This document shows positions 1 to 64,000 of a stretch of 64,000 nt of DNA, in pieces. Below the pieces are notes generated by a model. The model saw only the letters and a list, made by a program, of their open reading frames with translations. It searched no databases and was not told the DNA's origin. Where the stretch lies: contig NZ_CP141588.1 of the NCBI RefSeq assembly GCF_035594035.1, forward strand, positions 992,001-1,056,000. Direction: 5' to 3'. How positions within the stretch are numbered: position 1 is the stretch's first letter; each line of letters opens with the position of its first letter. Position numbers and translations under genes: made by a program. This stretch comes from Sphingomonas sp. LY54 (GTDB lineage Bacteria; Pseudomonadota; Alphaproteobacteria; Sphingomonadales; Sphingomonadaceae).

Positions 1-339
1 CTTAGTGGTACCATAACAGCGTGACGCTGTCAACATCTTTTTACCGTTTTGGTTCTACAACGATGCAAGTTAAGTGCGAATGCGCCGAACGTTTCGCAAG
101 TAGTATGAGTCGAATCACGCCTGTCCCAAAATTGGTCCGCAGTTGGCCGCGAGGCGACTTGTAGAGCTTCGAAAAATCGAGCAAGTCTTCGCCCAGTCGA
201 GCAATTCCGCCAATTTGAAGGCGTTGACACATCGTAAAATTACTGTGAAAATCAAAACACTTAGGGCGGATTGCTCCGCGCCTCGATCCCGGGGGATCGT
301 TCGGCGCGCTTCACGACATGGTGGCGGGAGGGGAATGGA
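1..339. other. Gene-poor, AT-richer left-edge region
   Basis: No convincing gene is seen in these 339 bases; the short ORFs here overlap each other on both strands, lack good ribosome binding sites and have no recognisable product. Base composition is visibly less GC-rich than the rest of the window. The stretch holds two small palindromes near the left edge (TGGTACCA at 6-13, and ACAGCG-TGA-CGCTGT at 16-30) followed by a T-rich run, which could be operator sites or the end of a gene to the left. A promoter candidate for the secreted protein lies at 224-252. Confidence 0.6.
224..252 (+). promoter_or_regulatory. Candidate sigma70-type promoter
   Basis: A perfect TTGACA at 224-229 is followed after 17 bases by GAAAAT at 247-252, within an AT-rich stretch about 90 bases upstream of the start codon at 340. 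The -35 is ideal and the -10 is weak, so this is a reasonable but unproven promoter for the secreted protein. Confidence 0.4.
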
Positions 340-873
340 ATGGGTTTCCGTGACGGCTGTCTGCATGCCTTCCAGGCCCTGGCGGCGATGGCCGCCGGTG
401 CGCTGCTGGTGAGCACACCCGCCCTCGCAACCACACCGCTCTTGATGTGGAAAGACGTGAAGCAAATCGCCGTCCATTGCCTGGTCGTCCCGGACCCTGC
501 CATGCCGGCGACCCGCGCGCTCCAGTCCGCGCTCTGCGACCGTGTCTGCACCCTCGCTGCATCCGGCGCTCCCGCACCCGTCGACGTGGTGGGCTTTGCC
601 GATCCGGCCTTGATCGCGCCCGGCACGGCGGTGATCCTGGTCCACGCTTCGGTCGAACCCGCCGGCCGCGACGAACGGCTCCTCGCCTTCAGCATCCGCC
701 CGTTCCGCGTCTCGGCGGAACAGACCACGACCTTGTTCGGCGCGGCGCCCCGCGCCGCGAAGATTCCGGTTTCAGGCGTCGCCAGCGCGGCCCTGGATAA
801 GGCGCTCGGCGCCGCATTGTCCGAAACCCTGCCATGGCTCGCACGGCCGGAGGGGCCACGGATCATTCGCTAG
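340..873 (+). CDS. Small secreted protein of unknown function
   Basis: A 177-residue protein that I do not recognise. The ATG at 340 is chosen over the in-frame upstream ATG at 271 because a purine-rich GGGAGGGG lies just ahead of it and because the protein then starts with a typical export signal: charged MGFRDG, a hydrophobic alanine/leucine core and a likely signal-peptidase site near the TPALA segment (about residues 29-33). Three cysteines (in the HCLVV, LCDRVC stretch) could form disulfides in the periplasm. The gene lies 55 bases ahead of the serralysin gene on the same strand and could be cotranscribed with it, which raises the possibility of a protease-associated role, but nothing in the sequence proves this. 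Confidence 0.6.
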   Translation: MGFRDGCLHAFQALAAMAAGALLVSTPALATTPLLMWKDVKQIAVHCLVVPDPAMPATRALQSALCDRVCTLAASGAPAPVDVVGFADPALIAPGTAVILVHASVEPAGRDERLLAFSIRPFRVSAEQTTTLFGAAPRAAKIPVSGVASAALDKALGAALSETLPWLARPEGPRIIR

Positions 874-928
874 CTTCCATCAACCACCAGAGTTTTGAAG
901 CAAAAACAGCCAAGGAGAGGCTTTGCCC

Positions 929-2974
929 ATGTCGACTGAAATCCTTCACAGCGCGGACACTCTCAACTGCGCCTGCGCGGCCTGCACCTCGTTTCGCGGC
1001 GTCGATCTTGACGTTCCCGCAGACGCGTCGCTCGATCCGCTGGCCGGCGGCACCGCCAACGGCAAGCCGATCTGGACGCCCGAGCAGATCGCCGCTTATC
1101 TGAACCGCACCGGCGGCCAATGGGGCGACGGCGTCAACGACATGATGCCGACCGGCGGCGACAAGAATGTCATCACCTTCGGCTTCCACGAGAACCAGCA
1201 GAGCCTGTTCGACAACGGCTATGTCTATGCGAGCGGGAACCAGCTGTTCGGCCTCGCCGAATATTTCCAGTTCGCCGCGTTCAACGCTGCGCAGCGCGAC
1301 GCGACCCGCGAGGCCTTCCAGTATTGGGACGACATCCTCGCGGTCTCGTTCCAGGAAACCGGCGCCTATGAGGGTGACATCAACTTCGGCAACCTGACCA
1401 ATTCGCCGAACACCCAGGCCTATTCGCGTATCCCCACCACCGGTCTCGCCACCACCCTTGGCGGCCAGGTCGCGGGCATCGCCGGCGACGTCTGGGTATC
1501 GGTCCACCAAGTCTCGAACTTCCAGTTCGACGAGGGCCTGTACGGCATGAACACGCTGGTCCACGAGATCGGCCACAGCCTCGGCCTCTCGCACCCGGGC
1601 GGCTATAACTTCGGCCCCGGCTTCGCGGTCACCTACGGCAACGGCGCCGAATACGCCCAGGACGCGCGCAACTACTCGATCATGTCCTACTGGAACCCGC
1701 GCGACATGGGTTCGACCGCCAGCGGCGTCCCGACCCGCGACTTCGACTGGAGCCTCATGTCGATCGCTTACGGCTCGACGCCGATGGTGCACGACATCCT
1801 CGCCGCGCAGAACATGTACGGCGCGGACATGACGACCCGCACCGGCGACACGGTCTACGGCTTCAATTCGAACGCTGGCCGCGACGCCTTCGATTTCGAG
1901 AAGACGCCGTGGCCGACGATGGCGATCTGGGATGCGGCCGGTAACGACACGCTCGACGCGTCGGGCTTCAACGTCACCCAGGTGATCGACCTCACCCCGG
2001 GCTCGCTGTCGAGCATCAGCGGCATCACTTATGAGGACGCGCTCGCCACCTTGAGCTTCGAGCAGGTCAACGCTAACCGCGTCGCGGCCGGCTACACCGC
2101 GATCACCCGCGCGACCTATGACGCCAACATGGCGGCATTTGCGGCGGACCCGAACTTCCGTGGCCGCCTCACCGACAATGTCGGCATCGCCTACGGTGCG
2201 GTGATCGAGAACGCCAAGGGGGGCTCGGGCAACGACACGATCTACGGCAACAACGTCGACAACGTCCTCACCGGCAACGCAGGCAATGACGTGATGGAAG
2301 GCCGCGGCGGCAACGACACGCTCGACGGCGGCGCTGGTGCCGACGTCATGAAGGGCGGGATCGGCAACGACATCTACATCGTCGGTGAAGCCGGCGACGT
2401 CGTCGTCGAGAATGCCGGCGAAGGCCTCGATACCGTGCTCTCGTCGATCGATTACACGCTCGGCGCCAATGTCGAGAATCTCGATCTCACGGGAAGCGCG
2501 ATCTCGGGCACCGGTAACGAGCTCGACAACCGCATCAGCGGCAACGGCCTCACCAACATCCTGACCGGTGGCGACGGCAACGACGTGTTCGTGGCCGAGA
2601 TGAACGACGTGCTGACCGCGTCCAAGTTGGGCGCGATCTCGGTCGACATCCTGATGGACTTCGATGCCGCCGGCGACGACGTCATCGATCTCAGCGCCAT
2701 CGACGCCGATCTGACGCAGGACGGCCACCAGGCGTTCAGCTTCGTCGGCAAGTCGAGCACCAACAATGCGGGCGATCTCGGCTACAAGACCTACGGGAAC
2801 GTCAATGCCGCCGAAAAGGCGCTCGGCTTCGACATCGATGGTCTCGCCGACAGCGCTCACAGCGGCCCGATCACGGTGATCTTCGGCAACAACGACGCCG
2901 ACAAGGACGCCGACTTCGCGCTCGTTATCTACGGTACGCCTCAGATCGAAGCGACCGACTTCCTCTTCGCCTAA
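929..2974 (+). CDS. Serralysin-like M10 metalloprotease with RTX repeats
   Basis: A 681-residue secreted zinc protease. The zinc-binding signature HEIGHSLGLSH is at residues 212-222 and the Met-turn methionine (in SIMSYW) is residue 252, as in astacin/serralysin metzincins. From about residue 432 there are six tandem glycine-rich nonapeptides (GGSGNDTIY type), plus an isolated GGDGND at about 547-552; these form the calcium-binding parallel beta roll. There is no Sec signal peptide, and the C-terminus ends in a hydrophobic DFLFA, so export by a type I secretion system is expected; no such exporter is in the window. ATG 929 is chosen because AGGAGAGG precedes it; a TTG at 923 is in frame. Unusually, the N-terminus carries a CACAAC cysteine cluster. 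A strong terminator follows. Confidence 0.93.
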   Translation: MSTEILHSADTLNCACAACTSFRGVDLDVPADASLDPLAGGTANGKPIWTPEQIAAYLNRTGGQWGDGVNDMMPTGGDKNVITFGFHENQQSLFDNGYVYASGNQLFGLAEYFQFAAFNAAQRDATREAFQYWDDILAVSFQETGAYEGDINFGNLTNSPNTQAYSRIPTTGLATTLGGQVAGIAGDVWVSVHQVSNFQFDEGLYGMNTLVHEIGHSLGLSHPGGYNFGPGFAVTYGNGAEYAQDARNYSIMSYWNPRDMGSTASGVPTRDFDWSLMSIAYGSTPMVHDILAAQNMYGADMTTRTGDTVYGFNSNAGRDAFDFEKTPWPTMAIWDAAGNDTLDASGFNVTQVIDLTPGSLSSISGITYEDALATLSFEQVNANRVAAGYTAITRATYDANMAAFAADPNFRGRLTDNVGIAYGAVIENAKGGSGNDTIYGNNVDNVLTGNAGNDVMEGRGGNDTLDGGAGADVMKGGIGNDIYIVGEAGDVVVENAGEGLDTVLSSIDYTLGANVENLDLTGSAISGTGNELDNRISGNGLTNILTGGDGNDVFVAEMNDVLTASKLGAISVDILMDFDAAGDDVIDLSAIDADLTQDGHQAFSFVGKSSTNNAGDLGYKTYGNVNAAEKALGFDIDGLADSAHSGPITVIFGNNDADKDADFALVIYGTPQIEATDFLFA

Positions 2975-2991
2975 TCGCGGAGCCGAAATGG

Positions 2992-3025
2992 AAACGCTCC
3001 TGGAGCCCCGCTCCGGGAGCGTTTT
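2992..3025 (+). terminator. Rho-independent terminator of the serralysin gene
   Basis: A 15-base-pair stem (AAACGCTCCTGGAGC pairing with GCTCCGGGAGCGTTT, one wobble) with a three-base loop and a short T run, 17 bases after the protease stop codon. Confidence 0.85.
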
Positions 3026-3031
3026 CGCATC

Positions 3032-3283
3032 TCAGGCGGCGAAAGCCGAGGGCATGAAGGGCTTCCAGTTGCGGCTGTGGCCGCCGACGCCGCCCTGGAC
3101 CCTTCCTTCCGAGAGCGGGATCGCCGTTCCGCAAAAGCCGCACTCCGCCGTCAGCCGGCCGACATACCAATGGGAGTGGCCGCAGCCGGGGCAGTGGTTG
3201 GTTTCGTCGTCGGGGTAGACGACGCAATATCCGCGGACGGCGGGATCGTGCGGAAAGGTCTTGGCCTGGCGTTCGGTCAGCAT
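3032..3283 (-). CDS. Small zinc-ribbon-like protein
   Basis: An 83-residue protein with two CxxC knuckles (CPGCGHSHWY and CGFCG, about residues 31-34 and 48-51) that could bind one zinc ion. The N-terminal part is rich in aspartate and proline. It is convergent with the protease gene and ends only six bases past that gene's terminator. I recognise the overall style as a conserved hypothetical family of sphingomonads, but no function is known to me; a role in RNA or protein binding is only a guess from the zinc ribbon. Confidence 0.65.
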   Translation of the reverse strand: MLTERQAKTFPHDPAVRGYCVVYPDDETNHCPGCGHSHWYVGRLTAECGFCGTAIPLSEGRVQGGVGGHSRNWKPFMPSAFAA

Positions 3284-3495
3284 GTTGGCGGGTTCCTCGT
3301 ATTTGCCCCCCGCCTATCAGGCCCTCCGCGCTGGCGCGGTCTTTGTTCGACGGCTGCGGTCATGGTTTCGACGAGGACGTGATCCTCGACGAAAGCCGCG
3401 CGGCACGCGATGAAGCTGCCCGGCCAGGATTTTTTCGCGCGCCGTGCGGCGCTCCGATCCGATCCGCGTTGATGCCCCGCGACAAGGGGGACTGA

Positions 3496-5271
3496 ATGAC
3501 GATCGACCAGATGCTCGCTTTTGCGGTTCTCGCGGGCATGATGCTGCTCTTCATCTGGGGGCGGATCCGCTACGATATGGTCGCGGTGCTGGCGCTGCTC
3601 GCGGCGCTGGTCCTTGGCATCGTCCCGGCAGACAAGGCCTTCACCGGCTTCAGCGACGATATCGTGATCATCGTCGGCTCGGCGCTCATCATAAGCGCGG
3701 CGGTCGCTCGCTCGGGGATCGTCGAAGCCGTCATCCAGCGCGTCGCCGGCCGCTTCTCCAGCATGGGGTCGCAGCTCACGATCCTCGTCGGATCCGTCAC
3801 GTTGCTGTCCGCCCTCGTCAAAAATATCGGCGCGCTCGCGATGCTGATGCCGGCCGCCTTCCAGATGGCGAAGCGCTCCAACACCTCGCCCTCCTGCCTG
3901 CTGATGCCGATGTCGTTCGGCTCGCTGCTCGGCGGACTCATCACTTTGGTAGGCACCTCGCCCAACATCATCGTCAGCCGCGTGCGCGAGGAAATGACCG
4001 GTCAACCTTTCAGTATGTTCGACTACACGCCGGTCGGTCTCGGAATTGCCCTGACCGGGCTAGTCTTCCTCCGCTTCGGCTACCGCCTCCTGCCGACCAA
4101 CCGCCGCGCTGCGCCCACCTTGGGTGAGGCACTTATGATTGACGACTACACGACCGACGCCCGCATCCCTGCCAACAGTCCTGCCGACGGGATCAGCGTC
4201 GTCGCCTTCAAGCAGCTGACCGAGAACGAAGTGGAAGTGACGGGCCTCCACCGCGGCGAACGCCGCCGGATCCGGCCGCTGCCCGATGCGGTCCTGAGCG
4301 CCGGCGACGTGCTGATCCTGGAAGGCGAGCCCGAAGCGCTCGAGCGGGCCATCGCCACGGCCGGACTGAGACTGGAGGGCCAGCAACGCTCCGCGTCCCG
4401 CGAGAAGTCGCCATCGGACGTCGGCGTCATCGAGGCCGTGATCGGCACCGACTCCGTCTTGGTCGGCGACGCCGCCAGCCGGGTTGCTCTCCACGACCGT
4501 CACGGCGTCAATTTGCTCGCCGTGTCGCGCCGCGGCGAGCGGCTGACGAAGCGGCTGCGGGATCTGGAGCTCTGCCCGGGCGACGTCATCGTGCTGCAAG
4601 GTCCGCTCAGCACCTTGCCCCTGCGCCTACAGGAAATGGGCTGCCTGCCGCTGGTCCAACGCAACATCCGTCTCGGCAGTGCCCGCCGCGGCCTCGTGCC
4701 GTTGGCCATCCTCGGCGGCGCGATGGTCCTGACCGCGATCGGCTGGGTTCCAGTCGGCGTCGCCTTCTTCGGCGCGGCAGCGCTCGTCATGCTCACCGGT
4801 TCGCTCCCGGCGCGGGAGGCCTATGCCCATGTCGAATGGCCGATCCTGATCATGATCGGTGCGCTGATCCCGGTCAGCGACGCCCTGCGCACCACCGGCG
4901 GCACCGATCTCATCGCCGGCTGGCTGTCGGCGACCGCCACTAGCCTCCCGGCCTGGGGCGCCGTCGCCCTGATCATGATTGCTGCGATGGCGGTGACGCC
5001 GTTCCTCAACAACGCCGCCACGGTGCTCGTCATGGCGCCGATCGCCGCGCTTTTCGCCAATGATCTCGGCTACCGGCCCGAGGCCTTCCTGATGGCCGTC
5101 GCGGTAGGCGCCGGCAGCGACTTCCTCACGCCGATCGGCCACCAGTGCAACACGTTGGTCATGGGGCCGGGCGGCTATCGCTTCGGCGACTATGCCCGCC
5201 TTGGCGCGCCGCTTTCGGTGCTCGTCATCCTGGTCGGCGTGCCGCTCATCCTGGCGGTGTGGCCGCTTTAG
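3496..5271 (+). CDS. SLC13/DASS-family anion permease with internal RCK_C domains
   Basis: A 591-residue inner-membrane transporter. The N-terminal half has several hydrophobic segments and the motif LVGTSPNIIVS (residues about 152-162), the central soluble part (about 215-385) contains two TrkA-C/RCK_C-like modules rich in VLxxGDVLxLEG patterns, and the C-terminal half has the family hallmark NNAATVLVMAPIAA. This layout is typical of the SLC13-like permeases annotated as anion, sulfate or dicarboxylate carriers; the substrate cannot be read from the sequence. ATG 3496 has a GGGGGA Shine-Dalgarno sequence. It meets the glutathione transferase gene tail to tail with a four-base overlap. Confidence 0.88.
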   Translation: MTIDQMLAFAVLAGMMLLFIWGRIRYDMVAVLALLAALVLGIVPADKAFTGFSDDIVIIVGSALIISAAVARSGIVEAVIQRVAGRFSSMGSQLTILVGSVTLLSALVKNIGALAMLMPAAFQMAKRSNTSPSCLLMPMSFGSLLGGLITLVGTSPNIIVSRVREEMTGQPFSMFDYTPVGLGIALTGLVFLRFGYRLLPTNRRAAPTLGEALMIDDYTTDARIPANSPADGISVVAFKQLTENEVEVTGLHRGERRRIRPLPDAVLSAGDVLILEGEPEALERAIATAGLRLEGQQRSASREKSPSDVGVIEAVIGTDSVLVGDAASRVALHDRHGVNLLAVSRRGERLTKRLRDLELCPGDVIVLQGPLSTLPLRLQEMGCLPLVQRNIRLGSARRGLVPLAILGGAMVLTAIGWVPVGVAFFGAAALVMLTGSLPAREAYAHVEWPILIMIGALIPVSDALRTTGGTDLIAGWLSATATSLPAWGAVALIMIAAMAVTPFLNNAATVLVMAPIAALFANDLGYRPEAFLMAVAVGAGSDFLTPIGHQCNTLVMGPGGYRFGDYARLGAPLSVLVILVGVPLILAVWPL

Positions 5272-5909
5272 GCGGTTCGCGCCAGGAAGGCCGTCTCGCG
5301 CTCCACCCAGCTCCGGAAGCTGTCGCGGGCCAGCATCGCCTCGACATAAGCGGCGAGCTTGGGCCGTCCATCCGCCCACGCCACGCCCAGATGCTGCAGG
5401 TTCACGAACGGACTGGCGACCGCGATGTCCGCCAATGTCAGGCGATCCTCGATCAGCCAGCCGCTGTCCGGAATGATGCGCTCCAGATAATCCAGGATCG
5501 GCGGCAGTTCCTCGCGCTCGGCCTTGTCGGCGGTCGCCAGATCGCCGTCCCGTTTCATGAAGCGGGGCGCGACGACGCGATTGAAGAACATCTTGGTCCC
5601 GCAGCCGGCCAGGATCGTGTCGGCGAATTCGTCATACCAGATGGTCCGGGCCCGCGCCTTGGCCTCCAGCGGGATGAGGTTAGGCTCCGGCATGATCGCG
5701 TCGAGATAGGTGATGATCGCGCTCGAATCCGAAATGCCGAAGTCGCCGTCGCGGAAGGCGGGGATCTTCTTGAACGGGCTGGCCTCTAGGAACTCCGGGT
5801 CGTCCGAGCCCAGAGGCAGCGGCCGCGATTCCAGCTCGAGCCCCTTTTCCGCTCCGAATGCCAGCACCTTGCGCACGAAAGGCGAGATGGACGAGCCGTA
5901 AACGATCAT
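5268..5909 (-). CDS. Glutathione S-transferase family protein
   Basis: A 213-residue cytosolic protein. The N-terminal thioredoxin-fold domain begins IVYGSSISPFVRKV and contains the cis-proline/glutathione-binding region FKKIPAFRDGDFGISDSSAI, followed by an all-helical GST C-domain with the conserved LTLADIAVASPF motif (N-capping box). It would conjugate glutathione to, or reduce, an unknown electrophile. The start at 5909 is preferred to an in-frame ATG 33 bases upstream because family members begin a few residues before the first beta strand. Confidence 0.88.
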   Translation of the reverse strand: MIVYGSSISPFVRKVLAFGAEKGLELESRPLPLGSDDPEFLEASPFKKIPAFRDGDFGISDSSAIITYLDAIMPEPNLIPLEAKARARTIWYDEFADTILAGCGTKMFFNRVVAPRFMKRDGDLATADKAEREELPPILDYLERIIPDSGWLIEDRLTLADIAVASPFVNLQHLGVAWADGRPKLAAYVEAMLARDSFRSWVERETAFLARTA

Positions 5910-6031
5910 TCCCCGGACCCCTAAATAGGTTTCTTTATGCAACTTCTATATTCCGGTGATGGAACGAACTCAAGCTGGTCCGTGTGAATGCGGTTGGGCT
6001 CGCGTTCCACTTGCTCTAACGGGCGCAGCCT

Positions 6032-7420
6032 ATGCACGAGCGCCCCTCATCGTCTGCTCTCTGGCGCGAAGAGATTCGCGCGACAATGCTGCTCGCCTAT
6101 CCGCTGATCCTGACCAATCTCGCCCAGGCCGCGATCCACGCGACCGATGTGGTTCTGCTCGGCTGGGTCGGCTCACGCTCGCTCGCGGCCGGGGCACTCG
6201 GCGTCAATCTGTTCAACGCCGTGCTGATCTTCGGCACGGGTCTCGTCACGGCCTCCGCGCCGATGATGGCGCGCCAGCTCGGCCGCCATCGCCACAGCGT
6301 CCGTGAAGTCCGCCGCACCGTTCGCCAGGCGATGTGGGCCGCCGTCGCCATCGCCGTTCCCTTCTGGGTTTTGCTCTGGCAGGCCGAGCATATCCTGCTC
6401 TTCTTCGGGCAGGAGCCGGGGCTGGCTGCGGATGCCGGCGGCTTCGTGCGGGCGCTCCAATGGGGGCTCCTCCCCTATTTCTTCTTCCTGATCCTGCGCA
6501 GCTTCGTGTCCGCGCTCGAGCGACCGCTCTGGTCGCTCGTCATCGGCGGCGGCGGGGTCCTGTTCAATGCGATCGTCAATTACGGTCTGATCTTCGGCCA
6601 TTTCGGCCTTCCCCAGCTCGGGCTGCTCGGGGCCGGCATCGGCAGCGCGCTGTCGAACCTGCTGATGTTCGTCGGCATGGCGATCGTGGTCACCCGCCAC
6701 GAGCAGTTCCGGCGCTACCGCCTGTTCGGGCGCTTCTGGCGTGCCGACTGGTCTCGCTTCGCGGCGATCTGGAAGCTCGGCCTCCCCATCGCCGTCACGC
6801 TCACCCTCGAGGTCACGATCTTCAACGCGGCGGTCTTCCTGATGGGCCTGATCTCGACCGAAGCGCTCGCCGCCCACGCGATCGCGATCCAGATCGCGGC
6901 TTTGTCCTTCATGATCCCGCTCGGCCTCGCCCAGGCGGTGACGGTGCGTGTCGGCCTCGCCTTCGGCCGCGGCGACCGCGCCGGCATCGCCCGCGCCGGC
7001 TGGACCAGCTTCGCGATCGGCGAGGCCTTCATGGTGGTGATGGCGCTCATCCTCGTCGCTATCCCCCACCTCCTGGTCAACGCCTTCCTCGACGAGAGCG
7101 ACCCCGCCAATGCCGAGGTGATCGGCCTCGCCGTCTCGTTCCTCGTGGTCGCCGCCCTGTTCCAGATCGTCGACGGGGCGCAGGCGGTCGGCGCCGGCAT
7201 GCTGCGCGGCCTTCACGATACGACCGTGCCGATGCTCTACGCGCTGGTCGGCTATTGGGTCATCGGTCTCGGCACCGGGGTCTTTCTCGCCTTCGGTCTG
7301 GAATGGGGCGGCATTGGGCTTTGGCTCGGTCTCGCCCTCGGCCTCGCCGTGGTTTCAATATTGATGATCCTGCGCTGGATGCGCCGCGACCGGCTCGGCC
7401 TCATGCCCGAAGCGCATTAG
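6032..7420 (+). CDS. MATE-family multidrug/metabolite efflux transporter
   Basis: A 462-residue protein with about twelve hydrophobic segments in two homologous halves. Early features are typical of NorM-type MATE exporters: LILTNLAQAAIHATDVVLLGWVGSRSLAAG in helix 1-2 (shown here only as a region, residues about 24-53) and APMMARQLGRH after helix 2. It should expel cationic or amphipathic compounds in exchange for sodium or protons; the drug range is unknown. The gene stands alone, divergent from the GST gene, with a 120-base gap in which I see no other gene. A hairpin without a T run follows at 7430-7458. Confidence 0.93.
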   Translation: MHERPSSSALWREEIRATMLLAYPLILTNLAQAAIHATDVVLLGWVGSRSLAAGALGVNLFNAVLIFGTGLVTASAPMMARQLGRHRHSVREVRRTVRQAMWAAVAIAVPFWVLLWQAEHILLFFGQEPGLAADAGGFVRALQWGLLPYFFFLILRSFVSALERPLWSLVIGGGGVLFNAIVNYGLIFGHFGLPQLGLLGAGIGSALSNLLMFVGMAIVVTRHEQFRRYRLFGRFWRADWSRFAAIWKLGLPIAVTLTLEVTIFNAAVFLMGLISTEALAAHAIAIQIAALSFMIPLGLAQAVTVRVGLAFGRGDRAGIARAGWTSFAIGEAFMVVMALILVAIPHLLVNAFLDESDPANAEVIGLAVSFLVVAALFQIVDGAQAVGAGMLRGLHDTTVPMLYALVGYWVIGLGTGVFLAFGLEWGGIGLWLGLALGLAVVSILMILRWMRRDRLGLMPEAH

Positions 7421-7429
7421 GCGCACCGC

Positions 7430-7458
7430 GCCCGTCTCGCCCTTAATGCGGGACGGGC
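7430..7458 (+). terminator. Terminator-like stem-loop after the MATE gene
   Basis: GCCCGTCTCGC pairs with GCGGGACGGGC across a seven-base loop, ten bases after the MATE stop codon. There is no T tract, so it may act as a factor-dependent terminator or only protect the 3' end. Confidence 0.4.
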
Positions 7459-7528
7459 TGATGATCCGTTCCGGGACGCCCCAAATTGGCGTCTCGACTC
7501 CTTCGCGCCGACCGCTGTCTAAGGCGGG

Positions 7529-7918
7529 ATGCCGTTGCACGCCTATCCGCTCCACCAACCTGGGACCCGCCTTTACGGTGGTCATTACCAGCGCAGCACG
7601 CCGCGGGCGTCGGTGCGGATCGCGGCCTCCCTGCGCGAGCCGGCCAAGCCTTCAGGCCCGGTCACCGTCACCGACCTGTCGGCGCGCGGCTGCCGCATCC
7701 TTACCAGGCAGCGCCTGGCCCCTGGCACGATCGTGTGGCTCCGCCTCCCCGGCATCGAAAGCTGGTACGCCACGGTGGTCTGGGCCGCGGGCGGTGCGGT
7801 CGGCCTCGATTTCGACCGGCCGTTCCATCCGGCGGTCGCCGACAAATTGATCGACACGTACCGGACGGCATTCCCGCTGCGCGAATGGACCGCCGAGATG
7901 CGGCGCCGCTTCGGCTGA
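7529..7918 (+). CDS. PilZ-domain protein
   Basis: A 129-residue stand-alone PilZ protein. The c-di-GMP-binding signature is split as usual: arginines in the segment TPRASVRIAASLREP (about residues 24-38) and the DLSARGCRI motif (consensus D/NxSxxG) around residue 50. The following beta strands (IVWLRLPG, ATVVWAAGGAVGLDFD) fit the PilZ barrel. It probably relays c-di-GMP level to motility, polysaccharide or adhesion functions; a c-di-GMP phosphodiesterase candidate lies 12 kb away. ATG 7529 is preceded by AAGGCGGG. The winged-helix regulator gene starts 23 bases downstream, suggesting one transcript. Confidence 0.85.
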   Translation: MPLHAYPLHQPGTRLYGGHYQRSTPRASVRIAASLREPAKPSGPVTVTDLSARGCRILTRQRLAPGTIVWLRLPGIESWYATVVWAAGGAVGLDFDRPFHPAVADKLIDTYRTAFPLREWTAEMRRRFG

Positions 7919-7941
7919 ACCCGCCCGCAGGCGCGTCCGAT

Positions 7942-8940
7942 ATGGATGCGCTTGCCCGCCTCTTGCTCGGCAATGGTATCAAAAGGCCGAAAAGCGGGGG
8001 ACCAGAGGGGGTTAGCTTGGATGCGGAAAGCGAAAGCCACGCCCAAGGAATAGAATATAGCGCGCAACCGAGCCTGTTCGTGCTGACCGACGGGGACGCG
8101 GCCACCGAGCGCGTCCGGAGCGCCGCCGCCGCGCTCGGCTATCGCATAGCCGATGTCGCCCCCATCGATGCCGCTGTGTCGCGTCTCGACCGTCAGGCCG
8201 GGCTGGACGCCGTCGTCGTCGAGGTGGATCGCGATCCCGGGCCGGCGCTCGACGCTCTGCTCGATCGGCTGGAGGCCCGCGCGCGCTCCGGCGGCCACGG
8301 CAGCGTCGTCGTCGCGCCCCCCGCCTTGCTCGATGCGGTGGCCGCGCGAACCCCGCATCCGCGCATCCAGCACCTCTGCGATCCCCTGCCGCACGACCGG
8401 ATCGCCGCCCTTGCCCTCGCCGTCGCCGCGCCGCCGGCCCGACTGCACGACATACGCCGGCAGCAGGGCCCGGTCCGGCTCCAGCAGTTGAGCGAGGAGA
8501 TCGGTCGGATCGCCTCCCTGCTCGCAACCCTGTCCGAGACCGAGGCGATCGAGCCGGCACCTCGCCACGCCGGAGACGAGGAAGGCGACCACCCGGTCGG
8601 CCCGGCCGAGATTCGCGCCGTGCTGCGCGCGCGCCGGATGCGCGACCGCTATTTCAACGGCGAATTCTTCGCCGATCCGGCGTGGGACATGATGCTGGAC
8701 CTGCTCGCCGCCCGGCTCGAGGGTCAGCGCGTCGCCGTCTCGAGCCTCTGCATCGCCGCCGCGGTGCCGCCGACCACGGCCCTGCGCTGGATCAAGCTCA
8801 TGAGTGAGCACGGCCTGTTCGTGCGCAGCGCCGATCCGCAGGACGGCCGCCGCGTCTACATCGCTTTGTCGGACCAGGCTGCCGCCAGCCTGGGCGCCTA
8901 TCTTCGCGCAGTGCAGCGCCTGTCGCCGCTGGTGATCTGA
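7942..8940 (+). CDS. Winged-helix (MarR-like) regulator with receiver-like N-domain
   Basis: A 332-residue protein. Residues about 30-165 look like a degenerate alpha/beta receiver or flavodoxin-like domain (SLFVLTDGD, DAVVVEVDRDPGP, GSVVVAPP strands) in which the usual phosphoacceptor geometry is not evident. The C-terminal third (about 225-332) is a winged-helix DNA-binding domain: MMLDLLAARLEGQRVAVSSLCIAA, TTALRWIKLMSEHGL recognition-helix region, and a wing RSADPQDGRRVYIALSD, as in MarR proteins. ATG 7942 is the first start that fits; reading on upstream would overlap the PilZ gene in another frame. Target genes are unknown. The stop codon is three bases from the encoded CCA end of the convergent tRNA-Val. 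Confidence 0.72.
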   Translation: MDALARLLLGNGIKRPKSGGPEGVSLDAESESHAQGIEYSAQPSLFVLTDGDAATERVRSAAAALGYRIADVAPIDAAVSRLDRQAGLDAVVVEVDRDPGPALDALLDRLEARARSGGHGSVVVAPPALLDAVAARTPHPRIQHLCDPLPHDRIAALALAVAAPPARLHDIRRQQGPVRLQQLSEEIGRIASLLATLSETEAIEPAPRHAGDEEGDHPVGPAEIRAVLRARRMRDRYFNGEFFADPAWDMMLDLLAARLEGQRVAVSSLCIAAAVPPTTALRWIKLMSEHGLFVRSADPQDGRRVYIALSDQAAASLGAYLRAVQRLSPLVI

Positions 8941-8943
8941 AGA

Positions 8944-9019
8944 TGGTGGGCGCTGACGGGCTCGAACCGCCGACCCTCTCGGTGTAAACGAGATGCTCTA
9001 CCAACTGAGCTAAGCGCCC
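8944..9019 (-). tRNA. tRNA-Val (anticodon UAC)
   Basis: The minus strand folds as a full cloverleaf: acceptor GGGCGCT/AGCGCCC, D arm GCTC/GAGC, anticodon stem TCTCG/CGAGA with loop TTTACAC giving anticodon TAC, T arm around GGTTCGAGC, and an encoded 3' CCA. Length 76 bases. Confidence 0.97.
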
Positions 9020-9087
9020 GCATGGGGAATGCGGCTATCTAGGCCGTCTGGCGCATCCGTCAAGGCGGCGCGCCGTCGCATTGCGCC

Positions 9088-9186
9088 TCATAGCCAGCCC
9101 ATGACGGCCAGCAGAAGCAGGGTCGCGACCACCGAGATCAGGATCGATCCGAGACAGCCCAGGCGGTTGGAAAAGAGAAAGAACAA
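9088..9186 (-). CDS. Predicted 32-residue membrane microprotein (TTG start)
   Basis: A short ORF reading FFLFSNRLGCLGS and then one long hydrophobic segment (ILISVVATLLLLAVMGW). It begins at a TTG with GGGAG seven bases upstream. The layout, a short positively charged start, the SNRLGCLGS motif and a single transmembrane helix, resembles tiny conserved hypothetical membrane proteins I associate with sphingomonads; that resemblance is from memory. It lies between tRNA-Val and the divergent universal stress protein gene. No function can be assigned. Confidence 0.5.
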   Translation of the reverse strand: MFFLFSNRLGCLGSILISVVATLLLLAVMGWL

Positions 9187-9343
9187 GAATCGTCTCCCGC
9201 AATGTGGTGCCGGACAACGAACCCGATGCGCATTGGGCTCCCGCGCCTCTTCCGATCGGTGGGAGCACTGTTCCGCTGCGGCGAAGACGGTTAGTGTGAC
9301 GGTGACGAAGCCCGGCGGCCGATCTCCAGACGGGAGTTGCCGC

Positions 9344-9360
9344 CCCGGGCCCTGCCCGGG
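9344..9360 (+). promoter_or_regulatory. GC-rich hairpin touching the Usp ribosome binding site
   Basis: CCCGGGC-CCT-GCCCGGG forms a perfect seven-base-pair hairpin whose 3' arm overlaps the GGGAGG Shine-Dalgarno sequence (9358-9363) of the universal stress protein gene, starting at 9370. It could limit translation until opened by heat, a protein or ribosome loading; inference only. Confidence 0.35.
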
Positions 9361-9369
9361 AGGCGCGCG

Positions 9370-10182
9370 ATGAAATCCATTCTGCTCTACGCCAACGAGG
9401 ACGGCGGCACGGCCGCCCGGCTCGAGGCGGCGCTGACGCTGGCGCGGACCTACGACGGGCATGTCGTCTGCCTGCAGGCGACGCCCTATGATTCCTATAT
9501 ACTCGGCGATCCGTTCGGCGGCGTCTATGCGCTGCCCGAGGTGGTCGAGCGGGTCCGCGAGGCCGAGGACGCGCACCGCTCCCGTGTCGAAGCGATGCTC
9601 CCGCGCGAGGGTCTCTCCTGGGAATGGCAGCGCGTGGACGGGGCGCCTGTCCAGTCCCTCATCGACCGCACCCGCTTGGCCGACGTGGTCGTGGTGAGCC
9701 TGCCTCCGCGCAACGACCAGGGCAAACGGGGCACGACCGGCATGGCGGGGGACGTCGCTCTGCACGTGCGCGCGCCGGTGCTCGCCATGCCCATGGAGGC
9801 CCGGGCGTTCGACCCGCTCGGCGTTGCCGCCGTCGCTTGGAACGGCTCGATCGAAAGCGCGCATGCGCTCCGCCTGGCCTTGCCGCTGCTGGCCCGGGCG
9901 CGGAGCGTCCATCTGATCACCGTGGACGGCCGCCAGCACGACTTCGCGGCGAGCCAGGCGCGCGACTATCTCGCGTTCCACGGCATCGGCGCCGAAGTGC
10001 GCGAATGGCCTCTCCAGGAACCGGGTATCGCGACCACCTTGATTGCCGCGGCCGAGTCGCTGGACGCCAGTTACCTGGTGATGGGCGCCTACGGCCATTC
10101 GCGCCTGCGCGAGGCCGTATTGGGCGGGGCCACGCGCGACCTGCTCGATTCCAGTCCCATCCCGCTCGTATTGGCCCACTAG
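9370..10182 (+). CDS. Universal stress protein, tandem UspA domains
   Basis: A 270-residue cytosolic protein with two UspA folds. The first begins MKSILLYANEDGGTAARLEAAL; the second ends with the ATP-binding motif GAYGHSRLREAVLGGATRDLL (consensus GxxGxRG/S-x9-G-S/T-x), spanning about residues 237-257. Tandem Usp proteins bind ATP or act as stress-survival factors; the specific role is unknown. The start at 9370 is preferred to an in-frame upstream ATG because of the GGGAGG box. Transcription is monocistronic: the next gene is convergent. Confidence 0.88.
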   Translation: MKSILLYANEDGGTAARLEAALTLARTYDGHVVCLQATPYDSYILGDPFGGVYALPEVVERVREAEDAHRSRVEAMLPREGLSWEWQRVDGAPVQSLIDRTRLADVVVVSLPPRNDQGKRGTTGMAGDVALHVRAPVLAMPMEARAFDPLGVAAVAWNGSIESAHALRLALPLLARARSVHLITVDGRQHDFAASQARDYLAFHGIGAEVREWPLQEPGIATTLIAAAESLDASYLVMGAYGHSRLREAVLGGATRDLLDSSPIPLVLAH

Positions 10183-10195
10183 GCCGCGGCTCCGT

Positions 10196-10759
10196 CTAGA
10201 GCGTGCGGATCAGGCGGATGGCCACTGCGGCCCAGGGCGGATCCGCGACCACCAATTGACGCTGGCCGCCGCCCAGCGGCAGCACGTGAAGCTTGCCCTC
10301 TTCGCGCCCGATCAACCGCCCGAACAGGAAGCGCCCAGCCGGCCGCGGCAACAGCAGGTCGCGGTTCATCGCGCGGCCGAACTCGTCCGGCGTCAGGCGA
10401 TGGCACCAGATTTCGTCGCCGCTGCGATAGTCGCCGATCCCGGAAGCCACCGTGACCGCGACCAGCCCGGGCTCCGCTTGCGGGGGAATCGCCACGCCTT
10501 CGCGCCGCGGCGCGTGCGCACCGTCATGTTCGAGTACCGCCGCCACCGGGATGTCGGCGCGATCGGGCAGCTTGACGAGATCCCCCGCCTCCACGCCGAG
10601 CGCGCGTGCAATCCGGTTCAGCCATCCCACCGAGACGGTGCGCGTGCCCGTCTCCAGCCGCCCGATCGTCTGCGGCGTGGTCGGCGGCTCGCAGCGGTCC
10701 GCAACGTCCTGCAGCGTCATCTTCTTGGCCCGGCGAACCTCGCGGATACGCGTGATCAT
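10196..10759 (-). CDS. XRE-family transcriptional regulator
   Basis: A 187-residue protein. An N-terminal Cro/C1-type helix-turn-helix (residues about 4-62: IREVRRAKKMTLQDVADRC, TIGRLETGTRTVSVGWLNRIARALGV) is followed by a C-terminal domain of about 120 residues rich in beta strands with no catalytic serine/lysine pattern of S24 peptidases that I can see. It is divergent from the DUF6456 gene; the 92-base intergenic spacer has an AT-rich centre flanked by GTGTGG and CCTACAC, a possible imperfect operator. It may regulate itself and the neighbour. Confidence 0.82.
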   Translation of the reverse strand: MITRIREVRRAKKMTLQDVADRCEPPTTPQTIGRLETGTRTVSVGWLNRIARALGVEAGDLVKLPDRADIPVAAVLEHDGAHAPRREGVAIPPQAEPGLVAVTVASGIGDYRSGDEIWCHRLTPDEFGRAMNRDLLLPRPAGRFLFGRLIGREEGKLHVLPLGGGQRQLVVADPPWAAVAIRLIRTL

Positions 10760-10851
10760 GCCCCGTCCCCTAACCCGTGTGGTTATTTCATTTTCCTACA
10801 CAAGGGCCGGAATGGCAATAGCAAAGATGAATCGAGTCGCAGGAGAAGAGC

Positions 10852-11355
10852 ATGGCCGCACCCAAACGCAACCGCCTGCTGGCCGAACGCGCACTGCCCG
10901 AGGACGGCGAGCAGCGGGGCTCAAGCCCGGTTCGCACGCGCCGCGCCCGCTCGGTGACTGTGAACCTCGCCGAATCCCCGTTGGCCTGGCTGCGCGCACG
11001 CGGGCATATCGACGAGCGTCAATTTGCTGCCGGCGAGCATCTGCGCGTCGACTGGGAACGGTCGCAGCTGCCGCCGCGCGTCACGATGCGCTGGGATGCT
11101 CCGCCGCTCGCGCGCGGCCGTGGCGGGGCTCCGGGCCCCGCCGATCCGACCGAGGCGCAGCTTGCCGCCCGCCGCCGCTTTGAGGCGGCGACGGCGGCGG
11201 TCGGCCCGGGCCTCAGCGATGTTCTGTGGCGCATCGTCTGCGCGGGCGAGGGGATGCGCGATGCCGAGCGCGCGCTCGGCTGGCCGGCGCGCGCCGGCAA
11301 GCTCGTCCTCGGCTTGGCCCTCGATCGGCTGGCCGATTTTTACCGCCAGCGCTGA
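10852..11355 (+). CDS. DUF6456-type protein
   Basis: A 167-residue protein. The core ESPLAWLRARGHIDERQFAAGEHLRVDWE, an acidic-basic middle and a C-terminal helical segment (LSDVLWRIVCAGEGMRDAERAL, LALDRLADFY) match what I know of the alphaproteobacterial DUF6456 family, which is thought to be DNA-associated but has no defined function. The basic N-terminus (RTRRARSVTVNL) fits nucleic-acid contact. AGGAG lies just upstream of the ATG. It is divergently arranged with the XRE regulator. Confidence 0.75.
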   Translation: MAAPKRNRLLAERALPEDGEQRGSSPVRTRRARSVTVNLAESPLAWLRARGHIDERQFAAGEHLRVDWERSQLPPRVTMRWDAPPLARGRGGAPGPADPTEAQLAARRRFEAATAAVGPGLSDVLWRIVCAGEGMRDAERALGWPARAGKLVLGLALDRLADFYRQR

Positions 11356-11455
11356 GCGCCCTTTCGACCAGCGTGCCGAGCACTTCGACCAAAGGCTTTG
11401 GCGAGCTAGCCGACAAGGCGTACAAGCGATCCGAGCGGACGGCGGAAGGAAATGT

Positions 11456-12412
11456 ATGAGCATACGGTTGTTCTGCCTCCTCGCGTCCGCGGCGGCGCTC
11501 GTCGCGCCGCTTCATGCCCAGCCGGTGCCGAGACCCGATGACAGCGCCGCCGACGTGCTCGGCTATGCGCCCGACGACTCCCAAAGGATGACGGTCCCGG
11601 TCAGCATCGGCGGCAAGGGTCCGTACCGGTTCATCGTCGACACGGGTGCCGAGCGGACGGTCATCGCTCGCGAGCTTGCCCACGAGCTCCGCCTTGGCCC
11701 CGGCGATAGCACGATTCTGCACAGCATGACGGAGGTGCAGGAGACACCGACTGTCCTGATCCCCCGCTTGGAAGTGAGCAGGAAGACGGTGAGGGATATC
11801 CACGCCCCTGCTCTGGCGCGCGCGCACCTCGGCGCGGAAGGCATGCTCGGCGTGGACAGCCTGCAGGCTCAGCGGGTTCTGTTCGATTTCGTGCGCCAAG
11901 AGATGTCGATCTCGCCGTCGCGCGTGCGCGAGCCACGCTGGGACTCGGATACGATCGTGGTCACGGCGCGCAGTCGCTTCGGTCATCTGATCCTGGTCGA
12001 TGCGGCCGTCGACGGCGAGAAAGTGAATGTGATCCTTGATACCGGGTCGCAGGTCACGATCGGCAACAATGCCTTGCGTCGCAAGCTCGCCAAGAAGGGC
12101 AAGCTGCGCTTCACTGTCCCGATCAGCTTGCTCAGCGTCACTGGAGGCGTCACTCAGGCGGATTATACTGCGGTTAAGAAGCTCCGGCTGGGCGGCGTCG
12201 ACATCACCGACATGCCGATCGCCTTTGCCGAGGTGCACCCGTTCCGCAAATTGAAGCTCACCGACAAGCCGGCGCTGCTGCTCGGAATGGACGCCCTCAA
12301 ATTGTTCGAGCGCGTCTCGGTCGACTTCGCCACCCGCAAGGTACGCCTGCTGCCTCCCGGCACCGCGCAGGCGGATCAGCCGCGCCGTTATGCCGGGCGT
12401 CTCGTCCGCTGA
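11456..12412 (+). CDS. Periplasmic retropepsin-like aspartic protease
   Basis: A 318-residue protein with a signal peptide (MSIRLFCLLASAAALVAPLHA) and two clan-AA half domains, each with its catalytic triad: DTGAE at residues 62-66 and DTGSQ at 195-199. Each is followed by a hydrophobic-glycine flap/strand pattern (HLGAEGMLGVDSL; ALLLGMDAL). Having two active-site motifs in one chain suggests an intramolecular pepsin-like active site. Substrates are unknown. The ATG at 11456 is preceded by GGAAGG, and earlier in-frame residues would read through the DUF6456 gene region. Confidence 0.85.
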   Translation: MSIRLFCLLASAAALVAPLHAQPVPRPDDSAADVLGYAPDDSQRMTVPVSIGGKGPYRFIVDTGAERTVIARELAHELRLGPGDSTILHSMTEVQETPTVLIPRLEVSRKTVRDIHAPALARAHLGAEGMLGVDSLQAQRVLFDFVRQEMSISPSRVREPRWDSDTIVVTARSRFGHLILVDAAVDGEKVNVILDTGSQVTIGNNALRRKLAKKGKLRFTVPISLLSVTGGVTQADYTAVKKLRLGGVDITDMPIAFAEVHPFRKLKLTDKPALLLGMDALKLFERVSVDFATRKVRLLPPGTAQADQPRRYAGRLVR

Positions 12413-13150
12413 TCAGGCGGCGCTTGCCACCTTTTCGGCCTGCGTCGCGCCCGGAGCGTCTTCCGCGAGGATCCATTCGACCGCTGCCTGGCAGTGAAGC
12501 GCCGTCGTGTCGTAGACCGGCAGCACGTTGGCGCCGGTATCAACCAGCATGACCAGCTCGGTGCAGCCGAGGATCACCGCTTGCTGCCGCGCCTGGCTCA
12601 TATGGGTGAGGCAGGTCTTGAGCGCGCGCTGCGACGTCCGCGTCACCTGTCCCCGGGTCAGTTCCTCATAGATGATGCGATCGATCTCGCGGGCTTCGGC
12701 CGGCGCCGGCGGCGTGACGGCGATACCGTGCGCCTCGATCCGCTCGCGATAGAAAGGCTCCGACATCGTGAAGCGCGTCCCCAGCAGGCCGGCCCGCCGC
12801 ACGCCATCCTTGGTCAGCCGCGCCGCGGTCACGTCGCCAATGTGGAGGATCGGCACGCCCACCGCCTCGGACACGCGCTCGAACGGCTTGTGCATCGTGT
12901 TGGAGCCGATGATCAGGCCCTCGGCCCCGGCCTGCTCGAGCCGACGTGCCGATGCGATCAGCACCTCGGCGAGCGCGTCCCATTCGCCGTCATGCTGCAA
13001 CTTGGCGACGGGTGCGAAATCGAGGCTGTCGATGATCAGGGGCGCCGAGTTCAGCCCTCCGAGCCGCCGCGCCACGCCCTTGTTGATCTGCTCGTAATAC
13101 ATGGCGGTCGAGACCCAGCTCATCCCGCCGATCAATCCCAATTTACGCAA
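12413..13150 (-). CDS. Aspartate/glutamate racemase family protein
   Basis: A 245-residue cofactor-independent racemase of the YgeA-like branch. The N-terminal LGLIGGMSWVSTAMYYEQIN motif and the catalytic signatures GSNTMH (Ser83) and GCTEL (Cys196) are present. In the canonical enzymes two cysteines act as acid/base; here the first is serine, close to the Thr/Cys arrangement described for E. coli YgeA, which works on L-amino acids. The gene is convergent with the retropepsin gene with no gap. Likely role: amino-acid racemisation or D-amino-acid turnover. Confidence 0.85.
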   Translation of the reverse strand: MRKLGLIGGMSWVSTAMYYEQINKGVARRLGGLNSAPLIIDSLDFAPVAKLQHDGEWDALAEVLIASARRLEQAGAEGLIIGSNTMHKPFERVSEAVGVPILHIGDVTAARLTKDGVRRAGLLGTRFTMSEPFYRERIEAHGIAVTPPAPAEAREIDRIIYEELTRGQVTRTSQRALKTCLTHMSQARQQAVILGCTELVMLVDTGANVLPVYDTTALHCQAAVEWILAEDAPGATQAEKVASAA

Positions 13151-13230
13151 AGCCCGTTCACCCCGAAAGAAACCGAATCCGCTCGTCCTCTAGGCTATTC
13201 GGGCGACGCACCTGAACCCCGGGTGATCCC

Positions 13231-14643
13231 TTAACCGAGCGATTTTACGATCTCTTCGACCATCTTCTTGGCATCGGCGAGCAACATCATCGTATTGTCG
13301 CGGAAGAAGAGCTCGTTCTCGACCCCTGCATAGCCGGCGCCGCCCATCGAGCGTTTGATGAAGAGCACCGTCTTGGCCTTTTCCACATCGAGCACGGGCA
13401 TGCCATAGATGGGCGACGACTTGTCCGTTTTCGCGGACGGGTTGGTTACGTCGTTGGCGCCAATGACGAAAGCAACGTCGGTTCGGGCAAATTCGGAGTT
13501 GATGTCCTCCAGCTCGAACACTTCGTCATAGGGGACGTTGGCTTCGGCCAGCAGCACGTTCATGTGGCCCGGCATGCGCCCTGCGACGGGGTGGATGGCG
13601 AACCTCACCTTGACCCCTTCTTCCCTCAGCAGGTCGGTCATCTCGCGCAGCGCATGCTGCGCCTGGGCGACTGCCATGCCGTAGCCCGGAACGATGATGA
13701 CCTGCTCGGCTTGCTTCATCAGGAAGGCTGCATCCTCCGCCGATCCGCGCTTGTACGGCCGGTCGAGCGCCGATCCGCCGCCCGTGATCGCCGCATCGCC
13801 GCCAAAGCCACCGGCGATGACCGAGATGAAGCTCCGGTTCATCGCCCGGCACATGATGTAGGAGAGGATTGCGCCCGACGAGCCGACCAGCGCACCGGTG
13901 ACGATCATCGCCGTATTCTGGAGCGTGAAGCCCATCGCCGCGGCAGCCCAACCGGAATAGGAGTTCAGCATCGACACGACGACGGGCATGTCGGCGCCGC
14001 CGATCGGGATGATCAGCAGGAACCCGATCAGGAAGGACAGTGCCGTGACCGTGAAGAACACCCAGGGGCTCTGGTCGGTGACGGAATAGGCGATCAGGCC
14101 CAGGATCGCCGCCAGGATCCCGAGATTGATCACGTGCCGTCCCGGCAGCATGATCGGCTTGCCGGACATGTTGCCGTTGAGCTTCAGGAACGCGATCACC
14201 GACCCCGAGAATGTAATCGCGCCGATCGCGACGCCGAGGCCCATCTCGATCCGGCTGACCTTCAGGATCTCGCCGGCGCCATCGAGGATTCCGAACGCGC
14301 CCGGATTGAGGAAGGCCGCTGCGGCGACCAGCACGGCGGCCATGCCGACCAGCGAGTGGAAGGCCGCGACCAGCTGCGGCATCGCCGTCATCGCGATCCG
14401 CTTTGCGGTGACGAAGCCGATCGCCCCGCCGATGGCGATCGCGATCAGGATCTCGGGCAGGCTCGTCACATCGTGCATGATCAGGGTGGTGACCACTGCG
14501 ATGCCCATGCCGATCATGCCGAACCGGTTGCCGCGGCGGCTGCTTACCGGGCTCGAAAGGCCGCGCAGCGCGAGGATGAAGCAGATGCCGGCGATCAGAT
14601 AAGCGAGTGGCACCCAGGCCGGAACGTCCGCGGCCTCATGCAT
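13231..14643 (-). CDS. pntB: NAD(P) transhydrogenase subunit beta
   Basis: A 470-residue membrane protein with about nine hydrophobic helices (dII) in the first 280 residues and a C-terminal NADP-binding domain (dIII) from about residue 300, marked by VIIVPGYGMAVAQAQH and the later FVIGANDVTNPSA. With the alpha subunits it couples proton entry to hydride transfer from NADH to NADP+, supplying NADPH. The start MHEAAD at 14643 is chosen because the alpha-2 gene ends eight bases inside it, a typical translational overlap. Order on the minus strand is pntA1, small ORF, pntA2, pntB. Confidence 0.95.
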   Translation of the reverse strand: MHEAADVPAWVPLAYLIAGICFILALRGLSSPVSSRRGNRFGMIGMGIAVVTTLIMHDVTSLPEILIAIAIGGAIGFVTAKRIAMTAMPQLVAAFHSLVGMAAVLVAAAAFLNPGAFGILDGAGEILKVSRIEMGLGVAIGAITFSGSVIAFLKLNGNMSGKPIMLPGRHVINLGILAAILGLIAYSVTDQSPWVFFTVTALSFLIGFLLIIPIGGADMPVVVSMLNSYSGWAAAAMGFTLQNTAMIVTGALVGSSGAILSYIMCRAMNRSFISVIAGGFGGDAAITGGGSALDRPYKRGSAEDAAFLMKQAEQVIIVPGYGMAVAQAQHALREMTDLLREEGVKVRFAIHPVAGRMPGHMNVLLAEANVPYDEVFELEDINSEFARTDVAFVIGANDVTNPSAKTDKSSPIYGMPVLDVEKAKTVLFIKRSMGGAGYAGVENELFFRDNTMMLLADAKKMVEEIVKSLG

Positions 14644-14944
14644 CGCGGCGTTCCTTCTTCTTGTACATGGCAAGCATGCGCTCGGTGACCGCAAAACCGC
14701 CGAAGATATTCACGCTCGCCATCGCCACCGCGATCAGCCCCAGCCACTTGGCGGCGGCCGAGCCCGCTTCGGCCGAAGCGATCAGCGCGCCGACGATGAT
14801 GACCGAGGAAATGGCGTTGGTCACCGCCATCAGCGGCGTGTGCAAGGCCGGCGTTACCGCCCAGACGACATAATAGCCGACGAAACACGCCAGCACGAAA
14901 ATCGACAGGATTGAGACGAAGTCCATCCAGGAGCCCCCTGACAC
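14636..14944 (-). CDS. pntA2: NAD(P) transhydrogenase subunit alpha, part 2
   Basis: A 102-residue membrane protein made of about three transmembrane helices (ILSIFVLACFVGYYVVWAV, TPLMAVTNAISSVIIVGAL, LGLIAVAMASVNIFGGFAV). It corresponds to the C-terminal membrane segment of E. coli PntA, which is a separate gene in many alphaproteobacteria. It overlaps pntB by eight bases. Confidence 0.93.
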   Translation of the reverse strand: MSGGSWMDFVSILSIFVLACFVGYYVVWAVTPALHTPLMAVTNAISSVIIVGALIASAEAGSAAAKWLGLIAVAMASVNIFGGFAVTERMLAMYKKKERRDA

Positions 14945-15023
14945 TGATGTGCGCCCACTGTGGCGGGTCGCGCAGACCGTGTCGAGGGGCTATCCCGGTG
15001 CGGATCGGCGATGCCCCGAAGCG

Positions 15024-15203
15024 TCAGGCCTTGCGATCGCCTTTGTGGCCGTAGCCCGATTTGACTTCGGTCTTGGCATGCTGACGCTGGTCGGCCGCCG
15101 ACGACCGGCCGACGTCCGTGACGTCCTTGAACCGGCCTTGCGTGTCGCGCGTCACATAACGCTTGTCGTTGCCGGTATCGATCAGCTCGCGCTTGCCGCT
15201 CAT
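15024..15203 (-). CDS. Small hydrophilic protein between pntA1 and pntA2
   Basis: A 59-residue-or-shorter basic protein beginning MSGKRELIDTGNDKRYVTRD and ending in a lysine-rich, histidine-containing tail. GGAG sits just upstream of the ATG at 15203. It has no membrane segment or cysteine. I do not recognise a function; the sequence style (RYVTRDTQGRFKDVTDVGRS) resembles short conserved stress-associated proteins in alphaproteobacteria. Its position inside the transhydrogenase block is unexpected and is discussed as a finding. Confidence 0.65.
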   Translation of the reverse strand: MSGKRELIDTGNDKRYVTRDTQGRFKDVTDVGRSSAADQRQHAKTEVKSGYGHKGDRKA

Positions 15204-15269
15204 GCTCCTCACTCCTCCAGAAATGGACTGCCTGGAAGAATCCGCGAAGCGTCGCCTTTGTTCCTGAAA

Positions 15270-16400
15270 TCAGTTGCCTAGCAGGCGTGCGCTTACCACC
15301 TGGCCGCTGCGCGTGAGCCGAACGCCCTGGACGATCTCGTCCTCGTCGGGCAGCACGACCCGTTTCGCGTCCGGATCCCAGAAGGCGCTGAGGAAATTGT
15401 ACAAGTTGCGCGCGTAGAGCGCTGAAGCATCGGCGGCGAGGCGCGACGGTACGTTGCGATGACCGACGATGCGGACGCCGTGCCGCTCGACGATCGCGCC
15501 CGCGACTGCGCCTTCGACATTGCCGCCCTGCTCGACGGCGAGGTCGACGATCACGCTGCCGGCCCGCATCGTCGCCAGTTGCGCGTCGGAAATCAGGCGC
15601 GGCGCCGACCGCCCCGGGATCAGGGCGGTGGTGATGACGATGTCCTGCTTGGCAAGATGGCTCGACACCAGGGCCGCTTGCGCCTGCTTATATTCGTCGG
15701 ACATTTCGGTGGCGTAGCCGCCCGCGCCTTCGCCTTCGATTCCGGCGACATCCTCGACGAAGATCGCCTTGGCGCCCAGGCTCTCGATCTGCTCCCGGGT
15801 CGCGGCGCGGACATCGGTGGCCGAGACGATCGCTCCAAGCCGCCGCGCCGTCGCGATAGCCTGCAGGCCGGCGACGCCGACTCCCATTACGAACACGCGC
15901 GCCGCGGCGATCGTGCCGGCCGCCGTCATCATCATCGGGAACGCGCGGCCATATTCGCCGGCCGCATCAAGCACCGCCTTGTAACCGGCTAGGTTCGACT
16001 GCGAGGACAAGATGTCCATCGATTGCGCGCGAGTGATCCGCGGCATGAATTCCATTGCCAGCGCTTCTACGCCTGCGGCCGCATAGGAATCGATGCGCGC
16101 CCGGTCGCCGAACGGATTGAGAGCGGCGACGACCAGCGCGCCCGATTGAATGCCGTCGAGCCCGCTCGGATCGGGGCCCTGCACGGCGAGCACAGCGTCG
16201 GCGCCGCTCAGCACGCTCGCGCGGTCGCCGACGACGGCGCCCGCGGCCTCATAGTCCGCGTCGGATATGGCAGCGCTTTCGCCCGCGCCGCGCTCGACCG
16301 CCATCTCGGCGCCCAGGGCGATGAATTTCTTGACGGTTTCGGGCGTGGCGGCAACGCGCCGTTCGCCCTCCGCCATTTCCTTGAGAACCGCGATTTTCAC
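15270..16400 (-). CDS. pntA1: NAD(P) transhydrogenase subunit alpha, part 1
   Basis: A 376-residue soluble NAD(H)-binding subunit (dI). It starts at GTG 16400 with KIAVLKEMAEGERRVAATPE, the alanine-dehydrogenase/PntA N-domain signature, and has the nucleotide-binding Rossmann motif VMGVGVAGLQAIATARRLGA at about residues 172-191. An in-frame ATG further upstream would add a non-conserved extension overlapping the coxidase subunit gene region, so the GTG is preferred. It works with PntA2 and PntB at the cytoplasmic membrane. Confidence 0.94.
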   Translation of the reverse strand: MKIAVLKEMAEGERRVAATPETVKKFIALGAEMAVERGAGESAAISDADYEAAGAVVGDRASVLSGADAVLAVQGPDPSGLDGIQSGALVVAALNPFGDRARIDSYAAAGVEALAMEFMPRITRAQSMDILSSQSNLAGYKAVLDAAGEYGRAFPMMMTAAGTIAAARVFVMGVGVAGLQAIATARRLGAIVSATDVRAATREQIESLGAKAIFVEDVAGIEGEGAGGYATEMSDEYKQAQAALVSSHLAKQDIVITTALIPGRSAPRLISDAQLATMRAGSVIVDLAVEQGGNVEGAVAGAIVERHGVRIVGHRNVPSRLAADASALYARNLYNFLSAFWDPDAKRVVLPDEDEIVQGVRLTRSGQVVSARLLGN

Positions 16401-16417
16401 CCCCCCGCGGCCCCTCG

Positions 16418-16555
16418 TCAGTTCGAAATCAGCAGAACGACTATGGCGGTGGTGACCACGCTCACGATCGTTCCCCACTTCATGATCGCCGCGAAAAGCG
16501 AATAGCTCTTCTCGTGGTGCTTATAGTCCATCGCATTTTCGGGTTCGGTAGCCAT
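16418..16555 (-). CDS. aa3-type cytochrome c oxidase subunit IV
   Basis: A 45-residue protein reading MATEPENAMDYKHHEKSYS followed by one transmembrane helix (about residues 22-43). The hydrophilic N-terminus with HxxSY before FxxxMKWGT matches the bacterial aa3-oxidase subunit IV family (short single-helix subunit). AGAGGAAG provides the Shine-Dalgarno sequence. It is upstream of pntA1 on the same strand with an 17-base gap, so a shared transcript is likely; the large oxidase subunits are elsewhere. Confidence 0.9.
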   Translation of the reverse strand: MATEPENAMDYKHHEKSYSLFAAIMKWGTIVSVVTTAIVVLLISN

Positions 16556-16694
16556 TTCTTCCTCTGGGATGAGCAAATTTATCGACACCCTTATCGAAGA
16601 GGGTGCCGGCGCCCAAGCCCAAAATTAGGCTGAAGCTTAAGCCCCCCTTTACCGGCCGCATGCTAGAGCATGCGTTCAACCGAGAGGAGCCCGC

Positions 16695-18155
16695 ATGCGG
16701 CCGGATGCGACACGTTGCCTGTTGCTGATCGACGACGAACCCGCGCAGCGGCGTCTGGTAAGTGCCATCGGCGCGCGGGCCGGCTGGTGGGTGATGGGCG
16801 CGCCCGATGTCGATGCGGCCCAAAAGCTGCTCGCCGGCGAGGAAGGGCGCGACGTCGACGCGATCATGCTCGATCACTGGCTCCCGGGCGAGGCAGGGGC
16901 CGACCTGATCCGGCAGATTCGCGCGCTTCGCCCGGACCTCCCTTTATTGATCCTCACCGCGCAAACCTCTGTGGCAGCGGCCGTGGATGCGATGCGCGCA
17001 GGCGCCAATGATTTCCTCGTCAAGCCGATCGCGCCCGACCGCCTGCTTGCAGCGCTGAACGCGGCCACTGACCGACGCCAGCGCAACGGCGAGCTTCGCC
17101 CCTTGTCGGAGAAGATCACCAAGACGCTCGCATTTGACGAGATTGTCGGATCGGCGCCGGAATTCCGTGCCGCGCTCGCGATCGCCGCCAAGGCGGCCCG
17201 CGCCCGCGTCTCGGTCCTGATCGAAGGCGAGAGCGGATCGGGCAAGGAAGTGCTCGCCCAGGCGATCCACAGCTCCAGCCCGCGTGGCAAGAAACCGATG
17301 GTGACCGTCAATTGCGGCGCGATCCCCGGCAACCTCGTCGAATCGGTCCTGTTCGGCCACGAAAAGGGCGCCTTCACGGGCGCGTTCGACCGCCATATCG
17401 GCCGGTTCGAGGATGCCGACGGCACCACCCTCTTCCTCGACGAGATCGGCGAACTGCCGCTCGACACCCAAGTGAAGCTGCTGCGCGCCATCGAGACGGG
17501 CGAGATCCAGCGCATCGGCGGGCGCAGCATCCAGATCGTCGACGTGCGCATCATCGCCGCGACCAACCGCCGCCTGCTCGACGAAGTTGCCAAAGGGAAT
17601 TTCCGCGAGGATCTCTATTACCGCCTCAACGTCGTCCATGTGGATATCCCACCGCTGCGCGCGCGCCAGAGCGACATCCCGCCGCTCGCTCGCCACCTAC
17701 TGGCCCGGATCGCGGAGCAGCCGGGCATGCGCTACCTCAGCATCACCGACGACGCGCTCGAAGTGCTGATGGCTTATGGCTGGCCCGGCAACGTCCGGCA
17801 GCTTCAGAACGCCTTGTTTCGCGCCGCCGTCCTTTGCGACGGGAACGCGCTCACCGCTGCCGACTTTCCGCACATCGCCCAGGAATCGACGTTCAGCAAA
17901 CGCGCCGACGATTATCATGCCAAGGCGCTGAGCGGCGCTTCCAACAGTGCCGCTTTGTCGCACGGTCCCGGCATCACTCTGTACGAATCGAGCGGCCACC
18001 TGCGCTCGCTCGAGGAGATCGAGGCCGACGTCATTCGTCTCGCCATCGGCCATTATCGCGGCCGCATGACCGAGGTTGCCCGCCGGCTCGGCATCGGCCG
18101 CTCCACCCTGTACCGCAAGCTCGGCGAGCTCGGCATCGGCGCCGACGCCGCCTAG
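16695..18155 (+). CDS. NtrC-type sigma54-dependent response regulator
   Basis: A 486-residue protein with the full NtrC layout. The receiver domain has the acidic pair Asp13/Asp14 and phosphoacceptor Asp60 in IMLDHWLPG. The AAA+ domain has Walker A GESGSGK at residues 178-184, the sigma54-contacting loop GAFTGA at 225-230, Walker B LFLDEIGE and the arginine-finger region FREDLYYRLNV. A Fis-type HTH lies at the C-terminus (MTEVARRLGIGRSTLYRKLGELG). ATG 16695 follows GAGAGGAG. No histidine kinase gene is adjacent. It probably activates sigma54 promoters in response to an unknown signal. Confidence 0.93.
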   Translation: MRPDATRCLLLIDDEPAQRRLVSAIGARAGWWVMGAPDVDAAQKLLAGEEGRDVDAIMLDHWLPGEAGADLIRQIRALRPDLPLLILTAQTSVAAAVDAMRAGANDFLVKPIAPDRLLAALNAATDRRQRNGELRPLSEKITKTLAFDEIVGSAPEFRAALAIAAKAARARVSVLIEGESGSGKEVLAQAIHSSSPRGKKPMVTVNCGAIPGNLVESVLFGHEKGAFTGAFDRHIGRFEDADGTTLFLDEIGELPLDTQVKLLRAIETGEIQRIGGRSIQIVDVRIIAATNRRLLDEVAKGNFREDLYYRLNVVHVDIPPLRARQSDIPPLARHLLARIAEQPGMRYLSITDDALEVLMAYGWPGNVRQLQNALFRAAVLCDGNALTAADFPHIAQESTFSKRADDYHAKALSGASNSAALSHGPGITLYESSGHLRSLEEIEADVIRLAIGHYRGRMTEVARRLGIGRSTLYRKLGELGIGADAA

Positions 18156-18186
18156 ACGAAGCGCGATCTCCTGCTAAGCTTGCTCG

Positions 18187-18942
18187 ATGCAGGGCTTTAC
18201 TAACGGAAAAATTCTCATCACCGGCGCCGCCTCGGGCATCGGCGCCGCAACGGCGACGCTGCTGGCCTCTTCGGGCGCGCGGAAACTGATCCTGTGCGAC
18301 CGCGACGAGAACAGGCTCGCCGATTTCGCGTTCACCTTGCCGTGCGAGCGCCAATTGATGGTGGGCGACGTCACCGACGAGCAGATGTGGGCCAACGCCG
18401 ACCTGACCGGCCTGACCCACGCCGTGGTCAATGCCGGCATCGGCGAGGGCAAGCCGATCCTCGAAACTACGTTGGCCGACTGGCGCCGGGTCATGTCGGT
18501 CAATCTCGACGGCGCCTTCCTCACTTTGCAGGCCGCCATGCGGGCGATGCACGGCAATGGCGGCGCGATCGTCCTCACCGCCTCGGTGGCGGGCATCAAG
18601 GCCGAGGCGGGCATTGCCGCTTATGCCGCCTCCAAGGCCGGCGTGATCCAGCTCGCGCGGGTGGCAGCCAAGGAGGGGGCGCCCAGCCGCATCCGGGTCA
18701 ACGCGATCGCCCCGGGCGGCGTCGAAACCCCGATCTGGACCAACGTGCCTTTCTTCACGGATCTTGTGAACAGCACCGGCAGCGAGGAAGCCGCGTTCGA
18801 GGCGATAAGCGCAGCCGCAACGCCCCTCGCCCGCTTCGCCAAGCCCGAAGAAATGGCCGAGCAGATCGCCTTCCTGCTGTCTGACGCGTCCGCCTTCACC
18901 ACAGGCAGCTGCCTCGTCAGCGACGGCGGCTACTCCCTTTAG
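18187..18942 (+). CDS. SDR-family oxidoreductase
   Basis: A 251-residue classical short-chain dehydrogenase/reductase. The dinucleotide-binding motif TGAASGIG is at residues 12-19; catalytic Ser133, Tyr146 and Lys150 (YAASK) are in place; the acidic Asp38-Asp40 region (LILCDRDEN) suggests preference for NAD over NADP. The C-terminal LVSDGGYSL ending is typical. The substrate is unknown. It is convergent with, and overlaps by four bases, the secreted-protein gene. Confidence 0.92.
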   Translation: MQGFTNGKILITGAASGIGAATATLLASSGARKLILCDRDENRLADFAFTLPCERQLMVGDVTDEQMWANADLTGLTHAVVNAGIGEGKPILETTLADWRRVMSVNLDGAFLTLQAAMRAMHGNGGAIVLTASVAGIKAEAGIAAYAASKAGVIQLARVAAKEGAPSRIRVNAIAPGGVETPIWTNVPFFTDLVNSTGSEEAAFEAISAAATPLARFAKPEEMAEQIAFLLSDASAFTTGSCLVSDGGYSL

Positions 18943-19508
18943 ATCGGCGTCGCCCCAGCCGCCTCTTCCACGACGGGCTCCTCACTGGATTCCTCCGGCG
19001 CCGCCGCGGTCGCGGACCAGATGGTGCTGAGGCACTGCGCCAGCGCGGTCATGGCCGTATCGCTGCCCGCCAGCTTCAGGCTGTCGATCCGCTGGCCATC
19101 GCGCGCGATATGCATCCCGCGCGCGCCGGCGAACTGTTCGAGGAAGCCGGTTCCCCCGGCGGGACCGGATGGGCTGACCGCAAATGTGAGGCCGGGGCCG
19201 TCGGCGTCGAGATTGCGCCTGGCGACCGCCTGCATCGGCCACGCGCTGCGCTCGTCGAAACTGACCTGGATGTCGTATCGTCCGCCATCCTCGAATGCGT
19301 TCCATTGGCGGTTCTGGATCAGGAAGCGGATGCTGTCATTGTCCGCGCTGCCCCAGACCGACACGACGGTCCCGCTCGGCGCGGCCGCGTGAACGAGACA
19401 ACCGTCAGGCGTCACCTCCAATGCCCAGGGACTTGGCGCCTCGGTTTGTGCCGTGGCGACCGCGGCCGGCGCTGCGAGGGCCAGGACTGCAATCAACGAC
19501 CTGAACAT
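18939..19508 (-). CDS. Secreted protein of unknown function
   Basis: A 189-residue protein with a signal peptide (MFRSLIAVLALAAPAAVATA). The mature part has repeated short beta-strand patterns (GTVVSVWGSADNDSIRFLIQN) and two cysteines (in DGCLVH and AQCLST) that could form a disulfide; the C-terminus is acidic. It resembles invasion-associated or periplasmic beta-sandwich proteins only in general style, and I do not assign a family. Start 19508 is chosen because the signal peptide begins there; longer in-frame starts add non-hydrophobic residues. Confidence 0.65.
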   Translation of the reverse strand: MFRSLIAVLALAAPAAVATAQTEAPSPWALEVTPDGCLVHAAAPSGTVVSVWGSADNDSIRFLIQNRQWNAFEDGGRYDIQVSFDERSAWPMQAVARRNLDADGPGLTFAVSPSGPAGGTGFLEQFAGARGMHIARDGQRIDSLKLAGSDTAMTALAQCLSTIWSATAAAPEESSEEPVVEEAAGATPI

Positions 19509-19727
19509 GGTGGGCTCTCCTCGCCCCCCGCTCATGTTCTTGTTCGATAAGGCAAACCTTCGGGGCCGTTTGTTGGTTGCACGAATGGAGCGATTTCCGG
19601 CCGCTGCGCCCACGCCGCCGGGCCGCCCATCGGTTGATCAATCCTTTACGGACGTGACCGTGCAAGCCCGAAATGCTGGGAGACGATAGCTTCCAATTTG
19701 CTAACCTTTGTCTGCCATGACGGCTTA

Positions 19728-22064
19728 ATGGGCGGGTTGGGCGAATTGTGGACCGGTTTCCTGAAAAGGGCCGGAAAAGGGGGCGACCCACGCCTCCGCA
19801 TCCTGCTGTGGGCGACCCTGGCCTGCCTCCTTTTCGGAGCCGTCGAGCTCGGTCAGCCGCTCGAAAACGCGCTGCGCAACTTGCGCAACACGGTTCGCAG
19901 CCATCCCACCAGCGGCGACATCGTCCTCGTCGGAATTGACGATCGCAGCCTGAAAGAGCTTGAGAAATGGCCTTGGCCTCGGGGATATCACGCGCTTCTG
20001 ACTGATCGTCTCATCGCCCAGGGTGCCGACCGCATTTTCTTCACGATCGATTTCTCGTCGCGTGCGGATCCACGAAACGATGCCATGCTGGCAGGCGCAC
20101 TGGCGCGTGCAGGCCGCAAGGTTACCTTGCCGTTCCAGCAACTGCGCGATCCGGCGTCCGGAAATCAGACCACCGTACTCCCGCACCCCATCTTCCGCTC
20201 GCACGTCAGCATGGCCTCGCTCTCTTTGGAGTACGACTTCCAGGGCGCTGTCTGGCGATTGCCGAGCGTTGGTCAGGCCGACAAGGTCACCTATCCATCC
20301 TTCGCGGCTGCGCTGAGCGGCGCAGAGGGCCGGCAGGGCGAGGAATTCCGCGTCGATTATTCCTTCGATCCTCGATCCGTGCCCAATATTAGCGCTGTCG
20401 ATGTGATACGCGGCCGATCCCGCGCGGGCGCATTCTCTGGCAAGACTGTCGTCGTCGCTCCGACCTCGGCCCAACTCGGGGGCTTCCAGCTCGCGCCTGG
20501 CCATGGCTGGATGTCGTCGTCCTACATTCACATCCTCGGTGCCGAGACGTTGAAATCGGGGCGTCCGGTAGACGTCGGATGGTTTCTCCCGTTTCTCGTT
20601 ACGGTTCTAGGCGCGGGCCTGTCCCTGCTGCTGTCGAGGCTCCGCAATGCGATCGGGGCGATGGCCGGCATATTGACGTGCGTGCTGGTCGCGCCGTTTC
20701 AGCTCGACGCCAGCTTGATATATATCGACACCGCGCCGGCGGTGGTCGTGTTGCTGGCGATTGCCGCATCGCTGGCATGGTCGGAATTCCGGCGGTCCTA
20801 TCGGCTGCGAGGGACGGTCAATGCGGTCTCCGGCCTGCCCAACCTCAATGCCCTGCGACAGGAGAAGATCGATCACGGCCGCCCATTGGTGGCGGCGCGC
20901 ATACTGAACTATGCCGAAATTGCCTCCGCCCTTCCGGTCGATGATGAAAAGGCACTGGTCGAGCAGATCATAGGTCGACTGACGGTAGGGGCGCCCGGAC
21001 GTGGGCTCTATCAAGGCGACGAGGGTATTTTCGCCTGGTTCGCCGAGGAGGGCGAGACCAACTATCTCGGCGATCATCTCGATGCCCTGCATTCGCTCTT
21101 CAGAAGCCCGATCGTAGTAGGCCGCAATCCGCTCGACCTCAGCATCACGTTCGGGTTCGACGCCGGCGGGGCCCGCTCGCTTTCGAACCGCCTCGGCAGC
21201 GCCCTCGTGGCTGCCGATGAGGCGAGCCACGAGGCGCTCAAGTGGAAACGCTACGACCCTGCCAAGCTTAAGGACGCGGCCTGGCGGCTGTCCCTGCTCA
21301 GCCAGCTAGACGCTGCGATCGCCGCCGGCGACGTGTGGATAGCCTATCAGCCCAAGCTGGACCTGCGCACGCGGGCGATCTGCGGGGCCGAAGCGCTCGT
21401 GCGCTGGACACATCCGGAAAAGGGCCCGATCAGCCCGGCCGAATTCGTGGCCGCGGCCGAGCAGCATGACCGCATCGAGGGCCTGACCATATTCGTGCTC
21501 GAAGGCGCCATCGCTGCTGCGGCCGCCATCCACCGCCGTGGCATTGCATTCAATGTGGCGGTTAATCTCTCCGCCCGCCTGATCGACGACAGCAATCTCG
21601 CCGCGACAATTGGGTCACTTCTGAAAAAGCACCACCTGCCGGCCTCGTCGCTCACGCTGGAGGTAACCGAAACTGCCGCTCTTAGCGGCGGCGTCGGAAG
21701 CCTCGATATGCTCTGGAAGCTGCGCGAAATCGGCGTCTGCATCTCGATCGATGACTATGGGACCGGGCTTTCGACCCTCGATTATTTGAAGAAGATCCCG
21801 GCGACCGAGATCAAGGTCGATCAAACCTTCGTCCAGGCCATCGAAAACAGCAGAAGCGACAAGCTCATGGTTCATTCGACCATACAGCTCGCCCATTCGC
21901 TCGAACAAACCGTCGTCGCGGAAGGTGTCGAGGACCGTCAGACCCTTGAAACGCTTGCACAAATGGGCTGCGACGTGGCGCAAGGCTATCATATTGGCAG
22001 ACCTATGACTTTCCGTGCCTTAACGAGACAGGTGCTGGGTGAACGGAGATCCAAAGCCGCCTGA
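19728..22064 (+). CDS. CHASE2-EAL c-di-GMP phosphodiesterase
   Basis: A 778-residue membrane signalling protein. After one N-terminal helix (ILLWATLACLLFG) comes a periplasmic CHASE2 sensor (about residues 40-270, with LVGIDDRSLKELEKWPWPR), then two to three helices (about 285-360). The cytoplasmic part has a degenerate GGDEF-like domain in which the signature reads QGDEG, and an EAL domain from about 530 with EAL at 555-557 and catalytic motifs NLSAR, EVTETA, IDDYGTG, KVDQTF and EGVED. It should hydrolyse c-di-GMP to pGpG under control of an external signal. ATG 19728 is preferred; an in-frame TTG lies at 19698. Confidence 0.9.
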   Translation: MGGLGELWTGFLKRAGKGGDPRLRILLWATLACLLFGAVELGQPLENALRNLRNTVRSHPTSGDIVLVGIDDRSLKELEKWPWPRGYHALLTDRLIAQGADRIFFTIDFSSRADPRNDAMLAGALARAGRKVTLPFQQLRDPASGNQTTVLPHPIFRSHVSMASLSLEYDFQGAVWRLPSVGQADKVTYPSFAAALSGAEGRQGEEFRVDYSFDPRSVPNISAVDVIRGRSRAGAFSGKTVVVAPTSAQLGGFQLAPGHGWMSSSYIHILGAETLKSGRPVDVGWFLPFLVTVLGAGLSLLLSRLRNAIGAMAGILTCVLVAPFQLDASLIYIDTAPAVVVLLAIAASLAWSEFRRSYRLRGTVNAVSGLPNLNALRQEKIDHGRPLVAARILNYAEIASALPVDDEKALVEQIIGRLTVGAPGRGLYQGDEGIFAWFAEEGETNYLGDHLDALHSLFRSPIVVGRNPLDLSITFGFDAGGARSLSNRLGSALVAADEASHEALKWKRYDPAKLKDAAWRLSLLSQLDAAIAAGDVWIAYQPKLDLRTRAICGAEALVRWTHPEKGPISPAEFVAAAEQHDRIEGLTIFVLEGAIAAAAAIHRRGIAFNVAVNLSARLIDDSNLAATIGSLLKKHHLPASSLTLEVTETAALSGGVGSLDMLWKLREIGVCISIDDYGTGLSTLDYLKKIPATEIKVDQTFVQAIENSRSDKLMVHSTIQLAHSLEQTVVAEGVEDRQTLETLAQMGCDVAQGYHIGRPMTFRALTRQVLGERRSKAA

Positions 22065-22078
22065 CAATAGTTAATGTC

Positions 22079-22107
22079 TTGATAACCATTTTATTGGAGT
22101 TCATAAC
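22079..22107 (+). promoter_or_regulatory. Promoter of the 29-codon gene
   Basis: TTGATA at 22079-22084 (five of six to consensus) is separated by 17 bases from CATAAC at 22102-22107 (four of six). The predicted start site would give a leader of about 45 bases before the ATG at 22161. It lies after the stop of the CHASE2-EAL gene. Confidence 0.5.
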
Positions 22108-22160
22108 GAGGCCCTCAGGCGCCGCGACGGTCGTGGCGCGTGCTTTGAAGGGGGGTCTTT

Positions 22161-22250
22161 ATGACGAACCACAAAAATACTCGCCCGACCCGCGGCTTCT
22201 GGGATTGGCTCTGGGGCGGCGGCGGCACCGGCGGCGCAGTCAAGGGCTGA
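22161..22250 (+). CDS. Isolated 29-residue peptide gene
   Basis: A short ORF not related to anything I recognise. It starts at ATG 22161 with a strong GAAGGGGGG box nine bases upstream. The peptide has a basic polar start (MTNHKNTRPTR), an aromatic core GFWDWLWGGGG, and a glycine-rich end finishing AVKG. It is enclosed by its own promoter (22079-22107) and a rho-independent terminator (22258-22282), giving a transcript of about 170 bases. Possible identities are a small membrane-surface peptide, a secreted or modified peptide, or a dual-function small RNA; none is established. Confidence 0.55.
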   Translation: MTNHKNTRPTRGFWDWLWGGGGTGGAVKG

Positions 22251-22257
22251 AAATGAG

Positions 22258-22282
22258 AACCCCGGCTTCGGTCGGGGTTTTT
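22258..22282 (+). terminator. Terminator of the 29-codon gene
   Basis: AACCCCG and CGGGGTT form a seven-base-pair stem with an eight-base loop followed by TTTT, starting eight bases after the short gene's stop codon. Confidence 0.8.
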
Positions 22283-22296
22283 CATTTTGTCGAATG

Positions 22297-22324
22297 AAAA
22301 AGGGCCCTTACGAGGCCCATTTTT
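22297..22324 (-). terminator. Terminator of folP (possibly bidirectional)
   Basis: GGGCC and GGCCC flank a seven-base loop with A5 on one side and ATTTTT on the other. Read on the minus strand it follows the folP stop (22336) and ends in a T run. Confidence 0.7.
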
Positions 22325-22335
22325 GTTGTCGCGGC

Positions 22336-23415
22336 TCAGGCGGGCGTCAGCGCCGCGTCGCGAAGGCCGCGCCAAACCCGCAGCGCCTGCACGGTCTCGG
22401 CCACGTCGTGGACGCGCAAGATCTGGGCCCCCTGCTCCGCCGCTTTCACCGCGAGCGTGAGCGATCCGCCGAGTCGTTGATCGGCCGGCGCTTCGTTCGA
22501 AAGCGCGCCGATCATGCGCTTGCGGCTCGCACCGAGCAGCAATGGGCAGCCGAGGCCGTGGAACAGCGCCAGCCCGTTCATCAGCTGCAGATTGTGCGCG
22601 ACGCTCTTGCCGAAGCCGATACCCGGATCGACGATGATGTTCGCCCGGTCGATGCCCGCGGCCACCGCCGCCGCAACCCGTGCCTCGAGCCAATCATAGA
22701 CTTCGAACAGCACCGGCCCGTCGTAATGCGGGGCGACCTGCATCGTCTCGGGCGCGCCCTGGTAGTGCATCAACACGACTGGACACCCCGATCGCGCCGC
22801 CACGTCCATCGAGCGCGGATCGTAGAGCAGGCCGGAAACGTCGTTGAACACCGCCGGCCCCACCGCCAGCGCCGCTTCCATCACCGCCGCCTTGCGCGTG
22901 TCGATCGAGAGCGCCGTGCCCGATACGGCGAGCTGGCGCACCACCGGCAGCACCCGTTCGATCTCGTCGCCTTCCCAGACCGGCTCCGCGCCCGGACGCG
23001 TCGATTCGCCCCCGATATCGATGATCGCGGCGCCCTGGGTCGCCATGGCGTGCGCCGTCTCGGCCGCCGTGCCCTCGTTGCGGCCGCCGTCGGAGAAGCT
23101 GTCGGGCGTGACGTTGAGGATGCCCATCACCTGGGGCTGGTCGAGACGGATCACGCGCGGGCCGAGCGTCAGCGGCGGGCGCGCGGTCGTGAGGTTGATC
23201 CAGGCCGTGCGCACCGGCTCGCCGAGACGCTCGACCACATCCCCCATCGTCTCCACCGGCACCAATTCGGTCGAAACCCGGCGCTTGCCCTCGATCACGT
23301 CGATTTCCACCGCCGAGAACCATGCAAGGCCGCCGGCCAGCCGCGCCACCCGGCCATCATAACCGAACGGCGCGTCCACGAAGGCGGTAGGCCGCAGATA
23401 GATGCGCTCAGCCAT
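22336..23415 (-). CDS. folP: Dihydropteroate synthase
   Basis: A 359-residue enzyme that joins 4-aminobenzoate to 6-hydroxymethyl-7,8-dihydropterin pyrophosphate in folate synthesis. The catalytic core starts at about residue 92 with VMGILNVTPDSFSDGG and has IDIGGESTRPGA, the substrate loop, DPGIGFGKS and GASRKRMIG. The first 90 residues are an extra N-terminal domain, as is common for alphaproteobacterial FolP. ccrM lies upstream on the same strand with a 47-base gap, so the two may share a transcript. Confidence 0.94.
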   Translation of the reverse strand: MAERIYLRPTAFVDAPFGYDGRVARLAGGLAWFSAVEIDVIEGKRRVSTELVPVETMGDVVERLGEPVRTAWINLTTARPPLTLGPRVIRLDQPQVMGILNVTPDSFSDGGRNEGTAAETAHAMATQGAAIIDIGGESTRPGAEPVWEGDEIERVLPVVRQLAVSGTALSIDTRKAAVMEAALAVGPAVFNDVSGLLYDPRSMDVAARSGCPVVLMHYQGAPETMQVAPHYDGPVLFEVYDWLEARVAAAVAAGIDRANIIVDPGIGFGKSVAHNLQLMNGLALFHGLGCPLLLGASRKRMIGALSNEAPADQRLGGSLTLAVKAAEQGAQILRVHDVAETVQALRVWRGLRDAALTPA

Positions 23416-23462
23416 GTCCTATTCTCCGCAGCCGGACCGGACGACCGGGCGTCCGCCCTGCC

Positions 23463-24590
<1,128 letters not shown>

Positions 24591-24629
24591 TCAGACAGCC
24601 CCCGGTTTAACCACAAAGAGGTCCAGAGT

Positions 24630-24781
24630 GAGTCAGCGCGACTCGGCGGTCAAGGACAGTGCGTTGAGCCGAGTCGTTAAGAATCTACCGCAGGTGAAGA
24701 GAACGAAACGAGTCTCCCCCACATCTGGCGTCCGCCCCGATTCTTGAGACTCAATATGAAGTGGTGTGGCGGGAAAGACTC
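24630..24781. promoter_or_regulatory. Cluster of eight GANTC sites in front of ccrM
   Basis: GANTC occurs at 24630, 24640, 24671, 24681, 24710, 24739, 24748 and 24777 (start of each five-base site), eight sites in 152 bases. With a GC content near 66 percent about half a site would be expected by chance. The cluster fills the gap between rnhB and ccrM, that is, the ccrM promoter region. A TTAACC half-site reminiscent of CtrA boxes is at 24607-24612. This is consistent with methylation-sensitive autoregulation. Confidence 0.8.
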
Positions 24782-25382
24782 ACAAGTCGAGCATATGCTG
24801 CTTCACCGGGGCGAAGCTGCGCCGGTGCAGCGGAGTGAGGCCGTGCAGGTCGAGCGCCGCGACATGCTCGGGCGTGCCATAGCCCTTGTTGGTCGCCCAG
24901 CCATAATGGGGATGTGTCTCGGCATATTCGGCCATCATCCGGTCGCGCGTGACCTTGGCGACGATCGAGGCAGCGGCGATCGAGCGGCTCTTGGCATCGC
25001 CGCCGACGATCGCCTTGGACGGATAGCGCCAGTCGGGGCAGCGATTGCCGTCGACCAGCACGGTGCCGGGCTCGATGCCGACGGCTTCGACGGCGCGGGT
25101 CATGGCGAGCATGGTCGCCCAGAAGATGTTGTAGCGATCGATTTCCTCGACCGTCGCGATGCCGACGGCGACGCGGGCGACTTGCTGCAGCTTGCCGTAG
25201 AGGCTCTCGCGCACCTCGAAGCAGAGCTTCTTCGAATCGTCGATGCCGCGTGGACAGCGCTTGCGGTCGAGCACCACCGCCGCCGCAACGACCGGCCCGG
25301 CCAGCGGCCCGCGCCCGGCCTCGTCGACGCCCACGACCGGCTCGGCGAACGGTTTTTCAATCTTGAAGCAGGGCGGCGGCAT
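24780..25382 (-). CDS. rnhB: Ribonuclease HII
   Basis: A 200-residue endonuclease that cuts the RNA strand of RNA-DNA hybrids and removes misincorporated ribonucleotides. The motif GVDEAGRGPLAG (catalytic Asp20/Glu21), the VDGN loop and AAASIVAKVTRDRMM are all typical. Start MPPPCFKIE at 25382; an alternative a few codons downstream cannot be excluded. It precedes ccrM on the minus strand. Confidence 0.95.
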   Translation of the reverse strand: MPPPCFKIEKPFAEPVVGVDEAGRGPLAGPVVAAAVVLDRKRCPRGIDDSKKLCFEVRESLYGKLQQVARVAVGIATVEEIDRYNIFWATMLAMTRAVEAVGIEPGTVLVDGNRCPDWRYPSKAIVGGDAKSRSIAAASIVAKVTRDRMMAEYAETHPHYGWATNKGYGTPEHVAALDLHGLTPLHRRSFAPVKQHMLDL

Positions 25383-25432
25383 CGGCGCAGGGTAAAAAGG
25401 ACGGCGGGATCGCGCCAGTCAAAGCTGAAAAT

Positions 25433-26251
25433 TCAATCCACTAAGCTGTGGATAAGTTCGAATGGCGAGACACCGAGCGCATGGCCCATCGGGCCGTGGC
25501 CCGCGCCAAAGCCGGGCGCCGCTAGGATCGTGGCGCGAGTGTAATTCCGCCCCCGCTCGACTGCCTCGACGGCCGACAATCCCTGCCCGAGGCCGGCGGC
25601 GATCGCACTGGCAAGCGTGCAGCCGGTGCCATGCGTGTTGCGGGTCTCGATCCGGTCACTGCTCCAGCGCCGCACCTCCTCCCGGTCGACGAGCACGTCG
25701 GTCAGGATCGGTCCCGGCAGATGGCCGCCCTTGGCCAGCACGGCCGCCTCCACCTTGTTCGAAAGGACAAGCGCCGCGCTCTCCGCTTCGGCGCCCGTGG
25801 CGATCGTGCGTCCGCTCAGCGCCTCGAGTTCGGGCACGTTGGGCGTGATCAACGTCGCCGCTGCCATCAGCCGCTCGAATGCGGCGACTGTCGCCGAATT
25901 GGCCAGCGCGGCGCCGCTCGTGGCGATCATCACCGGATCGAACACGATCGGCACGCCGCTGAGCCGCGCCAGCCGCTCCGCCACCGCGGTCGCGGTCTCC
26001 GGCGAGCCGATCATGCCGATCTTCACGGCGTCGACCCCGAGGTCGTCGATGACCATGTCGATCTGCTGCAGCACGACGTCGGTCGGTATCGGCAGCACAC
26101 CGTCCACGCCCAACGTGTTCTGCGCGGTGATCGCGGTCACTGCCGTCATCGCGAAGCCGCCGAGCATGGTGACCGTCTTGATGTCGGCCTGGATCCCGGC
26201 GCCGCCGCCGCTGTCGGACCCGGCAATAATGAGGACGCGCGCGGCTTTCAC
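25433..26251 (-). CDS. thiD: Hydroxymethylpyrimidine/phosphomethylpyrimidine kinase
   Basis: A 272-residue enzyme of thiamine synthesis that phosphorylates HMP and HMP-P. Motifs: [17 protein letters not shown] near the N-terminus, [18 protein letters not shown], and the anion-hole [12 protein letters not shown]. The GTG start at 26251 overlaps the stop codon of the upstream DUF1272 gene (GTGA), indicating translational coupling in a glmM-DUF1272-thiD operon. No TPP riboswitch is visible ahead of it, as expected for an internal operon gene. Confidence 0.93.
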
Positions 26252-26475
26252 TTGGGGCTCTTTCGCTCTGTCGAGGCCGGGAAGCGGACGAGCAGACCGG
26301 CCGGCCGGATCGGCCGCGGCTCGAAATTGCCGCCGCAATTGGGGCAGATGCCGGCCAGGGGACCATCGACGCACTGCGCGCAAAAAGTGCATTCGAACGT
26401 GCAGATGCGGGCGTCGGCGCTGTCGGGCGCGAGATCGCGACCGCACCGTTCGCAATCGGGACGGAGCTCCAGCAT
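26248..26475 (-). CDS. DUF1272 zinc-binding protein
   Basis: A 75-residue cysteine-rich protein: [26 protein letters not shown] and CPNCGGNF, eight cysteines in CxxC-type pairs, enough for two zinc ions. This matches the DUF1272 family; function unknown. It begins on the A of the glmM stop codon (TGATG) and ends within the thiD start (GTGA). Confidence 0.88.
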
Positions 26476-27809
26476 CAGGCGGCCTTCACCGCCTCGCAGA
26501 TGCTGTCGACCACTTCCTCAACCAGCGCATGGTCCTCGCCCTCCGCCATCACGCGGATCAGCGGCTCGGTGCCGGATTTCCGGATCACGAGGCGGCCGGT
26601 TCCCTGAAGACGCAATTCCGCCGAGGCAATCGCCGACTTGACCGCCTCCGCCTCGAGCGGCGCGCCCCTTTCGAAGCGCACGTTTTTTAGCAACTGCGGC
26701 AACGGCTCGAACTGGCGCAGCAATGTGCTCGCCGGCTGGCCGCTCTCGACCAGGCAGGCCAGCACCTGCAGCGCCGCCACCAGGCCGTCGCCCGTGGTCG
26801 AATAATCGGTGAGGATGATGTGGCCAGATTGCTCGCCCCCGACATTGAAGCCCTTCGCGCGCATCGTCTCGAGAACGTAGCGGTCGCCGACCTGGGTCCG
26901 TTCGAGGGTCAGCCCTTGGCCCGCCAGAAAGCGCTCGAGACCGAGGTTCGACATCACCGTCGCGACCAGCCCGCCGCCGCGCAATTTGCCGCGCTGATGC
27001 CAGGCCGACGCGATCAGCGCCATCAACTGGTCGCCGTCGACGACCTGGCCCTTCTCGTCGACCACGATCAGCCGGTCGGCATCGCCGTCGAGCGCGATGC
27101 CGATATTGGCGCCGGCCTCGACGACCGTCTTCTGAAGCAGGGCCGGCGCGGTGGACCCGCAGCCCTCGTTGATGTTGAGACCGTTGGGAGAAACTCCGAT
27201 CGCAATCACTTCGGCGCCGAGCTCCCACAGGGCGGCGGGCGCAACCTGATAGGCCGCGCCATTGGCGCAATCGACCACGACCTTGAGGCCGTCGAGCCGC
27301 AGCTCGTTCGGGAAGGTCGCCTTGGCGGCGTGGATATAGCGGCCGCGCGCATCCTCGATCTTGCGCGCCCGCCCGATCAGCGGAGAAGGCGCCAGCTGCG
27401 GCTCATGGTCGAGCAGCCGTTCGATCGCGCGCTCGTCCTCGTCGGACAATTTATATCCGTCCGGGCCGAACAATTTGATGCCGTTATCTTCGTACGGATT
27501 GTGGCTCGCCGAGACCATCACGCCGAGGTCCGCACGCATCGAATGGGCGAGCAGGGCCACGGCCGGCGTCGGCACCGGCCCGACCATGACGACATCCATG
27601 CCCACGCTGGTAAAGCCCGCGATCAGCGCCGATTCCATCATGTAGCCGGAAAGGCGGGTATCCTTGCCCACGACCACGCGGTGGCGATGGTCGCCGCGGA
27701 CGAAATGCGCGCCGGCCGCCTGGCCGACCCGCTGCGCCATCGCGGCGGTCATCGGCATCTGGTTGGTGCGGCCCCGGATCCCATCCGTGCCGAAAAATTT
27801 GCGAGTCAT
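26475..27809 (-). CDS. glmM: Phosphoglucosamine mutase
   Basis: A 444-residue enzyme converting glucosamine-6-P to glucosamine-1-P for UDP-GlcNAc, peptidoglycan and lipopolysaccharide. The phosphoserine loop SASHNP has Ser102, the metal-binding DGDADR is near residue 242, the sugar-binding GGEQSGHI is near residue 321 and the phosphate-binding [12 protein letters not shown] near 406. It is the first gene of a translationally coupled glmM-DUF1272-thiD run. Confidence 0.96.
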
Positions 27810-27971
27810 CTGGTCCCAGCCCGTTAAATTTCACTTGCGGTATCCCGTACCGCTCTCAAGAGAGTGTGATAGCGGCATTCGTGTCGAAGAGCGATGCTTT
27901 TGAACGGCAGGGCGCCGGTCGGAGTTCGCGTCTTTTGGGAAATGCCACGGTCATTTGTTGAAGGGGCGCGT

Positions 27972-29261
27972 ATGTCACAACCAACCCGTATCCTGCTGGC
28001 GCTCGTCACCGGGCTCGCGCTCGGACTGCTCAGCGCCCGTACCGGCGGGGCCTGGGTTGGCACAGCGATTACGGTGGCCGAGCCGATCGGCGGCCTGTGG
28101 CTGAACGCCCTGCAGATGACGATCATTCCGCTGGTCGTGTCGCTGCTGATCACGGGCATCGCCGCCAGCATGGAGGCGGCCCGCGCCAGCCGTCTCGCCA
28201 CGCGCGCCATCATCCTCTTCCTAGTCCTTTTGTGGATTTCCTCGGGCTTCGCCGCCGTGGCGATCCCATTCTTCCTCGAGATATTCCCGATGCCGGTGGA
28301 CGCGGCTGCGGCGCTCCGGTCCGCACTCGCCACGTCCGAGCCAGTCGGGGCAGTGCCGGGCTTCGGCGATTTCCTGCGCTCGATCATCCCGAGCAACCCG
28401 ATCGCCGCCGCGGCCAACGACGCGATCCTCCCGCTGATCATCTTCACCGCGGTCTTCGCCTTCGCGCTGACTCGCCTTCCGGCCGAGCCGCGCGAGCAGC
28501 TCACCCGCTTCTTCCGCGCGGTATCGGACGTGATGCTGGTGATGATCGGCTGGATGCTCTGGCTGGCCCCGATCGGCGTTCTCGCCCTGGCCTATGTCGT
28601 CGGCGCCCGCGCCGGCACTGCCGCCTTCGGCGCGCTGCTTCATTATGTCGTGATCATCTCATCGGTCGGCATCGTCCTCTGGGCGCTGGCCGTACCGTTC
28701 GGCGTGATCGGCGGACGAGTGTCCTTCCGCCGGTTCCTGCGTGCGATCGGCCCGAGCCAGGCGGTGGCGATCAGCACCCAGTCCTCACTCGCATCGCTGC
28801 CCCCGATGCTGCGCGGCGCCGAGAGCCTGGGGGTCCCCGTCGCGGCGTCCGGCGTCGTCCTGCCGCTGGCGGTCGCGGTCTTCCGCTGGACGGGGCCCGC
28901 GATGAACTTCGGCGTCGCCCTCTACATTGCCCATTGGTATGGCATGGAGCTCGGGCCCGCCCAGATCTTCGCCGGAATCGCCGCCGGGGCGACCACCACC
29001 CTGGGTGCCGTGAGCCTTCCCGGCCAGGTCAGCTTCATCACCTCGATCGCCCCGATCTGCATGGTCATGGGGGTTCCGATCGAGGCGCTGGCGCTGCTGA
29101 TCGCCGTGGAAACGATTCCCGACATCTTCCGCACGCTCGGCAACGTCACCATGGACGTCGCCGCAACCGTGACGGTGACCCGGCGCACCGGCTTCATGGA
29201 AGGCGAGGCGATAACGGCGGAAGACAGGTTGCTTGCCGGCGAAGCGGCGCCGCACACCTGA
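27972..29261 (+). CDS. Dicarboxylate/amino acid:cation symporter
   Basis: A 429-residue inner-membrane carrier of the DAACS/GltP-type family. It has about eight hydrophobic helices, the serine-rich re-entrant loop STQSSLASLP (about residues 262-271), and late motifs FRWTGPAMNFGVALY and VMGVPIEALALLIAVE. Substrates would be C4-dicarboxylates or acidic amino acids with sodium or protons. ATG 27972 (AAGGGG upstream) is preferred; an in-frame start 78 bases earlier lacks a membrane-topology reason. It diverges from glmM across a 160-base spacer. Confidence 0.9.
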   Translation: MSQPTRILLALVTGLALGLLSARTGGAWVGTAITVAEPIGGLWLNALQMTIIPLVVSLLITGIAASMEAARASRLATRAIILFLVLLWISSGFAAVAIPFFLEIFPMPVDAAAALRSALATSEPVGAVPGFGDFLRSIIPSNPIAAAANDAILPLIIFTAVFAFALTRLPAEPREQLTRFFRAVSDVMLVMIGWMLWLAPIGVLALAYVVGARAGTAAFGALLHYVVIISSVGIVLWALAVPFGVIGGRVSFRRFLRAIGPSQAVAISTQSSLASLPPMLRGAESLGVPVAASGVVLPLAVAVFRWTGPAMNFGVALYIAHWYGMELGPAQIFAGIAAGATTTLGAVSLPGQVSFITSIAPICMVMGVPIEALALLIAVETIPDIFRTLGNVTMDVAATVTVTRRTGFMEGEAITAEDRLLAGEAAPHT

Positions 29262-29303
29262 GGACGGGCCGGCTTCGCCGGTCCCGCCTCGCGCCTGGAC
29301 TGG

Positions 29304-29579
29304 TTACTCGTCGCGCTTGCCGGAAGGTCCGGTCGCAGCCTCGTCGTGACCGCTCTTGTCGCTGTAGAAAGCGGCGGCAAACAGGCCGCAGCCGAGCAGG
29401 ACCGAGATGAAGACGCCGGCGATGGTGGCGACCACCATATGCAGCCGCAGCGGACCGTAGAGCGAGAGATACCATAGAGCCGCGGCGACCAGCACCACCC
29501 CCGACAGGGCGATCCAGCCCACCATGCGCTTGAATTCGCGGAGCGCGGATGTCTCGCGCTCACCCTTGATCTTGGTCAT
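29304..29579 (-). CDS. Small two-helix membrane protein
   Basis: A 91-residue protein with two hydrophobic helices (MVGWIALSGVVLVAAALWYLSL and MVVATIAGVFISVLLGCGLFAAAFY) flanked by charged tails. I recognise the general type as a common hypothetical in sphingomonads but know no function. It is convergent with the symporter gene. Confidence 0.75.
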   Translation of the reverse strand: MTKIKGERETSALREFKRMVGWIALSGVVLVAAALWYLSLYGPLRLHMVVATIAGVFISVLLGCGLFAAAFYSDKSGHDEAATGPSGKRDE

Positions 29580-29717
29580 TCGCCGGCCTTCCCGTGCTCG
29601 CCAGGCAATGTGAGGCGCCCGGCTCCGTCGCGCGGCGACGGATGCTCCATGCCTCTACGCCCGCGCTCCCGCAGCGTACAGGGCGGTATTTACCCTAGGG
29701 TGTTTACCGGAGGCGCG

Positions 29718-31250
29718 TCAGCGCCCTCGGAACAGGCCGCCGAGCAATCCGCGCACGATCTGGCCGGCGATGCGGTTTGTGACCTGGCGCTGCACCGAGC
29801 GGCCGACTTGGCGCATCATATCCTCGTGCAGCGGCCGATCGCGCCCCGCCTGGCGTTCCGCCCGCGCCCGTTCCTTCTCCGCTCGCTGAGCGGCCGTTTC
29901 CGCCTCTTTCTGCGCCTTCTGCGCCGCTGCCGCGTCGGCTGCGGCGGATGCCCGCGCGGCGAGGATCTCCTCGGCGCTCTCGCGGTCGAGCGGCGTCTCG
30001 TACTGACCCGCCACCGGAGATGTCGCGCGGATCACCGTCCGCTCCTCGGTGCGGAGCGGCCCGAGCCGCGACCGCGGGGGCTTTATCAAAGTCCGCTGGA
30101 CGGGGCTTGGCGCGCCGTCCGCGCCGAGCAAGGACACCAAAGCCTCGCCGGTGCGCAATTCCGTGATTACGCTTTCGACCGCGAAGGCGGGATTGGGCCG
30201 GAACGTCTCGGCCGCCGCCTTGACCGCCTTCTGGTCCTTCGGCGTGAAGGCGCGCAATGCGTGCTGCACCCGGTTGCCGAGCTGGCCGGCAATATCCTCG
30301 GGAATATCGATCGGATTCTGGGTGACGAAATAGACGCCCACCCCCTTCGACCGGATCAGCCGCACGACCTGCTCGACCTTGTCGAGCAGCGCCTTCGGCG
30401 CGTCCTCGAACAGCAGATGCGCCTCGTCGAAGAAGAAGACGAGCTTGGGCCGCTCTGGATCGCCGATCTCGGGGAGCTCCTCGAACAGCTCCGAAAGGAG
30501 CCACAACAGGAAGGTCGCGTAGAGCTTCGGGCTCGCCATCAATTTGTCGGCGGCCAGCACGTTGACGAAGCCGCGCCCAGCCTCGTCGATGCGCATCAGG
30601 TCCGCGATGGCAAGGGCCGGCTCGCCGAAGAAAAGGCTGCCGCCCTGGCCCTCGAGCTGGAGCAATTGGCGCTGGATCGTGCCGACGGTGGCCTTCGCGA
30701 CATTGCCGTAGGTCGTGGCGAGCTCCGCGGCATGCTCGGCGACATAGGTCAGGATCGCCTGCAGATCGTCGAGGTCGAGGAGAAGGAGGCCCTGCTCGTC
30801 GGCGATGCGGAATGCGATGGCGAGCACGCCCTCCTGGGTGTCGTTGAGCCCCATCAGCCGCGCGAGCAGCAGCGGTCCCATCTCGGAGACGGTGGTCCGG
30901 ATCGGATGCCCCTGCTCCCCGAACAGATCCCACAAGACGACCGACGGCGCCTCATAGGCGTAATCGCTCTCGCCCACCTCCTGCGCGCGCTGCGTCATCG
31001 CCGCATGGGCCTTGTCCATCGGCGAGCCGGGCATGGCGACACCGGCAAGGTCGCCTTTGACGTCGGCAAGGAAGACTGGCGTCCCCGCCTTGGCAAAGCC
31101 CTCGGCCAATCCCTGCAGCGTCACCGTCTTGCCGGTGCCGGTCGCGCCGGCGATGAGGCCGTGGCGATTGGCGCGATTGAGAAGCAGGCACTGCGGCCCT
31201 TCCTCCGAACGTCCGACGAGAAGGGAATCGTCCACGGCTTGCTCCTGCAT
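29718..31250 (-). CDS. HerA-like ATPase of the YjgR/DUF853 family
   Basis: A 510-residue ATPase. Walker A GATGTGKT is at residues 35-42, Walker [14 protein letters not shown] near 247, and there is a long alanine/glutamate-rich coiled-coil tail (about 425-490) ending in a basic, glycine-rich segment [13 protein letters not shown]. Family members belong to the HerA-FtsK superfamily; their cellular role is not established, though DNA translocation or nucleic-acid processing is suspected. The start at 31250 is preferred because the conserved domain begins within ten residues. Confidence 0.87.
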
Positions 31251-31317
31251 TTGGTCGCCCCCGACCAACCACAGCCGTCCGTGCGGCGCAAGCGGCCCGC
31301 CGGATCGCGCCAGGCAC

Positions 31318-31347
31318 AAAAAAAGGGCCTCCCGAAGGAGGCCCTTT
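31318..31347 (-). terminator. Terminator of rplQ
   Basis: On the minus strand AAAGGGCCTCC pairs with GGAGGCCCTTT around a four-base TTCG-type loop and runs into a string of seven T, 24 bases after the rplQ stop codon. Confidence 0.9.
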
Positions 31348-31371
31348 CTATCTCTCAGGCGAGAAGCGCGC

Positions 31372-31794
31372 TCAGGCGGCTTCGGCCTCGAACTCGTCGG
31401 CCATCACCGGGCCCGAATCCTGGCCCTTGGCGGTGACGTCGCGGTCGACCAGTTCGATGATCGCGATCGGGGCGGCGTCCGAAGCGCGGATGCCGGCCTT
31501 GATGATACGGGCATAGCCGCCGTTGCGGTCCGCGTAGCGGGTCGCGAGCACGTCGAACAGCTTCTTGAGCTGGGTCTCGTCGAGCAGGCGGGCATGGGCG
31601 AGGCGGCGGTTGGAGAGGCCGCCCTTCTTGGCGAGCGTGATCAGCTTCTCGACATAGGGGCGAAGCTCCTTCGCCTTGGCGGTCGTGGTGGTGATCTGCT
31701 CATGCTTGATGAGGGCAGCCGCCATGTTGCGGAACAGGGCCGCACGATGGCTGGAGGTACGCTGCAGCTTGCGGCCGGCGACGCGATGACGCAT
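31372..31794 (-). CDS. rplQ: Ribosomal protein L17
   Basis: A 140-residue large-subunit protein; [20 protein letters not shown] and the KLITLAKKG motif are diagnostic. Length is typical for alphaproteobacteria (a short C-terminal extension relative to E. coli). It is usually next to rpoA; here it has a separate leader and its own terminator and is divergent from rplM-rpsI. Confidence 0.97.
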
Positions 31795-32120
31795 GTCTTC
31801 TTTCCTTCGTTCGTCCCGGGGCCGTCTTACGGAGATCCCCGGACCAGGCGATGAAACGGGGCACCGCCAAGACCCCTAAACAGCAAGGCGGAGCCGCAGC
31901 CCCGCCCTCTTGCGCGCCCCAAAAGACCATATGGCGCACGGAGTCAAGGCGTTTGGGCGGACGCAGGAGCGGGATCGAGTGGTGCAAAACTGTAGAGGTA
32001 ATATTTTACCTTCCGGGAAACCCGCCGAAACATTGACTTTCCGACGCCTCATTGGCATTTGGCCGTCACCAGCGCCGCTCGGATTCGGGCGGCGCAGTTC
32101 ATTTCAAGAGGTCATGCCCC
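31795..32120. other. Divergent leader region between rplQ and rplM
   Basis: These 326 bases contain no convincing gene. On the rplQ side there is a GC-rich hairpin (GGCGGGGC/GCTCCGCC, 31887-31906) within the likely leader. In the AT-rich middle is the inverted repeat AGGTAA-TATT-TTACCT (31996-32011). On the rplM side, TTGACT at 32033-32038 is the best -35 candidate, with a weak -10. The region must hold both promoters. Confidence 0.6.
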
Positions 32121-32600
32121 ATGAAGGCGCTGATGAAGACCACCAAGTCGGCCAAGCCGGCCGAGGTGGAGAAGAAGTGGCATCTGATCGATGCCGACGG
32201 GCTGGTGGTCGGGCGTCTCGCCACGATCGTAGCCAATCTCCTGCGCGGCAAGCACAAGCCGAGCTACACCCCGCACGTTGATTGCGGCGACCACGTCGTC
32301 ATCATCAACTCGGACAAGGTGCGCTTCACCGGCAAGAAGCTGCAGGACAAGGTCTATTACAAGCACACCGGCTATGCGGGCGGCATCAAGTCGATCACCG
32401 CCGGCAAGGTGCTTGAAGGCCGCTTCCCCGAGCGCGTGCTCGAGAAGGCGATCGAGCGCATGATCCCGCGCGGCCCGCTCGGCCGCGACCAGATGCGCGC
32501 CCTGCACCTCTATAACGGCACCGAGCATCCGCACGGCGGCCAGAACCCCGAAATCCTCGACGTCGCGGGCATGAACCGCAAGAACAAGGTGGGTGCCTAA
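32121..32600 (+). CDS. rplM: Ribosomal protein L13
   Basis: A 159-residue large-subunit protein with [40 protein letters not shown] and the MIPRGPLG motif. ATG 32121 is chosen (MKALMKTTK) because AAGAGG is nine bases upstream; an ATG twelve bases later is possible. Its stop overlaps the rpsI start (TAATG). Confidence 0.97.
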
Positions 32601-33163
32601 TGTCTGATACCCGTCAGTCCCTTTCCGATCTCGCGGCGCTGACCGAGGGCCAGGAAGCTGCTCCGGCCGCCGCCGCGCCGGCGCCTGCCGCTCCGATCCC
32701 CGGCTCCGAGGACAATGGCGTTTCGACGCAGGGTCCGCAGATGGAAGCCGTTCTGCGCGAGCAGCAGCTCGACAAGCAGGGCCGCGCTTATGCGACCGGC
32801 CGCCGCAAGGACGCCGTCGCCCGCGTTTGGCTGAAGCCCGGCACCGGCAAGATCACGATCAACGGCCGCGACCAGGAAGTGTATTTCGCACGTCCGACGC
32901 TGCGCCTCGTGATCAACCAGGTGTTCGACATCACCGAGCGCCGCGACCAGTATGACGTCGTCGCCACCGTCAAGGGCGGCGGCCTCTCCGGCCAGGCCGG
33001 CGCGGTCAAGCACGGCATCAGCCAGGCGCTGACCCGCTACGAGCCGACGCTGCGCACCACGGTGAAGCGCGCCGGCTTCCTGACCCGCGATCCGCGCGTC
33101 GTCGAGCGTAAGAAGTACGGCCGCGCCAAGGCTCGCCGCAGCTTCCAGTTCTCGAAGCGCTAA
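32600..33163 (+). CDS. rpsI: Ribosomal protein S9
   Basis: A 187-residue small-subunit protein. The conserved core begins near residue 63 ([19 protein letters not shown]) and ends in the classic basic tail RRSFQFSKR that reaches the decoding centre. The first 60 or so residues, rich in alanine, proline and glutamate, are an extension known from alphaproteobacterial S9. Translationally coupled to rplM. Confidence 0.97.
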
Positions 33164-33188
33164 TACGCCTCAGGCTGTACACGAAATC

Positions 33189-33220
33189 GGGCGGTCCGGA
33201 GCTTCCGGGCCGCCCTTTTT
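33189..33220 (+). terminator. Terminator of rplM-rpsI
   Basis: GGGCGGTCCGGA pairs with TCCGGGCCGCCC around a three-base loop (one wobble) and is followed by five T. Confidence 0.9.
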
Positions 33221-33324
33221 CGTGTCCGTAACGGACGTTTTTCGCCGCTTGACCGTCGCCTTGCCGGCCTGAAACTATGGCGGCAGCGGGACGCTTTCCG
33301 TCCTGCCACATCGGGAGACCAGAG

Positions 33325-33435
33325 ATGTTGGAACCCAAGAACCCCAACGACGATCCGCTCCGCAAGACGCCGACCGACACCGAGAAGAAAAGCGATCCGA
33401 ACAAAAGCGGGTCGTCCGAGAAGAAACCCCAATAA
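33325..33435 (+). CDS. 36-residue hydrophilic microprotein
   Basis: Starts at ATG 33325 after GGGAG. The peptide (MLEPKNPNDDPLRKTPTDTE and a lysine/serine-rich end, KKPQ) is rich in Lys, Asp, Pro and Ser, so likely disordered. Codon use is like the neighbours. A large palindromic hairpin (33443-33470) follows. Function unknown; too short to place in a family. Confidence 0.5.
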   Translation: MLEPKNPNDDPLRKTPTDTEKKSDPNKSGSSEKKPQ

Positions 33436-33442
33436 GCCGCAG

Positions 33443-33470
33443 CGCCGCCGGTTACGCGAAACCGGCGGCG
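33443..33470. terminator. Palindromic hairpin between convergent genes
   Basis: CGCCGCCGGTT and AACCGGCGGCG form an eleven-base-pair perfect stem with a six-base loop, between the microprotein (stop 33435) and the histidine kinase (stop 33478). It can terminate in either direction but lacks a good T run. Confidence 0.5.
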
Positions 33471-33477
33471 TCTCGCC

Positions 33478-34956
33478 CTAGCCGAGCTCGGCGATCTCCG
33501 CTGCGCAGGCGGCCGCTGGCAGCCGCAGGAAGAAGACCGTCCCCCCGCCCGGATTGGCCTCCGCCCAGATGCGTCCGCCATGGGCCTCGACGATCGTGCG
33601 GCTGATCGAGAGGCCAATTCCCATCCCTTCCTCGCGGCCCGACGTGAACGGCTCGAACAACGTCTCTGCAATCTCGGGCGCGATGCCGGCGCCGCTGTCG
33701 CGCACCAGGATCTCGACGAACCCGCGTCGTTCGGCGGCCGCAATTTCGAGCTTCCGGCAGGGCGCGTTCTGCATCGCCTGCAGCGCGTTGCGCACGAGAT
33801 TCAGCATCACCTGCTGCAACTGGATCGGATCGGCCTCCACCGCCAGCGTGGGCGGAACGTCTAGCTGGATATCCAGTCCGCTTTCGTCGAGCCCGACCAG
33901 GGCCAGGCCCATCGCCTCCTCGACCGCCTCCCCGAGCGGTACCGCGCGGGTGCAGACCTCGCCCCGCTCGGTCATCGCCCGCAGCCGCCGGATTACGTCG
34001 CCGGCCCGCAGCGCGCTCGCATGTGCGCCCTTCATGCCCTCCAGCAACAGACCCTCGCGGTCCTCGCCTCCGGACTCGAGCAGGCGCTGGCACCCGACCA
34101 GATAGGAGGTGACCGCCGTCAGCGGCTGGTTGAGCTCATGTGCAAGCGTCGAGGCCATCGTGCCCATCGCGCTCACCCGGGAGACGTGGATCAGTTCGGA
34201 CTGGAGCTGCTGCACCTTCTGCTCGGCGGTCCTCTTCTCGGTGAGATCGACGAGCGCGCCCACCGCCCTGATCGCCGCGCCATTGTCGTCGCGGATGATG
34301 AAGCAGCGCTCGTAGATGATCGCATATTCGCCGTCGGCGCGCCGCAATCGATATTCGTCCGACCAATAGGTCGCGCGGCTCGCCAATGCCCGCGCCAGAC
34401 CGGCTGCCACCCGTTCGCGATCATGGGGGTGCAGTCGCTCCTGCCACCAGTCGATCGGGTGATGCGCAGTGTCGTCGGTGCCGGTAAAACCACGTGCCGT
34501 CTGGCTCCAATGGATGTCGTTCGCCGGGATATCCCAGTCCCAGATGATATCGTTGGTCGCCTGCGCGGCCAGCTCGAACCGTTCCTGGGTCTCCTGAAGC
34601 GCCGCCTCGGCGAGCTGCCGCTGCGTGACATCTCGAAAGAAAATGCCGATCCCGTCGCCGAACGGGTGGAAGCGCAATTCCAGCCACAACTCGCGCCGCC
34701 CGACATGATGATGGCTCATCGTCCGCGCGACCCGTTGGGCCATCGCCTCGTGCAGTAGCCGGCCGACCTTGTCGCGTTCGCGGCCGGGCCATGCCTCCCA
34801 GACGGTCCGCCCGACGATCGCATCGGCGGTCCGTCCATCGACCCGCAGCGCTTCCGTGTTGAGGCGCACGATGCGGAAATCGGCGTCGAGAAGAATGAAG
34901 CCGATGTTCATGCTGTTGAGAAGGTCGCGCAACTGGTCCTGCGTCACGTTCAACAC
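33478..34956 (-). CDS. PAS-domain sensor histidine kinase
   Basis: A 492-residue soluble kinase of FixL-like layout. Two PAS domains (about residues 5-115 and 128-250) are followed by a dimerisation helix with the H-box TLAHELNQP (His273) and an ATPase domain with LVRNALQAM (N box), DSGAGI (G1), EPFTSGREEGMGIGLSIS (F/G2). There is no transmembrane segment, so it should sense an intracellular signal such as redox, light or small ligands. No response regulator is adjacent. The sensed cue and partner are unknown. Confidence 0.92.
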   Translation of the reverse strand: MLNVTQDQLRDLLNSMNIGFILLDADFRIVRLNTEALRVDGRTADAIVGRTVWEAWPGRERDKVGRLLHEAMAQRVARTMSHHHVGRRELWLELRFHPFGDGIGIFFRDVTQRQLAEAALQETQERFELAAQATNDIIWDWDIPANDIHWSQTARGFTGTDDTAHHPIDWWQERLHPHDRERVAAGLARALASRATYWSDEYRLRRADGEYAIIYERCFIIRDDNGAAIRAVGALVDLTEKRTAEQKVQQLQSELIHVSRVSAMGTMASTLAHELNQPLTAVTSYLVGCQRLLESGGEDREGLLLEGMKGAHASALRAGDVIRRLRAMTERGEVCTRAVPLGEAVEEAMGLALVGLDESGLDIQLDVPPTLAVEADPIQLQQVMLNLVRNALQAMQNAPCRKLEIAAAERRGFVEILVRDSGAGIAPEIAETLFEPFTSGREEGMGIGLSISRTIVEAHGGRIWAEANPGGGTVFFLRLPAAACAAEIAELG

Positions 34957-35070
34957 TTGCGGCAGCTCCCGTCTCGACCTCGCCCGCGCGTTCTAGCCCA
35001 AAGTGCGCAGGCGACGCACTACCCTCGATAGCGCCGCGCGTGCGGTCATTACGGTCGCACGTCGAGCAGC

Positions 35071-35095
35071 GGAACCGCGGGCCGAGGGGACGGTT
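35071..35095 (+). promoter_or_regulatory. Weak EcfG-like promoter candidate
   Basis: GGAAC at 35071-35075, sixteen bases, then GGTT at 35092-35095; the alphaproteobacterial general-stress consensus is GGAAC-N16/17-CGTT. It lies 26 bases ahead of the 57-residue ORF at 35121. One -10 mismatch, so low confidence. Confidence 0.3.
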
Positions 35096-35120
35096 GTGCC
35101 TGCTTCAGATTGGACAGGAC

Positions 35121-35294
35121 ATGGACACGATCGTCGACTATTTCGCCCACCGTGCCGGGGAGGAATTCTTTCACTCCGGACGGGCGGCCACCGATGAGGC
35201 GCGGACCGCGCACCGCCGGCGCGCCGAGCGTTACGCGAACCTGGTCTGGGCAGCGCGCGGCGCTCCGCGAAACCCTATTCGCCGCTCCCTCTGA
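35121..35294 (+). CDS. 57-residue conserved-type small protein
   Basis: Starts MDTIVDYFAHRAGEEFFHSG with GGACAGG upstream, and ends in an arginine-rich tail. The pattern YFxxRAxEE...A.T...ARTAHRRRAERYANL resembles a widespread small helical protein type in sphingomonads (charged helix of repeated Ala/Arg/Glu). Cytosolic; function unknown. An upstream in-frame start at 35040 is less plausible because it lacks a ribosome binding site. Confidence 0.6.
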   Translation: MDTIVDYFAHRAGEEFFHSGRAATDEARTAHRRRAERYANLVWAARGAPRNPIRRSL

Positions 35295-35347
35295 TCGGCA
35301 AAGGGCGGCGCACAAGCGGCGGCACAATCCGGATCTCGGTCCACGCG

Positions 35348-36133
35348 TCATGCGGTGGCTTGCAGATCCTTGAGGAAGCTGCGGATGCGCCGCGCGTTCG
35401 TGCCGACATCGCTCTGGCCGACCTGGCTGATCGACCGCATGTCGACGATCGAGCCGCCCGCCATGTCGTCGCGGACGCGCGCGACGACATTGTCCTTGAA
35501 GCGAAAGAACAGGCTCGTATCGACCGCCTCGACGATGCCGGTGCGCGGATCGACGGTGGCGATCTCCCATCCCCGCTCGCGCATCAGGGCCTCGATCCGG
35601 CTCACGGTCTCGGCCTTGCTCCAGGGCACGCGCAGGCTCTTGAGATCGCCATATTCCTGGGCATGGATGGCGCGCCAGCGCTCGCGCGGAGTCAGCCGCG
35701 CCAGCGCCGGCCGACCGAGATCGGGGATGTAGGCGAGATTGTCGTCGCGCACCCGCAGCCGGTAGAAGCTCGGCGGGTCGTCGAGATTGGTCGTGATATC
35801 GTGGATCGGCGCTACGCTGCGCGCCGTCGTCACCATGCTGCCGAGATAGAAGACATAGCCGAGCGCGACGATCAGCGCGATGAGGTTCAGCCACACCAGC
35901 GCATGCATCCCGCTGCGCCCAGCGAGCACCAATGCGATCAGCGCGAGCACCGCACCTGCGATCGCGGCGAAGAACATATATTCGAGCAAGGCGAAGCCGG
36001 TGCGGAAATGCCACATGCCCTGCCCGCTGCCGATCGCGGCGACCAGCGCCACGAAAACCGCACCGAGGCTCAGGATGGCGGCGATCCAGGACAGCCGCTG
36101 CGTCAGTTGTCGTCTCCGAAGCGCGTCCGCCAT
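35348..36133 (-). CDS. DUF1499 membrane protein
   Basis: A 261-residue protein. Three hydrophobic helices in the first 110 residues (ILSLGAVFVALVAAIG; YMFFAAIAGAVLALIALVLA; LNLIALIVALGYVFYLG) precede a soluble DUF1499 domain containing RIEALMRERGWEI, IVEAVDTSLFFRFKDN and the end VGTNARRIRSFLKDL. The family is widespread and its role unknown. Start MADALRRRQ at 36133 chosen; an upstream ATG adds 13 non-conserved residues. Confidence 0.85.
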   Translation of the reverse strand: MADALRRRQLTQRLSWIAAILSLGAVFVALVAAIGSGQGMWHFRTGFALLEYMFFAAIAGAVLALIALVLAGRSGMHALVWLNLIALIVALGYVFYLGSMVTTARSVAPIHDITTNLDDPPSFYRLRVRDDNLAYIPDLGRPALARLTPRERWRAIHAQEYGDLKSLRVPWSKAETVSRIEALMRERGWEIATVDPRTGIVEAVDTSLFFRFKDNVVARVRDDMAGGSIVDMRSISQVGQSDVGTNARRIRSFLKDLQATA

Positions 36134-36222
36134 CGTTCGACTCCCTGCCGTTCCGGCCGAGTGTGATCCCAACCATGGCTCTCGACAAGCCCCGCGCCGC
36201 TTTCTAGATAGCGGGCCAAGGC

Positions 36223-36296
36223 GCGGGTATGATGTAATGGTAGCCTGTCAGCTTCCCAAGCTGAACGCGCGGGTTCGATTCCCGCTACCCGCTCCA
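36223..36296 (+). tRNA. tRNA-Gly (anticodon CCC)
   Basis: Cloverleaf with acceptor GCGGGTA/TACCCGC, anticodon stem TCAGC/GCTGA and loop TTCCCAA giving CCC, T arm around GGGTTCGATTCCC, encoded 3' CCA. Length 74 bases. Confidence 0.97.
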
Positions 36297-36323
36297 ACAA
36301 ATCCGTGACGCACGGGCGCTCCC

Positions 36324-36348
36324 GGAACCTCATCGCATCGCCGGCATC
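36324..36348 (+). promoter_or_regulatory. ECF-type promoter motif, copy 1
   Basis: GGAACCTC at 36324-36331, eleven bases, then GGCATC at 36343-36348. The identical bipartite word with identical spacing occurs again at 37266-37290. GGAAC is the standard ECF -35 element. It lies 36 bases ahead of the DUF4142 start at 36384. Confidence 0.6.
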
Positions 36349-36383
36349 AAATCCACGCGGTCCCACCGGGCCGGGAGGAGATA

Positions 36384-36914
36384 ATGATGACCATAAGAGC
36401 CGTTTTGTTAGGGGCCGCCGCTGCAATTTTGACCACAAGCCCGGCCTGTTCGCAGGATAAGGGGCCGAGCGACGCCCAAATCGCCCATATCGCCTACAGC
36501 GCCGGCCAGATCGACGTCGAAGCGGGCAAGCAGGCGCTGGCCAGGGCGCAGGACCCCGCCGTGCGCGCGTTCGCCGAGACCATGGTCCGCGACCACGTCG
36601 CCGTGAACGACCAGGCGCTGGCGCTGGTCAAAAAGCTCGGCGTAACGCCCGAAGCCAATCCGGTGAGCGAGGGCCTGGCCAAGGAGGCCGCCGCGCAGAC
36701 CGCGCGGCTCGGCGCGCTCAAGGGTGCGGAATATGACCGCGCCTATGTCGCCAACGAAGTCGCCTTCCACCGCACCGTCAACGACGCGCTGCGCACGACG
36801 CTCATCCCCGCCGCCGACAATGCCGAATTGAAGGCCCTGCTGGAGACCGGCCTCACCCTGTTCCAGGCCCACCAGGCCCATGCCGAGCAGCTCGCCGCGA
36901 AGGCCGATAAATGA
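36384..36914 (+). CDS. DUF4142 secreted protein
   Basis: A 176-residue protein with a signal peptide (first 23 residues, AAAAILTTSPACS) and a helical DUF4142 domain: SAGQIDVEAGKQAL, VRAFAETMVRDHVAVNDQAL, YDRAYVANEVAFHRTVNDAL, FQAHQAHAEQL. The fold is a ferritin-like helix bundle in related proteins. The cysteine in PACSQ could act as a lipobox (weak). Its stop overlaps the cupredoxin start by four bases, so the two are translationally coupled. DUF4142 genes often sit with stress sigma factors. Confidence 0.88.
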   Translation: MMTIRAVLLGAAAAILTTSPACSQDKGPSDAQIAHIAYSAGQIDVEAGKQALARAQDPAVRAFAETMVRDHVAVNDQALALVKKLGVTPEANPVSEGLAKEAAAQTARLGALKGAEYDRAYVANEVAFHRTVNDALRTTLIPAADNAELKALLETGLTLFQAHQAHAEQLAAKADK

Positions 36915-37252
36915 CCATCGGCAAGCGCGGCGTCGCCCTGCTGCTGGCGGCGGCCGGCCTGAGCCTGGGTTGCACAGGATCGGACGCCGCGCCTGCCGCC
37001 CCGCGGACCCACGTCATCGTCGTCGACAAGATGCAGTTCGGGTCCGTCCCCCGCGGCATCCGCGTCGGCGACACGATCGAGTGGGCGAACAACGACCTGT
37101 TCCGCCACAACGCGACCGCGCGGGACGGCAGCTTCGCCGTCGACCTGCCGCCGCGCAGCAAGCGCAGGATGGTGGTCCGCAAGGCCGGCACGGTGCGCTT
37201 CTACTGCACCTTCCATCCCGCGATGCAGGGGTCGCTCGCCACCGCGAAATAG
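36911..37252 (+). CDS. Cupredoxin lipoprotein
   Basis: A 113-residue plastocyanin/pseudoazurin-type copper protein. A lipobox LSLGC (residues 17-21) suggests anchoring in a membrane. The type I copper ligands His66 (in FRHNAT), Cys99, His102 and Met105 (CTFHPAM) are all present. It could carry electrons or handle copper in the periplasm. It is coupled to the DUF4142 gene (ATGA). Confidence 0.9.
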   Translation: MTIGKRGVALLLAAAGLSLGCTGSDAAPAAPRTHVIVVDKMQFGSVPRGIRVGDTIEWANNDLFRHNATARDGSFAVDLPPRSKRRMVVRKAGTVRFYCTFHPAMQGSLATAK

Positions 37253-37265
37253 GCCGCCAAACACG

Positions 37266-37290
37266 GGAACCTCCCCTGCCCCGCGGCATC
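37266..37290 (+). promoter_or_regulatory. ECF-type promoter motif, copy 2
   Basis: GGAACCTC at 37266-37273, eleven bases, GGCATC at 37285-37290; same word and spacing as copy 1. It sits 32 bases before the folE GTG and also upstream of the ECF sigma gene, allowing autoregulation. Confidence 0.6.
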
Positions 37291-37321
37291 CAATGGCCTG
37301 AACCCAAAAGGGAGTGATCGA

Positions 37322-37945
37322 GTGGAGCTTATTCAACGCGCGCTGGTCAATGACGACGAAGTCGCGCTGGTCGACGACATTTCGCGACGCCTCGCGACCG
37401 AGCAGGCCGTCCGGACACTGATCGCGGCCGCAGGCGACGATCCGTCCCGAGAAGGCCTGCTCGACACGCCGGCGCGCGTCGCCAGGGCCTATGCCGAATG
37501 GTTCGCCGGCTACAGGATTGATCCCGCCCGGCTGCTCCAGCGCACCTTCGCCGCGGCGGACTATCGGGAACTCGTCCTGCTCCGTTCGATCCCGGTCCGT
37601 TCGATCTGCGAGCACCACATGGCGCCGATCACGGGCGTCGCCCATGTCGGCTATCTGCCCGCCGGCAGGGTCGTCGGCATCTCCAAGCTGGCGCGGGTCG
37701 TCGACGCTTATGCGCGGCGGCTGCAATTGCAGGAGCGCCTCACCAGCCAGATCGGGCAGACCATCGACGAGGTGCTGAAGCCGCGCGGCGTCGGCGTGAT
37801 CATCGAAGCCCATCACGGCTGCATGGCCAGCCGCGGCGTCAACCAGAACGGCATTTCCCTGGTCACCCAATGCTGGCTCGGCGCGTTCGAGACCGATGCC
37901 GAGCTCCGCCGCGATTTCACACAATCCGTCCAGCGTGGCATATAG
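37322..37945 (+). CDS. folE: GTP cyclohydrolase I
   Basis: A 207-residue enzyme that converts GTP to 7,8-dihydroneopterin triphosphate, first step of folate (and other pterin) synthesis. Zinc ligands Cys96 (in ICEHHMAP), His99 and Cys167 (HHGCM) are present, as is the substrate-binding LQERLT region. It starts at GTG 37322 behind AAGGGAGT. It sits six bases ahead of the ECF sigma gene, downstream of a cupredoxin, an unusual context for folE and suggesting stress-responsive expression. Confidence 0.93.
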   Translation: MELIQRALVNDDEVALVDDISRRLATEQAVRTLIAAAGDDPSREGLLDTPARVARAYAEWFAGYRIDPARLLQRTFAAADYRELVLLRSIPVRSICEHHMAPITGVAHVGYLPAGRVVGISKLARVVDAYARRLQLQERLTSQIGQTIDEVLKPRGVGVIIEAHHGCMASRGVNQNGISLVTQCWLGAFETDAELRRDFTQSVQRGI

Positions 37946-37950
37946 GGGCC

Positions 37951-38664
37951 ATGGCGACACTAGCCGACGCCCCCGAAATCCACGACCAGCGGCCCGCCGA
38001 GGCCGGCTATGCGGACGACCTCGCGCTCGTGCGAGGCTTCGCCGCGCGGCAGCCGGAAGCCGTGCGCCTGATCACGGCACGCAACAACCAACGCCTGTTC
38101 CGCGCCGCCTGGGCGATCCTGCGCAATCGCGCCGAGGCCGAGGACGCGGTCCAGAGCGCCTATCTCAAGGCCTTCGCCGCCGCGGGCTCGTTCGAGGCAC
38201 GATCCTCGCTGACGACCTGGCTGACCCGGATCGCGATCAATGAGGCGCTCGGCCGCCGCCGCGCCGCGCAGCGGCGCATGGCCGGCCTCGACGGAAGCTC
38301 GGTAACGGTGCTCGACGACTATCGGGACAAGATGATGCGCGGATCGACCACCACCCTGCTGCCGGACGGCGCATTGGCGCGCCTGCAGATCCGGCAGATG
38401 CTCGAGGAAGCCATTGCCAGGCTGCCCGACCATTTCCGCACGGTCTTCGTGCTGCGCGAGATCGAGGGGATGAGCGTGGAGGAGGTTGCCGCAGCGCTCG
38501 CCATCGCGCCCGCGACCGTCAAGACCCGCACGCTGCGCGCCCGCCAGCGTCTGCGTGAGGCGCTGGCGCCCGACATCCAGACCGCGCTGCAGGGCACTTT
38601 CCCGTTCGCCGGCGTCGACTGCGTCGCCATGACGCAATGGGTGGAACGGCAGATTTGCGCCTAG
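37951..38664 (+). CDS. ECF-family RNA polymerase sigma factor
   Basis: A 237-residue sigma factor. Region 2 (about 40-105) contains AWAILRNRAEAEDAVQSAYLKAFAA and SSLTTWLTRIAINEAL; region 4 (about 150-205) contains LPDHFRTVFVLREIEGMSVEEVAAAL and the helix-turn-helix ATVKTRTLRARQRLREAL. A C-terminal extra of about 25 residues with two cysteines (VDCVAMTQWVERQIC) is unusual and could serve in redox or zinc-linked control. No anti-sigma gene is next to it. It follows folE by five bases. Confidence 0.9.
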   Translation: MATLADAPEIHDQRPAEAGYADDLALVRGFAARQPEAVRLITARNNQRLFRAAWAILRNRAEAEDAVQSAYLKAFAAAGSFEARSSLTTWLTRIAINEALGRRRAAQRRMAGLDGSSVTVLDDYRDKMMRGSTTTLLPDGALARLQIRQMLEEAIARLPDHFRTVFVLREIEGMSVEEVAAALAIAPATVKTRTLRARQRLREALAPDIQTALQGTFPFAGVDCVAMTQWVERQICA

Positions 38665-38688
38665 CTTGATGGCGTTGTCGGGCCGGCG

Positions 38689-39759
38689 TCACATGCTGAG
38701 CGGCGCCGCATAGCCGGTCAGTTCGAGATAGCCGCGGCCGCCAGGCGTAGTCACCGCACCCTCCCAATAGACCGGCATGCCGGCGCTGCGGCCGTCCAGT
38801 TCCTGGGCGTCGAACAAGGGCGTGAGCCGATACGTGCGCACGCCCTCGGGAAGGCGGAGCATGAGATCGGTTTCGACCGGATAGATCGCGCCGGTGGCCG
38901 GCGAGCGCCAGCGGCGGCGCGGCGCGAAGCGCACGTCGTCCGGTCCCAGCAGGACGACGCCGCCGTCCGGCCGGCGCAAAGTGCCCCCGGCATAGAACGT
39001 GTCGCCCTTCGCGCCGCGCACGCGGAACGCCATCAGCGCGCCGCCGTCGTCGAGATTGATGCCCGCCCAGTCCCAGCCGGCGGCGCCCGGCGCGAGCAGG
39101 GTCGACGACCATTCGCGGTCGAGCCAGCCAGTGCCCGTCACCGCCAGCCGCTTGCCGCCGCGCGTCGCCGTACCGGTCACTTTCAATTGCGGCAGCGAAT
39201 AATAATAGCTCGCCTGCTCCGGCCGCGGCCCCTTCTGGCTGTATCCGCCGCGGCCGTTGGCCATCACGGACTGGGTCGGGACGAAGGCGAGGTCGAGCGC
39301 GAATTCGCGCGATGACGCCGCCGCCCGGAATTGCCCGCCCGGATCGCGGCGGAGGCGCCAATCGAGCAATGTCACATCGGCATCGTCGCTGCGCGCCTCG
39401 GCGATCCCGAAGCCGCCGCGGGCGGCGCGCTGGTCGTGGAGCAGGCGCCCCGTCGCCGGATCCGACAGCGCGGCATGCGCGAACAGGATCTGGCGCGGCG
39501 CGAAGGCGCTGGGATTGGCGGGGTCGACGGCGGGCCGCGAACGGAAGAAAGTGATCTGAAAGCCCAGCCGTTCGCCCGCGTCGGCCTGCAGCCAGCCGGT
39601 GAAATACCACCATTCGGTGCGGTAATCCGGATGGGCGCCGTGGTCTCGCGGAAAGCGGAATTCGAGCCCGGGCTTTACCTCGGGATAGGTGACGAGCGCT
39701 TCGTCGGCCGGCGCCGCCACGGCCAAGCCGAGCAAAGCGAGAGGCACCAGCCGCCGCAT
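38689..39759 (-). CDS. AttH/CrtC-like lipocalin, secreted
   Basis: A 356-residue protein with a signal peptide (MRRLVPLALLGLAVAAPA). The body matches the AttH/carotenoid-1,2-hydratase (CrtC) lipocalin-like family: DYRTEWWYFTGWLQA, HAALSDPATGRLLHDQR, TGTGWLDREWSS and the late GYLELTGYA. These proteins are two-lobed beta barrels that bind or modify hydrophobic compounds. The ATG overlaps the stop of the upstream permease gene (TGATG), so it is the last gene of the ABC operon and probably the periplasmic partner of the exporter. Enzymatic hydratase activity is not proven. Confidence 0.85.
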   Translation of the reverse strand: MRRLVPLALLGLAVAAPADEALVTYPEVKPGLEFRFPRDHGAHPDYRTEWWYFTGWLQADAGERLGFQITFFRSRPAVDPANPSAFAPRQILFAHAALSDPATGRLLHDQRAARGGFGIAEARSDDADVTLLDWRLRRDPGGQFRAAASSREFALDLAFVPTQSVMANGRGGYSQKGPRPEQASYYYSLPQLKVTGTATRGGKRLAVTGTGWLDREWSSTLLAPGAAGWDWAGINLDDGGALMAFRVRGAKGDTFYAGGTLRRPDGGVVLLGPDDVRFAPRRRWRSPATGAIYPVETDLMLRLPEGVRTYRLTPLFDAQELDGRSAGMPVYWEGAVTTPGGRGYLELTGYAAPLSM

Positions 39760-42281
39760 CACCAATCCTCGCTGACCGCGCGGACCGCGTCGCGCGAGAC
39801 GGCCCGGCGCCCGGCGAGCACGGCCGTTCCGGCCGACGTCGCCACCAAGGCGAGCCCGACGCTCGCCAGCAACGTCCACGGGATGCGCGTCGTCATCGTC
39901 CAGTTGAACGATTGCGGGTTGATCACGTGGATCAGGATCTGGCTGATGCCGAGCCCGAGCGCGATCCCCGCCGCCGCACCGATCAGCCCGAGCAGAGCCC
40001 CCTCGCCGGCCAGCATCGCCACGATCTGGCGCGGCGCCATGCCGACGTGACGGAGCATGCCGAATTCCTTGATCCGCGCCATGGCCTGGGCCGAGATGGT
40101 CGCCGCCACGCCGGCAAGGCCAATCAGGATCGCGATCGCCTCCAGCCCGTAGGTGATGGCGAAGCTGCGATCGAACAGGCGCAGCGCCTCGGCGCGCAAA
40201 GCCTTGGGCTCGAGCACCTGGACCCGCCCCGCCAGCGAGTCCGGAAGACGGCGCAGGATCTCGGACCGGACAGATTCGGCCGTCGCGCCGGGCGCGAGGT
40301 CCACCGCCGCCTCGCTTCGGTCCCGGTCTCCGGTCAGCGCGACATAATCCCGCTCATCGATGACGACAGCGCCTTGCTGGCGGGCATAATCGCGCCAGAT
40401 GCCGGCGACATGGCCCGGCGTACCGGATGGGCCGAACGGGAGCGTCAGCCGGTCGCCGGGACGAAGCCGGTAGATCCGCGCGGCCGGCTCGGAGAGCCAC
40501 AGTGCCAAACCCGGCCCCGTCTCCCGGGCGCGCTCGATCAGCGGCAGCGCATAGCCCGCCCCGCCGACCGGCCGCACGATCAGCGCCAATGACGGTAGCT
40601 CCGGATCGAGCGCCAGCGGCACCGTCTTGCTGAAGGCGATCGATTCGACGCCCGGCGTCCCCGCCAGCCGCCGCTGAGCATCGGCATCGAACAGAGGTTC
40701 GCTCGCGGCCGCGCCGACATAGAGATCGGCGCTGAGGAAGGCATCGAGCCAGTCGTCCACCGCGCCGCGGAAGCTGGTCACCATCACCGCCATCGCGATC
40801 ATGAGGGCGGTGCTCGCGACGATGCCGCCGAGCGCGGTGGCGGCCTGCGACGGCGCGCCGAGCAGCCGCCGCAGCGCGAGATCGAACCACGGCCGGCGCG
40901 TGTCGATCCTGGCCAGCAGCGCGAGCAGCGTCCGCGCCAGCCACGGCATCGCCGCCACGCCGCCGGCCAGCACCAGCCCGACCGCGATGTAACCGAACAA
41001 AGGCAGCCGGTTGACCGCAGGCAACAGCGCCGCGCCCGTGCCGGCCAGGATCAGCAGAAGCGCCGGGCGCCAGGCGGGCCGGCGGCGCGGGTCGACCGGA
41101 TCCCCGGCGTCCTTGAGCGCTTCGGCCGGCACGATCCGCCCGGCCTGCAGCGCCGGCGCGAGACTTCCCGCCAGCGCCGTCGTCACGCCGAAGAGGAAGA
41201 AAAGCAGGGCCGCCAGCGGCGAGAATAAAAGATCGGGCGTCGCGTTGTCGAAATAGCCGCCGCCGAGGTCCGCGCCGACGAACCGCAGCACCAGGGCGGC
41301 CAGCCCATAGCCGAGTATCAGCCCGATCATGGCCCCGGTGATACCGAGCACGGCGCCTTCGCCGACGAGGTGCCGGACGAGATCCCTTTTCTCCAGCCCC
41401 AAGGTCCGCAGCAAGGCCAGCTGCCGCAGCCGCCGCGTGACCGACAGCGACTGCGCCGAATAAACGAGGAAGCCGCCGGTGATCAGCGCGACGAGGGCCA
41501 GCATGTCGAGATTGACGCGGTAGGCGCGCGACAGGCTGTCGCCACGCCGGCTTTCCCCCTCGGGGTCGGTGAGCCGGGTACCGCCAGGCAGCACGTTTTC
41601 GACCGCCGCCCGCACCCGGCCAATGCCGGCTCCCTGGCGCAATCGGAGATCGACCCGCTCGATGCGGCCGAGCCGCCCAAAGCGCCACTGCGCCGCGGCG
41701 ATGTCGACGACGGCCACGGCCTGCCCGGCCGCGACTCCGGGCAGGTCGCCGCCGACGGTGAAGACATGCTCGCGGCGCCCGACCCGCACGGTCGCACGAT
41801 CGCCCGGCGCCAGGCCTGTGCGCCTCCGCCCCTCCGCCGAGAGGTGGATCATGCCCTGGTCGAACGCGGAATCGACCGCCGCGCCGCCTTTGTACGCGGG
41901 CACCAGAGCGGGCGTGACCTGGAGCGCGCGCAGCACGTCCAGCCCCAGCAAGGTCACGCGCGCCTCTCCGATGCGGGCGTCGAGCTGCACCACCGGGCTG
42001 GCGTCCGCCACCCCGTCGACACGGAACAGGCGCGGATAGACTCGCTCGTCGAAGCCGCCCGACGCGACCGACCGCACCTGAAGGTCGGCGCCCCCCGACA
42101 CGCTGCGTACCGCCGCGCCGAACGCCTCGGCGGCCGAGCGGTTGATGACATGGACCGCGAACGCGAGCGCGACGCCGATCGCGATCGCCAGCACCGCCAG
42201 CACGAACCGGATCGGGAAGGCGCGCCATTCGCCCGCGATCAGCCAGCGCCATGCGCCGCCGGCGGAACGCGCCTCAGCCAC
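39759..42281 (-). CDS. FtsX-like ABC exporter permease, fused double unit
   Basis: An 840-residue inner-membrane permease with two FtsX/MacB-PCD-type periplasmic domains and eight to ten transmembrane helices arranged as 1+3 and 1+3 with a short middle helix pair. It starts RWLIAGEWRAFPIRFVLAVLAIAIGVALAF, has LALVALITGGFLVYSAQSLSVTRRLRQLALLRTLG near 266-300, and ends with a second FtsX core (RIKEFGMLRHVGMAPRQIVAML). Such duplicated permeases pair with LolD-like ATPases. It overlaps the ATPase gene by eight bases. Confidence 0.88.
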   Translation of the reverse strand: MAEARSAGGAWRWLIAGEWRAFPIRFVLAVLAIAIGVALAFAVHVINRSAAEAFGAAVRSVSGGADLQVRSVASGGFDERVYPRLFRVDGVADASPVVQLDARIGEARVTLLGLDVLRALQVTPALVPAYKGGAAVDSAFDQGMIHLSAEGRRRTGLAPGDRATVRVGRREHVFTVGGDLPGVAAGQAVAVVDIAAAQWRFGRLGRIERVDLRLRQGAGIGRVRAAVENVLPGGTRLTDPEGESRRGDSLSRAYRVNLDMLALVALITGGFLVYSAQSLSVTRRLRQLALLRTLGLEKRDLVRHLVGEGAVLGITGAMIGLILGYGLAALVLRFVGADLGGGYFDNATPDLLFSPLAALLFFLFGVTTALAGSLAPALQAGRIVPAEALKDAGDPVDPRRRPAWRPALLLILAGTGAALLPAVNRLPLFGYIAVGLVLAGGVAAMPWLARTLLALLARIDTRRPWFDLALRRLLGAPSQAATALGGIVASTALMIAMAVMVTSFRGAVDDWLDAFLSADLYVGAAASEPLFDADAQRRLAGTPGVESIAFSKTVPLALDPELPSLALIVRPVGGAGYALPLIERARETGPGLALWLSEPAARIYRLRPGDRLTLPFGPSGTPGHVAGIWRDYARQQGAVVIDERDYVALTGDRDRSEAAVDLAPGATAESVRSEILRRLPDSLAGRVQVLEPKALRAEALRLFDRSFAITYGLEAIAILIGLAGVAATISAQAMARIKEFGMLRHVGMAPRQIVAMLAGEGALLGLIGAAAGIALGLGISQILIHVINPQSFNWTMTTRIPWTLLASVGLALVATSAGTAVLAGRRAVSRDAVRAVSEDW

Positions 42282-42951
42282 CGCCCGCGACCAGCCCGGC
42301 CGGGGTCAGCAGCAACTGCCGGTCCGCGCTCGCCGCCGCCGTCGGCGAGTGGGTGACCAGCACCATCGCCGCGCCGGTCTCCCGCACTGTGCCTCCGAGC
42401 AGGGCCATGACCTGGGCGGCCGTCTCGGGATCGAGATTGCCGGTGGGCTCGTCGGCAAGGATCAGGGACGGGGCGTGGACCAGCGCCCGTGCGATAGCCA
42501 CGCGCTGGAGCTCGCCGCCCGACAGTTCCTTGGGGTAGCTGTGAAGCCTGCCGCCGAGCCCGACCAGACCGAGCAGCCTGCCGGCCTGCGCCAGCGCGTC
42601 CGCCCGTCTTTTCCCCTGCAGCACCAGCGGCAGGGCGACGTTGCGGGCGAGATCGAGATGCGGCAGCACGTGAAAGGCCTGGAAGACAAAGCCGATCGCG
42701 TCGCGCCGCAGCCGGGTGCGCGCACTCTCGTCGAGCCCGGCAAGCTGCCGGCCCGCGACGATCACTTCGCCGCTGTCGGGCACGTCGAGGCCGGCGATGA
42801 TGTTGAGCAGGGTCGATTTGCCAACGCCCGATTCGCCGCGGATCGCGACATGCTCGCCGCGCGCCACCGCCAGGCCGAGCCCGTCGAACAGGATCCGGCC
42901 GCCCGGCAGGGCCTTGCGCAACGCGACGAGCTCGAGGGCGGGATCGCTCAT
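42274..42951 (-). CDS. LolD-like ABC ATP-binding protein
   Basis: A 225-residue ATPase of the MacB/LolD type. Walker A GESGVGKS is at residues 39-46, Q-loop near FVFQAFHVLPHL, signature ELSGGELQRVAIARAL, Walker B LILADEPTGNLD and H-loop VTHS. It powers the adjacent permease. Start 42951 (MSDPAL) is preferred to an upstream ATG nine bases earlier. First gene of ABC ATPase-permease-lipocalin. Confidence 0.93.
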   Translation of the reverse strand: MSDPALELVALRKALPGGRILFDGLGLAVARGEHVAIRGESGVGKSTLLNIIAGLDVPDSGEVIVAGRQLAGLDESARTRLRRDAIGFVFQAFHVLPHLDLARNVALPLVLQGKRRADALAQAGRLLGLVGLGGRLHSYPKELSGGELQRVAIARALVHAPSLILADEPTGNLDPETAAQVMALLGGTVRETGAAMVLVTHSPTAAASADRQLLLTPAGLVAGGG

Positions 42952-43050
42952 CGGCCGCACGATAGAGCGCGACCCGCGCCCGGGAAAGCGGCGGCGCGCT
43001 CGTAATTTTTCCGTCGCGCGGGCCGAACATGGGCGCTAGGGGCGCAAGCC

Positions 43051-44175
43051 ATGCCCCCGTTCGACATGCAGGTCCGCGACCTGGAGGAGCTTTCCCGCCA
43101 GAGCCGGCGCCGGTCCCTCATTCCCCGCGCCGGCCACGATTTCGCGTCCAACGACTATCTCGCTTTGGCCTCCTCGCCGCGGCTGAAACAGGCCGTTGCC
43201 GAGGCGCTCGAGCGGGGCGTCCCGCTCGGCTCCGGCGGCTCGCGGCTGCTGCGCGGCAACCACGAAGAGCATGAGGCGCTTGAGGCGGAGGCGGCGTGCC
43301 TGTTCGGCACCGAGGCCAGCCTGTTCTTCTCGAGCGGCTATGCCGCCAATGCCGCGTTGCTCTCGACGTTGCCGCAGCGCGGCGACCTCATCGTCTATGA
43401 CGAATTGGTCCACGCCAGCAGCCACGAGGGCATGCGCCTCAGCCGGGCCTTGTGCCTGTCCGCCGTCCATAACGACGCGGACGCCTTCGAGAGCGCGATC
43501 GCCGCCTGGCGGCGCGGCGGCGGCGCCGGCAAGGTCTGGATCGCGGTCGAGAGCCTCTACAGCATGGAGGGCGACCGCGCGCCGCTCGACGCGCTCGCGG
43601 CATTGGCCGACCGCCACGACGCCGTGCTCGTCATCGACGAGGCGCACGCGACCGGCGTGTTCGGGCCCGACGGCCGCGGCCTCGCGGCGCATCTCGACGG
43701 GCGCGACAACGTCATCACCGTGCGCACCTGCGGCAAGGCCCTCGGCTGCGAGGGCGCGCTGGTCTGCGGGCCGGCGCCCGTGCGCGATTTCCTCGTCAAT
43801 CGCGGCCGCGCCTTCATCTTCTCGACCGCGCCCTCGCCGCTGATGGCAGCCGCGGTCCGCGCCGCCTTGCGTCTGCTGGTCGACGAGCCGGAGCGGCAGG
43901 CGCGGCTCCACGGCCTGATCGAGGCCGCCGCGCGCCGGCTGGTCCCACTCGGCGCGACCGCGTCGGGAACGCAGATCCTGCCGCTGATCCTCGGCGACGA
44001 TGCGCGCACCATGGCGGTCGCCGCACGCCTGCAGGAGGCCGGATTCGACGTGCGCGGCATCCGCCCGCCGACCGTCCCCGCCGGCACGGCGCGGCTGCGC
44101 ATCTCGCTCACGCTCAATGTCGACGAGGCGGCGGTGGCGGCGCTGGGCGACGCGATCGAGGCGGCTTGGGCATGA
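43051..44175 (+). CDS. bioF: 8-amino-7-oxononanoate synthase
   Basis: A 374-residue PLP enzyme that condenses pimeloyl-ACP with alanine in biotin synthesis. Motifs: [47 protein letters not shown] and the PLP-lysine Lys229 in [11 protein letters not shown]. First of three coupled genes bioF-bioD-bioA; its stop overlaps bioD by four bases (ATGA). Confidence 0.93.
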
Positions 44176-44789
44176 CGATAATCGTCACCGGCACCGACAC
44201 CGGCATCGGCAAGACGATCTTCGCCGCCGCGCTCGCCGGGGCGCTCGGCGGCCATTATTGGAAGCCGATCCAGTCGGGGCTCGAGGAAGCGAGCGACAGC
44301 GCGACCGTGGCCGGCTTGTCGGGCCTCGCGCCGGACCGAATCCTGGCCGAGGCCTATCGCCTCTCTGCGCCGCGTTCGCCGCACCTCGCCGCGGAGCTGG
44401 ACGCCGTGACGATCGACCCGGACAGGCTCACCCCGCCGGATCTCGATCCGCTCGTGGTCGAAGGCGCCGGCGGGCTGCTCGTGCCGGTGACGCGCGACCT
44501 TCTTTATGCCGACCTGTTCGCGCGCTGGGGCCATCGCGTCGTGCTGATCGCCCGCACCGGGCTCGGCACGATCAACCACAGCCTGCTCTCGATCGAGGCG
44601 CTCCGCGCGCGCCGCATCCCGATCCTCGGTGTCGCCTTTGTCGGCGAGGCGAACGAGGACAATGAGGCGATCGTCGCCAAGCTGGGCGGGGTGAAGCGGC
44701 TCGGTCGCCTGCCGCTCCTGGATCGGCTCGATCCGCGAGCCCTCGCTGCCGCTTTCGCGGCCCATTTCGACCTGGCCGATTTCCGGTGA
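44172..44789 (+). CDS. bioD: Dethiobiotin synthase
   Basis: A 205-residue ATP-dependent carboxylase that closes the ureido ring. The P-loop [10 protein letters not shown] lies at about residues 6-15, the KPIQSG substrate motif at about 33-38 and the later [14 protein letters not shown] 44172 sits within the bioF stop codon; it overlaps bioA (GTGA). Confidence 0.95.
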
Positions 44790-46024
44790 GCTCGCCGGTC
44801 TGGCATCCGTTCACCCAGCACGGCCTTGGCGAGCCGATCCCGCTCGTCACCCGCGCTGAGGGCGCCGCTCTCTACACGGCGGAGGGGCGCCGCATCGTCG
44901 ACGCCATCTCCTCCTGGTGGGTGACGACCCACAGCCACTGCCACCCGCGCATCATGGCGGCGATCGCGGAGCAGGCCGGAAAGCTCGACCAGATCATCTT
45001 CGCGGGCTGGACGCACGAGCCGGCCGAGACGCTGGCGCGATCGCTCGTCGAGATGATGCCGGCGCCGCTCGCCCACGTATTCTTCTCGGACAGCGGCTCG
45101 ACCAGCGTCGAGGTCGCGCTCAAGATGGCGCTCGGTTACTGGGCCAATCGCGGCGCGCCGCGGCACCGCATCCTCGTGATGGAGCACAGCTATCACGGCG
45201 ACACGATCGGCGCGATGTCAGTCGGCGCGCGCGGCGTCTTCAACCAGAGTTACGAGCCCTTGCTGTTCGACGTCGGCACCGTGCCCTTCCCCGCAGGGCA
45301 CGAGCAGGAGACGCTCGACGCGCTCGAAGCCTATTGCCGCGCGGCGCCGGCCGCTTTCATCGTCGAGCCGCTCGTGCTCGGCGCCGGCGGCATGCTCTTC
45401 TACCCGGCCGCCATATTGGCCGAGATGCGCGCCATCTGCGCGCGCCACGGCGTCCTGTTCATCGCCGACGAGGTGATGACCGGCTGGGGCCGCACCGGCA
45501 CCCTGCTCGCCTGCGAACAGGCCGGGATCGTGCCCGACATACTCTGCCTGTCGAAAGGCCTGACCGGCGGCGCGGTCCCGCTCGCGGTCACCCTCGCCAC
45601 GCCGCCGATCTTCGAAGCCCATGTCTCGCAGGACCGGGCCAAGCAGTTCTTCCACTCGTCGAGCTACACCGCCAACCCGATCGCCTGCGCCGCCGCCAAC
45701 GCCAATATCGCGATCTGGCGCGACGAGCCCGTTCTGGAGCGGGTGGCCGCGCTGGCCCGCCGTCAGGCCGAGCGCTTGGCGGGCCTCAAGGGGGTCGAAA
45801 ACAAGAGACAGATCGGCACCATCGCCGCGCTGGAGATCGCGGACGGCAGCGGCTCCTATTTGTCCGCGCTCGGCCCGCGGCTGCTCGCTTTCTTCCGCGA
45901 CCGCGACCTGCTGCTCCGCCCGCTCGGCAACACCGTCTATGTGATGCCGCCTTATTGCATCGAGGAAGCCGATCTCGACGCGATCTACGGAGCGATCGAA
46001 GAGGCGGCGGCTTCTTTCTCGTGA
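44786..46024 (+). CDS. bioA: Adenosylmethionine-8-amino-7-oxononanoate aminotransferase
   Basis: A 412-residue class III PLP aminotransferase converting KAPA to [15 protein letters not shown] at the N-terminus, [10 protein letters not shown], the PLP-lysine Lys257 in LSKGLTGG, and the aspartate in [14 protein letters not shown] support this. It starts at GTG 44786, overlapping the bioD stop. No bioB is present in this window. Confidence 0.95.
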
Positions 46025-46050
46025 TAGGGTCGCGCGCAGGAGGATCCGTC

Positions 46051-46494
46051 ATGCAGCCTGCCCGCCTCATCCTCGCCGCCGCCTTGCTGATCGGCGCCGC
46101 TCCGCCGGAGCCGAAAGCGCCGGCGTGGCTCGCGGGCGCGTGGGAGACCGAGCAGGCCGGGAGCTGGACCGAGGAGCGCTGGGCGCCGCCGCGGGGCGGC
46201 GTGATGCTCGGCACCAGCCTCAGCGGGAAGGGCCAAAGCGCCACCTGGTTCGAATATATGCGGATCGCCCGCGACGAAGCGGGCAGGCTCCACTTCTACG
46301 GCTCTCCCCAAGGCAAGCCGGCCGTCGCCTTCCGCGTCGAATCCGCGGCTGCCGAGAGCATCGTCTTCGTCAATCCGGCGCACGATTTTCCGACCCGCAT
46401 CGCATATCGTCGGGCCGGCGACCGTCTCGTCGCGACCGTCTCCGGGCCCGGCGGCGCCAATACGCAGACCTGGAATTATCGGCGCGCGGAGTAG
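46051..46494 (+). CDS. DUF6265 secreted protein
   Basis: A 147-residue protein with an N-terminal export signal (MQPARLILAAALLIGAA). WLAGAWETEQ, EERWAPPRGGVMLGTSLSGKG, FEYMRIARDEAGRLHFYGSPQGKP, FVNPAHDFPTRIAYRRAGD fit DUF6265, a beta-barrel-type secreted family without known function. AGGAGG provides the ribosome binding site. Confidence 0.88.
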   Translation: MQPARLILAAALLIGAAPPEPKAPAWLAGAWETEQAGSWTEERWAPPRGGVMLGTSLSGKGQSATWFEYMRIARDEAGRLHFYGSPQGKPAVAFRVESAAAESIVFVNPAHDFPTRIAYRRAGDRLVATVSGPGGANTQTWNYRRAE

Positions 46495-46495
46495 G

Positions 46496-46891
46496 TCAGC
46501 CCCAGAGGGCGTTGCGCAGGACGAGCAGGATACCGAGCACGCTGATCAGGAACACGAGGGTGCGCACGCGCGGAATGCCCATCGCGTAGAGCGGCAGGTA
46601 GACGACCCGCGCGGCCAGCCAGGTGATCGCGCCGATCTCGGTCAGCCAGTCGGTGCGGTCGGACACGCTCACGATCAGAATCGCCGCGGCCATGATCGGG
46701 AAGGTCTCGAAATAATTGGCCTGCGCCCGCGCGAGCCGGCCGACGATCGGTTGCGGCGGCGGCAGTTCCTCGTCGCGCGCGCCCATATTCCATTTGGTGC
46801 CATATTGCCGCGTCTTCACCCGCACGGCGGCGAAGATATGGACCAAGGCCAGGAGGCACCCCCAGGCGAGCACGGTCAGTTCGGTGTTCAT
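46496..46891 (-). CDS. MAPEG-family membrane protein
   Basis: A 131-residue four-helix membrane protein: helix 1 VLAWGCLLALVHIFAAV, the polar loop with RLARAQANYFETFPIMAAAILIVS (family signature), and two further helices. Relatives include glutathione-linked enzymes, but bacterial members often lack defined activity. It overlaps the MoCF-type gene by four bases (ATGA). Confidence 0.9.
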   Translation of the reverse strand: MNTELTVLAWGCLLALVHIFAAVRVKTRQYGTKWNMGARDEELPPPQPIVGRLARAQANYFETFPIMAAAILIVSVSDRTDWLTEIGAITWLAARVVYLPLYAMGIPRVRTLVFLISVLGILLVLRNALWG

Positions 46892-47658
46892 ATCCCCTCC
46901 TCCATCACTTGCCGGCCATCCTCTTCAAGCCGCCGCACGAGATCGTAGACGCACGCCTCGAGGGCGTTCTCGCTGGTCGAGCGGACGACGAAGTTCGCGC
47001 CCACCTTGCCGGCGCGAAAGAAGGGATAGGAGCCGATTTGGCAGCCGTCGTGCGTCACCTCGGTCTCGCGCAATAGGTCGGCCACTTCGCTCTCCGGCAC
47101 CCAGCAGCCGATGGTGCGCGACAGCAAGGGCTTGCCGCCCTCGAGCGTGCCCGACAGCGCCTCGAGCATCATGCCGGCGATGTGCGGCACGCCCGCTAGG
47201 ATGAAGATATTGCCATGGCGGATGCCCGGCGCGCCCGACATGCGATTCTCGATCAGGTCGGCGCCGGCCGGCACCCGCGCCATTCGCAAGCGCGCCTCGG
47301 TCAGCCCGCCCTTCGCGGCATAATAGCTTTCCAGCGCCGCCCGCGCCCTCGGGTGGATTTCAACGCCGACGCCGGTCGCGGCCGCGATCGCATCGACGGT
47401 GATGTCGTCATGGGTGGGGCCGATGCCGCCGGTGGTGAACAGATAGTCGTTGCCGGTCCGGAGCGCGTTGACCGCCTCGACGATCCGCTCGTGCACGTCC
47501 GGCACGATCCGGACCTCGGTGAGGCGGATGCCCTGCAGGTTGAGCCAGGTCGCGATCGGCGAGACGTTTCGGTCCTGGATCCGGCCCGAGAGGATCTCGT
47601 CGCCGATGATGAGGAGCCCGGCCGTCCAGATCCGTTCGCTTGCCATTCCGCCCGCCAT
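46888..47658 (-). CDS. CinA-like N-terminal (MoCF/molybdopterin-binding) domain protein
   Basis: A 256-residue protein matching only the first half of CinA: AGLLIIGDEILSGRIQDRN, VPDVHERIVEAVNAL, LFTTGGIGPTHDDITVDAIA and the later FILAGVPHIAGMMLE. The nicotinamide-mononucleotide deamidase domain is missing, which is usual in alphaproteobacteria where it is a separate gene. ATG 47658 has GGAG eight bases upstream; a second ATG twelve bases on is possible. It may bind a pterin-like ligand. Confidence 0.88.
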   Translation of the reverse strand: MAGGMASERIWTAGLLIIGDEILSGRIQDRNVSPIATWLNLQGIRLTEVRIVPDVHERIVEAVNALRTGNDYLFTTGGIGPTHDDITVDAIAAATGVGVEIHPRARAALESYYAAKGGLTEARLRMARVPAGADLIENRMSGAPGIRHGNIFILAGVPHIAGMMLEALSGTLEGGKPLLSRTIGCWVPESEVADLLRETEVTHDGCQIGSYPFFRAGKVGANFVVRSTSENALEACVYDLVRRLEEDGRQVMEEGI

Positions 47659-47701
47659 AACGGTGGCTCCGGGGCTCGCCAAGCCATGGCCGAGGGCTTA
47701 T

Positions 47702-48541
47702 ATGGCGGCCATGACCGAATATCTGACGATGGAGAAGGGCGACACCGCGTCGGCCCGAAGCGGCGCGATCAAGCTCCACGGGCCCGAAGGCTTCGCCGGG
47801 ATGCGCGCCGCCGGCCGCCTCGCCGCCGAAATCCTCGACGCGCTCGTGCCCCACGTGGTCCCGGGCGTCACCACCGCCGAGCTCGACTCGATCGTCAATC
47901 GCATGATCCGCGATGCCGGAGGCTATCCCGCGACCCTGGGCTATCGGGGCTACACGCACAGCTGCTGCATCTCGATCAACCACGTCGTCTGCCACGGCAT
48001 TCCGGGCGACCGGACGCTGAAGGACGGCGACATATTGAACGTCGACGTGACGCCGCTTTTGAACGGCTGGCACGGCGACAGCAGCCGCATGTATCTGTGC
48101 GGCGACGTTCCCATCAAGGCGAAGAAGCTAGTCCAGGTCACCTACGAGTGCCTGATGCTGGGGCTGGAGCAGGCCAAGCCCGGCAACCATCTCGGCGACA
48201 TCAGCCACGCCATCCAGAGCCATGCCGAGAAGCACCGCTACGGCGTCGTCCGCGATTTCTGCGGCCACGGCGTGGGGCGGCTGTTCCACGACGCGCCCGA
48301 GGTCGTCCATGTCGGCCGCCCCGGCACCGGCCCGGAGCTGCGCCCCGGCATGATCTTCACGGTCGAGCCGATGATCAATATCGGCAAGCCGGGCTGCAAG
48401 GTGCTCGAGGACGGCTGGACGGCGGTCACGCGCGACCGCAGCCTCTCGGCCCAGTTCGAGCATTCGATCGGTATCACCGAGGACGGCTGCGAGATCTTCA
48501 CGACCAGCCCCAAGAGCCTTCACCAGCCGCCTTACGCCTGA
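47702..48541 (+). CDS. map: Methionine aminopeptidase, type I
   Basis: A 279-residue enzyme that removes the initiator methionine. Metal ligands fall in NVDVTPLLNGWHGDSS, GHGVGRLFHDAP, TVEPMIN and FEHSIGITE. It has a short basic N-terminal extension (MTEYLTMEKGDTASARSG) before the catalytic domain at about residue 24. GTG/ATG choice: ATG 47702 is behind GAGGG; the ATG at 47711 is an equally plausible start. Divergent from the MoCF gene. Confidence 0.94.
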   Translation: MAAMTEYLTMEKGDTASARSGAIKLHGPEGFAGMRAAGRLAAEILDALVPHVVPGVTTAELDSIVNRMIRDAGGYPATLGYRGYTHSCCISINHVVCHGIPGDRTLKDGDILNVDVTPLLNGWHGDSSRMYLCGDVPIKAKKLVQVTYECLMLGLEQAKPGNHLGDISHAIQSHAEKHRYGVVRDFCGHGVGRLFHDAPEVVHVGRPGTGPELRPGMIFTVEPMINIGKPGCKVLEDGWTAVTRDRSLSAQFEHSIGITEDGCEIFTTSPKSLHQPPYA

Positions 48542-48665
48542 TCCGCACGCGGGCGCGACAGGGCGATCCCGCCCCGCCGTGAAATGTTCACCAGCGCCCC
48601 GAATCGGCTGGACGGGCCCGGGAAATCCGTGTGATCTCGCGCCACACAGCACGAGAGTTTCCTAA

Positions 48666-49004
<339 letters not shown>

Positions 49005-49013
49005 CGGACAAGC

Positions 49014-49075
49014 TCCCCGGCGAAAGCCGGGGCCCAGATGAGTTCAAAAGACTGGACCCAGGCTTTCGCCGGGGA
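49014..49075. repeat. Palindromic dispersed-repeat element between glnB and glnA
   Basis: Two 24-base arms (49014-49037 and 49052-49075) around a 14-base spacer form an imperfect inverted repeat. The first arm itself contains the palindrome CCCCGGC-GAAA-GCCGGGG. This kind of intergenic repeat is common in Sphingomonas genomes (my recollection). It can fold into a large hairpin in the glnB-glnA transcript. Confidence 0.7.
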
Positions 49076-49096
49076 ACGAAGTGAAGGAACAGTAGA

Positions 49097-50509
49097 ATGG
49101 CCAACGACGCCGGCAAGATTCTGAGCATGATCAAGGACCAGGAGATCGAGTGGGTCGACCTGCGCTTCACCGATCCCAGGGGCAAGTGGCAGCACCTCAC
49201 CATGACCGCCAGCCTGATCGACGAGGATCAGCTCAACGACGGCTTCATGTTCGACGGCTCCTCGATCGAGGGCTGGAAGGCGATCAACGAGAGCGACATG
49301 ACGCTCCAGCCCGACCTCGACGCCGTCTATGTCGATCCCTTCTCGGCGACGCCGATGCTGATCCTGTTCTGCGACGTGGTCGATCCGGGCACCGGCGAGC
49401 TCTACGCCCGCGACCCGCGCTCGACCGCCAAGCGCGCCGAGGCCTATCTCAAGACGACCGGCATCGGCGACACCGTCTATGTGGGGCCGGAAGCCGAATT
49501 CTTCATGTTCGACGACGTCCGCTTCGAGGACGGCTACGCCACGTCCTATTTCCGCATCGACGACATCGAGCTGCCGACCAATACCGGCCGCGAATATGAG
49601 GGCGGCAACCTCGCCCACCGTCCGCGCGCCAAGGGCGGCTACTTCCCGGTCGCGCCGGTCGACAGCGCAATCGACATCCGCGCCGAGATGATGTCGACGA
49701 TGATCGAGATGGGCCTGCCGATGGACAAGCACCATCACGAGGTCGCCGCCGGTCAGCATGAGCTCGGCATGACCTTCGGCAAGCTGGTTGAGACTGCCGA
49801 CCGCATGCAGATCTACAAATATGTGGTCCACATGGTCGCCCATGCCTACGGCAAGACCGCGACCTTCATGCCCAAGCCGATCGCGCAGGATAACGGTTCG
49901 GGCATGCACACCCATTTGTCGATCTGGAACGAGGGCAAGCCGCTCTTCGCCGGCAACGGCTATGCCGGCCTGTCCGACACCGCGCTCTACTTCATCGGCG
50001 GCATCATCAAGCACGCCAAGGCCTTGAACGCGTTCACCAACCCGACGACCAACAGCTACAAGCGCCTGGTGCCGGGCTTCGAGGCACCGGTTCTGCTCGC
50101 TTATTCGAGCCGCAACCGCTCGGCCTCGTGCCGCATCCCCTACGGCTCGGGCGAGAAGGCGAAGCGCGTCGAGTGCCGCTTCCCCGATCCGCTCGCCAAT
50201 CCGTATCTGGCTTATGCGGCTCTGGTCATGGCCGGCCTCGACGGCATCCAGAACCGTCTCCATCCGGGCGAAGCGATCGACAAGAACCTGTACGATCTGC
50301 CGCCGGCCGAACTGGTCAATGTGCCGACCGTCGCCGGCTCGTTGCGCGAGGCCCTGGTCTCGCTCCAGAACGACCGCGACTTCCTCACCAAGGGCGACGT
50401 CTTCTCCGACGACCAGATCGACGCCTATATCGAGACGAAGTGGGCCGAAGTGATGCGCTGGGAAACCACGCCGAGCCCGGTCGAATTCGACATGTATTAT
50501 AGCGGCTAA
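49097..50509 (+). CDS. glnA: Glutamine synthetase, type I
   Basis: A 470-residue dodecameric enzyme assimilating ammonia into glutamine. [64 protein letters not shown] and [13 protein letters not shown] mark the active site. The adenylylation tyrosine Tyr399 is in KNLYDLPP. Followed by a strong terminator. Confidence 0.98.
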
Positions 50510-50518
50510 GCCGTTTCT

Positions 50519-50551
50519 CCCCGCGCTCTCCAAAAGAGCGCGGGGATTTTT
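50519..50551 (+). terminator. Terminator of glnA
   Basis: CCCCGCGCTCT pairs with AGAGCGCGGGG, five-base loop, then ATTTTT. Confidence 0.93.
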
Positions 50552-50559
50552 CGGCGCGG

Positions 50560-50823
50560 CTACTCGCCCTTGTCCTCGCCCGGCCGCGTCTTCTGCGTCG
50601 GGGCGTTCGCATTTTCGCCGACCTTGTCTTCGCCGAGCTGCCCCGTACCGTGATAGGCCATCTCGGTCTGCCCGCCGTGGCCCATGAAGCCTCCGGATTG
50701 CGGCTTCTTGCCGGTATGCGGGTTGGGATAGGCGCCGCCGCCGGAATCGCCACCGCCGAGGCCGCTCTCGCGCCCGCTGAATTTCTGCTGCGCTTCCGGG
50801 TCGCTGGGTCGCTTGTCGCTCAT
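50560..50823 (-). CDS. Hydrophilic glycine-rich protein
   Basis: An 87-residue protein starting MSDKRPSDPEAQQKFSGRES, rich in Gly, Ser, Asp and Lys and with no hydrophobic segment, therefore probably disordered. The middle reads GGGDSGGGAYPNPHTGKKPQ. I know related short hypothetical proteins in sphingomonads but no function. Stress-hydrophilin behaviour is possible. Overlaps the 3' flank of glnA only. Confidence 0.7.
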   Translation of the reverse strand: MSDKRPSDPEAQQKFSGRESGLGGGDSGGGAYPNPHTGKKPQSGGFMGHGGQTEMAYHGTGQLGEDKVGENANAPTQKTRPGEDKGE

Positions 50824-50846
50824 CTTTAAACCCTTTCTCTCGCTGG

Positions 50847-51035
50847 TCAGTCTGCAGGCTCTGCGGCGAACTCGTCCGCGAGCCTCAGCACATAGGCGAT
50901 GTTGTCGATGGTGAGGCGCAGCCCCTCTTCTTCCTGCAGCCGGCGCTGGATGTAGCGGAGGCGCGCGTCCGGATGGAGCTCCGCGTCGAGGATTTCCGGG
51001 TCGGCGAGGTTGCCGCCGCGATGGCGTTCAAGCAC
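50847..51035 (-). CDS. Small acidic helical protein
   Basis: A 62-residue protein starting at GTG 51035 behind GGAG. MLERHRGGNLADPEILDAEL, then basic-acidic helices (LRYIQRRLQEEEGLRLTIDNIAYVLRLADEF). Likely a small alpha-helical cytosolic protein; no family recognised. It is 23 bases upstream of the hydrophilic protein gene in the same direction, so the two may be cotranscribed. Confidence 0.6.
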   Translation of the reverse strand: MLERHRGGNLADPEILDAELHPDARLRYIQRRLQEEEGLRLTIDNIAYVLRLADEFAAEPAD

Positions 51036-51104
51036 GGATCATCTCCATTCTGGATCTTCGCCCATTCAACGAGCGGGACGGCGGTTGGTGCCCGCGCCTG
51101 AGGC

Positions 51105-52397
51105 TCAGTCTTCCAGGATCTGGCTGTGGTGGCGGGTATCGCGCATCCGCAAATAGACGATCAGCGAGACGCCGATCATGGCGGTCACGTACCAGTAGAA
51201 GCCGCTCTCCATGCCCTGCGTCTTGAACCACAGCGCGACATATTCGGCGGTGCCGCCGAAGAGCGTGTTGGCGAGCGCATAAGGCAAAGCGACGCCAAGC
51301 GCGCGGATATGGGCCGGGAACAGCTCCGCCTTCACCACCGCGTTGATCGACGTGTAGCCGGTGACAATCACCAATGCGGTGAGCACCAGCAGGAAGGCCG
51401 CGATAGGATCGCGCACCGTCTCAAGCGCTGTGAAGATCGGATAGGTGAGCAGCAGCCCGGCAAAGCCGAAGCCGACCATCAAGGGCTTGCGGCCCCAGCG
51501 GTCCGACAATGCGCCGGCCGCCGGCTGGAGCAGCATGAACAGGAACAGGGCCGCGGCCGTGATCTGGGTCGCCGTCTCGCGGCCGAAGCCGGACGTGTTG
51601 ACCAGGAATTTCTGCATGTAGGTCGTGTAGGCGTAGAAGGCGAGCGTGCCGCCCGCGGTCAGCGCCATCACCAGGAACGCCTCGCGCGGATGGTTGCGGA
51701 ACAGGCTGAAGGTGCTGGATTTGGGCGCGTCCACGCCCTGCGCATTGTGGAAACTCTCGGTCTCGGCCAGACGGCGGCGGATCCAGAAGACGACCACGGC
51801 GAGGCCGGCGCCGATGAAGAAGGGAATGCGCCAGCCCCATTGCTCGAGCGCGGCTTCCGACATGCTCGCCTGCAGCACGATCAGCACGCCGAGCGCGATC
51901 AGCTGGCCCGAGATCAGGGTCACATATTGGAAGCTGGAGAAGAAGCCGCGCCGCTGGCGCCCCGCCATCTCGCTCAGGTACGTGGCGCTGGCGCCATATT
52001 CGCCGCCGACGCTGAGACCCTGCATCAGCCGCGCGAGCACCAGGATCGCCGGCGCCCAGGAACCGATGCTGGCATAGCCCGGCGTCACCGCGATCAGCAG
52101 CGATCCGGCGCACATCAGCGACACCGACAGGGTGAGCCCCGCCTTGCGGCCCTTGCGGTCGGCATAGATGCCCATCAGCCAGGCGCCGATCGGCCGCATC
52201 AGGAAGCCGACCGCGAACACCGCGGCCGCGCTCAGCAGCTCGGCGGTGCGGTTGCCCGACGGGAAGAAGGCCGGCGCGAAATAGAGGGTGAAAGCCGAAT
52301 AGACGTACCAATCATACCATTCGACCAGATTGCCCGCCGAGCCGCCGATGATGTTGCGCAGCCGATGGCGGCGGTCCTCGGCGCTCCTGTCGTGCAC
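51105..52397 (-). CDS. MFS metabolite:H+ symporter (KgtP/ShiA-like)
   Basis: A 430-residue transporter with twelve hydrophobic helices. The start IIGGSAGNLVEWYDWYVYSAFTLYF, the loop motif GIYADRKGRKAGLTLSVSLM and the repeat SDRWGRKPLM are typical of the metabolite:H+ symporter family, where alpha-ketoglutarate, shikimate and proline carriers belong. Given the nearby glutamine-synthesis genes 2-oxoglutarate is a fair guess, but the substrate is not determined by sequence alone. Confidence 0.9.
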   Translation of the reverse strand: MHDRSAEDRRHRLRNIIGGSAGNLVEWYDWYVYSAFTLYFAPAFFPSGNRTAELLSAAAVFAVGFLMRPIGAWLMGIYADRKGRKAGLTLSVSLMCAGSLLIAVTPGYASIGSWAPAILVLARLMQGLSVGGEYGASATYLSEMAGRQRRGFFSSFQYVTLISGQLIALGVLIVLQASMSEAALEQWGWRIPFFIGAGLAVVVFWIRRRLAETESFHNAQGVDAPKSSTFSLFRNHPREAFLVMALTAGGTLAFYAYTTYMQKFLVNTSGFGRETATQITAAALFLFMLLQPAAGALSDRWGRKPLMVGFGFAGLLLTYPIFTALETVRDPIAAFLLVLTALVIVTGYTSINAVVKAELFPAHIRALGVALPYALANTLFGGTAEYVALWFKTQGMESGFYWYVTAMIGVSLIVYLRMRDTRHHSQILED

Positions 52398-52424
52398 CCT
52401 CAGTCTCCCTTAAGCGCCGCCGCC

Positions 52425-53831
52425 TCACGCGGTGGCGAGCGACCGCCGGCTTCCGTAAGCCAGGTAGACGCCGAGGCCGATGACGTTCCAGACCAGGAAA
52501 TAGAGCTGGGTCTGCGACGGCAGGCTGAAGAACAGATAGATGCAGCCGAGGATCGCGATGGCGCCGACCAGCCACGGCAGCGGGGTGCTGAACTTGCGGG
52601 GCACGTCCGGCGCGCGTCGACGCATGATCAGCATGCAGGCGGCGACCGCGGTAAAGGCCGCGAGCGTGCCGGCATTGGCCAAAGCGGCGATCTCGTCGAT
52701 CGGCAGCAGCCCGGCGATGATCGCCACCAGAATCGCGGTGATCACCGTGATGCGGATCGGCGTGCCGGTGCGCGGCGACACCTTCGCGAGGCTCATCGGC
52801 AGCAGGCCGTCGCGCGCCATCACGAAGAAGATGCGGCTCTGGCCGTAGAGGAAGGCGAGCAGCACGGTCGGCAGCGCGATGACCGCCGAGACGCCGAGAT
52901 AGGTCGCCGCTCCCGACTGGCCGAGGTTGCGCAGGATCAGCGCCAGCGGCTCGGGCGTGTTGGCGAATTCGGCATAGTGCAGCACGCCCACGGCGGTGAC
53001 CGCGACCAGGATGTAGATGGCGACGCAGACGAGCATCGAGCCGACGATGCCGATCGCGAGGTCGCGTCCCGGATTCTTGGTTTCCTCGGCGGCGGTAGCG
53101 ATCGCGTCGAAGCCGTAAAAGGCGAAGAAGATGATCGCCGCGGCCGCCATCACGCCGCGCTCGACGCCGTCGGGGCCCATCGCCTTGCCGAAGCCGTGCG
53201 GCATGAACGGCTCGAGATTGGCGGCATTGAAATAAGGCAGCGCCACCACGACGAACACGATCAGGGCGACGATCTTCACAATCACGAGCGCGGCGTTAAG
53301 CGTCGCACTTTCCTTGGTGCCGAGCATCAGCAGGCCGGCGACGACGGCGATGATGAAGATGGCGGGCAGGTTGACCACGCCGCCGGCGTGCGGCCCCTGC
53401 ATTAGATCCATCGGAAAGCCGAGCCAGGCCTGGAGCAAGGGCGCGGCATAACCGGACCAGCCGACCGCGACCGCGCTTACCACCAGGCTGTATTCGAGGA
53501 TCAGGCTCCAGCCGATCACCCAGGCGACGAGCTCGCCGATCACCACGTAGGAATAGGTATAGGCGCTGCCCGAGGCCGGGATCATCGTCGCCATCTCGGC
53601 ATAAGCGAGCGCGGCGCAGGCGCAGATCAAGCCGGCGATCAGGAAGGAGAGGATGACCGCAGGCCCGGCCTTGTCGGCGCCGACCCCGATCAGGGTGAGG
53701 ATGCCGGTGCCGACGATCGCGCCGACGCCGAGGGCAATCAGATGGGGCCAGCTCAGGCTCTGCGTCAGCCGGTGTTCGGCCGCCATTTCCTCGCGGCCGA
53801 CGATGCGCTTGCGCGCGTTCCAGTTACCCAT
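52425..53831 (-). CDS. APC-family amino acid permease
   Basis: A 468-residue transporter with about twelve helices. SWPHLIALGVGAIVGTGILTLIGVGADKAGPAV shows the conserved helix-1 unwound region (GAIVGTGIL), and later FYGFDAIATAAEETKNPGRDL is the cationic amino-acid-transporter-type helix-6 motif. It should import amino acids by proton symport. It is upstream of the MFS gene on the same strand with a 27-base gap. Confidence 0.9.
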   Translation of the reverse strand: MGNWNARKRIVGREEMAAEHRLTQSLSWPHLIALGVGAIVGTGILTLIGVGADKAGPAVILSFLIAGLICACAALAYAEMATMIPASGSAYTYSYVVIGELVAWVIGWSLILEYSLVVSAVAVGWSGYAAPLLQAWLGFPMDLMQGPHAGGVVNLPAIFIIAVVAGLLMLGTKESATLNAALVIVKIVALIVFVVVALPYFNAANLEPFMPHGFGKAMGPDGVERGVMAAAAIIFFAFYGFDAIATAAEETKNPGRDLAIGIVGSMLVCVAIYILVAVTAVGVLHYAEFANTPEPLALILRNLGQSGAATYLGVSAVIALPTVLLAFLYGQSRIFFVMARDGLLPMSLAKVSPRTGTPIRITVITAILVAIIAGLLPIDEIAALANAGTLAAFTAVAACMLIMRRRAPDVPRKFSTPLPWLVGAIAILGCIYLFFSLPSQTQLYFLVWNVIGLGVYLAYGSRRSLATA

Positions 53832-53916
53832 TCAGACCCCCGAATTCTTGTTTGCGCGCACAATGGCGGCTTCCGGGCCATTCGTCGAGATGCTGCGATC
53901 GACGGGCTGGAGACGC

Positions 53917-56900
53917 TCAATAATCCTTGGAAACCCGCACGTTCACGCTCTCGCGCCCGATCGTGGAGATGCTCGAGAGGAGCGAGAGCCAGCGCGTGAT
54001 CTGATATTCGACCTGCGTGGCCGAATAGCCGCGGCCATCGGTGATCACCTCCACATAGACGCGCCGGCCGATATATTTGCCCGCCGCGATCGAGGTCCCC
54101 TGCCCGGTGCTGATGTCGGCCGGCAGGATGCGGAGGCGATCGAGCCCGGTCGCGGTGCGCACGGCATTGATCGGATCGAGCCCGCCGCCGGTATCGTTCA
54201 GGCTCGCAACGGCGGCGGCGAGCTGCAGCGCTTCGGGCGCCGACAGGTTGGTGATCGAGGTGCCGAACAGCAGCCGGCTCAGCAGTTCGTCCTCGGGCAA
54301 GGCCGGCGTGCTGGTGAAGGCGATTTCGGGCTTCTGGCCGCGCCCGGTGACCCGGATCGTCGCGTTCAGCCCCTGCACCCCGCCTTCCGCGACGATGTCC
54401 AGCAGGGGATTGATCGGGCTCTCGCCCTGGAAGCGGATCGTGCCGCGTTCCAGATCGAAGCGCCGGCCGGCGAAATCGTACGTGCCCCGCACCAATTCGG
54501 CCTCGCCGGTGATGCGCGGAGCGGTGACGGTCCCGGCGATCTTCAGGTCCGTGCCCCATTCGCTGTTGATGCCGAGGCCGGTGACGGTCAGGCGCTTATC
54601 GCCCCGGACCTTGAGGTCGAGCGCCCAGGGCCGCACCGGCCGCGGCGCGGGCGCTTCATCGTCGGGGCGGTTGAGTTCGCGCACCGGGATCCGCGCCACT
54701 TGGGCCGCCGCCGTGGCGCTGCCGAGGCGGAAGCTGCCGCTGACCAAAGCGAGATCGCCGGCGATCGTGCCGCCAGAGCCGTCCGAACGGATCGTGAGCG
54801 GTCCCGTCACCTGGGCCTTCAAATCGTCGCGATCGATCAATTGCGCGGCCTGCGTCTCGAGCGCGATATCCATCCCGAAACCGTTGGCGGCGGCGAGGTC
54901 GAACGTGCCGCGGCCGCGCACGCGCCCGTCCTTCTTGGTCGTTCCGGCGAAGCTGTCGATCACCAGCCGCGAGCCGCCGAAACGCCCGCTCGCCTGGATA
55001 TTCTCGATCACCGTGCCGCTGACCGCGCTTTCGAGGCGGGCGCCGCTGGTGCGGACCGAGCCGCGGATCTGCGGATTATCGATCGTGCCGCGCGCGTCGG
55101 CGCCGACTGCCACCGGCCCGCTGAGATCGAGCATCTCCAGCCCGGTCAGCCGCCACAACGTATCGGCGGGTCCGTTGTAACGGAGCTGGGCGAAGAGCGG
55201 TGCCCGCGTCAGCCGCTCGGCCAGGCTGCCGCTGGTCCCGACCGGCGAGATCCGCGCCTGCGCGCGCCCGATCGTCCGGCCTTCGCTGACCGCGATCGCG
55301 CGCATCGCCGCGTTGCGCCCGTCGAGCTTGGCGACAAGGCCGATGTCGACCGGCCGCGACGAGAGAACCAGGCCCGCCCGCGTCAGCCCGCGCACGCGCA
55401 GGTTGGCGTCGCCGGTCGGCGCGCCGTCTCCCTTCGGCTCGCGATAGCTGACCGTGCCCGACGCGATGCCGCCCAGCCCCAGCCGCGGCCAGCCAATGTC
55501 GAGCACGGTCAGCGGCATCCGCTCCATGCGCGCGTTGAGTTCGTTCGCATCCTTGCCGAACAGGCCGGAGACGGTGGCGTTGCCCCCCGCAAAGGTGAGC
55601 GCCGTCGGCGACAGGCGCCAGCCATCCTCGGTCTGGGTGAGGACCGCCGGCTCGCTGAGCTCGATCGGCCTGCGGTCGACCGTCCCTCCCCCGGTCAGCC
55701 GCACCCGCCCGGGGGCGATGTCGGCGACCGTGCGGAACACGAAATCGCGGCCGCGGGTGCCGGCGATGTCGGCGCGGATCCGCCCCGTGCCGCCGCGCAT
55801 ACTGGCCTGGGCGTCGAGCCGCGCGAGCGACAGGCCGCCGCGGCTCAATCCGCGCGCGCTCATTGTCGCCTCGACCGAGGTCCCGGCCGGATCGAGCAGG
55901 ATCACGCCGTCGAGCTTGCCGCGGCGGATGGTGAGCGGGGTCGCACCGGCAAAGCGGGCGTCGTTCGCCGTCAGATGCGCTTCGATCCGCTGCACATCGC
56001 CGACCGGGCTGAACGCCAGCTGCCCGTCGAGCCCGCCGCCGGCCACGGCGAGAGTGCCGCTGAACCCGCCCGGATCGGCGCGGAGCGTGCCGCTCGCGGT
56101 CGTGCCGGAAAGCTGCAGCGCCGCGATCTGGATCAGTGCCGGCTGGCCCTGGGGCAGCAGGATCGCGCCGTGAGACTGGAAGGGGCCCAGATGGGACTGC
56201 CCCTCGGCGCGATAGGCGAAGCCCTGCGCGTTGGGATCGAGGTTCAGCAGCACGTCCGCCAGCCCCATCGCGTCGTTGGGCCGCTGCAGCCGGATCGTCA
56301 TCTTCGGCCGGTCGATCCGCCCGTCCAGCCGGATCGTGAACGGGCCATATTTGGCCTGCCGCCCCGTGCCTTCGAACAGGAACGTGCCGTCGTTGCGGCG
56401 CAGGCCGTTGCCCTGGATCGCGATCGACGGGCCGGTCAGCCGCAAATTGCGGAAATGGAGAATCTTGTCGGTGCCGCGCACGAGATCGGTCTCGATCTGC
56501 GGCAGCCCGCCCGACAGCCCGGCGAGGAAACCATTGTCGAAACGGCGCACCCAGGCGCGGCCCTTGCCGGTCACGATCGTGCCCTTGCCGCCGGGCCCTT
56601 CCACGATCTTGAGCTCGCTGGTGACGTCGACGACGCCGAGGCCGGGGATCAGATAGCGCGTCAGCCCACCCGACAGGATGACCTGATAGGTGCCGCCCTC
56701 GGTAAGATCGACGAAGACGCTGACCTTGCCCTTGAGCTTGTCGGAGCTCAGCGTCATCCCCTCGCCGGTCAGGCGCTTGCCGGTGACCTTGAGCACGCCG
56801 TCCACCGAGAGGTTCGCCAGGATGCCGCCGGCGACATCGCCCACGCCGGTCACGCGCCGCGCGAATAGGCGCAGCGGCACAGTGACGGGCGGATCGGACA

Positions 56901-58128
56901 GGCGGCCGCGCCCTTCGGCGCGAACGTCGTCGAAGCCGGTATCGTCGAAGGCGACGTGCGGCGAGGTCAGGCGATAGGTGAAGCCCGCGCGCTTGAACGG
57001 ACCGTCGAGCAACACCGTCAGCCGGACGTCGCGGCCGCTCATGTTGGGGAACAGGGCCTTGGGCTGCAGCAATTCGGCGCCGACGCGGACGTCATCGAAG
57101 CCGCTGCGGGCGAGGTCGATCACGCCCTTGCTCTCGACCCGCAGGGCCTGCGAGCGCAGCGACAGCGCCCCGTCGAGCCGCCGGTCGACGAGCGTGGCGT
57201 GCGCGTTGACCAGGATCGCCGGCGCGGAAAGGCGCATCAGCTTGCCCTTCAGGAACTGCGCCGGCGCAAGCTCGCCCGACAGGCGGTAGCGGCCCTTTTC
57301 GGCCTTCAGCGCGAAATCGGCGGCGCGCTGGCCCGAGAGATCGAGCCGCGCGGTGCCGGCCCAGGCGCTCCAGCTGCCGTCGCCCGCAATCTGCAGGGCG
57401 ATCGGCCGCTTGGTGCCGAGGATCGCGCCAACCACGCCGTTTTCCGGCGCCGCTAGCCGTACGTCGAGATCGAAGTGGTCGCGGTCGGGCTCGGCATCGA
57501 GCAGCAGGCTAAGTTCGTCGCCACCGCCGCGCACCTTGGCCTTGAGGTCGACCAGGGCGCGGCCGGAGCGTATGTCGGCCTCGCCGGTGACGCGCGCGAT
57601 CCGCACCTCGCCGGTGACCGCTTTCTCGAACCGGAGCTGCGCGATTTCCAGCCGCCCGATGCGAATGTCGAAACCGGGCAGGATCGGCCGCGGCTCCTCG
57701 CTCGGGATCAGCTTGGGAAGGCGGTGCAGCACGACCAGCTCGGAGGTCAGATCGTCGACCACCAGCCGGTTGGTGAGCCAGGCGATCGGCTGCCAGTCCA
57801 TCTCGATGCGGGGGGATTCGAGAAACAGCCCGTCGGGATCGTAGGCGCGCACGTCGATCAGCTGCGTGTCGCCCCAGATCGACCCCTCGATCCGGCCGAT
57901 CCGGACCTTGAGCCCCGACGAGGGGCTGAGCGCGGCGATGCGATCGGCGAGGAAGCGGTGCCCGGCGTCGGTGTCGAGGAAGGCGAGCAGGCCGGCGAAG
58001 GCCAATGCGAGCGCGACCAGCAGCCCGACCACCCCTTTGGCGAGCGACGACGCCCAGCGTCCCCGCCGGCGGCGGACGGGCGGCTCGCCTTCCGCCCCGG
58101 CGATCGGCGCGGGCGCCTGGTCGGCCAT
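53917..58128 (-). CDS. tamB: Translocation and assembly module protein TamB
   Basis: A 1403-residue protein anchored by one N-terminal helix (VGLLVALALAFAGLLAFL, about residues 32-49) with the rest periplasmic. The body has long runs of short amphipathic beta strands typical of the beta-groove lipid-transfer superfamily, and the C-terminal TamB/DUF490 domain (about 1100-1403) contains GLGINSEWGTDLKIAGTV, FDLERGTIRFQGESPINPLLDI and RVYVEVITDGRGYSATQVEYQITRWLSL. It bridges the inner membrane and outer-membrane TamA. Overlaps tamA by one base (TGATG). Confidence 0.92.
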   Translation of the reverse strand: MADQAPAPIAGAEGEPPVRRRRGRWASSLAKGVVGLLVALALAFAGLLAFLDTDAGHRFLADRIAALSPSSGLKVRIGRIEGSIWGDTQLIDVRAYDPDGLFLESPRIEMDWQPIAWLTNRLVVDDLTSELVVLHRLPKLIPSEEPRPILPGFDIRIGRLEIAQLRFEKAVTGEVRIARVTGEADIRSGRALVDLKAKVRGGGDELSLLLDAEPDRDHFDLDVRLAAPENGVVGAILGTKRPIALQIAGDGSWSAWAGTARLDLSGQRAADFALKAEKGRYRLSGELAPAQFLKGKLMRLSAPAILVNAHATLVDRRLDGALSLRSQALRVESKGVIDLARSGFDDVRVGAELLQPKALFPNMSGRDVRLTVLLDGPFKRAGFTYRLTSPHVAFDDTGFDDVRAEGRGRLSDPPVTVPLRLFARRVTGVGDVAGGILANLSVDGVLKVTGKRLTGEGMTLSSDKLKGKVSVFVDLTEGGTYQVILSGGLTRYLIPGLGVVDVTSELKIVEGPGGKGTIVTGKGRAWVRRFDNGFLAGLSGGLPQIETDLVRGTDKILHFRNLRLTGPSIAIQGNGLRRNDGTFLFEGTGRQAKYGPFTIRLDGRIDRPKMTIRLQRPNDAMGLADVLLNLDPNAQGFAYRAEGQSHLGPFQSHGAILLPQGQPALIQIAALQLSGTTASGTLRADPGGFSGTLAVAGGGLDGQLAFSPVGDVQRIEAHLTANDARFAGATPLTIRRGKLDGVILLDPAGTSVEATMSARGLSRGGLSLARLDAQASMRGGTGRIRADIAGTRGRDFVFRTVADIAPGRVRLTGGGTVDRRPIELSEPAVLTQTEDGWRLSPTALTFAGGNATVSGLFGKDANELNARMERMPLTVLDIGWPRLGLGGIASGTVSYREPKGDGAPTGDANLRVRGLTRAGLVLSSRPVDIGLVAKLDGRNAAMRAIAVSEGRTIGRAQARISPVGTSGSLAERLTRAPLFAQLRYNGPADTLWRLTGLEMLDLSGPVAVGADARGTIDNPQIRGSVRTSGARLESAVSGTVIENIQASGRFGGSRLVIDSFAGTTKKDGRVRGRGTFDLAAANGFGMDIALETQAAQLIDRDDLKAQVTGPLTIRSDGSGGTIAGDLALVSGSFRLGSATAAAQVARIPVRELNRPDDEAPAPRPVRPWALDLKVRGDKRLTVTGLGINSEWGTDLKIAGTVTAPRITGEAELVRGTYDFAGRRFDLERGTIRFQGESPINPLLDIVAEGGVQGLNATIRVTGRGQKPEIAFTSTPALPEDELLSRLLFGTSITNLSAPEALQLAAAVASLNDTGGGLDPINAVRTATGLDRLRILPADISTGQGTSIAAGKYIGRRVYVEVITDGRGYSATQVEYQITRWLSLLSSISTIGRESVNVRVSKDY

Positions 58129-60095
58129 CAGAAGGCCTGGCCCAGCGAGACGTAAACCGCGATTCGGTCGTCGCCGCTGCGCCGGTTGAGCGGCGTGCCG
58201 ACATCGACCCGGATCGGGCCGAAATTGGTGTGGTAGCGCACGCCGAGGCCGGCGCCGAAGCGGAGATGGTCGATCTCCGGCAGCGGCGACGTGTAGATGT
58301 TGCCGGCGTCGATGAACGGCACGATCCCGAAATTGCCGACCCGGACCCGCGCCTCGAGCGCGAACTCGGCAAGGCTGCGGCCACCGATCGGATCGTCGAA
58401 GATCGGGTCGCGCGGCCCGAGCTTCTGGAAGCCGTAGCCGCGCACCGATCCGCCACCGCCGGCGTAGAAGCGGCGCGACGGCGCGATGCGGTCCCGGCTG
58501 GCGCCGAAGATCGTGCCGAGCCGCGCCCGCCCGGCGATCGTCACCGTGTCGGAAACCGGCTGGTAGAAGCTGCCGTCGAGCTGGACCCGCGAATAGCCGA
58601 ACGTGCCGTCCTGCAGCGACGCTTCGGGCGAGAAGCGCCCCGACAGGCGGAAGCCGCGGGTCGGATCGAGCAGGTCGTTCGAGCCGTCATAGGAGAGGCT
58701 CGCCGGCAGCGCGCCGATCAGGAAGGTGCGCCGTCGCGTCGTGCCGCTGTCGATGTCGACGTCGCGTTCGTCCGAAGCGATCAGATCGGCGCCGAGCGAC
58801 CAGGTCCATTTCTTCTGCCAGATGATGTTGCTGCGGCGCTCGATCCCGGCGCCCAGCAGGAAGGTGCGGGCGTCATAGGCATTGCGCTCGACATGGCTGG
58901 CCGCCGCTTGCGCGGTCAGCACCTGGTCGCGCTTGCGGAAATTGTTGCGGCGCAGGGTGGCGGAGATGAGCTGCTCGCGCGTGCCGGCGACGCCGCGGAA
59001 GGTGACGGCGCCTTCTGGGCGGATCAGGTTGCGGTGCTGCCAGCTCGCCTCGACCCGGACGCCCTCGCCGGTGCCGTAGCCGGCCGCGCCGGCGATGGTC
59101 CGCATCGGCGCCGGCTCCAGCGCGACGGCGATGTCGACCGTCTTGGTCGCGGGATCGTCGATCGGCCGCAGGCTGACCGACGAGACGATGCCGGTGGCGA
59201 CCAGGGCCCGACGCAGATCCTCGAGCAACGGCTGTTCGTAGCGGTCGCCCGGATCGAACCGAGCGATGCGCTGGATATGCTTGGCGGAGAACAGCCGATC
59301 GCCTTCGACGACGATGCGCCCGAACTGCCGCGCGCCTTTCGGTTCGACCGGCAGCACCAGCGTCGCCGTGCGCGTTTCGTGGTCGACGGCGATGTCGAGC
59401 TTGCCGACATCGGCGAACGCATAGCCGCGCTTGCCCAGCTCGATCCGGAGCGCCGCCTCGCCGGTCGTCACGTCGGCGGCGTTGACCGGCTCGCCTTCCT
59501 CGACCCCGAACGCCTGCCGCAACGCGGCTTCGTCCTCGCCTGCCCCCTCGATCCCGGGCAGGCGGACTTCGGCGAAGCGATATTGCGGGCCCGGCTCGGC
59601 CTCGAGCGTCACCTGCGCCACATTGGCCGCCGCGCCTGCTTCGACACGGGTGCGCACGAGCGCGTCATAGTAGCCCCAGGCCCGCAGCAATTCGCTCAGT
59701 AGGTCGGCGTCGGCGCGCGCGCGCCGATCGATCTGGGCGGCGTTGGCAGTGTCGTCCGCATCCTGCTCGAGCGCGGACAATTGCTTGAACTGGAGGAGAA
59801 GCGCCTCTGACCCGACGCCCTCCAGCCCTTCGATCCGCACGGTGTAGCGGCGCTCGCTCGCCGCATCGGCGATGCTGGTATCGGGCGCATCGGCGATCTC
59901 GCCCGGCTCCTCTTCCATATCCGGCCATTCGACGCCGAGGTCGGGCATCGGAGCGAGCGGCGCCGAAGGGTCGAGCGGCTGGTCAAGCTCGTCCAAGCCG
60001 CTGCTCTCCTGCGCTCGCGCCGGATGATGGGTGAGAGTGAGGGCAGCGACGGCCAGAGCGGCCGCCACACGCCGCCCCGCAGCGACTTGCAACAT
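58128..60095 (-). CDS. tamA: Translocation and assembly module protein TamA
   Basis: A 655-residue outer-membrane protein. After a signal peptide (about 30 residues, VAAALAVAALTLTHHPARA) and an acidic linker come three POTRA-like modules (about 80-330), then a 16-strand Omp85/D15 barrel with the RGYGFQKLGPRDPIF conserved barrel loop and the terminal phenylalanine (SLGQAF) used for BAM insertion. With TamB it assembles or supplies lipid to the outer membrane. Confidence 0.93.
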   Translation of the reverse strand: MLQVAAGRRVAAALAVAALTLTHHPARAQESSGLDELDQPLDPSAPLAPMPDLGVEWPDMEEEPGEIADAPDTSIADAASERRYTVRIEGLEGVGSEALLLQFKQLSALEQDADDTANAAQIDRRARADADLLSELLRAWGYYDALVRTRVEAGAAANVAQVTLEAEPGPQYRFAEVRLPGIEGAGEDEAALRQAFGVEEGEPVNAADVTTGEAALRIELGKRGYAFADVGKLDIAVDHETRTATLVLPVEPKGARQFGRIVVEGDRLFSAKHIQRIARFDPGDRYEQPLLEDLRRALVATGIVSSVSLRPIDDPATKTVDIAVALEPAPMRTIAGAAGYGTGEGVRVEASWQHRNLIRPEGAVTFRGVAGTREQLISATLRRNNFRKRDQVLTAQAAASHVERNAYDARTFLLGAGIERRSNIIWQKKWTWSLGADLIASDERDVDIDSGTTRRRTFLIGALPASLSYDGSNDLLDPTRGFRLSGRFSPEASLQDGTFGYSRVQLDGSFYQPVSDTVTIAGRARLGTIFGASRDRIAPSRRFYAGGGGSVRGYGFQKLGPRDPIFDDPIGGRSLAEFALEARVRVGNFGIVPFIDAGNIYTSPLPEIDHLRFGAGLGVRYHTNFGPIRVDVGTPLNRRSGDDRIAVYVSLGQAF

Positions 60096-60154
60096 AAAGC
60101 GAAATCTAGCCGGGGGCGGAGCGCTCCGCCAGCGGGATTATAAGGGCGTTAACC

Positions 60155-60424
60155 CTAGTGGACCGTGTCCGTCACGTCTTCGCCACGGAGCATCGTGATC
60201 GCGCGCTCGATCTGCCGCCAATGGCAGAAATGGATGACGTTGCCGAGCGTCCGGCTGCGGTCGGCCCGGTCGGCCGCCTCCGTCTGCGCGAGCTCGCCAT
60301 AATGCTGCATCAATTCGGTCGCTTCGGCCAATGCCGCGCGATCCACATGGATATGCTCTCGCAAGAGGTCCCCGCATCTTGTGTTCTTAGCGTCCGCTTT
60401 GCGTCTAGCCCGCCCGGGTTTCAA
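60155..60424 (-). CDS. Small conserved-type hypothetical protein
   Basis: An 89-residue protein. The helical segment HVDRAALAEATELMQHYGELAQTEAADRADRSR followed by GNVIHFCHWRQIERAITMLRGE resembles a family I associate with sphingomonads (Cys/His/Trp near the C-terminus). No domain is known to me. Several upstream starts exist, so the N-terminus is uncertain; the conserved part begins at about residue 26. Confidence 0.62.
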   Translation of the reverse strand: MKPGRARRKADAKNTRCGDLLREHIHVDRAALAEATELMQHYGELAQTEAADRADRSRTLGNVIHFCHWRQIERAITMLRGEDVTDTVH

Positions 60425-60505
60425 AATGGCGCACCGGCTGGGTCAACGCGATCTTCACCATCCAGGGGCTGGCATCGCGGGCGGCGACCTGCCAAAGGAC
60501 CGCGC

Positions 60506-60682
60506 ATGAACGCACCCCAGTCCAACCGCACCCAGGCCGGCGGCTTCCTCATTGCTGCCAGCGTCATCGTCGGCTCCGTCGCGGGCATGATCGTCGGCCA
60601 GCCGAGCGCCGGCTTCGTCGTCGGCCTCGCCACCGGCGTGATCCTCGCCGTGGTGCTGTGGCGGCGGGATCGGCGCCGCTAG
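60506..60682 (+). CDS. Small two-helix membrane protein
   Basis: A 58-residue protein with two hydrophobic helices (GGFLIAASVIVGSVAGMIVG and AGFVVGLATGVILAVVLW) and a basic C-terminus (RRDRRR). ATG 60506 has AAAGGA upstream. Family members of this length with this topology are common hypothetical proteins; function unknown. Tail-to-tail overlap of four bases with the S24 repressor gene. Confidence 0.7.
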   Translation: MNAPQSNRTQAGGFLIAASVIVGSVAGMIVGQPSAGFVVGLATGVILAVVLWRRDRRR

Positions 60683-61317
60683 GCGATCCTCCGCCCGGCC
60701 CACACCACGCGACCGACCACGTCAATCTCGTCGAGCGGACAATCGGGCCAGCTCGGATAGGCGGAATTGTCGCTGCTGATCGAAGCGGTCCGCGCGACCG
60801 GATTGACCGACAGCCTCTTCACCATCAGCGCATCCTCGATCCGTAGCACGTAGATGCCGTCGCGCAGCCGGCCCGCGACATCGCTGCGATCGACCATGAT
60901 CTCGTCGCCGTCGGCCAGGGTCGGGACCATCGAATCGCCCTCGACGCCGATGATCGAGAGCCCGCGCACGTCGCCCGCCCCAAGCCGTTTAAGCCATTGG
61001 GAATCGAAGGCGAAATGGGATTTCGCGCGCTCGTCGCCGGGCAGCGCGCCCGGCCCCGCCGACGCGCCCAACTCCAGATGCGGGACGATCACATGGCCGG
61101 CCGCGTCGGCTGAAGCCGGCTGGCCGCCAAGCCTTTCCTCCGGCACGCCGAAATAGCGCGCGAGGATGCGCCGGTCCTCCTCCGCGAGGGTCCTGGGCGT
61201 GCCGCGCTTGATGAACTGCTGCACATAAGCGGCGTTGCGGCCGATCAGCCGCGATAGCGAGGCATAATCCTCGCCTCGCTCCCTGATGAGGCGCTCCAAT
61301 TCTGCGCGCGCGTCCAT
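60679..61317 (-). CDS. S24-type (LexA/cI-like) transcriptional repressor
   Basis: A 212-residue repressor. An N-terminal HTH (about 1-60: LIRERGEDYASLSRLIGRNAAYVQQFIKRG) is followed by an Ala87-Gly88 pair in a linker suitable for self-cleavage and an S24 peptidase-like domain with catalytic Ser129 (GDSMVPTL) and Lys167 (MVKRLS). Such proteins are inactivated by RecA-assisted cleavage or act as stable repressors. It is divergent from a small HTH gene, with a palindrome array in between. Confidence 0.9.
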   Translation of the reverse strand: MDARAELERLIRERGEDYASLSRLIGRNAAYVQQFIKRGTPRTLAEEDRRILARYFGVPEERLGGQPASADAAGHVIVPHLELGASAGPGALPGDERAKSHFAFDSQWLKRLGAGDVRGLSIIGVEGDSMVPTLADGDEIMVDRSDVAGRLRDGIYVLRIEDALMVKRLSVNPVARTASISSDNSAYPSWPDCPLDEIDVVGRVVWAGRRIA

Positions 61318-61324
61318 TCTTCGA

Positions 61325-61358
61325 TCCTATCATAGGAATTTTCCTAGACAAGTAGGAA
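61325..61358. promoter_or_regulatory. Operator array of TAGGAA/TTCCTA half-sites
   Basis: Four inverted half-sites: TCCTAT (61325), TAGGAA (61333), TTCCTA (61341) and TAGGAA (61353). They form TCCTAT-C-ATAGGA, TAGGAA-TT-TTCCTA and TTCCTA-N6-TAGGAA palindromes, immediately upstream of the S24 repressor start and about 54 bases ahead of the HTH gene. This is the expected architecture for a repressor controlling a divergent promoter pair. Confidence 0.75.
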
Positions 61359-61411
61359 ATCTCCTTCGATTGTGAACATAGCGAGAACATTCGAGTCGGA
61401 AGGAGAGACAG

Positions 61412-61609
61412 ATGCACCTGCTGCAGCGCGTGGAGAGCCATCTCAGAAAGACCGGCATGACCGCCACCGGATTCGGACGCACGGCGCTCAACGACCCACG
61501 CCTGGTCCACGACCTGCGCCGGGGCCGCGAGCTCCGCCCCCGCACCGCCGCCCGCATCTGCGCTTTCATCGATGAACGCGAGCAGGGAGGCACGCTATGC
61601 GGCCGCTGA
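61412..61609 (+). CDS. Small HTH-type DNA-binding protein
   Basis: A 65-residue basic protein. MHLLQRVESHLRKTGMTATG, FGRTALNDPRLVHDLRRGREL and TAARICAFID read as three to four helices with a lambda-repressor-like turn (TGFGRTALNDPRLVHDLRRG). It overlaps the next ORF by 13 bases. Similar small HTH proteins sit with S24 repressors in sphingomonads. Probable transcription switch partner. Confidence 0.68.
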   Translation: MHLLQRVESHLRKTGMTATGFGRTALNDPRLVHDLRRGRELRPRTAARICAFIDEREQGGTLCGR

Positions 61610-61935
61610 TCAACGACGCCACCAGCGCCCTGCTGCGCGCGGTCTGCGCGCGGATCGAGCGAGTCGACCGCATCGTGTTCGAGGAGATCGTCAGCCGCCA
61701 GTGGGCAAGCGCCACCTTCACCGGGGCGCGGCACGACCTCACCTTCCGGCTGGAGGGGCCGAATGCTTGGGCATCGGCCGACTCGTTCCTGGATAATCTC
61801 GAAAGCGCGGAGTTTGCGCTGCGCGGCCACATCCTCGCCGACATCGCCCTGGTTTCGGAGGAACGGTTCGCCGATCCGGCGGGCGACCCGCGGACGCGCC
61901 TGCGGATTGAGGCGCTGACCGTCGAGGACGCCTAG
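61597..61935 (+). CDS. Hypothetical protein downstream of small HTH gene
   Basis: A 112-residue cytosolic protein starting within the end of the HTH gene. Features: helical N-terminus (LINDATSALLRAVCARIERVDRIVFEEIVSRQ), mixed alpha/beta C-terminus (ALRGHILADIALVSEERF). I know no family. Position in the S24-HTH cassette suggests it is the effector of that switch, but this is inference. Confidence 0.6.
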   Translation: MRPLINDATSALLRAVCARIERVDRIVFEEIVSRQWASATFTGARHDLTFRLEGPNAWASADSFLDNLESAEFALRGHILADIALVSEERFADPAGDPRTRLRIEALTVEDA

Positions 61936-62768
61936 GGCCGGCGCGCGGCCATTTTCTGAAGGTCGTCGAGCGCGCTACGCAGCCGCGCGTCGACCGGATC
62001 GTCGAACGGGACCGCGTCGATGACGGGCTCGGCCGCGACGCGCGTCTCGCGCATCTGGCGGCGGAGCAGACCCTGCTCCAGCCGTTCCATCAGTTCGGGG
62101 ATGGTCGGCATGCGTTCGTCCGCGGCTACGGCTGCGGCCCCGGCATCGGGCGGGCAGGCGATCTCGTCTTCCGGATAGACTTCGGCCTCGGCGGCCTCCG
62201 GCTCCTCCTCATATGCCTCGACGTGCGGGATATCCTCGATCACCGGCTCAACCATCTCGGCTTCGGTGAGCTCGAGCCATTCCTCCGCTTCCTCGGCCTT
62301 TTCCACTTCCTCATCCGGTTCGGGCATCAGGAAGCGCGGCAGATCGGGCGTCTCGGCTTGGGCCGGCTCGCCAAGGTCCAGCCCGGCGAAGAGCGGCCGG
62401 CGCGACGGGGCGTCGGGGTGGAAATCTGCACGGCGCAGTCGCGGCGGATCGGCCGGCACTTCGGCCGACCGTGCCCGCACCGGCGCCTCGGAAGGGCGGC
62501 TGCCGATCGCGCGCAGCACCAGCCAGATCAGCACGAACGTTCCCAGCGCAGCGGCAACGATGACTGACAGGCGCGCGGTCTGGCCGAGCGGCGGTGCGGC
62601 GGCGGGCAGGATCGCGGACAGGCCGGTCCCGGCGATGGCGTCGGCGAAGAAGGCGTCGGGCATCGCATAAGCGACGAACGCAACCGACAAGGCGGCCAGC
62701 CCCGCCATGGGCAGATCGAGTGAGAAGCGCACGCCGCTCCCCCGCCTCACGATGCTTTTCGATGCCAT
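61932..62768 (-). CDS. Membrane protein with acidic cytosolic domain
   Basis: A 278-residue protein with two helices (about 18-40 and 67-87) followed by a strongly acidic region (about 150-220, many Glu and Asp in EVEKAEEAEEWLELTE) and a helical basic tail. It overlaps the glycosyltransferase gene by one base (TGATG type) on the same strand. No named family is recognised; a role in exopolysaccharide or envelope control is possible from its neighbour. Confidence 0.65.
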   Translation of the reverse strand: MASKSIVRRGSGVRFSLDLPMAGLAALSVAFVAYAMPDAFFADAIAGTGLSAILPAAAPPLGQTARLSVIVAAALGTFVLIWLVLRAIGSRPSEAPVRARSAEVPADPPRLRRADFHPDAPSRRPLFAGLDLGEPAQAETPDLPRFLMPEPDEEVEKAEEAEEWLELTEAEMVEPVIEDIPHVEAYEEEPEAAEAEVYPEDEIACPPDAGAAAVAADERMPTIPELMERLEQGLLRRQMRETRVAAEPVIDAVPFDDPVDARLRSALDDLQKMAARRP

Positions 62769-63970
62769 TACAAAGCCATGCCAGTCAGTTTCCGATAAGC
62801 GGGAGCATAATTGGAAATGTTCAATGACCAGTTACGATCGCGCTCGACGAAGGCGCGGGCCGTGTCCCGCCGCGCCTCCCAGCCGTTGCGCTCGCCCAGT
62901 AGCCCATCGAGCGCCGCTGCCAGGGCTGCAGGGTCGTCCGGCGGGAACAGGGTGCCGGTGACGCCGTCCTCGATCAGTTCGCGATGGCCGCCGACGTCCG
63001 ACGCCGCGACCAGCTTGCGCTGCGCCATCGCCTCGAGCGGCTTCAGCGGCGTCACCAGCTCGGTCAGCCGCATCGCCTTGCGCGGGTAAGCGAGGATGTC
63101 GATCAGCCCGTAATAAAGCTCGACCTGCTCGTGCGGCACGCGGCCGATGAAATGGATCCGTCCCGCCGCCGGCGATGCCGCGGCCTGCGCCTTCAGCGCC
63201 GCTTCCATCGGCCCGCCGCCGACCAGAAGCAGATGCGCGTCCGGACGCATTGCCACCAGAAGCGGCATCGCGGCGATCAGATCGTCGAGCCCTTCATAAT
63301 CGTAGAATGAGCCGATGAACCCGATCACGTCTGCGCCGTCCAGGCCGAGTTCCTCGGCGAAGTCACGGTCATAGGGCAAGGGCTGGCCGAACATGCCCAT
63401 GTCGACGCCGTTGGGCGAGACGAGAATCTTGTCGGCGTCGATGCCACGCGCGACCAGGTCGCGGCGCAGCCCCTCGCAGATCACGGCGACGGCGTCGGCC
63501 CGGCGAACCGCGTGCGTTTCAAGCAGGCGCGTCAGCCGATAGCGCAGCGACCCCTCGCGCCCGGTGCCGTTGCCGACCGCGGCATCCTCCCAAAAGGCGC
63601 GGATCTCGTAGAGCAGGGGCAGCTTCCGCTTCCGCGCCACACGCAGGGCGGCCAGCGCGGTCAGCACTGGCGAGTGGGCGTGCAACTGGTCCGGTTTCCA
63701 CTCCTCAGCCAGCCGGTCGAGCCGGTCGGCGAGCATCCGCACCTCGCGCAATTCGCGCAGCAAAGGCGGGCCGGACGCACGGCCGGGCGTCCGATAGAAG
63801 GTGATTCCGTCGATCACTTCCGGATCCGGGCCCGGCGCGGCGTGGCGCACGCCAGTCAGGCAGGCGACGTCCCAGCCCTGCGCAATCTGCGCCTTCAGGA
63901 TCGCGCGCGTCCGAAATGTATAGCCGCTGTGGAGCGGCAGGCTGTGATCCAGGACGTGGAGAATGCGCAT
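62768..63970 (-). CDS. XrtA/PEP-CTERM-associated glycosyltransferase, family 4
   Basis: A 400-residue GT-B enzyme. MRILHVLDHSLPLHSGYTFRTRAIL, GVRHAAPGPDPEVIDGITFYRT, YEIRAFWEDAAVGNGT, LVSPNGVDMGMF, PRKAMRLTELVTPLKPLEAMA and GTLFPPDDPAAL match the exosortase-system glycosyltransferase type found in the EPS loci of XrtA systems. It would add a sugar to an exopolysaccharide or glycan precursor. Start 63970 is chosen at the first conserved residue. Its locus continues beyond the right edge. Confidence 0.9.
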   Translation of the reverse strand: MRILHVLDHSLPLHSGYTFRTRAILKAQIAQGWDVACLTGVRHAAPGPDPEVIDGITFYRTPGRASGPPLLRELREVRMLADRLDRLAEEWKPDQLHAHSPVLTALAALRVARKRKLPLLYEIRAFWEDAAVGNGTGREGSLRYRLTRLLETHAVRRADAVAVICEGLRRDLVARGIDADKILVSPNGVDMGMFGQPLPYDRDFAEELGLDGADVIGFIGSFYDYEGLDDLIAAMPLLVAMRPDAHLLLVGGGPMEAALKAQAAASPAAGRIHFIGRVPHEQVELYYGLIDILAYPRKAMRLTELVTPLKPLEAMAQRKLVAASDVGGHRELIEDGVTGTLFPPDDPAALAAALDGLLGERNGWEARRDTARAFVERDRNWSLNISNYAPAYRKLTGMAL

Positions 63971-64000
63971 GGAGCGCGTTTGCCACATCGGGCTTAACGC

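Follow-up and report, generated by a model that had tools for sequence, protein, structure and literature searches.

The way in which CcrM shuts itself off following a single round of methylation has long been a subject of study, mainly in Caulobacter. The Caulobacter ccrM gene carries a few GANTC sites, and the concept that ccrM is controlled through methylation of its own sites is established. Polymerase is recruited to methylated promoters by GcrA, a binding partner of sigma2 (PMC7403470), and Caulobacter start sites that carry a GANTC between -10 and -35 become active at 40-60 min (PMC4287350). In a comparison of 13 species, one per order, GcrA control of ccrM was judged likely in many of them, and ccrM was suggested as a core GcrA target; this predicted control was lost in Brevundimonas and its freshwater relatives, and no YGAKTCK preference was found in Brevundimonas (PMC7987155). 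In a Sphingomonas methylome, GANTC ranked first in frequency among the m6A motifs (PMC8067484).

We examined the ccrM leader of Sphingomonas sp. LY54 in a 64,000-nucleotide stretch of its genome (contig NZ_CP141588.1, positions 992,001 to 1,056,000; hereafter the window) and compared it with leaders from the same family and beyond. The ccrM product gave its best NCBIfam match to NF050803 (DnaMtaseCcrMCaul; 8e-186, 617 bits, under the model's curated cut-off of 830), and the LY54 genome contained a single full-length match in addition to two weak partial matches. The upstream neighbor, rnhB, is transcribed in the same direction and is separated from ccrM by a 189-bp gap. The preliminary description of this locus had reported eight GANTC sites within 152 bases between these two genes. 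All eight were recovered (starts at 24630, 24640, 24671, 24681, 24710, 24739, 24748 and 24777), the flanking genes had been named correctly, and the outermost site (24777-24781) overlaps the rnhB stop codon. The features of the region, in the order in which ccrM is approached from rnhB, are as follows.

24780..25382, minus strand: rnhB, ribonuclease HII (NCBIfam NF000594/NF000595, above cut-off).
24777..24781, minus strand: site A (GAGTC in the ccrM sense), the outermost site, with ACACC at A+14 to A+18.
24698..24785, minus strand: the whole A-D module as matched by model R1 (E value 1.8e-17 in the LY54 genome).
24712..24768, no strand assigned: inverted half-site pair around B and C, the right half being weak in LY54.
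24748..24752, minus strand: site B (TTGAGTC), inner end of the left half-site, 29 bp from A.
24739..24743, minus strand: extra, non-core GANTC; some other leaders have extras 8-11 bp after B.
24728..24732, minus strand: degenerate site C, with GACGC in place of the usual GACTC (by comparison with alignment A1).
24710..24714, minus strand: site D (GACTC), followed by the conserved GTTTCGTTC.
24681..24685, minus strand: extra GANTC (GATTC), 10 bp from the next.
24671..24675, minus strand: extra GANTC (GACTC).
24648..24653, minus strand: predicted -35 element TTGACC of a putative promoter.
24640..24644, minus strand: site E (GAGTC) in the promoter spacer; a GANTC lies at TTGAC+6 to +11 in 65/81 leaders.
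24630..24634, minus strand: site F (GACTC), whose last base is shared with the predicted -10.
24625..24630, minus strand: predicted -10 hexamer CACTCT (family consensus CAnnnT) of the same putative promoter.
23463..24590, minus strand: ccrM, adenine-specific DNA methyltransferase, with GANTC specificity assigned by homology.

The excess of sites had been put at more than ten-fold over about half a site expected by chance, and it proved to be bigger. A 400-kb sample of the 3.28-Mb LY54 genome contained 552 GANTC sites (1.38 per kb), that is, 0.21 expected per 152 bp, which places the eight sites ~38-fold above this background; the most crowded 152-bp window of the sample had five. The window as a whole contained 91 GANTC sites versus a mean of 326 in dinucleotide shuffles, indicating that the motif is avoided there, as the preliminary description had supposed for alphaproteobacterial genomes. 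In the 81 ccrM leaders that made up our first comparison (80 fetched loci and the window), GANTC was enriched 18.5-fold over the 400-kb sample, and seven control motifs of the same letters 0.65- to 3.9-fold. Chance or composition as the source of the cluster was ruled out by the background count and the control motifs. An origin of the sites as a by-product of a repeat, which had been raised as well, was excluded at the settings used, at which no direct repeat was found in the leader.

Other GANTC groupings were seen during these counts. The densest cluster of the 400-kb sample (L091:19256-19392; G000:C1 about 1139256-1139392) has five sites in 152 bp, includes another pair spaced by 10 bp, and sits at the gap between two ORFs, which we take to be imuA-like and M16-peptidase-like. 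Six sites were present in 177 bp (L097:11092-11268) within an ORF on the minus strand (10956-12185) that is presumably polysaccharide polymerase-like. Despite the avoidance of the motif, directly abutting pairs occurred in the window at 107-116 (GAGTCGAATC) and 10829-10838 (GAATCGAGTC).

The 80 fetched loci came from named genome records, mostly labeled with Sphingomonadales genera and some as Proteobacteria or uncultured. The ccrM leader was the densest 152-bp GANTC window of its locus in 79/80 cases, with 3 to 9 sites per such window in the 80 loci; thus, the excess that the preliminary description proposed to look for in orthologous leaders is present. By the pattern used, nine of the 81 leaders had no A element. 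The remaining 72 carried a mean of 6.1 sites (4.8 core and 1.3 extra; range 2-10), and eight sites, which had been considered unusually many, are therefore ordinary for this family. The order of the sites matters more than their number: A, B, D, E and F occupy family-wide positions, and the other three of the eight sites are extras. No single site is indispensable, because C is mutated in LY54, E and F are absent from 16/81 and 18/81 leaders, respectively, and A is lacking in some relatives. Element A was kept at ccrM in 22 of the 25 loci in which rnhB was >500 bp distant, which ties it to ccrM rather than to rnhB. For an independent set, 88 further family genomes yielded 80 leaders, and 73 of these were used after exclusion of 7 that overlapped the first set. 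Element A was present in 67 of these held-out leaders (6/73 had no A by the pattern used), and 72/73 had at least three GANTC sites within the last 315 bp.

One way to account for such crowding is a timer or sink, in which crowded sites would be slower to reach full methylation, ccrM would be among the last loci to switch, and exact positions would be of minor importance. The non-core sites agree with this idea, as they averaged 1.29 per leader (72 leaders) against ~0.25 expected from 1.48 GANTC per kb outside leaders. However, a timer has no need for fixed offsets, fixed center bases or helical spacing, and we give it a small chance.

Offsets and center bases are both sharply defined in the upstream part of the array. 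Among the 72 leaders with A, a GANTC occurred at B in 55 (A+28 to A+30, with 51/55 at A+29), site C was present as GACTC at A+47 to A+50 in 58, and D was present at A+67 to A+70 in 53. The center base was G in 72/72 leaders at A (held-out 67/67) and in 55/55 at B (held-out 54/55), and it was C in 58/58 at C (held-out 51/53) and in 50/53 at D (held-out 40/41). Because this base is free in GANTC and is fixed or nearly so at A-D, some reader besides CcrM seems to use these sites. About 60 bp separate the D region from TTGAC.

An inverted pair with the half-site consensus CCAC-N8-GAGTC has B and C at its inner ends, and both of its arms were present in 51 leaders. The gap between GAGTC and GACTC was 14-15 nt in 51 of the 52 first-set pairs closer than 20 nt, six further first-set pairs were spaced 24-25 nt, and the held-out leaders gave 14-15 nt in 46/50 pairs. 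We know of no regulator whose site matches the CCAC half-site. An inverted pair that lies between rnhB and ccrM could in principle form an RNA hairpin, either as an RNA element of the leader or as a terminator of rnhB. This reading has hardly any chance of being correct. The two arms were no more alike within a genome than after random pairing (identity 7.84 versus 7.86 of 16, sd 0.17, 51 leaders), which argues for a protein site on DNA and not for an RNA stem with covarying arms; no Rfam family was matched in the leader; and the sole inverted repeat found in the LY54 leader (24639-24647/24668-24676, 9-nt arms) is away from B-C. Element A also remains with ccrM where rnhB is distant (22/25 loci). 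The hairpin and the terminator were rejected on these grounds, namely the lack of covariation, the lack of an Rfam match and the linkage to ccrM.

A more economical explanation is that GcrA alone acts here, all six core sites being methylated GANTCs bound by GcrA and the upstream ones adding to recruitment of GcrA and polymerase, so that no further regulator would be required. A gcrA gene is present in the LY54 genome (PF07750 match, 1.8e-40), and to our knowledge the CCAC block is not a feature of GcrA sites. The strongly kept CCAC, 8 bp from GAGTC, lies outside the published GcrA motif, and the GcrA-preferred YGAKTCK flanks are not conserved at site B, where the base after GAGTC is mostly C or T; GcrA is thus unlikely to explain the upstream module. 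Multiple sites have been counted as raising the probability of GcrA control (PMC7987155), which would favor GcrA acting alone, and on balance we regard this explanation as unlikely. The leader of gcrA itself was considered as a second promoter of this kind and was ruled out by the absence of a GANTC cluster, the nearest GANTC (L168:1229) being ~270 bp upstream of the gene. The Pfam GcrA family was also matched above cut-off in a control genome, that of the archaeon Sulfolobus acidocaldarius, and this match may be a look-alike.

The module occurs a single time in the LY54 genome. A sequence-only model of A-D (R1, built from 42 sequences) detected the ccrM leader of LY54 as listed above, and the next matches elsewhere in the genome had E values of 0.16 and 0.24; on the opposite strand, the same leader was matched with 21 bits (5.8e-4). 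A corresponding model of the core promoter (R2) gave an E value of 5.8e-4 at ccrM, and its next matches had 0.6 and 1.05. Other copies of either module in the LY54 genome were searched for with these models and none was convincing (E values of at least 0.16 for R1 and at least 0.6 for R2). Among 60 genomes of the order, R1 was positive in 14/14 members of the same family (weakest E value 0.003), in each of which the best match lay within ~410 bp upstream of the ccrM match. Weak matches were found in 2 of the 46 genomes of other families, one at the ccrM leader and one not. Of 58 ccrM leaders belonging to other families, 3 (L107, L112 and L119) matched the inner part of the module.

The distance between the module and the promoter follows the DNA helix. 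In the 72 leaders with A, the A-to-TTGAC distance was 117-118 in 5, 125-129 in 53 and 136-141 in 14, with no values in between; the A-D module thus lies ~118, 128 or 139 bp from -35, in steps of one helical turn. These values were obtained with a loose TTGAC rule (the strict rule scores 69 leaders), and L023 and L010 each had two candidate TTGACs, of which the one falling within a class was used. On a CcrM tree (81 rows, 69 strict values), the long class required 5 changes and the short class 4, and the least numbers of changes forced by well-supported branches were 3 and 4, respectively. The majority at 128 reflects shared descent. What supports phasing are the shifted leaders (first set, 19; second set, 15), each of which was displaced by about a whole number of turns. 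Spacing classes of 116-119, 125-130 and 136-141, together with the other predictions, had been fixed before the held-out leaders were fetched. Of the 67 held-out leaders with A, 65 had a TTGAC that could be scored, and 64/65 fell in these classes under a TTGAC rule that was loosened after a first strict scoring, which had given 53/53; the single exception was 149, about two turns from 128. The held-out predictions were confirmed with few exceptions. Changes in leader length come as helical steps and not as codon steps, which bears on the reading of the leader as a hidden gene. In its position, conservation, rarity elsewhere and helical spacing, the array is directly observed.

Sites E and F lie inside a predicted sigma70 promoter. 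In LY54, this promoter reads TTGACC-N17-CACTCT and contains both sites, and the family pattern of the core is TTGAC-N14-GANTC-A-N3-T, with F touching -10 and the start codon further on. TTGAC was present in the expected stretch in 81/81 leaders. Site F was found in 63/81, in 61 of which it was exactly at TTGAC+19; together with E, which lies about one turn away, it makes up a pair. In the held-out set, scoring of F covered the 61 leaders with CTTGAC (12/73 had none), and a GANTC at +16 to +22 was at +19 in 49/51 and at +20 in 2/51. The pattern can be seen in alignment A2, which contains the LY54 leader and 48 other leaders, the rows having been picked for TTGAC with the pair or F. A scan of 464 kb of the LY54 genome on both strands gave TTGAC-N14-GANTC a single time, at ccrM; in the 80 loci, it was present in 60/80 leaders and had one occurrence outside the leaders, over 1.02 million strand-bases. 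The predicted ccrM promoter thus has sigma70-like -35 and -10 elements with GANTC between or overlapping them, and its GANTC sites are conserved beyond chance. The preliminary description proposed that the sites serve to regulate ccrM, and this is supported by their conserved positions, by the persistence of A at ccrM and by the two sites in the predicted promoter, where GcrA-type control would place them.

Sequences resembling binding sites of other cell-cycle regulators were also present in some leaders. A DnaA-box-like TGTGNATAA followed the core promoter in 14/81 leaders (L007, L014, L047, L048, L057, L061-L064, L068, L071 and L075-L077), and the LY54 window carries TGTGGTTAA at this place (24607-24615); such a sequence may put DnaA on the ccrM start. 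TTAAC, which is similar to a CtrA half-site, occurred between D and -35 in 42/72 leaders, twice in several of them. LY54 has one TTAAC there, flanked by its extra GANTC pair, and no N7-spaced pair of the CtrA box (TTAA-N7-TTAA) was seen by eye in its leader.

The core promoter is also found beyond the family. The 103 other genomes with ccrM supplied 60 leaders, of which 58 came from other families. An E+F-like pair of GANTC sites after TTGAC was present in 30/58 and missing in 28/58; E or F was present in 45/58, and both were missing in 13/58. Control motifs in the same 58 leaders gave 0 or 1 pairs and 1 to 11 single sites. At least one GANTC was found in the 360 bp before the match in 55/58 leaders, with a mean of 3.8 versus 1.05 in the 340 bp farther upstream. 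Because the pair occurs in about half of the leaders from other families, these sequences suggest an early origin of the GcrA-type ccrM promoter within Alphaproteobacteria, and the distribution of predicted GcrA control of ccrM among orders (PMC7987155) fits this suggestion. The CtrA-driven ccrM promoter of Caulobacter may then be derived.

We consider it probable that the cluster is a composite cis-regulatory region through which methylation by CcrM feeds back on ccrM transcription, consisting of a GcrA-type core and an upstream dimeric regulator. Inferred rather than observed are the promoter activity, the role of GcrA, the sensitivity to methylation, the existence of an upstream protein and whether the loop is positive or negative. 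The first part, which recurs across Alphaproteobacteria, would be a sigma70 promoter with E and F built into the spacer and the -10 edge, where RNA polymerase with GcrA may read the two sites according to their methylation state. The second part, family-wide, would be the upstream module of two inverted CCAC-N8-GAGTC half-sites with outer sites A and D. A putative dimeric regulator would bind the half-sites, its footprint including methylatable bases, and would reach the promoter complex from one constant side of the helix; a dimer making this contact is proposed because the CCAC block is present twice, in inverted orientation and at a constant helical phase. Replication would leave all sites hemimethylated, and their remethylation by CcrM would alter the output of its own promoter. 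By analogy with C. crescentus, we prefer a negative feedback in which full methylation would turn the ccrM promoter down (PMC2217572). A narrower proposal, that Sphingomonadaceae possess a dedicated, methylation-sensing dimeric regulator of ccrM which is not GcrA, CtrA or DnaA and acts from a fixed helix face on an array unique in the genome, is put forward tentatively, as somewhat short of an even chance.

Two-state inheritance is known for pap and agn43, and the same protein might instead shield the sites from CcrM, creating a hypomethylation island that is unmethylated in one growth state and possibly inherited in two states. The GANTC sites embedded in the half-sites are compatible with such shielding. 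MucR shields sites at some Caulobacter promoters, and local GANTC hypomethylation has been documented in Caulobacter (PMC5172544). However, a bistable off state would suit poorly a methylase that is needed in each cycle, and we give the island a slim chance. If the dedicated regulator tentatively proposed above exists, the methylase would read the completion of its own work via a multi-site epigenetic sensor. The family-wide architecture with its sharp geometry can be tested on sites, orientation and helical phase, and since the array predicts a further regulator, DNA of the A-D module could be used as bait for finding the protein.

Surveys of GANTC across orders (PMC2877005, PMC7987155, PMC8116508) found methylation sites at cell-cycle genes. 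In these, site numbers gave no derivable control (PMC2877005), the GcrA probability score ignores site location (PMC7987155), and sites were counted at ctrA (PMC8116508). The ordered array, the CCAC half-sites and the helical spacing were not described in the available portions of these three papers, and the array, half-sites and phasing were not described in those of PMC9836097, PMC3973325, PMC5172544 and PMC8067484. For the features of the array, the portions of PMC3667746 and PMC3708114 yielded nothing, and those of PMC11514494 and PMC3885167 nothing relevant. We found no published description of the array in this literature or through paper searches. As far as the literature search went, the ordered array, the half-sites and the phasing are new.

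In the Dam/Lrp (pap) and Dam/OxyR (agn43) systems, the regulator site contains methylation targets, as is proposed here for the ccrM module. However, methylase and motif differ, and phase variation is not expected at ccrM. GcrA-dependent sigma70 promoters are similar in having GANTC between -35 and -10, and the predicted ccrM promoter resembles the Caulobacter class that is activated at 40-60 min (PMC4287350), from which it differs by the E/F pair and by F being fixed at TTGAC+19. The C. crescentus ccrM promoter is like the one described here in that GANTC lies at the gene's own promoter and methylation feedback has been proposed, and unlike it in that CtrA is the activator there (PMC2217572). 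In contrast to Caulobacter, the array described here has six ordered sites in addition to extras, two of them in the promoter spacer, and an upstream module of inverted half-sites.
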